Positions 1-25,541 of a stretch of DNA of 25,541 bases are shown in pieces. Location: the IMG/VR virus record IMGVR_UViG_3300032082_003074, positions 1 to 25,541 of that record. One strand, 5' to 3'. The notes beneath the pieces were generated by a model. The model did no database searches, was not told the origin of the DNA, and saw only the letters and a list, made by a program, of their open reading frames with translations. Numbering within the stretch: the stretch's first letter is position 1; every line of letters starts with the position of its first letter. This DNA is from a virus. Position numbers and translations under genes: made by a program.

Positions 1-342
1 CATGCGGTCATTCAGATCTGCAAGGTGGTTAGTTAAATCACGACGGAAGATTGGGTCTGCGTCTGCAAAGAACATCTGGTGATGCTTGTCAGCCAACTTT
101 AGGTTGTAACCTAGAAGATGCTCTGGGAAACCATCATGACCCTTACCTTCAGAGATAATCTGGTTCATGTAGTTCTCACCAACGTAGAAAGGACGTTGAC
201 GAGCGTGTTCTTCAGCAGTGCAATAAACGTTTTGTTTAAAACCCTTCCACGTGTGGAGTTTCGCATATTCGTCAAGAATTGCCAGAAGTTCTGGGTTATT
301 AACTTCGATATGCTTCAGATATTGATCATTTACCTTAGTCAT
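1..342 (-). CDS. Unknown phage protein, N-terminal 114 residues (3' end outside the window)
   Basis: A frame open to the left edge starts at the ATG at 342, which overlaps the glycosyltransferase stop as ATGA; AAGGA lies upstream. The visible part begins MTKVNDQYLKHIEVNNPELL and ends with DADPIFRRDLTNHLADL near the edge. It is rich in charged and aromatic residues, with no signal peptide, membrane segment or repeat, and the codon use is like its neighbours. I do not recognise it. It could belong to the glycosyltransferase unit or be a structural or metabolic protein; the missing part would be needed to decide. Confidence 0.7.
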   Translation of the reverse strand, partial: MTKVNDQYLKHIEVNNPELLAILDEYAKLHTWKGFKQNVYCTAEEHARQRPFYVGENYMNQIISEGKGHDGFPEHLLGYNLKLADKHHQMFFADADPIFRRDLTNHLADLNDRM

Positions 343-1076
343 ACGATTGGTGTATCCTTATTTAAACCTGCTGAGAAGTGACGTATAATTACTGGCCCAG
401 TTTCAGGTTTTGTTATCGCCCAATTAAGTGCGTTATAATAGTTCCATCTCAAGTCGTCGTCAAAGATCCCGACTTTGAGATCCTTATATTTTTCTTCTTT
501 TTCAGTTAACCACCAGAGTGAGAACTGATCCCAAGACTTGAGACTGTCCGCGTACCCTTTAGGCCACCAAGTATCGTTCATTTGACGATACGTTAAGTCC
601 CACCAATCATCCATAAATTCACGTACGATTGGTTTCGTCATATCATATAAACACACTGCACCGCACAATGTAAACTTCGCCTTACCTTCTGGTGTGTCGA
701 AGTCTCGTTCTGCGTAGATGTAATCACGGTCATCTGTTAGAGCAGAGAAAACCATATCATGGTCTTTAATCTCATCCCAAACCTTTACGATGTCTTCGTG
801 CTCACATTCCATGTCAGCGTCAATGTACATGGTCAAGTCGTAAGGTGACTTCGCCATGCCCCATAACTTAGCGCGGTAGTGGTCATCACAGAAGATAACG
901 TCGTCTGCAACATCCCTACCTCTATCGTCAAGGAATCTTTCCTCAGTTACTAGACAGATCTTACATTCGTCTTCTGGTTCGTAGAAGTCACGAATCGACT
1001 CTGCCAAGTTAACCGCGTACAGATAGAAGTTATGCTTCTGTGACGCGACGATTACAAATCCTTTACTCTTTTCCAT
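339..1076 (-). CDS. Glycosyltransferase with DxD motif (GT8-like)
   Basis: In this 245-residue protein, GFVIVASQKHNFYLYAVNLA (6-25) is the N-terminal strand and helix of a nucleotide-sugar-binding domain. YDLTMYIDADMECEHEDI has the D86-A-D88 motif used by retaining GT-A enzymes of the GT8 type to bind metal and nucleotide sugar. CGAVCLYDMTKP and SWDQFSLWWL fit the later GT8 pattern (substrate helix and DQ segment). Near the C-terminus, IIRHFSAGLNKD has the His near the end that commonly contacts the diphosphate in this group. It is clearly different from the two family-2-like proteins in this window. It overlaps its upstream partner by 14 bases and the next gene by ATGA. Acceptor unknown; the Ser/Thr/Tyr-rich giant protein just upstream is an attractive candidate by inference. 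Confidence 0.75.
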   Translation of the reverse strand: MEKSKGFVIVASQKHNFYLYAVNLAESIRDFYEPEDECKICLVTEERFLDDRGRDVADDVIFCDDHYRAKLWGMAKSPYDLTMYIDADMECEHEDIVKVWDEIKDHDMVFSALTDDRDYIYAERDFDTPEGKAKFTLCGAVCLYDMTKPIVREFMDDWWDLTYRQMNDTWWPKGYADSLKSWDQFSLWWLTEKEEKYKDLKVGIFDDDLRWNYYNALNWAITKPETGPVIIRHFSAGLNKDTPIV

Positions 1077-1524
1077 TCTCTTCGGCCTCTAGCATTTCTT
1101 GAAGAATCATGATTGAGTACAAGTCTACCTCAATGCGTGACTTCGCACGACGTAGTTTTGCCTTCAACTTGCGGTTCTTAGAGTTCTTAATCTCTTCGAC
1201 CTCGAACGCCTCCAACTTGTAGTTGAAGAGTTTCTCAAGTTTACGCGCCTTCCTATGTTCTAGTTCGCGCTGTTTTTCTTCTTCTGCTTCGGCTGTTTTA
1301 CGAACGACACGGTCTTCCGTTTCCTTGTCAATCGTTTCTTCACCTAGTGACGCAACAACCTCATCAAATAATTCGTTGGGATTGCCATCACGATCTAATC
1401 TGTTTAACAACATTACCTGACGGGTAACACGACCAACATCGTCTTCCATTTCTAGGATACAGTTCAACTGTTCTTTTGCGTCTGTTTCCCAGAAGGCGTT
1501 ATCCATCCATCTTCTGTAACTCAT
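1063..1524 (-). CDS. Charged coiled-coil protein of unknown function
   Basis: I place the start at the ATG at 1524 (MSYRRWMDNAFWETDAKEQL), because GGAG lies 9 bases upstream; a longer frame would need a TTG at 1539 that overlaps that GGAG. The product is 153 residues. Residues 70-150 are Glu-, Lys- and Arg-rich and strongly helical (EEEKQRELEHRKARKLEKL), ending KLRRAKSRIEVDLYSIMILQ, and a coiled coil is likely. There is no membrane segment. It overlaps the following glycosyltransferase gene by 14 bases, so the two are probably translated together. I do not recognise the family. It may be a partner or scaffold for the glycosyltransferase or an assembly factor; this is inference from position only. 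Confidence 0.7.
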   Translation of the reverse strand: MSYRRWMDNAFWETDAKEQLNCILEMEDDVGRVTRQVMLLNRLDRDGNPNELFDEVVASLGEETIDKETEDRVVRKTAEAEEEKQRELEHRKARKLEKLFNYKLEAFEVEEIKNSKNRKLKAKLRRAKSRIEVDLYSIMILQEMLEAEENGKE

Positions 1525-1571
1525 TAAGTCATTCTCCAAAAAGGTTCAATCAATTCAAATGTATATAGTGG

Positions 1572-1600
1572 GAAAATAAAGTGGGCCTTTGCAGACCCAC
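1572..1600 (-). terminator. Hairpin terminator after the giant gene
   Basis: On the minus strand GTGGGTC pairs with GGCCCAC (one T-G wobble) around a 6-base loop, followed by TTTATTTT. It lies about 40 bases after the stop codon of the giant gene, so that gene is closed off from the operon to its left. No TATAAATA is seen between here and the next start. Confidence 0.75.
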
Positions 1601-1638
1601 CTATTATTACACCCCATATTATACACTATACGGTTGGA

Positions 1639-4600
1639 TTATGCAACCCTTACGTATAAAGTATATGTCTCAACCGTCGAGTAAGTTGGTTGAATAGTAG
1701 TACCAGTGTAGTTACCGATAAATGCACGTGAGTAATTACCAGTGAAGTCACGAGAATAGTTTCCAGTGAAGTCACGAGCGTAGTCACCAGTGTAGTTACC
1801 TGCGTAAGTTGATACACGAGTTCTGCCATAATCGAATGAGTAAGCAGAAGTACGTAGTCTTGAGTAAGCCGAGACACGTACACGTGAGAATGTATCAACA
1901 GAGTTACGAGTGTAATTACCGATGAAGTCACGCGAGTAGTTACCTACAAAGTTACCAGCGTATGCAGAGACACGGTTGCGGATGTAGTTACCTGCAAATG
2001 TGCGAGCATAGTTTCCAGTAAAGTTACCTACGAAGTCACGAGTGTAAGTACCTGCATATTCTCCTGCGAATGTACGCTGATAGTTTCCAACGAAGTCACC
2101 AGCAAACTCACGAGTGTACTGACCAGAGAAGTCACGAGTGTACTCACCCGCAAATGTGCGGTTGTAAGTTCCAGTGTATTCTCCAGCGAAGTTGCGAGAG
2201 TATGTTCCAGTGTACTGACCAGAGAAGCCGCGTGAGTAAGTACCAGTGTATTCCCCTGCAAATCCGCGTGAGTAAGTACCTGAGTAAGTCGAGATACGGT
2301 CACGTGAGTAAGACTCAACACGAGTTCTTACGAAGTTGCGAGAGTAATTACCGATGTAGTCACGAGAGTACGCACCAGTGTATTCGCCAACGAAGTCACG
2401 AGAGTAGTTACCCGCGTAAGTTGAGAAGCGAGTGCGGACATACGCTGATACACGGTTGCGAGTAAAGTTGCGAGAGTAGTTACCCGCAAAGTCGCGTGAG
2501 TATGCACCAGTGTACTGGCCAGAGAATCCACGTGAGTAAGTACCAGTGTAAGTAGATACACGGTTACGTGAGTAAGTAGAGATACGCTCACGAGTGAAGT
2601 TACGTGAGTAGTTGCCTACAAAGTTACGTGCGTAGATTCCAGTATATTGACCAGAGAAGTTACGGCTGTATGTTCCAGTGTAAGTTGAAACACGGTTACG
2701 TGAGTACGAAGAAGTACGAGTACGTGAGAAGTCACGACTGTAGTTTCCTACGAAATCACGTGCGTAGTAACCAGTGTACTCACCAGCAAAGTCACGAGAG
2801 TAAGTACCAGCGTATGTCGATGGACGTGTACGCGAGTAAGAAGAAACGCGAGTACGACTAAAGTCACGTGAGTAGTTACCAGTGAACGTGCGGTTGTAAG
2901 TACCAGTGTATTCACCTACAAAGTTACGTGAGTAAACGCCAACGTATGCAGATGGGCGAGTACGTGAGTAAGTTGAAACACGGTTACGAGTGAACGTAGT
3001 AGTGTAGTTACCAGTAAATGTACGGTTGTAAGTACCAGTGTACTCTCCAACGAATCCACGTGAGTAAGTGCCTGAGAACGTTGAAGTACGTGCACGAGAG
3101 TAAGCAGATACGCGAGTTCTAGTGTAGTTACGCGCATAGTTACCAGTGAACGTGCGGTTGTAGGTGCCAGTGTACTCACCAACGAATGTGCGAGAGTAGT
3201 TACCCGCATATGATGATGGACGTACACGTGAGTAAGCAGAAACGCGAGTGCGAGTAAATGCACGTGCGTAATTACCTACGAAGCCACGGTTATAAGTTCC
3301 AGTGTACTCACCGACGAAGTTACGGTTGTAAGTACCAGTGTACTGACCAGAGAAACCACGTGAGTAGTTGCCTACGTACTGTCCAGAGAATCCACGAGTA
3401 TAGTTACCAACGTAGTTTCCTGCGAAGTTACCTACGTAATCACCGATGAAGTTACCCGCATAGTTGCGTGAGTAGTTACCAGTGAACGTACGTGCGTAGT
3501 TTCCTGCAAAGTTACCAGCGAAGTTAGTCACACGGTCACGAGTGTATGCAGACGAACGGTTGAGAACGTATGCAGATACACGAGTACGTGCGTATGCGCT
3601 GTAACGAGTTCTAGTTGAAGTACGAGTGTATTCACCAACATAGTTACCAGTATATTCACCTGCGAATCCGCGAGCGTAGTTACCCACATAGTTTCCTGCA
3701 AAGTTGCGGCTGTAGTTACCTACGAAGTTACCTGCGAAGTTTGTGACGCGGTCACGAGTGAAGTCACCAACATAGTCAGTGATACGAGTTCTTGCGTACG
3801 CTGAGTAACGTGAACGTACAGAGTCACGAGTTGACGTACGAGTAAAGTTACCTACGTAATCAGTTACACGAGTACGAGCATATGCACTAACACGGTTACG
3901 AGTTGAATCACGCGTTGAAGTACGAGTGAAGTCACCGATGTAGTTAGTGATACGAGTACGTGCGTAAGCAGAGTTACGAGTACGTGAGTAAGATGACGCA
4001 CGAGTTCTTGAGAATGCGCCTGCGTAGTTAGTTACGCGAGTTCTTGCGTATGCAGAGTAACGAGTACGAGTTGATGTGCGAGTTGAAGTACGTGCGTAGT
4101 TACCTACGAAGTTACCAACATAATCACCAACGAATGTACGTCCGTAGTTGCCCACGAAGTTACCTACGTAATCACCGACGAATGTACGGCCATAGTTACC
4201 TACGAAGTCTCCCGCAAATCCACGTGCATAGTTACCTACGAAGTCGCCTGCGTAGTATCCAGTACGTGTATAGTATCCAGTACGTGTGTAGTCTGCAGCG
4301 TAGTTACGCGCATAGTTACCAATGAAGTTACCAACATAGTACAATGTACGAGTGTAGTAACCAGTGTTAGTAGAAACACGAGTACTGTTACGAGTGTAGT
4401 CTAGTGTTGCTGCACGGTTACGAGTATATGTACCAGTTGCAGTGTAGACGGTTGCACGAGTACGAGTGTAGTCTAGTGTTGCTGCACGGTTGCGAGAGTA
4501 TGCAACAGTAGAGACACGAGTACGTCCATAGTTCTGAGATACAGTACGTGCATAGTTACGGACAGAAGTACGAGTGTAGTATGCTACACCAGTGTAAGTT

Positions 4601-7600
4601 CCACCACCAACAGTTGACGTACGAGTCGATGTACGTGTTGAAGTACGAGTGTAGTAAGTTGTGCCACCGTAAGTAGTACGGGTATAGAAGTACAACTCAC
4701 CGTACAACCAACGTGAGTATTCTGCGAAACTAGTACCACCAGTACGTGCATAGTTACCAATGAAGTTACCAGTAAAGTTTCCTGCGTAGTCAGTACCAGC
4801 CGCAGTAGAACTTGTGTTACGAGCGTAATCACCGACGAAGTTTCCGCCTACGAAGTACTGCGGGAATGTACGGTTATAGTTACCGACGTAACTGACGTTA
4901 CGACTATAGTTACCAGTATACGTTACGCCACGAGTATAGTTACCTACGAAATCACCTGTATAGTACAATGTGCGAGTATAGTTACCCGTGTATGTTACGT
5001 TACGAGTGTAGTTACCAGTAAAGTCACCAGTGTAGTACAAAGTACGAGTGTAAGTACCAGTTGCAGTAAATGTCTGAGTACGGTCACGAGTAAACGCACG
5101 AGCGTAGTTACCAGTGTAGTACAGAGTACGAGTGTAACTTAGAGTACGAGTAGACGTACGAGTCGAAGTACGTGCATATGCGCTGTAGCGAGTACGTGTT
5201 GAAGTACGTGCGTATGCTGAACCACGGTTACGAGTATAGTTAGTAGCACGAGTACGAGTGTACGCCGAACCACGGTTACGAGTATAGTTGGTTGCACGAG
5301 TACGCGCATATTCACCAACGAAGTTACCCGCAAAGTCACCAGCGAATCCACGAGAATAGTTTCCTACGAAGTCACCAGCATAGTTTCTTGTGTAGTTACC
5401 GACGAAGTTGCGGCCATAGTTACCCACAAAGTTGCGAGCATAGTTACCAACAAAGTCTCCGGTAAAGGTAGTTGCATAGTTACCGACAAAGTTACCAGCG
5501 TAGTTACCGACGAAGGTACGTGCATAGTTACCTACAAAGTTACCAGTGAAGGTAGTAGTGTAGTTGCCTACGTAGTTACCAGCGTAGTTACCAGTGAATA
5601 GACGCGAGTAGTTACCCACGAAATCACCAGTAAAGGTAGTCGCATAGTTGCCAATAAAGTTACCAGCAAAGTTTGTGACGCGATCACGAGTGTATGCAGA
5701 ACCGCGAGTACGAGTAGAAGTACGCGCATAAGCTGAGTAACGAGTACGTGCAGAAACACGAGTCGATGTACGAGCGTAGTTACCAACATAGTTTCCTGCG
5801 AACGCACGTGAGTAGTTGCCCACGAAGTTGCGAGAATAGTTGCCTACGAAAGTACGAGCGTAGTTACCAATGAAGTTACCTGCAAAGTTTGTAACACGGT
5901 CACGGACATATGATGATACACGTGCGCGTGAGAAGATACCAGCAAAGTTGGTTACACGGTCACGAGTAAAGTTAGTTGCACGTACACGAGTGTAGTCAGC
6001 AGAGTATGCAGAAACACGAGTACGCGAATAAGTTCCCGCGTATGCCGATACACGGTTGCGTGAGTATGTTCCTGAGTATGCTGAAACACGAGTACGTGAG
6101 TAAGTACCTGAGTACGCGCTAGTGCGAGTACGAGTATAATTACGTGAGTAGTTTCCTACGAATCCACGGCTGTAGTTACCAGTGAAGTTACGTGAGTAAG
6201 TTCCCGCATAAGTTGAAACACGGTTGCGTGAATAAGTTCCAGTGTAAGAACTAACACGTCCACGAGTAAATGCGCGAGCATAGTTCCCTTGGAAGTTACG
6301 AGTGTAGTTTCCTACGAAATCACGTGCATAGGTACCACTGAACGTTGAGTTACGAGTACGTGAATAAGTTCCTGCGAAACTAGAAACACGGCCACGAGTA
6401 AAGTTACCAACGTAGTTACCAGCGAATCCACGGCTGTAGTTACCTACGTAGTTTCTTGAGTAGTAACCAGTGTACGCTGAGTTACGAGTTCTTGAGTAAG
6501 TACCAGTGAACGAAGAAACACGTCCGCGTGTGAATGAGTTAGTATATTCACCAACAAATGCACGGTTGTAGTTACCTACGAATGTGCGGCCATATGTACC
6601 AGTGTATGAAGATACACGAGTACGACCATACTCACCAGCGTAAGCAGAAGTACGCGTACGTGAGAATGCACCAGTATATTCACCGATGAAGTCACGTGAA
6701 TAGTTTCCTGCGAAACCGCGTGAGTAGTTGCCTACGTAAGTTGATACGCGAGTACGTGAATACGTTCCAGTGTATGAAGATACACGAGTACGTGCGAACT
6801 CACCAGTGTAGTTTCCTGCAAACCCACGAGTATACTCTCCAGCGAATCCGCGAGAGTAAGTTCCTGAGTAAGTAGAAATACGGTTACGTGAGTAAGTACC
6901 AGAATATGAACTTACACGAGTACGACCAAACTCACCAGTATAGTTACCTGCAAATCCGCGGCTGTAGTTTCCTACAAATGCGCGAGCATAGTAACCAGTG
7001 TACGATGAGTTACGAGTACGTGAGTAAGTACCTGAGAAAGATGATGTACGAGTACGCGAGAATTCACCTGCATAGTTACCTTGGAAAGAACGAGTATACT
7101 CTCCAGTAAATGCACGAGAATATGTACCAATGTATGCAGAGACGCGGTTACGTGCGTAAGTGCCAGTGTAAGTACTGATTCTGTTACGTGAGTAAGTTCC
7201 AGTATACGCTGAGTTACGGACACGGTTGTATGTACCAGTATAGGTAGATACACGGCCACGTGCATAGGTTGAGGTACGAGTGCGCGAGAAAGTTCCGGTG
7301 AAGTCTGTTACACGGTTACGAGTGAACGTTGACAAACGTGCACGAGAGTAGTAACCTGTAAATCCACCAGTAAATCCTTGTAGACGTACACGAGTGTAAG
7401 TAGACTGACGGTTTAAAATGTACTCGCCAGTAAACGTACGTGAGAAATTGGTGACACGGTCACGACTGTAAGTCGATGGACGTGTACGACTGTATTCACC
7501 GATAAAGTCCCCTACATAATTACCGGCAAAGTTACGACTGTAGTTACCAGCGAAATCGCGAGTGTAATTACCAACGTAATTACCTGCAAAGTCACGAGTA

Positions 7601-8487
7601 CTAGTTCGAGTAGAGACACGACTAAAGGTCGATGCGCGATCACGAGTATATGCTGATACGCGAGTACGTACGTATGAACTGTTACGAATACGCGAATAAG
7701 AAACTTCCGCAGTATTACGACGTGTGTTCAGTGCAGTACCAACTGCCTTCCATGTGCCTGGGGCCGTTGGTGCGCCTTGTGCAGATGAACGTAACTGGTA
7801 AGAACCAATTGCACCCGCAGTTGCACGTAGAGTTTTAATTCTTTGACCTAGAGTGTACTGAATCTGTGCGTCAGTCATCTCTTGGAAACCGTCGAAGTTT
7901 CCGCTACCGTCGTACTTAGTCGCGACCGGACGAACTGCATCGATTGCAGTCATGTTGGTGCGCAAGTAGATATTGTAGGTGGTTGATGAACCGTCGCCAC
8001 GAGTGTCTTGGAAGACATTCGGGATGAAGACAGTGTAATCAACGCCTGGGCTTGATGATGCTAGTTTGAATGTACCTACGTAATCATTTTGTGCAAGATT
8101 ACCTAGAACACGGTTAGCAAGTGAATTCAAATCCCCGTCTACCATTTCGTAGAAGCCAGGGTTTGTTGTATCGTAGTATCCTACTGGACGGACAAAGTCT
8201 GCACCGGATTCATCTGCTGGACCACCGTTTTGATAAACAGTAGTAGTAGTTGTACCGGAAGTGATTTGTGATGCTGGGTGAGTTCCCGTCGCTTCATTAA
8301 AGAAGGTATCGACGAATGTACCGATGCTCACATCACCTGTTAGACTAATGTGGCCGACATCACTTGAAGGTGCTGCGGCTAGTGCTTGTCCCACTGCATA
8401 CGCAAGATAGTTTTCTTCCGTAGGAGTGAATTCCTGTAGGTCACCATTCGAATTTTTGATTTTTAATGGGATGCTCGATGCTGACAC
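1639..8487 (-). CDS. Giant tetrapeptide-repeat virion protein (2282 residues)
   Basis: Residues 1-264 form an ordinary-looking N-terminal region resembling the head of marine phage fibre proteins (FTPTEENYLAYAVGQALAAA; VGTFKLASSSPGVDYTVFIP). Residues 265-2260 are 499 four-residue steps, mostly x-G-(N/E/T/D)-(Y/F), x-R-x-(F/R) and x-(S/T)-x-(Y/F). The last 22 residues are non-repetitive. The repeat part has no Lys, His, Cys or Met that I can find and very many Arg, Tyr, Gly, Ser and Thr. The start is GTG: no ATG lies between it and an in-frame stop at 8500-8502, and GAGAG precedes it. It has its own late promoter and terminator, so it is probably transcribed alone. Context (chaperone-like gene upstream, glycosyltransferase downstream) suggests a long fibre; the repeat fold is unknown to me, with a beta-solenoid or trimeric beta-spiral as guesses. 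Confidence 0.9.
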   Translation of the reverse strand: MSASSIPLKIKNSNGDLQEFTPTEENYLAYAVGQALAAAPSSDVGHISLTGDVSIGTFVDTFFNEATGTHPASQITSGTTTTTVYQNGGPADESGADFVRPVGYYDTTNPGFYEMVDGDLNSLANRVLGNLAQNDYVGTFKLASSSPGVDYTVFIPNVFQDTRGDGSSTTYNIYLRTNMTAIDAVRPVATKYDGSGNFDGFQEMTDAQIQYTLGQRIKTLRATAGAIGSYQLRSSAQGAPTAPGTWKAVGTALNTRRNTAEVSYSRIRNSSYVRTRVSAYTRDRASTFSRVSTRTSTRDFAGNYVGNYTRDFAGNYSRNFAGNYVGDFIGEYSRTRPSTYSRDRVTNFSRTFTGEYILNRQSTYTRVRLQGFTGGFTGYYSRARLSTFTRNRVTDFTGTFSRTRTSTYARGRVSTYTGTYNRVRNSAYTGTYSRNRISTYTGTYARNRVSAYIGTYSRAFTGEYTRSFQGNYAGEFSRTRTSSFSGTYSRTRNSSYTGYYARAFVGNYSRGFAGNYTGEFGRTRVSSYSGTYSRNRISTYSGTYSRGFAGEYTRGFAGNYTGEFARTRVSSYTGTYSRTRVSTYVGNYSRGFAGNYSRDFIGEYTGAFSRTRTSAYAGEYGRTRVSSYTGTYGRTFVGNYNRAFVGEYTNSFTRGRVSSFTGTYSRTRNSAYTGYYSRNYVGNYSRGFAGNYVGNFTRGRVSSFAGTYSRTRNSTFSGTYARDFVGNYTRNFQGNYARAFTRGRVSSYTGTYSRNRVSTYAGTYSRNFTGNYSRGFVGNYSRNYTRTRTSAYSGTYSRTRVSAYSGTYSRNRVSAYAGTYSRTRVSAYSADYTRVRATNFTRDRVTNFAGIFSRARVSSYVRDRVTNFAGNFIGNYARTFVGNYSRNFVGNYSRAFAGNYVGNYARTSTRVSARTRYSAYARTSTRTRGSAYTRDRVTNFAGNFIGNYATTFTGDFVGNYSRLFTGNYAGNYVGNYTTTFTGNFVGNYARTFVGNYAGNFVGNYATTFTGDFVGNYARNFVGNYGRNFVGNYTRNYAGDFVGNYSRGFAGDFAGNFVGEYARTRATNYTRNRGSAYTRTRATNYTRNRGSAYARTSTRTRYSAYARTSTRTSTRTLSYTRTLYYTGNYARAFTRDRTQTFTATGTYTRTLYYTGDFTGNYTRNVTYTGNYTRTLYYTGDFVGNYTRGVTYTGNYSRNVSYVGNYNRTFPQYFVGGNFVGDYARNTSSTAAGTDYAGNFTGNFIGNYARTGGTSFAEYSRWLYGELYFYTRTTYGGTTYYTRTSTRTSTRTSTVGGGTYTGVAYYTRTSVRNYARTVSQNYGRTRVSTVAYSRNRAATLDYTRTRATVYTATGTYTRNRAATLDYTRNSTRVSTNTGYYTRTLYYVGNFIGNYARNYAADYTRTGYYTRTGYYAGDFVGNYARGFAGDFVGNYGRTFVGDYVGNFVGNYGRTFVGDYVGNFVGNYARTSTRTSTRTRYSAYARTRVTNYAGAFSRTRASSYSRTRNSAYARTRITNYIGDFTRTSTRDSTRNRVSAYARTRVTDYVGNFTRTSTRDSVRSRYSAYARTRITDYVGDFTRDRVTNFAGNFVGNYSRNFAGNYVGNYARGFAGEYTGNYVGEYTRTSTRTRYSAYARTRVSAYVLNRSSAYTRDRVTNFAGNFAGNYARTFTGNYSRNYAGNFIGDYVGNFAGNYVGNYTRGFSGQYVGNYSRGFSGQYTGTYNRNFVGEYTGTYNRGFVGNYARAFTRTRVSAYSRVRPSSYAGNYSRTFVGEYTGTYNRTFTGNYARNYTRTRVSAYSRARTSTFSGTYSRGFVGEYTGTYNRTFTGNYTTTFTRNRVSTYSRTRPSAYVGVYSRNFVGEYTGTYNRTFTGNYSRDFSRTRVSSYSRTRPSTYAGTYSRDFAGEYTGYYARDFVGNYSRDFSRTRTSSYSRNRVSTYTGTYSRNFSGQYTGIYARNFVGNYSRNFTRERISTYSRNRVSTYTGTYSRGFSGQYTGAYSRDFAGNYSRNFTRNRVSAYVRTRFSTYAGNYSRDFVGEYTGAYSRDYIGNYSRNFVRTRVESYSRDRISTYSGTYSRGFAGEYTGTYSRGFSGQYTGTYSRNFAGEYTGTYNRTFAGEYTRDFSGQYTREFAGDFVGNYQRTFAGEYAGTYTRDFVGNFTGNYARTFAGNYIRNRVSAYAGNFVGNYSRDFIGNYTRNSVDTFSRVRVSAYSRLRTSAYSFDYGRTRVSTYAGNYTGDYARDFTGNYSRDFTGNYSRAFIGNYTGTTIQPTYSTVETYTLYVRVA
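2260..3315 (-). repeat. Array B: eight 44-residue (132-bp) super-units
   Basis: Eight consecutive units of 11 tetrads fill exactly 1056 bases, the same number and period as array A. Units start (V/A/S)G(E/Q)Y-TGxY, and Arg-final tetrads fall at tetrads 6 and 8 in every unit, two tetrads apart instead of three, so array B is not simply a copy of array A. Confidence 0.9.
4101..4200 (-). repeat. Short tandem duplication, 16 residues (48 bp)
   Basis: GRTFVGDYVGNFVGNY occurs twice in succession inside the giant protein. The DNA copies differ at several silent positions. Boundaries are approximate. Confidence 0.75.
6136..7191 (-). repeat. Array A: eight 44-residue (132-bp) super-units
   Basis: Eight consecutive units of 11 tetrads, with no indels, fill exactly 1056 bases. 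In each unit the Arg-final tetrads (such as SRNR, TRGR) are at tetrads 1 and 4, and tetrads 7-11 are mainly aromatic-final Gly or Arg tetrads such as SRGF and AGNY. Confidence 0.9.
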
Positions 8488-8531
8488 AATTATCGCTCTC
8501 TATGTTAAGTTAAAGGGGTTAACGATGTTTT

Positions 8532-8539
8532 TATTTATA
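8532..8539 (-). promoter_or_regulatory. T4-type late promoter octamer for the giant repeat protein
   Basis: The minus strand reads TATAAATA directly after the terminator hairpin and about 45 bases before the GTG start of the giant gene. Position and spacing are ideal for a dedicated late promoter. Confidence 0.75.
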
Positions 8540-8541
8540 AG

Positions 8542-8582
8542 AAAACGATACGCAGAAACCCATCAATCTGCGTATCATTTTT
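8542..8582 (-). terminator. Hairpin terminator after the gp8-to-chaperone run
   Basis: A 10-bp perfect stem (arms 8547-8556 and 8567-8576, inner core ATACGCAGA/TCTGCGTAT) encloses a 10-base loop. After one mismatch, four A-T pairs flank it, giving TTTT on the minus strand after the stem. It fits a Rho-independent terminator for the upstream operon; the A/T flanks would also work on the plus strand. Confidence 0.7.
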
Positions 8583-8591
8583 CACTTCTGT

Positions 8592-8599
8592 TATTTATA
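8592..8599 (-). promoter_or_regulatory. T4-type late promoter octamer, upstream of the hairpin
   Basis: The minus strand reads TATAAATA just past the stop of the chaperone-like gene. Initiation about ten bases downstream would fall at the top of the hairpin at 8542-8582. It may be a second promoter for the giant gene, or the hairpin may serve as the 5' end structure of its transcript. Confidence 0.5.
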
Positions 8600-8603
8600 T
8601 TGC

Positions 8604-9071
8604 TTAGAGAGACGGATGTTCTGGCCAGACGACCTGAGACGGATGCATAATAACAGACATATCTAGTGTAGAAGGTAGGTCACGAAGTTCTTGACGGTAT
8701 GCAAGAATCTCATTTGTTTTCTCTTCAGAGAGTGGTGAGTCTGGTAACAATGCCCAATCTGTCTGTGCAATACGCATATTTCTTTCGGTGCGTATTTCAT
8801 TTAAGATGATCTCAGTATCCCACACCCATTCAGATCCATTCCAATCTGCATGAACGTTTGGTCTTTCTGGCACTTCTACAAACTGATACAACTCATTGTC
8901 CCAGACGCGAGTATTCATATACTCAGATACAGACAAACCTTCTAGGTCATAAATTCTATGGACAGTATGAACGATATCTAAACGTTCACCGTCTTCTGGG
9001 TATATACCAGAATCCATGTCAGTTCTTAGTATTACGCCATTATCATTTATCAAGGCGACTTTAGGGTGCAT
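8604..9071 (-). CDS. Tail fibre assembly protein (Phage_tail_APC-like)
   Basis: The C-terminal half of this 155-residue protein carries the pattern of phage tail assembly chaperones of the APC type: RNMRIAQTDWALLPDSPL at 97-114 and YRQELRDLPS at 125-134 (family form: R..LL..TDWT.LPD..L......YRQ.LRDLP). The N-terminal 85 residues (KVALINDNGVILRTD at 4-18, then a Trp-rich segment NGSEWVWD at 78-85) look like the domain that often precedes it in fibre-assembly proteins. Such proteins help fibres fold or attach and may or may not stay in the virion. It is the last gene of the run from gp8, followed by a terminator-like hairpin, and sits just before the 2282-residue repeat protein, a plausible client. 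GGAG lies 9 bases before the ATG. Confidence 0.8.
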   Translation of the reverse strand: MHPKVALINDNGVILRTDMDSGIYPEDGERLDIVHTVHRIYDLEGLSVSEYMNTRVWDNELYQFVEVPERPNVHADWNGSEWVWDTEIILNEIRTERNMRIAQTDWALLPDSPLSEEKTNEILAYRQELRDLPSTLDMSVIMHPSQVVWPEHPSL

Positions 9072-9086
9072 TTTATATTTCTCCGA

Positions 9087-9968
9087 TTATATGGTGGGTT
9101 CGTATAGACCTAGATTCGGATCTGGTCTACCAACGAACATTGGTTGTAGTGCATCTGGATAGGTATTGTTCTCAAACCCTTGTCCTGAACTATGTATTTC
9201 TTGGAAAGAATAAACGGCACCTTGACTAGGTGCAACAGTTCTTGCCAAACTAGTTGTGTAAATAATTGAGGCGAGTATCTCACTGTAAGGTGGACTACCG
9301 TATGCACCGCTTTGACGTGAGTATATTTTATTGGAAGTCGTTGTAGAACTGTCCCAAATAAGACCATATCGTCTAACATAAAAAGAGACGTTAGCAGAAT
9401 CAAGCACACCGGCATTATAGTAATCCAATCCGTTAGGGCCGTTCCATCCAGTTGTTAAGGTTCCGTTTATAACTTCACGGCTTGATACATATGTACCGTG
9501 ACTGAATGGATTGAAATAAACCTCGTTTGGATTAAGGGTGATTTCACCCTCACTTGACCTAAACATTCTTGTGTCGAATGTCACTGGACCAGTTAACGGA
9601 CCACCGTAAGATGATGCAATTGTGTCACGACATTGTAGACCATAATTTTCGCTGGGTGGAATATTAGCATTCGCAGCGTCTCTTAGTATAACATAGTTAA
9701 TAGGTTGACTGTAATTACTTGCCCAACCATAAGAGAAAACCCAATCAAGATCATCACCACTAATAGTTCTAGTACCAAGCAACAAGAAAGACCCGCCAGT
9801 ACTTGGACGATCAATATTAACTAATACAAGGTCGGATATTTTTGCGGACAAAGTTTGGCCTGGGAGAACACTACCTTTTGAGAACTGGAATGTTCCACGG
9901 CCTACCGTGCGACTATCAAATAAAATGTCACCACTTCGATTTTGTATTTCTAATCCATAATCTGCCAT
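9087..9968 (-). CDS. MADYGL-type virion protein, possible fibre tip or adhesin
   Basis: This 293-residue protein starts MADYGLEIQNRSGDILFDSR, sharing MADYGL and the G-x-(I/V)-x-FDSR step with the protein at 9978-10283. After this common module the two differ completely: this one continues with a Gly/Ser/Tyr-rich, probably all-beta region of about 260 residues. That layout (shared attachment module, variable body) suggests a receptor-binding or tip protein, by inference. It lies just upstream of a chaperone-like gene, a usual place for fibre tip genes in phages. AGGA is found upstream of the ATG, 9 bases after the previous stop. No known enzyme motif is seen. Confidence 0.7.
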   Translation of the reverse strand: MADYGLEIQNRSGDILFDSRTVGRGTFQFSKGSVLPGQTLSAKISDLVLVNIDRPSTGGSFLLLGTRTISGDDLDWVFSYGWASNYSQPINYVILRDAANANIPPSENYGLQCRDTIASSYGGPLTGPVTFDTRMFRSSEGEITLNPNEVYFNPFSHGTYVSSREVINGTLTTGWNGPNGLDYYNAGVLDSANVSFYVRRYGLIWDSSTTTSNKIYSRQSGAYGSPPYSEILASIIYTTSLARTVAPSQGAVYSFQEIHSSGQGFENNTYPDALQPMFVGRPDPNLGLYEPTI

Positions 9969-9977
9969 TATGATTTC

Positions 9978-10283
9978 CTATAGTCGTATACACGTATAAC
10001 CAAAGAGTGCACTACCTCCAGTTTGGTTATTAATTCTAAATGAAGTATATCCTGAAACTGAAGAGTCATATGTAATATTAGTTACCGTGTATGGATTGCC
10101 GCCACTTCCAGTAGGTCCGTTAACATAGACGTAAGAAAAACCTTCAGGTATAGTAATAGTTGAACTACTGCCACTTATAGTAACTGTTGCTGACGCAACC
10201 ACTTTGACATAAGATGGCATGTATCGGGAATCGAATGCAACGTATCCCGCAGGCGTCCAAACTTTTAATCCGTAATCTGCCAT
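9978..10283 (-). CDS. Small MADYGL-type virion protein
   Basis: This 101-residue protein starts MADYGLKVWTPAGYVAFDSR, a start shared with the next gene and of a kind I associate with small tail proteins of marine phages. The rest is rich in Ser, Thr, Gly, Tyr and Val with alternating hydrophobics, suggesting a small beta domain. A good GGAG lies 7 bases before the ATG, which abuts the preceding stop (TAAATG). It is probably a small appendage or tip protein; function not recognised. No Lys-rich or catalytic motif is present. Confidence 0.7.
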   Translation of the reverse strand: MADYGLKVWTPAGYVAFDSRYMPSYVKVVASATVTISGSSSTITIPEGFSYVYVNGPTGSGGNPYTVTNITYDSSVSGYTSFRINNQTGGSALFGYTCIRL

Positions 10284-11180
10284 TTAAAACTCCAATAAGG
10301 GTACACGTGTATCGTGCAGTTTATCTTGTCCCTTCAATTTTTCTAATTCCTCAAGGAGAATGGCCATCCATTCGATAAAACCCTTCCCCGCGTCTTTTTG
10401 ACTTTCTTTCAAAGCAATACCAGATATACGTACGTCGTACATATAAGTAGGATACTTTTCATCATGAGCAAACATTTTCAATTCACCTCGCTCATGCGCG
10501 TCTTTTAGTTCAAGGTATTGAAGAGTATCTTCACCTACCGTCAAACCTTTAAATCTGTAGGGTAAGACTTTCCGCGACATGAATACAAGTCGCGTACTTA
10601 ATTCGTCAATACCCATGCTGTGTTGTAAAGTTTTTATGTAACGTTTGAACATATCCACTTCACTCACAGTGATGTCCGGCACATTGTCTGCAACTAACCT
10701 ACCGTCTGCAAGTTTGTTCCAGTCTTCAACTACTGCCTGTTGTTCATACTTTCTAGTGAGATTGACAGGGTCTTCATGTGGCCTAACCGGATCTTGACTT
10801 CTATCTCTAAGACTATGATCCTGAGAGGTAAGATTGACTTGATTGAACAAGATCACCGCGTCGGGTGCGTCTTCACTCTCTGCCAGTTTCTGATATAACT
10901 TAACCCCTCTTGGAGTTAGGTAATCATCCCCGTCTATCAACACTGCATATGGTACACCATCAGCATCAAATATGTCAAGGAAAGAATTCTTTCCTGTTGC
11001 AGCGGTACCGTCGCTGTCTGTTACAAAATAACGAACTTCGTTTTCCTCACAGTAGGTTATCGCTTGTTGACGAAATTCTACGTGAGTTGTATTTATTATT
11101 ACTGTCGTCTTATCTATTGGTAGTGTTTTAAACTGTCGCTTTAGTGCATAAATGTTGTGGCTAGATAAAACATAAAACAT
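10284..11180 (-). CDS. Glycosyltransferase, family 2-like (second copy)
   Basis: This 298-residue protein carries a GT-A core: KTTVIINTT near 24-32, TGKNSFLDIFDADGVPYAVL (62-81) and IDGDDYLTP at 82-90, with D83, D85 and D86 as the likely metal-binding DxD. The GKN...DGDD(Y/F)L pattern matches the glycosyltransferase at 19168-20046, so the two are related, though the N-terminus here is shorter and lacks the usual WEVVIVVNS strand. No signal peptide or membrane segment is seen. It lies between two fibre-like genes: 3 bases after one and directly abutting the next (TAAATG). That placement suggests a virion protein as acceptor, by inference; candidates are the flanking fibre-like proteins. Only a weak AGGA precedes the ATG. 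Confidence 0.75.
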   Translation of the reverse strand: MFYVLSSHNIYALKRQFKTLPIDKTTVIINTTHVEFRQQAITYCEENEVRYFVTDSDGTAATGKNSFLDIFDADGVPYAVLIDGDDYLTPRGVKLYQKLAESEDAPDAVILFNQVNLTSQDHSLRDRSQDPVRPHEDPVNLTRKYEQQAVVEDWNKLADGRLVADNVPDITVSEVDMFKRYIKTLQHSMGIDELSTRLVFMSRKVLPYRFKGLTVGEDTLQYLELKDAHERGELKMFAHDEKYPTYMYDVRISGIALKESQKDAGKGFIEWMAILLEELEKLKGQDKLHDTRVPLLEF

Positions 11181-11183
11181 ATA

Positions 11184-12638
11184 TTATAACAATCCTAATC
11201 GAACTCTTCTTGCGCTACCCTCATAGATATCAATTCGTTCGTTGGTGATTTCCATGTGGTCTGTACCAGTTAGGTCAGTACCAATATCTATCTGTCCGGT
11301 AACTGTTGCGTTAGACAGTTCAACTCCATTAGCGGTAACGGTAAATGGATTCACACCACCTGTACCATCGGTCGCAGTTGGAGTGACAATTTTAAATGTG
11401 TCTGCAGCGACAACGAAGTCCGCAGTAGTTCCGTCATTGGTAAACTCCAATCCAGAAACATATGGATCTGTAGTAGTACCTGCGGTCAAGTTCAATTGCC
11501 ACTGTGCAGATACACCACCTGTTTGTGCGTCTACATATGCAGTCAGTGATTGTTCTGCTGCAGCGATGTCGCTGTCAATTTGTGCCTGAAGAGTTAGGTC
11601 ATATGCACTTATTGCAGATTGAATTAAACCGTTCTCTTCAACGATTTCAGTTCTTAGATCATCAATCGCACCAGTGATTGCAGTTGAAGTAACTTCACCT
11701 GTTTGTGGATCGCGAATGAATACCGCGTTGTCCAGTTCAGTGAGACTATTACTAATAGAGGTTATCTGTCCACCCTGAGTACTAACAGTAGAACTCAATA
11801 CTGATCTTGCGTCAGCCTCTGCATCGACACGTGCATTTAGGTCACTATCAACTGAGATAAGTGATGCAGACACACTGTCTAATGCCTGAGACAATACAGT
11901 AATACCGGAATCGTTTGTATCGATTCGAGTCTCTAGAGTTTGTAACGCACCACCAACAGCCTCGATAACGTCACTGTCTGAGATTGTGATACCACTGTCA
12001 ATCAACTGTTGTAGGTTGACATCAAGTTGAGTTACGTTGGCAGCAACGATACTTAGATCACTGTCTGTTGCGTCGATACGTGTGTATAGATTGCTTACCG
12101 CGTTTGCGTTCGCAGTGATACGAGTATTTGTAGATTGATCTAACAATATCAGTTCAGCGTTGACTGAATCTACTATTCCAGCAAGAACAGTGATCGCGCT
12201 GTCATTCGCCTCAATCTGAGAAGTCAGTGTAGTGTTTGCGTTAGCGATTGCAGAAGCAAGTAGGTCTGAGTCAATACCACCCAAGACCATACTGTCAAGT
12301 TGTGCTTGAGTTGCAATCTGTGCCTGAGCAAGTACAAGGACACCCGAATCAGTTGCATCGATACGCGAAGTCAACTGAAATATAGCGGACGCGTTCGCAG
12401 AGATATCTGAATCTAGATATGAGACATCAGTCTCGATAGTGAACTGCTGAAGATATTCCTCATTGATTACGGTCAAGAAGTAATCAGAGTCAAGGACATT
12501 GTTAATGATGTTAGTAATATCAGCCGAGTCAATAGTGATATTACCAACCGCAGAATCCAATCCCGCAAAGTTCTGGTTGATCTTTAGTATCGCTGCGTTG
12601 ATGTTATCCGCAAGATTTACTACCTGTATGTTACTCAT
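11184..12638 (-). CDS. Fibre-like tail protein with helical repeats and DUF1983-like C-terminus
   Basis: This 484-residue protein is probably a trimeric fibre or central tail-tip protein. Residues 20-24 are INQNF, as in two other proteins here. Residues 50-375 are alanine-, serine- and aspartate-rich with a repeated motif of the form (R/Q)I(D/E)(A/T)(T/N)DS at 92, 141, 187 and 238, spaced 46-51 residues, consistent with a long coiled-coil stalk. Residues 380-450 (WQLNLTAG, FVVAADTFKIVTP, PFTVTANGVELSNATVTG) resemble the DUF1983 domain at the end of lambda J-like tail proteins. The last 17 residues, RIDIYEGSARRVRLGLL, nearly match the C-terminus of the collagen-like fibre. GAGGG lies upstream of the ATG. 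The following glycosyltransferase gene starts after 3 bases. Confidence 0.8.
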   Translation of the reverse strand: MSNIQVVNLADNINAAILKINQNFAGLDSAVGNITIDSADITNIINNVLDSDYFLTVINEEYLQQFTIETDVSYLDSDISANASAIFQLTSRIDATDSGVLVLAQAQIATQAQLDSMVLGGIDSDLLASAIANANTTLTSQIEANDSAITVLAGIVDSVNAELILLDQSTNTRITANANAVSNLYTRIDATDSDLSIVAANVTQLDVNLQQLIDSGITISDSDVIEAVGGALQTLETRIDTNDSGITVLSQALDSVSASLISVDSDLNARVDAEADARSVLSSTVSTQGGQITSISNSLTELDNAVFIRDPQTGEVTSTAITGAIDDLRTEIVEENGLIQSAISAYDLTLQAQIDSDIAAAEQSLTAYVDAQTGGVSAQWQLNLTAGTTTDPYVSGLEFTNDGTTADFVVAADTFKIVTPTATDGTGGVNPFTVTANGVELSNATVTGQIDIGTDLTGTDHMEITNERIDIYEGSARRVRLGLL

Positions 12639-12858
12639 GTTTACCCTCTACTAAACGAAAAAGCAAGTCTTTTATTTGGGACATATCTTCTTTCAGAGTC
12701 TTGACTTCTTCTGAAAGTGTGTTAATATGTTCCATCTTTTCTTGTTCTGCTTTTTTCTGTTTCCTCGCTCTTTCTATTTCAGTTCTGTTGGTATTTAGGA
12801 TGGCCCCTGTGCGACCATCCCTTACTAAGTTATTATGTCCCTTGACCGGCTGTCTCAT
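12631..12858 (-). CDS. Small coiled-coil phage protein
   Basis: This 75-residue protein starts MRQPVKGHNNLVRDGRTGAI and then becomes a charged helix (residues 26-72) with heptad-like spacing of Ile, Leu and Met, so a coiled coil is likely. The start (K/GHxNLVRD..TGAI.NTN) resembles a small conserved protein I associate with T4-like marine phage structural clusters; its function is not known to me. The ATG overlaps the DUF4815 stop by one base (TAATG), and its own stop overlaps the following fibre-like gene by 8 bases, so all three are probably translationally coupled. It could be a small structural linker or an assembly factor; nothing in the sequence decides. Confidence 0.75.
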   Translation of the reverse strand: MRQPVKGHNNLVRDGRTGAILNTNRTEIERARKQKKAEQEKMEHINTLSEEVKTLKEDMSQIKDLLFRLVEGKHE

Positions 12859-15800
12859 TATACTACCAGTGCAATCGCACGTAGATCACGGATACGCGGT
12901 ACTTTAGATGAGTTGTTAGACTTCAACACAATCTTGACTTGGAATACAGAGAACGAATCTGTCTCGATAGTGTATTCATAGTCGCGGAATGTAGATGCGT
13001 TATCGTCACTTGGCATTGCTGTGTCGATCTCACCCTGTACCCAATCAACCACTGGATCACCGTTGTCATCAACTGCGAACAATGCGTCTTCATCTACCGC
13101 ACTGCGCATGTACACTTCGAACTCTGCACCAGATGGTCGGTTTGCAGCAAAGATGACCTTCAGAGCCACAGACGATTCATCAATGGTAATAGGAGTCGTA
13201 ATGTGTTGCGCTTCGTCACCGTTACCGATGATGTACTCTAGTGCAAGTACTGAACTGCGCTGTAGGTCAACCACTGGAGATACCTTGGTATCAGTCGTTG
13301 ACAAGTTCAGAGACATTGACAGTGTAGTCAAACCACCTGCGTTCTCTGGTGATGCAACAATACGTGGTGTGTCAGTTACGTTCAACGTGTTCAACATTGC
13401 AGGCGTAGTTTTGGTGGTATACGCGTTTTGCATAGATGAACGGTTAGTACCGAAAGACGAACCTGACGCAGTAGTGGCAAATGCACTCATACGAGTCGCT
13501 GTCGGAAGTACATTCGCAATCTGAGGAACATACTGGTTGATCATGACCTGTTGAGTTGCAACAACAGAGGCACCACCACCATTACCTGTTCCAGCTGCGG
13601 CAGTTGTTTCGATGTAGTAACCACCCCACTCTGGATTTTTAACTAGGTGCGTACCATTCAGTTCAGTTGCAGATACACCACCTGCACCACCTGTTGCACC
13701 ACTTATTACTACAGTGTCGTCAAGACTGAAACCATGACCCTCATGGTTAACGAACATCAAGGTAGAACCTGAAGTTGCTTCGAATGGGTTTGCACTTAGA
13801 GTGACGCGTGGTAGTGGAGCATTCTCCAATACAACCGAACCTGAAGTGTCAAACTCCGCACGTTCTAGTTCAAACATCATGTCACGAGTCTGGTCAGCAG
13901 ACCAAGTCGAACCATTCTGTGATAGGAATAAAGATCCTAGAGTTGGTTGACGTGATACGATGGTGTCACGACTTGGACCTAGTACGTAGTCGTAAGTCTT
14001 CGCGATGTACGCGTTGTATTCTGTGGACTCTGCCAACAATACTATCGCATACTCTGCACCCGCCTGCAAATAAATTGGTTCATCAAATTCAACTACAGTC
14101 GGTGCAGCTTTAATGTCTTCGATGTCAGTTGACTCATTGAAAGGAGTAACAACTACATCAGCGGGATCAATAAACTTAGATGCGTTTCGTATTGGTGTTG
14201 CAGTTGGGTAACCGTTCTCCATGCGACGGATCTGTACTTGTAGTGGAATAGTGTCGTCCTTAGATGACATGAATATATTCGCACGAGTGATGAAGATACC
14301 ATTCGGGTTTTCTGCCTGATCTACAATGAACGACTGTGCAAGTGGATCAAGTTGACGGAACGGTGGACGGAATCGAGTCTGGACTGAACCACTAGATTCG
14401 TAGAATGCACTTGTGATAGTCAACGCATCGTCACGATTACCTGAACTCACATCCATCAAGACAAACTCTTGAGAGCCTGTTCTGAACTGAAGTGCGTCTG
14501 TGTTCGGTAGGAAGAACTCACCATGTAGTTCACCCTTAGCGTCAGTGACTAGCGCAGTCGCACCATCTGGGTGACCTGTTGCGCTTGCAAATGCGCTACC
14601 AACCTCAGTAGAGTTATCTGAGAACAGTGTTGGAGAACCAACCTGACGTACCCACGCACTCACATCTACATTACCAAAGAATGCATACATGTTTGCGTTT
14701 GGACGTAGACCCTTCGCAGAGAAGTTAATACGACGCGAGCGCATGAATGGAATGACAGTCTCACCTGCAACCTCTTGACCTAATAGAGTCTGTGGAAGTT
14801 GGAATGTCTGGAAGTTTCCTTGAACTTCACGTCCCTGCATTATTACGCTAGTATTGCGCAACTGAGTAGGAGACTGTTCCCCGACGTTGATCCATAGGTC
14901 ATCCCATGGCAAGAAGAACGTCTGTACTGGCGCTGGTAATGTACGAGTCTCAACCCACTCATCCGATGATGGTGATAAAGTCAAATGACCTTGTTGAGTG
15001 ATAACTGCGAACGGGTTAACGTTCTCTGTGTCAGTAGCTAACAACTGTGACACGTGAGGTACGTGTGCAGAGATAGGTAGAGTGACTAGGTCACCGTTCT
15101 TGGTTCCGCCCTGAGTGTAAGTCAATCTTACAGAGTTGTTTCTAAAAGAAGCACGTAGGTTACCGTTGCCGTCCAATGCGGCACGATATTCGTCATTCTC
15201 GACATCTGAGAAAGAGAAGTCTCTGAAGTTGTCTGCAATGAAACCGGCCTTAGTTCTTGCGTTGCCGTTTTCGTCCAACACATTGAGAGTACTAGTGTTA
15301 ACTTCTAACAAACTCAATGTGGTTAGTTCGAATAGATTCTCTACTCGACGTTCCAATCTACCAAGATCTTTCATGGTGAATCGTTTGTTAGGAATAGTAG
15401 TAACCGTCACATCCGATGTACTGAACGTGTATGGCTTCATGGTAATCTTGTGTAGTGCAAGTGAACCGTTAGGGATCTCTGGTTCTGTTGGATACTCTGA
15501 AGGTTCACCTAGAATGAGTTCTAGTGCACCGAATCCTACGTTACCGAAACCGTCTGTTGCCTTAGCCACAAGTAAGTCTATACGTGGTAAATAGTATTCT
15601 ACATTAGGTATTACAATAGAAGATGCGTTCTGTGGCAACTCCGAAACAGAAAATTCGTTTGTAAAACTATCTACACGATCTGGACGGAAGTCCAATACGT
15701 CACGCAAAGATACAGTTACACCAGATGCATACGTGTGGTCCGGAATATTCTCGTATGATGGATACGATGACGCGGAGAAATACTTACCCGCAGTACGTTC

Positions 15801-17720
15801 ATAGTGTGTGAACTCTACGCGTACTTCTGCCTCTGAACCTGTAGGCATGACGTAACCTGACTTGATGTATGCTTTTGCAATGTCATAGAAGTTATCACGT
15901 TGACCACCGTCCATAGTGAACTGGAAGGTAATGTCGTCAGCGTCTGCCCAATCAGTTGTAACCGCAGTACGTACTTTAACAGATACAATGTCTACACCAT
16001 CAACAACACCAAGATTTACTGGACGTGCTTCCCAGTCTACGGATGGTAGTGATTGTTCTATTACACTAGTAACTAGATTCTTTGTTTTAGGTGCAGCATC
16101 AATCGTTTCATACGTAAGAACAGTATGTAGTGTTCCGGCGGTTAGTCCTGATATTGTACCAGAAGTTAGCGTGATTGGCAAGACCGGACCATTAACTTCT
16201 GCAACAACCCACTGAGAAAACTCAAGGCCGGGTAATGTGATCTCGCCATTGTTATCAGCAGTTACTTGGTGATATCTCTGACCAGTGTATTGAATAGTCT
16301 GTCCCTGTAGTGGTTTTGGTGCACCACTTGGAAGAGGGAATAGTAGACTGTTGTCCGCAGTACCGTACAGTGCGTTTCCACTTGTAGCCTGTAATGGCAT
16401 CTCGTACTGAGTCAATGGGTCTTTCAGGAAAGATACTTCACTGAACGCGTGACCTGTATTCATGCGAATGTTGAACAGATAGACGCGGTAACCAACTGAG
16501 TCTTTTTGTACACCACGGACGTTTGCAAAACCAATAGTAGGTGCAGATGATCCGATAGTTCCTGACTTCAACTGTACGTATCCGAATGTGTCGATACGCG
16601 GTAGACCCTCTGAAGCATCTGCCTCAAGGTCTGCATAGACCCAGTTACCATAAATCGCAGGCACCGAATCGTTAGTCTTAGTGATAGTGTCACGTGCCTT
16701 AGGAAGACGGATATCTTCTGTACCGATCTCTAGACGGTAACCGTCAACGTATGCAATACCTTCTGTTACGTCTAGGTTTAGGTTGAAGGTATCTTTGTCT
16801 TCTGGGATAACAGTGAACCCTTCCACAACATAATCACCAGATTCTTCTTTGGTGCGTTGTGCAAGTAGATCATTGATAGTGTTGTATGCATCGAACGATC
16901 CGACTTCACGAGTCACGATACCTTCTACGATACGTGCAACAAAGACGAAGTCATCTCCTGCCTGTGCACGAGTCGTTGGTGTCAATGCAATTTTAAATCT
17001 GTGTGCGCCTGGGGCCGTACGGTCAACAACTTCACCTTGGTTATCGAACAACTGAGTGTCTTCGTTCTCAGTAATGATTGACTGTTCGATACCGAACCCA
17101 AAGTCTACAGTTGGTTTGTCACTGTACTTGTCGATGAATACGCTACCGCCCGCCATATAGACGAAGTGACCCTGTACAAAGAAGTCACCTGAGTGGAAGT
17201 GTGCCTTGGTACCACGTCCCGCAGCGGGAACGTCACCGTCTGCTGCGACAAACATGTCAACCGCAACCAATGATGGTGATGATACTACACTTAGTTCGTC
17301 ACCCGCAACAACGCGAGGTGCTACGGTTGAATCAGTTGCACCTGTAGTGTTAGTGTACTGGACGTACAGTGTCGCTGGGTCATCATCCGTAGCAGAGTAT
17401 GCCTCGATAACCTTGAATTCAATTGAACCGTTGGTTAGAGTCGAACCGATAACAAGTGGTTCGAACACACTGTTCGGTGAAAGACGGATGTACTCCATCT
17501 TGTTATTGACTGTAGCGCCACCTGCGTTTACTAACGCACCTTCTTTGAAGATGTTGCGACCGAATCGTGCAATCTCTTCTTGAATAATAGTTTGAGATTC
17601 AATTAGTTCGCGAGCCTGTAATGCGCGACCACCTTTGAATAGTACACGGTGGTAACCGTCTTCAGGATTGTAGTAATCGCGGTAAGTCTCTCGAAATGTT
17701 TTATCTGTAAAATCTGCCAT
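12858..17720 (-). CDS. Large DUF4815-type baseplate or tail structural protein
   Basis: This 1620-residue protein starts with the signature of DUF4815 proteins of T4-like marine phages: GYHRVLFKGGRALQARELIE at 22-41, then IARFGRNIFKEGALV. Further segments typical of this family appear in order: NKRFTMKDLGRLERRVENL near 775-795, IPFMRSRRINFSAKGLRPNA near 989 on, and DPLAQSFIVDQ near 1122. The family is a large virion component, probably at the baseplate periphery where fibres attach; its exact T4 counterpart (gp10 or a long-fibre attachment protein) is not settled, and that placement is inference from its position just after gp8. No signal peptide or enzymatic motif is seen. The ATG follows the gp8-like stop by 8 bases with AGGA upstream. 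Its TAA overlaps the next ATG by one base. Confidence 0.85.
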   Translation of the reverse strand: MADFTDKTFRETYRDYYNPEDGYHRVLFKGGRALQARELIESQTIIQEEIARFGRNIFKEGALVNAGGATVNNKMEYIRLSPNSVFEPLVIGSTLTNGSIEFKVIEAYSATDDDPATLYVQYTNTTGATDSTVAPRVVAGDELSVVSSPSLVAVDMFVAADGDVPAAGRGTKAHFHSGDFFVQGHFVYMAGGSVFIDKYSDKPTVDFGFGIEQSIITENEDTQLFDNQGEVVDRTAPGAHRFKIALTPTTRAQAGDDFVFVARIVEGIVTREVGSFDAYNTINDLLAQRTKEESGDYVVEGFTVIPEDKDTFNLNLDVTEGIAYVDGYRLEIGTEDIRLPKARDTITKTNDSVPAIYGNWVYADLEADASEGLPRIDTFGYVQLKSGTIGSSAPTIGFANVRGVQKDSVGYRVYLFNIRMNTGHAFSEVSFLKDPLTQYEMPLQATSGNALYGTADNSLLFPLPSGAPKPLQGQTIQYTGQRYHQVTADNNGEITLPGLEFSQWVVAEVNGPVLPITLTSGTISGLTAGTLHTVLTYETIDAAPKTKNLVTSVIEQSLPSVDWEARPVNLGVVDGVDIVSVKVRTAVTTDWADADDITFQFTMDGGQRDNFYDIAKAYIKSGYVMPTGSEAEVRVEFTHYERTAGKYFSASSYPSYENIPDHTYASGVTVSLRDVLDFRPDRVDSFTNEFSVSELPQNASSIVIPNVEYYLPRIDLLVAKATDGFGNVGFGALELILGEPSEYPTEPEIPNGSLALHKITMKPYTFSTSDVTVTTIPNKRFTMKDLGRLERRVENLFELTTLSLLEVNTSTLNVLDENGNARTKAGFIADNFRDFSFSDVENDEYRAALDGNGNLRASFRNNSVRLTYTQGGTKNGDLVTLPISAHVPHVSQLLATDTENVNPFAVITQQGHLTLSPSSDEWVETRTLPAPVQTFFLPWDDLWINVGEQSPTQLRNTSVIMQGREVQGNFQTFQLPQTLLGQEVAGETVIPFMRSRRINFSAKGLRPNANMYAFFGNVDVSAWVRQVGSPTLFSDNSTEVGSAFASATGHPDGATALVTDAKGELHGEFFLPNTDALQFRTGSQEFVLMDVSSGNRDDALTITSAFYESSGSVQTRFRPPFRQLDPLAQSFIVDQAENPNGIFITRANIFMSSKDDTIPLQVQIRRMENGYPTATPIRNASKFIDPADVVVTPFNESTDIEDIKAAPTVVEFDEPIYLQAGAEYAIVLLAESTEYNAYIAKTYDYVLGPSRDTIVSRQPTLGSLFLSQNGSTWSADQTRDMMFELERAEFDTSGSVVLENAPLPRVTLSANPFEATSGSTLMFVNHEGHGFSLDDTVVISGATGGAGGVSATELNGTHLVKNPEWGGYYIETTAAAGTGNGGGASVVATQQVMINQYVPQIANVLPTATRMSAFATTASGSSFGTNRSSMQNAYTTKTTPAMLNTLNVTDTPRIVASPENAGGLTTLSMSLNLSTTDTKVSPVVDLQRSSVLALEYIIGNGDEAQHITTPITIDESSVALKVIFAANRPSGAEFEVYMRSAVDEDALFAVDDNGDPVVDWVQGEIDTAMPSDDNASTFRDYEYTIETDSFSVFQVKIVLKSNNSSKVPRIRDLRAIALVV

Positions 17721-17728
17721 GATTAATC

Positions 17729-19120
17729 CTAAACGGTAATTACGATCTTGATATCTTCTTGTTGTTCTGCATCACGACGGATACGATGACGTGATTCGAT
17801 ATACAATACGTCACCCGAAGAACGGTCAATACCATTCTGAGGTTCAACAGAAACAAGTGCGACGGCAACCTGACCTTCTTGGTTGATTACCTCACCACCA
17901 GAAGTGTCGAAGTCTTTGAATCCAGTTTCTTCGTTCTGGTGGAAATATACAGTCTCACCGTCAGTTCCGTCTACCCATGCACTTGCACCAGAAGTGCTAG
18001 TGATCATGCGACCAGACTCGAATGTTGACGCAGAGGCCAGAGTCATAGTTGGTAGTACGTTTGCTGACTGTGCAGTGAATGCATCACCTGTTGGTGTTAC
18101 TGGATTGCGAATCAAACCCATCTGACGGAACTCAGTACCATCGACTAGGAAAGTGCCGTTGACATCGCCATCTGGTTTGATGTTGGTCATGATTGAACTT
18201 GTTTTCAAATCATTTATTGGGTTGTAACCTAGACCTTCCGGTGAAGTGATGACCGGAGACAATACAGCCTCAGTCGTACCGTCACCAATGATACGAACAG
18301 ATGCGTTGGTGTAACCAGAACCAAAGTCGTCCATGACAACTTTTAGTATACCGTCACCTGACATGATAGCAGTTGCCTGTGCACCAGTGCCGTCACCGTC
18401 GATAATAATAGTAGGTGCAGTTGTATAACCCTCACCTGCAACATCAACCTTCAGTGCGAGGATCTGACCACCGATTGCGTTCATCTTGACCGTGGTCTGT
18501 AGATCTTCGATTGAGTCACCTGTTGGTAGATCTGGTTCTGCTTCTTGTACAGGAATATGATTAGAAGACAGGAATTGGAAGATACGCTCTGGAGTTAGTG
18601 TGTACAGGAATTTCCACACATAACCGTCCGTAGTAGTAAATGGTTTCCACCACTCACGGACATTGTACATTGGAGCAGTTGGATCTGTCTCTGCACTCAT
18701 AGGTGCATGGAAACCCCAGTTAGGTTCGACCGTTGAGTTTATTGCATTTCCGCTCAAGTCTGTTGGTGCAACCATACAAACGTAAACTTCCTTTGCGTCG
18801 TTCATGACGTACCAAGGAGTCCACGGTTCGACGATGTCTGACGGGATGCTGTCATCCCATGCAGCGTATCGAGAACCACTTGACCAGTTTACTCTCTTCG
18901 CGACGAACGTTGCGTCTTCAATAGCCTTGATTGATTGCAGACCGTTGCGAAATTCACGTTCGACTCGTGGAGAGTCAATCGGATCAACTACTGTATCCTG
19001 AACATTGAATGGATCGGATTTGGCGATACCGATATAATATGAGTTAGTCGTTCCCTTCAAGTCCTCAAGTAGGTCTTTCGCCAAACGTCTGCTCATAGTT
19101 TGTCGTACTATAGCTGGCAT
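17729..19120 (-). CDS. 8: Baseplate wedge protein, T4 gp8-like
   Basis: gp8 is a dimeric subunit of the T4 baseplate wedge (334 residues). This protein is longer, at 463. From memory of T4 gp8, several landmarks match in order. YYIGIAKSDPFN (28-39) corresponds to the FITFGRSEPW segment. AIEDATFVAKRVNWSSGSRY (66-85) corresponds to the LDAVIPRRDWGDTRY segment. TDGYVWKFLYTLTP (164-177) corresponds to GDGYVWEYLFEIPP. The C-terminus, YIESRHRIRRDAEQQEDIKI, corresponds to YMENRPPI...DQTEEINIL. The extra length sits mainly in residues 215-330, which hold two GxGYT segments (GEGYTTAPTIIIDGDGTGA and GSGYTNASVRIIGDGTTEA) that look like a small repeated beta domain. Its own late promoter lies upstream, with AGGA before the ATG; the DUF4815 gene follows after 8 bases. 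Confidence 0.85.
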   Translation of the reverse strand: MPAIVRQTMSRRLAKDLLEDLKGTTNSYYIGIAKSDPFNVQDTVVDPIDSPRVEREFRNGLQSIKAIEDATFVAKRVNWSSGSRYAAWDDSIPSDIVEPWTPWYVMNDAKEVYVCMVAPTDLSGNAINSTVEPNWGFHAPMSAETDPTAPMYNVREWWKPFTTTDGYVWKFLYTLTPERIFQFLSSNHIPVQEAEPDLPTGDSIEDLQTTVKMNAIGGQILALKVDVAGEGYTTAPTIIIDGDGTGAQATAIMSGDGILKVVMDDFGSGYTNASVRIIGDGTTEAVLSPVITSPEGLGYNPINDLKTSSIMTNIKPDGDVNGTFLVDGTEFRQMGLIRNPVTPTGDAFTAQSANVLPTMTLASASTFESGRMITSTSGASAWVDGTDGETVYFHQNEETGFKDFDTSGGEVINQEGQVAVALVSVEPQNGIDRSSGDVLYIESRHRIRRDAEQQEDIKIVITV

Positions 19121-19151
19121 TATCTTCTTTCCTGTTAGAAATAATATTCTT

Positions 19152-19159
19152 TATTTATA
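19152..19159 (-). promoter_or_regulatory. T4-type late promoter octamer upstream of the gp8-like gene
   Basis: The minus strand reads TATAAATA in the 47-base gap between the glycosyltransferase stop and the gp8-like ATG, about 31 bases before the start codon. It would restart late transcription for gp8 and the genes after it. Confidence 0.7.
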
Positions 19160-19167
19160 CCGATTTG

Positions 19168-20046
19168 TCAAGAGTCTTTCAAGAAATTATTTAACCACAC
19201 TTCTTTCTGGTGATGGTTCATCAAAAGATCTTTGTAAATCACTGGAAGTTCGTAGGGGCTACTGCGCCATTCTTGTACATGAAGACGCGCTTCCTCTCGC
19301 ATTGGTTCTAGGTAATCATAGTAGTCATGCACTTTCTGTGCACTACCTTCGGTGGTCCTATCAATACAATACATGTCACTGGACATTGTCAGAAAATAAC
19401 AGAGATTACCTTTCTGGTGTTGTCCTAGTAGTTTGTACGTGTAGGCATGATCCTCACCATTACCGATGTCTTCGTTCATCTTAAACTGCGCAGACTTACG
19501 ACTCTGCAACATAATGAAGTCAATGGATACGGGACGTTCGTCGATGAAGAGGTGACTCTTCTGTGGTCCCATATTGGGATGAGGTGCAGCCATTGATGTA
19601 CCCCACACACTCGCGTGATACTCATCGTTGACCCACCAGTAATGACCTGACTCCAGTGCCCAGTTACAAATACAGTCACACGGTACCACACCCAAAACAT
19701 CAATGCATGGGAAGTGTTTGACGTGATTGTATAGAGACTGTAGATACGAGGGATACAGAAAGTCGTCACCGTCAATCTGTGAGACGAAGTCCGCATCACT
19801 CTCTAGGAATACCTCCAGACAAGCGTTCTTACCCTTGCCTGGCTTTCCGTTACTTTCTGTATTGACTACACGAAACGGTTGATCAAGTTCTAAGACCTGT
19901 TCATAGTACCCCTCACGAGTACTATTGACAACGATCACAACCTCCCACTCAACCGGAGTTATCTTAACGACTCCCTGAACAGATCGAATCAACCGCTCCA
20001 ACTTTGGGACATCGTTTGATGTCAACAGAGTTGTCATGAGTTTCAT
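19168..20046 (-). CDS. Glycosyltransferase, GT-A fold, family 2-like
   Basis: This 292-residue protein begins with a Rossmann-like strand (MKLMTTLLTSNDVPKLERLI), then WEVVIVVNS at 34-42, the usual second strand of family 2 glycosyltransferases. GKGKNACLEVF (70-80) precedes the metal and nucleotide-sugar motif QIDGDDF at 90-96, with D92, D94 and D95 as the likely DxD. A later GNGEDHAYTYKLL segment could supply the catalytic acidic residue (GED). No signal peptide or membrane segment is seen, so it acts in the cytoplasm. It is a relative of the protein at 10284-11180, sharing GKN...DGDD(Y/F)L. It is coupled to the oxygenase gene by TAATG with GAGG upstream. It probably transfers a sugar to a virion protein; the collagen-like fibre with Thr at Y positions is the nearest candidate, by inference. 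Donor sugar unknown. Confidence 0.8.
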   Translation of the reverse strand: MKLMTTLLTSNDVPKLERLIRSVQGVVKITPVEWEVVIVVNSTREGYYEQVLELDQPFRVVNTESNGKPGKGKNACLEVFLESDADFVSQIDGDDFLYPSYLQSLYNHVKHFPCIDVLGVVPCDCICNWALESGHYWWVNDEYHASVWGTSMAAPHPNMGPQKSHLFIDERPVSIDFIMLQSRKSAQFKMNEDIGNGEDHAYTYKLLGQHQKGNLCYFLTMSSDMYCIDRTTEGSAQKVHDYYDYLEPMREEARLHVQEWRSSPYELPVIYKDLLMNHHQKEVWLNNFLKDS

Positions 20047-20600
20047 TATTCTGCCTCGAAGAAAAACGTCTGGAATAATCGACTGTCTTGTGGAGTTGTC
20101 CCGAAGCCAGGGACTACGCTTCTATGATAATACATTGAGTCGTAAATTACAAGTCTATTGTATACGTTTTTCGCTTCTGCGACGATGTCCCAATCACTCT
20201 CATCGTGTTGGTAATCATTGAAGTCTATAAATTGATCTGAGGAATGTTTCATGATTCCGGTAGGTCTATGTCGATAAATCGCGGTACCAGAATCAAGTGG
20301 AGCATTCGGAGTTAGATACAACACCGCCGCATGAGACATTTCATCGTGGTGAATCCATGTCTCTGCGGTTTCGGTCGTATATTGAAAAGACGTGTTGTAT
20401 TTGTCAATAGGAAAGTACGTGATGCGTTTTCCTATGATGTTTTCAAAACTTCTCTTAAGTCCGTCGATGTAACCACCTGCATTGGTGCATGGTGCTGTAC
20501 GTAGGCCCGGATAGTTACCTGAAACATTAAATGGTAAGGATAATGCAAAATCCCGAACTGAATCGGGATCTGCATAAAAATCATCAATAATTGTGAACAT
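20046..20600 (-). CDS. 2-oxoglutarate/Fe(II)-dependent oxygenase-like protein (DUF6445-like)
   Basis: This 184-residue protein has the residue set of double-stranded beta-helix dioxygenases. Residues 82-87 are WIHHDE, giving the metal pair H84-x-D86. AAVLYLTP (91-98) and SGTAIYRHR (104-112) look like core strands. RLVIYDSMYYHRS gives distal H159, and R174 in DSRLFQTFF could bind the 2-oxoglutarate carboxylate. Such enzymes hydroxylate protein or small-molecule substrates using oxygen and 2-oxoglutarate. It resembles DUF6445-type proteins, whose substrates are, to my knowledge, mostly undefined. It lies 23 bases after the collagen-like gene and overlaps the following glycosyltransferase start by one base (TAATG). 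I infer that the collagen-like fibre is a candidate substrate, as in prolyl hydroxylation; other virion or host targets are equally possible from sequence alone. Start: ATG with AGGT upstream. Confidence 0.75.
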   Translation of the reverse strand: MFTIIDDFYADPDSVRDFALSLPFNVSGNYPGLRTAPCTNAGGYIDGLKRSFENIIGKRITYFPIDKYNTSFQYTTETAETWIHHDEMSHAAVLYLTPNAPLDSGTAIYRHRPTGIMKHSSDQFIDFNDYQHDESDWDIVAEAKNVYNRLVIYDSMYYHRSVVPGFGTTPQDSRLFQTFFFEAE

Positions 20601-20623
20601 TATATACCTATATTATGTAAGTG

Positions 20624-23600
20624 TTACAACTCCCCAAGTCGTACTCTTCGAGCAGCACCTTCGTAAATATCAATACGTGTAGGTGAGAACTCAATACGAT
20701 CTCCGGTATCAGCAGTATTTAGAATACCACTAAGATCGATTATACCACCAGTAGTAGAACCTGTGGTACGTGTACCAGTAGTGATCTCTTCGAACACTGC
20801 ATCCGTTGTAGTGTCGATGCGATTCTGTGTAGAACGCCAGATACGTCCAGTGTTGATGTGCCACCAAATATCACCTTCGTAAATAGTGTCCACAGTACGG
20901 AACTGTCGAATAGCAGCAGATGCAGTCGAACTAATGTTTGATGGTAAGTTGGTCGATGTGTCGAACAATACCGCGTTACCGAATCCACCAACTGGACCCT
21001 GCGCACCCGTTGTACCAGCGACACCCGTCGCACCCTGTGGACCATCTGGGCCAGGTTGTCCTTGACCACCTTGAGGGCCCGGAGAACCTTGTGGCCCGTC
21101 TGGTCCGTCCGGACCTGTTTGTCCCTGAACACCCTGTGGTCCAGTATTACCTTGGGCACCTTGAGGACCGTTATTACCTGTCTGACCTTGGATACCTTGA
21201 GGACCAGTCGAACCCTGAGCACCTTGGGGACCATTGTTACCAGTCTGCCCTTGGATACCTTGTGGTCCAGTATTACCTTGGGCACCCTGCGGTCCATTGT
21301 TACCTGTTTGGCCTTGGATACCCTGTGGTCCAGTATTACCCTGAGCACCTTGAGGACCGTTGTTTCCGGTTTGTCCCTGAATACCCTGTGGTCCGGTATT
21401 ACCCTGAGCACCCTGTGGTCCATTGTTACCAGTCTGACCTTGGATACCTTGTGGTCCGGTAGAACCCTGAGCACCCTGTGGTCCGTTATTACCAGTCTGA
21501 CCTTGGATACCCTGAACACCTTGAGCACCTTGTGCGCCTTGAGGTCCGTTATTACCAGTTTGTCCCTGCAATCCCTGTGGACCAGTCGAACCCTGAGCAC
21601 CCTGCGGTCCATTGTTACCAGTTTGTCCCTGAATACCTTGAGGACCAGTAGAACCCTGCGCTCCTTGAGGACCATTGTTACCCGTTTGACCCTGCAATCC
21701 CTGTGGACCAGTTGAACCTTGTGCCCCTTGTGGGCCATTGTTACCAGTCTGTCCCTGCAATCCTTGTGGTCCGGTAGAACCCTGAGCACCTTGAGGACCA
21801 TTGTTACCCGTTTGACCTTGGATACCTTGGGCACCAGTCGAACCTTGCGCTCCTTGTGGTCCATTGTTACCCGTTTGTCCCTGAATACCTTGAGCACCAG
21901 TTACGCCCTGCGCTCCTTGTGGTCCATTGTTACCAGTCTGACCTTGGATACCTTGAGGACCAGTAGAACCCTGCGCTCCTTGAGGACCGTTGTTTCCGGT
22001 CTGTCCCTGCAATCCTTGTGGACCAGTTGAACCTTGGGCACCTTGAGGACCGTTGTTTCCCGTCTGACCTTGTAGACCCTGAGCACCTTGTGCACCTTGT
22101 GCACCAGTAGGGCCAGGAGTACCTGTAGTACCTTGGATACCCTGAACACCTTGTGGTCCCTGCGGTCCTTCTGGTCCGTCTGGACCTTGTGGGCCAGGTT
22201 CACCTGTATTACCTTGCGGTCCCTGCGGGCCAGGAGTTGTACCCGCTGGACCTTGTGGGCCAGGTTCACCCGTATTTCCTGTTGGACCCTGTGGGCCAGG
22301 TGTCGTTCCTGCTGGACCTTGTGGGCCAGGTTCACCTGTTGCACCACTTGGACCTTCTGGTCCGGTCTGACCTTGAATACCTTGGGCACCAGTTACACCC
22401 TGAGCACCAGTAGGGCCAGGTTGTCCTTGTAGACCCTGCACACCAGTTGCACCCGTAGCACCTTGTGGACCAGCAGGGCCAGGGTTACCTTGAAAACCTT
22501 GAGCACCATCTGGTCCAATTGGTCCTTGTGGTCCTTCAGGGCCAGGATCTCCTTGCAACCCTTGGATACCCGTTGTACCTTGTGGACCCTGCGGTCCTTC
22601 TGGGCCTGGGTCTCCAGTAAGACCTTGTGCGCCTGTAGTTCCTTGTGGACCCTGCGGTCCTTCTGGGCCTGGGTCTCCAGTAAGACCTTGTGCGCCTGTA
22701 GTTCCTTGTGCACCTTGTGGTCCTTCTGGGCCTGGGTCTCCCTGCAACCCCTGAATACCTTGTGGTCCAGTAGCACCTTGTGGTCCTTCAGGGCCAGGAT
22801 CTCCCTGCAATCCTTGGATACCTTGTGGTCCAGTAGCACCCTGCGGTCCTTCTGGGCCTGGGTCTCCCTGAAGTCCAGTAATACCCTGTGGTCCAGTAGC
22901 ACCCTGCGGTCCCTCTGGGCCTGGGTCTCCCTGAAGTCCAGTAATACCTTGAGCACCCTGAGAACCTTGTGGTCCTTCAGGGCCTGGGTTACCTTGCAAT
23001 CCTTGAATCCCCTGCGAACCTTGTGCACCTTGCGCACCAACTGGGCCAGGGTTACCCTGCAATCCTTGGATACCTTGAGCACCCTGAGAACCTTGCGGTC
23101 CTTCTGGGCCTGGATTACCCTGAAGACCCTGAATACCTTGCGAACCTTGTGCTCCCTGTGGTCCCTCTGGGCCAGGATTTCCTTGAAGTCCAGTAATACC
23201 CTGAGCGCCTTGTACACCTTGAGGACCAACTGGGCCTGGGTTCCCTTGAAGACCAGGAATACCCTGAGCACCTTGGGTACCTTGAGGTCCAGTCTCGCCA
23301 GGGTTACCTTGAAGACCCTGAATACCTTGGGCACCTTGGGCACCCTGTGCACCGACTGGGCCTGGGTTACCTTGAAGACCCTGAATACCCTGAGCACCTT
23401 GGGTACCTTGAGGACCAACTGGACCACCTCCACCTTGTGGACCGACTGGACCGATAATACCTTGAGGACCAACTCCACCGTCTGGACCCTGTGGACCAAG
23501 ATTACCTTGACCACCAACCGGACCTTGTGAGCCAACAGAACCCTGTGGTCCCAAAGGGCCCTGAGCACCCTGAGAACCCGTCACACCTTGTGGGCCTGGA

Positions 23601-23965
23601 GCACCCTGAGGGCCAACACCACCAATATCCGTATTCTCAATCAGAGTATTGATGTTTTGTACTTCGGTACTTAAAGTTGATGTTGTGGTGTTTAGATTAG
23701 TGATTAATGTATCGTGTGTATCAACACGTGCGTCTAGTACATTAATATCGTTTTGGTCGGATAGATTTGCAGCATTGACTGCTTCGGTGACTGCTTGGTC
23801 AACGTAGTTAGATAGAAATTCAGCAGTAATGCCACCTTCACCTGCAATGTCAAGAAGGGCGTAGATTTCTGCGAAGTTGGCATTGATTTTTTCACTGGCT
23901 TGACGGAGCGTATCACCTGTACCGTCGTTTACTGCACCACCAGTGTTAAGAGTCTGTCGAGTCAT
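20624..23965 (-). CDS. Collagen-like tail fibre protein
   Basis: This 1113-residue protein is a predicted trimeric fibre. Residues 1-114 start [20 protein letters not shown] and hold INANF at 27-31, a start typical of T4-like marine phage fibre proteins, followed by a probable coiled coil. Residues 115-995 are collagen-like: 881 residues, equal to 293 Gly-X-Y triplets plus two extra residues, each in a GTTP step. The collagen part has no Lys, Arg, Cys or His that I can see; Pro is mostly at X, with Gln, Thr, Asn, Ala or Pro at Y. Residues 996-1113 form a compact C-terminal domain ending [17 protein letters not shown], shared with the fibre-like protein at 11184-12638. It has its own late promoter octamer. 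An oxygenase and a glycosyltransferase gene follow directly. The Shine-Dalgarno is weak (GAGAAAG). It could instead be a baseplate-attached side fibre or head decoration, but gene order favours the baseplate. Confidence 0.9.
21121..22108 (-). repeat. Collagen array 2: 21-residue (63-bp) units with GQTGNN
   Basis: Fifteen copies of GQTGNN occur at intervals of 21 residues, so the unit is again seven triplets, of the type [15 protein letters not shown] followed by GQTGNN. Variation is limited to S/N/V at one site, P/A at another and I/L/V at a third. Y-position proline is absent; Gln, Thr and Asn take that position. The 63-bp units differ at many silent sites, so the array is not a very recent perfect duplication. 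Boundaries are approximate. Confidence 0.85.
22480..23410 (-). repeat. Collagen array 1: 21-residue (63-bp) units with GNP/GDP
   Basis: Within the N-terminal part of the collagen region, units of seven Gly-X-Y triplets repeat. Each unit begins GNPGP or GDPGP and ends in GxQGLQ or a variant. Early units use GNP, later ones GDP followed by [13 protein letters not shown]. This part carries most of the proline at the Y position, the position used by collagen prolyl 4-hydroxylases. Boundaries are approximate. Confidence 0.8.
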
Positions 23966-24006
23966 CTTCTGTTCTTTCTCTTATTGGGTTGAAGGGAATC
24001 TGACTC

Positions 24007-24014
24007 TATTTATA
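24007..24014 (-). promoter_or_regulatory. T4-type late promoter octamer upstream of the collagen-like gene
   Basis: The minus strand reads TATAAATA, the T4 late promoter consensus, about 42 bases before the collagen-like ATG in a 60-base intergenic gap. The same octamer recurs only at other gene boundaries in this window, which supports function. A late sigma factor and sliding clamp would be needed and are not in the window. Confidence 0.7.
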
Positions 24015-24025
24015 TGTTTTAGTTT

Positions 24026-24700
24026 CTACTTAAGACTGTAGTCAATGAATTCATCGTCAGAACCACCACCTGCGCCCTGAGATTCGGTAGGGTAGTCACC
24101 TTCTTTAGATACCTTGTAGAGTCTCTCTACGATTTGTGATGAAGGGTTCTGTTGTTCAACAAACTCTCCACGAGTGTATGTAACCGGACCATCTACAAAA
24201 GACGTAGGCCAGTCTGTACCTTCTGGAACGAATAGATCGGTGTCTGGTATGTATTGAGTACCATCCCAATATGCCTGATAGACTCTGAACGTGTATATAC
24301 CATATACCGCTGTTCGTTCTACCCAATAGAATTGTGGAGATGTTGTAGAGTATTCGAATGTGGCGGGTTGTGGTGGAGTTGCACTGTCACTGTCAGTACC
24401 ACCCCCTGCACTATCGCTATCATTTATAACACCACCCGCAGAGTCTCCTTCTGTGATGAAATAGAGAGTCGAGACTTCAGGAGTTAATGCGTCATACTCT
24501 GCCTGATTACCCGTCCACATTTTAATGTTCAGGGCGCCAGGGTTCTGGTTAAGTATCTCTGAAACACCACCAAGAGAACCACCAGAAAGTTCGACGAAGT
24601 TTTGGTTGATCTGGTCAAATGCAGATTGTAACGGATTTATCTCAGTCCCGTCAATCTGCGTGACGATCAATGCATCATCAGAATCAAGTAACTGCGCCAT
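24026..24700 (-). CDS. Small fibre-like virion protein with INxNF N-terminus
   Basis: This 224-residue protein is probably a tail or baseplate appendage component; its exact role is not recognised. Residues 31-35 read INQNF, a motif seen near the start of many T4-like marine phage fibre proteins and present in two other proteins of this window. Residues 62-72 (WTGNQAEYDAL) and 77-82 (STLYFI) form a short segment that recurs in many phage fibre and tail-tip proteins. Residues 84-107 are a Gly/Ser/Asp linker, followed by a Tyr/Trp-rich C-terminal half that could be a small beta domain. The ATG overlaps the gp7-like stop by one base and has GAAGG upstream. No catalytic motif is visible. The inserted position between wedge genes suggests a role in anchoring the collagen-like fibre, which is inference. 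Confidence 0.7.
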   Translation of the reverse strand: MAQLLDSDDALIVTQIDGTEINPLQSAFDQINQNFVELSGGSLGGVSEILNQNPGALNIKMWTGNQAEYDALTPEVSTLYFITEGDSAGGVINDSDSAGGGTDSDSATPPQPATFEYSTTSPQFYWVERTAVYGIYTFRVYQAYWDGTQYIPDTDLFVPEGTDWPTSFVDGPVTYTRGEFVEQQNPSSQIVERLYKVSKEGDYPTESQGAGGGSDDEFIDYSLK

Positions 24701-25541
24701 TAGCCACCACCTTCACCAGCGTCTAGGGTTTCATAATCTTGTGTTAAGTCTAGCGTCCCGTCGTCTAATGTTGGTGGTTTAACACTCACCCAATCTGCGA
24801 TACTATCGTTGAAGTCATCGACGATCTGTTGTAGAGTGATGTTCTCGTACTTGTCGAGTGTCTCAAGTGAACTAATGATGATACCTTCACCAGTGTCCTT
24901 CTCTGCTTGTGTACGCGCATCCACTGGGTCATTCTCTTCCATGACAAGTAATGTGTAAGTAGACTGTAGATCATCCATAACCGCAGACGATAGAACAACT
25001 GGATAACTTGGTGGTTCTAGTGGGTCAGTAGTCTCACCCGCCATAGTATTCAGATGTGCATTACTTTCAGTCTCTACCTCAGCCGCAAGATACCAACCAG
25101 CTGGATGCAACATCTTCTTATACAGTGTCTCGTAGTCTGCAAGAGACATACCTGTTTTCAAAAGAACTGAGAAGATCTGATACTTACGATCATCCTGAAT
25201 GTACTTCAGTCTATTATTCAGATCACAGTCTTTATCATTTAACTTAAAGATGAAACGTTTAGGATAGATGACCTGCACGTCTTGATTGAAGAAGGCCTGA
25301 AAGAATTGTTCGACCGACATCTCCGTGCCTTTCGAACGATAGAACTGTGACAACAGACGCGCCATCATGCGCTTGTCTTGTACTGGGTGGAAAGAGTCAG
25401 ACTCTAGTCCGTCACTGATCTCTGCGAATAGAGAGTCCAATACTTCGAGCTCGGCAGTCGAGATATCTCGTACGTGAAATAGATTGTAAATCTGTTCTTC
25501 GAACGTAGTTGATCCATCAAGAGGTTCGACCGCATAGTACG
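24700..25541 (-). CDS. 7: Baseplate wedge protein, T4 gp7-like, C-terminal part (5' end outside the window)
   Basis: The reading frame is open to the right edge, so only the last 279 residues or so are seen; a TTG at 25440 is an internal codon, not a start. T4 gp7 is a wedge subunit of about 1030 residues. The fragment has QFYRSKGTEMSVEQFFQAFF, which matches from memory the 'FYSTKGIEASYKFLFKVLYNEEVEI' type segment near the gp7 C-terminus. It is followed at the right distance by MLHPAGWYLAAEV, the counterpart of the T4 FVHPVGFGF stretch. The gene lies upstream of the gp8-like gene, as 7 precedes 8 in T4, though four other genes lie between them here. Its TAA overlaps the next ATG by one base (TAATG). 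A different KGTE-type wedge protein is possible, but the order supports gp7. Confidence 0.75.
   Translation of the reverse strand, partial: YYAVEPLDGSTTFEEQIYNLFHVRDISTAELEVLDSLFAEISDGLESDSFHPVQDKRMMARLLSQFYRSKGTEMSVEQFFQAFFNQDVQVIYPKRFIFKLNDKDCDLNNRLKYIQDDRKYQIFSVLLKTGMSLADYETLYKKMLHPAGWYLAAEVETESNAHLNTMAGETTDPLEPPSYPVVLSSAVMDDLQSTYTLLVMEENDPVDARTQAEKDTGEGIIISSLETLDKYENITLQQIVDDFNDSIADWVSVKPPTLDDGTLDLTQDYETLDAGEGGG

Follow-up and report, generated by a model that had tools for sequence, protein, structure and literature searches.

A tetrad-repeat gene in a tail and baseplate cluster

The window, by which we mean the whole stretch of DNA analysed here (25,541 nucleotides, IMG/VR virus record IMGVR_UViG_3300032082_003074), carries a tetrad-repeat fibre gene whose product we divide into a base domain, two arms, a central tip loop and a short C-terminal strand (Table 1). 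Upstream of the fibre gene lies a gene for a Tfa-type tail-fibre assembly chaperone, an arrangement found in 67 of 84 loci, with the two genes directly adjacent in the window. On the other side, a 158-residue partner without a Pfam match follows directly; it was detected at 60 loci and holds this position in every one. Also conserved are baseplate proteins of the DUF4815 and gp8 types further upstream and a 245-residue protein downstream. Other genes of the window match a baseplate wedge protein, a T4 gp9/10 N-terminus with collagen repeats and a tail-tip domain; relatives of the gp8 protein come from T4-like cyanophages and pelagiphages, the closest being that of phage C48C1 (62%).

Table 1. 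Features of the fibre gene and its immediate neighbours in the window
Feature	Coordinates	Strand	Remarks
Conserved downstream partner	1063..1539	(-)	158 aa
Tetrad-repeat fibre ORF	1639-8487	(-)	2282 aa, GTG start
C-terminal strand, residues 2267-2282 (PTYSTVETYTLYVRVA)	1642..1689	(-)	conserved in relatives
C-arm (return strand), residues 1322-2266	1690..4524	(-)	mirror-complementary to N-arm
Central tip loop, residues 1205-1321 (117 aa)	4525..4875	(-)	degenerate tetrads; unpaired in hairpin alignment
N-arm (outward strand), residues 260-1204	4876..7710	(-)	~236 tetrads; gap-free pairing with C-arm
Base domain, residues 1-259	7711..8487	(-)	conserved in ~110 relatives
Tfa/Phage_tail_APC-type tail-fibre assembly chaperone	8604..9071	(-)	PF16778, E=3e-18; phrog_4912, tail fiber assembly, E=1.4e-19

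Elsewhere in the cluster, the collagen-like fibre with the T4 gp9/10-type N-terminus (20624-23965, minus strand) and the 484-residue tail-tip protein (11184-12638, minus strand) end in a nearly identical C-terminus, RIDIYEGxARRVRLGxL, a sequence likeness that suggests a common assembly or attachment tail. Four further ORFs inside the tail cluster (339-1076, 10284-11180, 19168-20046 and 20046-20600) comprise a glycosyltransferase family 2 protein, a DUF6445 protein and two more that look glycosyltransferase-like by eye; the glycosyltransferase-type and DUF6445 proteins may possibly modify fibre glycans.

Within residues 265-2260 of the fibre protein, 270 of 402 aromatic residues show lag-4 coincidence, compared with a maximum of 103 in 1,000 shuffles, which confirms the four-residue Tyr/Phe/Arg rhythm described in the original prediction. 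The in-phase fourth positions (n=499) hold Tyr 225 times, Phe 132 times and Arg 90 times. The phase is lost over residues ~1100-1390, where residues 1205-1321 form a distinct central loop. Because many relatives have different phases in the N-arm and the C-arm, the fit of the whole array to 12-bp steps is accidental in the window member: its 5,988 bases do divide exactly into such steps, as had been observed, but this does not hold as a general rule, and the regular unit is each arm rather than the whole array. Arm composition is extreme, with no Lys, no Trp, 10 His and 1 Cys among 44,680 residues from 42 relatives; Arg is the sole basic residue of these arms, which are strongly positive.

Searches with the whole protein returned no Pfam family, nothing below 0.04 among PHROGs and no PDB sequence at E<=10, and curated profiles and solved structures of collagen, pentapeptide, hexapeptide and β-spiral repeats gave no sequence match to it. 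The suggestion that the array belongs to no recognised repeat family is supported by these results, as Pfam, PHROGs and PDB sequences gave no significant match. The literature searched, which takes in a minority of subscription journals, contained no account of a fibre of this kind.

Relatives are encoded on ~110 marine phage contigs. A search with the N-terminal domain yielded 37 IMG/VR loci, and one with an alignment of that domain yielded 110, of which 80 were kept. The complete proteins recovered through the base domain are 794 to 3347 residues long, and despite this range the N-terminal ~260 and C-terminal ~20 residues (…ETYTLYVRVA) are conserved. A DNA pattern for GNYxRxFxGNY led to more divergent members of 402-2121 residues with a similar base domain and C-terminus. 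Among annotated phages, tblastn found one homologue, a 3347-residue hypothetical protein of phage C48C1 (Kyanoviridae; WJE88074.1, OQ984149), and no convincing relative beyond it; the bacterial and archaeal genome contigs searched contained none. The C48C1 protein is a true homologue, with a base domain 71% identical to that of the window protein and the same hairpin code over 1025 pairs; it differs from the window protein by five inserted regions in its C-arm. A stretch of ~75 residues in this protein (L001 15001-25044), at about 2007-2080, is directly repeated after itself. Several phages carry two different hairpin-fibre genes on one contig (L199, L201, L094, L153, L163 and L182). The tetrad proteins of L114 and L169 have a different N-terminus (MSYGL/MPYGL) that resembles small proteins encoded at 9978-10283 and 9087-9968 of the window; we sought a hairpin register in these two proteins and found none that was clear.

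Two arms in a single mirror register

A non-tetrad stretch sits at the midpoint of the array in nearly every member, regardless of total length, and the arms on its two sides are similar in size (N/C residues 927/876 in the window protein by a crude cut, 587/585 in L024 and 416/420 in L046). We paired each N-arm residue i with the C-arm residue j for which i+j is constant. In the window protein, a single base-anchored register yields an unbroken, gap-free series of 945 pairs (260-1204 with 2266-1322), among which Arg never faces Arg, with ~135 Arg in each arm and 34±4 such pairs expected (minimum 18) from 20,000 tetrad shuffles of one arm. The pair score is 851, against -36±56 for the null (z 15.7) and 223 for the best rotation of the arms. 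Parallel pairing was rejected, its best score falling below zero. Of 42 non-redundant relatives, 41 have no Arg-Arg pair at all; the family total is 12 in 22,190 pairs, where 696 were expected, and all 12 occur in L010. That protein, the sole rule-breaker, lacks 24 residues in one arm relative to its nearly identical sibling L008, possibly through an assembly collapse or as a natural mismatched variant.

The neighbouring register S-2, two positions from the mirror register S, has almost no Arg-Arg pairs either (37 versus 828 expected), and registers S+2 and S±4 lie above expectation, so the avoidance stops at S and S-2. Both residue faces show coupling, which is strongest at these same two registers. 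Near the tip the register is less certain, and in the part of the window protein built of a 44-residue super-repeat (residues ~407-742) neighbouring registers score equally well locally. For divergent relatives, an unconstrained scan recovered the base-anchored register in most, with zero Arg-Arg over 604 pairs in L146, 420 in L150 and 394 in L163, and returned no clear register in a few distant members (L116, L158, the second copy of L182, and L169). The one continuous 499-step repeat originally proposed is wrong in this respect: the protein contains two equal arms of ~236 tetrads each, antiparallel around a central tip. We consider it very probable indeed that the N-arm and the C-arm pair as a hairpin.

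Mutual information reaches 0.92 bit per tetrad pair in the pooled family and 0.99 in the window protein, where other registers have a median of 0.17. Tetrads of the form xRxR stand opposite xGx[YF] in 568 of 574 pairs, xRx[ST] stands opposite xGx[YF] in 126 of 137, and x[ST]xY is found opposite xRx[FY] or xGx[YF]. These preferences read as a strict complementarity code, in which Arg is never opposite Arg, Arg at position 4 is opposite Gly and Arg at position 2 is opposite an aromatic residue.

Arm lengths stay equal because insertions and deletions come as matched pairs at equal height. Compared with L046, both arms of the L047 protein have 288, 48 and 116 additional residues, located at heights 77/87, 465/471 and 573/577; L048 and L053 differ by 60 residues in one arm and 60 in the other. 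The matching segments may be divided differently, as in L007 versus L016 (120+56 residues in one arm, 176 in the other) and L016 versus L015 (176 in one, 156+20 in the other). By analogy, such matched indels are the protein counterpart of a compensatory change in an RNA stem. The simple correlation of arm lengths, calculated with C48C1 left out, is as low as r=0.54 because an inserted domain lengthens the C-arm of L079, L081, L086 and L087. Where one arm is interrupted in this way, the register resumes right after the inserted globular domain, and following the register through the insert resolved the arm mismatch in L087, L079 and C48C1.

In a blind test, arms were aligned with gaps allowed, using a pair matrix learned from 14 other members. 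For C48C1 the alignment skipped five insertions (127, 174, 158, 153 and ~315 residues), all in the C-arm and coinciding with its non-tetrad domains, introduced no gaps in the N-arm, gave zero Arg-Arg over 1025 pairs and left a 93-residue tip; for L087 it skipped exactly one 221-residue domain. An inserted domain of ~220 residues (SNLLWQ...WEPRVDD) recurs in the C-arms of L079, L081, L086, L087 and L001. It has no Pfam match and, by eye, looks like a carbohydrate-binding β-sandwich.

At the level of sequence, then, equal arms, a single mirror register over their full length, a strict residue complementarity, compensated indels and a hypervariable midpoint are established, and it is against these that other origins of the pattern can be weighed. 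A one-way fibre or β-solenoid, advancing some 499 steps from N- to C-terminus with the C-terminus distal, would suit a tetrad rhythm that is uniform across most of the chain. It predicts, however, that mirrored positions are unrelated, that indels are unpaired and that the C-terminus is the variable part, whereas we find zero Arg-Arg at one mirror register, matched indels, and a conserved C-terminus with a variable midpoint; we rejected this arrangement on the mirror register and regard it as highly improbable. The symmetry could instead be genetic, an inverted duplication of DNA or gene conversion having made one arm the reversed image of the other, and repetitive genes do often change by duplication. 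Yet long inverted repeats sought between the arms are absent, and an inverted DNA repeat, which would be unable to produce the matched indels, was rejected as the cause. The arms are moreover related by complementarity (Arg opposite Gly or an aromatic residue) and not by identity, reversal of the coding strand would destroy the tetrads, and matched indels kilobases apart require selection, all of which makes a genetic mirror extremely improbable.

Tip, base and proposed architecture

Closely related pairs of proteins differ most at the midpoint. Identity between L058 and L062 is 0.99 in the base, 0.92-1.00 in the arms and 0.46 in the tip, and between L024 and L031 it is 0.98, 0.94-0.97 and 0.58, respectively. 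The ratio of differences at second positions (nonsynonymous) to those at fourfold sites is 0.15-0.38 in arms and 0.58-1.09 in tips; the midpoint region is under relaxed or diversifying selection. AlphaFold modelled one tip class, that of L072 with flanking arms, as a small β domain (pLDDT 77-91) between arms that were not confident; a Foldseek search with this model, which includes long low-confidence stretches, gave no significant match (best E 0.39). From its rapid change, the mid-chain tip probably recognises the bacterial host.

The base domain matches neither Pfam (E<=5) nor PHROGs. An AlphaFold2 monomer model of a full-length relative (L076, 834 residues) has pLDDT 84-97 over most of the base domain and 75-96 over the last ~20 residues, with arms below 50. 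It contains long strands at 244-285 and 789-832, and its last ~20 residues pack with the N-terminal domain; the confidence shared by these two parts is consistent with the chain end coming back to the base. Residues 2267-2282 of the window protein would then complete the base domain. Foldseek searches with the base-domain model, again including long low-confidence stretches, gave no significant match, with a best E of 0.58 against the PDB and 7e-3 (probability 0.57) against BFVD.

Taken together, we think it very likely that the protein is a tail or side fibre whose chain folds out and back in a hairpin, with a variable tip at mid-sequence. From an N-terminal base domain, the chain would run ~945 residues outward as a β-strand of four-residue steps, turn at the variable tip, return over 945 residues in antiparallel register and end in a short strand, the last element of the base. 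Three chains would form a six-stranded needle, the arms being β-strands in contact within the fibre; this trimeric arrangement is the one we cautiously favour. The base would attach to the tail, the tip would bind a receptor and the upstream Tfa-like protein would assist folding. At 3.3 Å per residue, 945 residues extend 312 nm, and the tilt of a six-stranded barrel with shear 6 (computed from registers S and S-2) shortens this to about 250 nm, so that we estimate a fibre of ~250-310 nm. With two arms antiparallel around the tip, the fibre would have about half the length of a continuous filament. The tail or side fibre originally envisaged is supported by the tail and baseplate neighbours and the Tfa-type chaperone directly upstream; the observation had been right and the fibre reading right in outline, and the hairpin organisation had been missed.

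Which chains pair within this fibre, and how many there are, admits another arrangement. Established phage side fibres are mostly trimeric and Tfa-type chaperones are typical of trimeric fibres, so the adjacent chaperone gene speaks for a trimeric needle, though neither point is decisive. The sequence coupling would be the same for pairing within a chain and between chains, and copy number is not readable from it either; coupling at both S and S-2 fits the facing and diagonal neighbours of a ribbon as well as two flanking C-strands of a closed six-strand barrel. The chains of T4 gp37 intertwine at the tip (PMC9659904). Antiparallel pairing of arms between chains that are intertwined or domain-swapped, or a dimer or ribbon of two strands in place of the trimeric needle, is therefore a possibility that we rate below the trimer. 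A different role, in which the protein takes no part in host recognition and forms another virion filament (a whisker or head fibre) or is secreted as an adhesive filament, is a further alternative. We consider it improbable, since tail and baseplate genes surround the gene, a tail-fibre chaperone is encoded next door and the tip changes in the manner of a receptor-binding site. That the hairpin protein is a tail fibre with a receptor-binding tip is, in our judgement, quite likely.

Comparison with known fibres and hairpins

Fibres built on β-spirals, triple β-helices, pentapeptides or hexapeptides also use short repeats, and their chains run one way; they differ from the hairpin fibre in having no mirror pairing and another period, and no Pfam or PDB sequence match links them to it. 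The SMC and Rad50 proteins form antiparallel hairpin coiled coils with long equal arms and their termini together. Like the hairpin fibre, they place a functional tip at mid-sequence and have arm lengths that are constrained together, but they are α-helical coiled coils and not tetrad β-structures, and their function is unrelated. Among phage proteins, lambda Stf resembles gp37, from which an out-and-back needle has been inferred for it (PMC7291167). Side fibres of this collar-needle type share with the present family a Tfa chaperone and the needle proposed here; the base domain here, however, has no match to the Pfam Collar domain at E<=5, and long arms are absent in Stf-type fibres.

The closest known architecture is that of the receptor-binding tip of T4 gp37, where six antiparallel strands form a needle and a head domain occupies the turn (PDB 2XGF; Bartual et al. 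2010, as described in PMC9659904 and PMC7291167; we checked the tip sequence against PDB 2XGF). By analogy the family would work like gp37, and membership of its family is unsupported by sequence: hhalign against the gp37 tip gave E=0.48 (probability 0.1%), BLASTP gave E=0.95, and neither the base nor the whole protein showed similarity. In both, on the hairpin reading, the chain runs out to a head and back with the receptor-binding part at the turn; here, antiparallel arms with a tip at the turn are indicated by the mirror register, the indels and the variable midpoint. The α/β collar at the base of gp37 would have its counterpart in the base domain here, which is unrelated to it in sequence. 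Both systems have a dedicated assembly protein encoded by an adjoining gene, gp38 in T4 and the PF16778/phrog_4912 protein at 8604-9071 in the window, and the gp37 C-terminus FNYIVRLA loosely resembles YTLYVRVA of the hairpin fibre. The T4 tip is far shorter, comprising the last ~215 residues with a needle of about 15 nm, compared with 945 residues per arm, and it uses His-x-His and iron, whereas hairpin-fibre arms have 10 His in 44,680 residues and those of the window protein none. We know of no comparable pairing code for gp37. The halves of the T4 long tail fibre measure about 70 + 74 nm (PMC3004832), a length that our estimate of ~250-310 nm would exceed.

We think it probable that these proteins represent a new class of fibre, in which strands of ~1000 residues recognise each other by a base-pair-like code around a swappable tip in mid-chain. 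Such a code would allow Arg:Gly, Arg:aromatic and Ser:aromatic and forbid Arg:Arg, and would make the register, paired insertions and looped-out side domains readable from sequence, as in an RNA stem. If so, fibre length, tip position and side domains could be read directly from the sequences of a widespread, unannotated marine phage family, and the likely host-recognition site of these uncultured phages would lie mid-gene, a place that annotation would pass over. Rules of β-sheet pairing could be studied, and structure predictors tested, on the natural data set that the family would provide: strict residue complementarity over ~1000 positions of one protein, with the compensatory indels of RNA stems.
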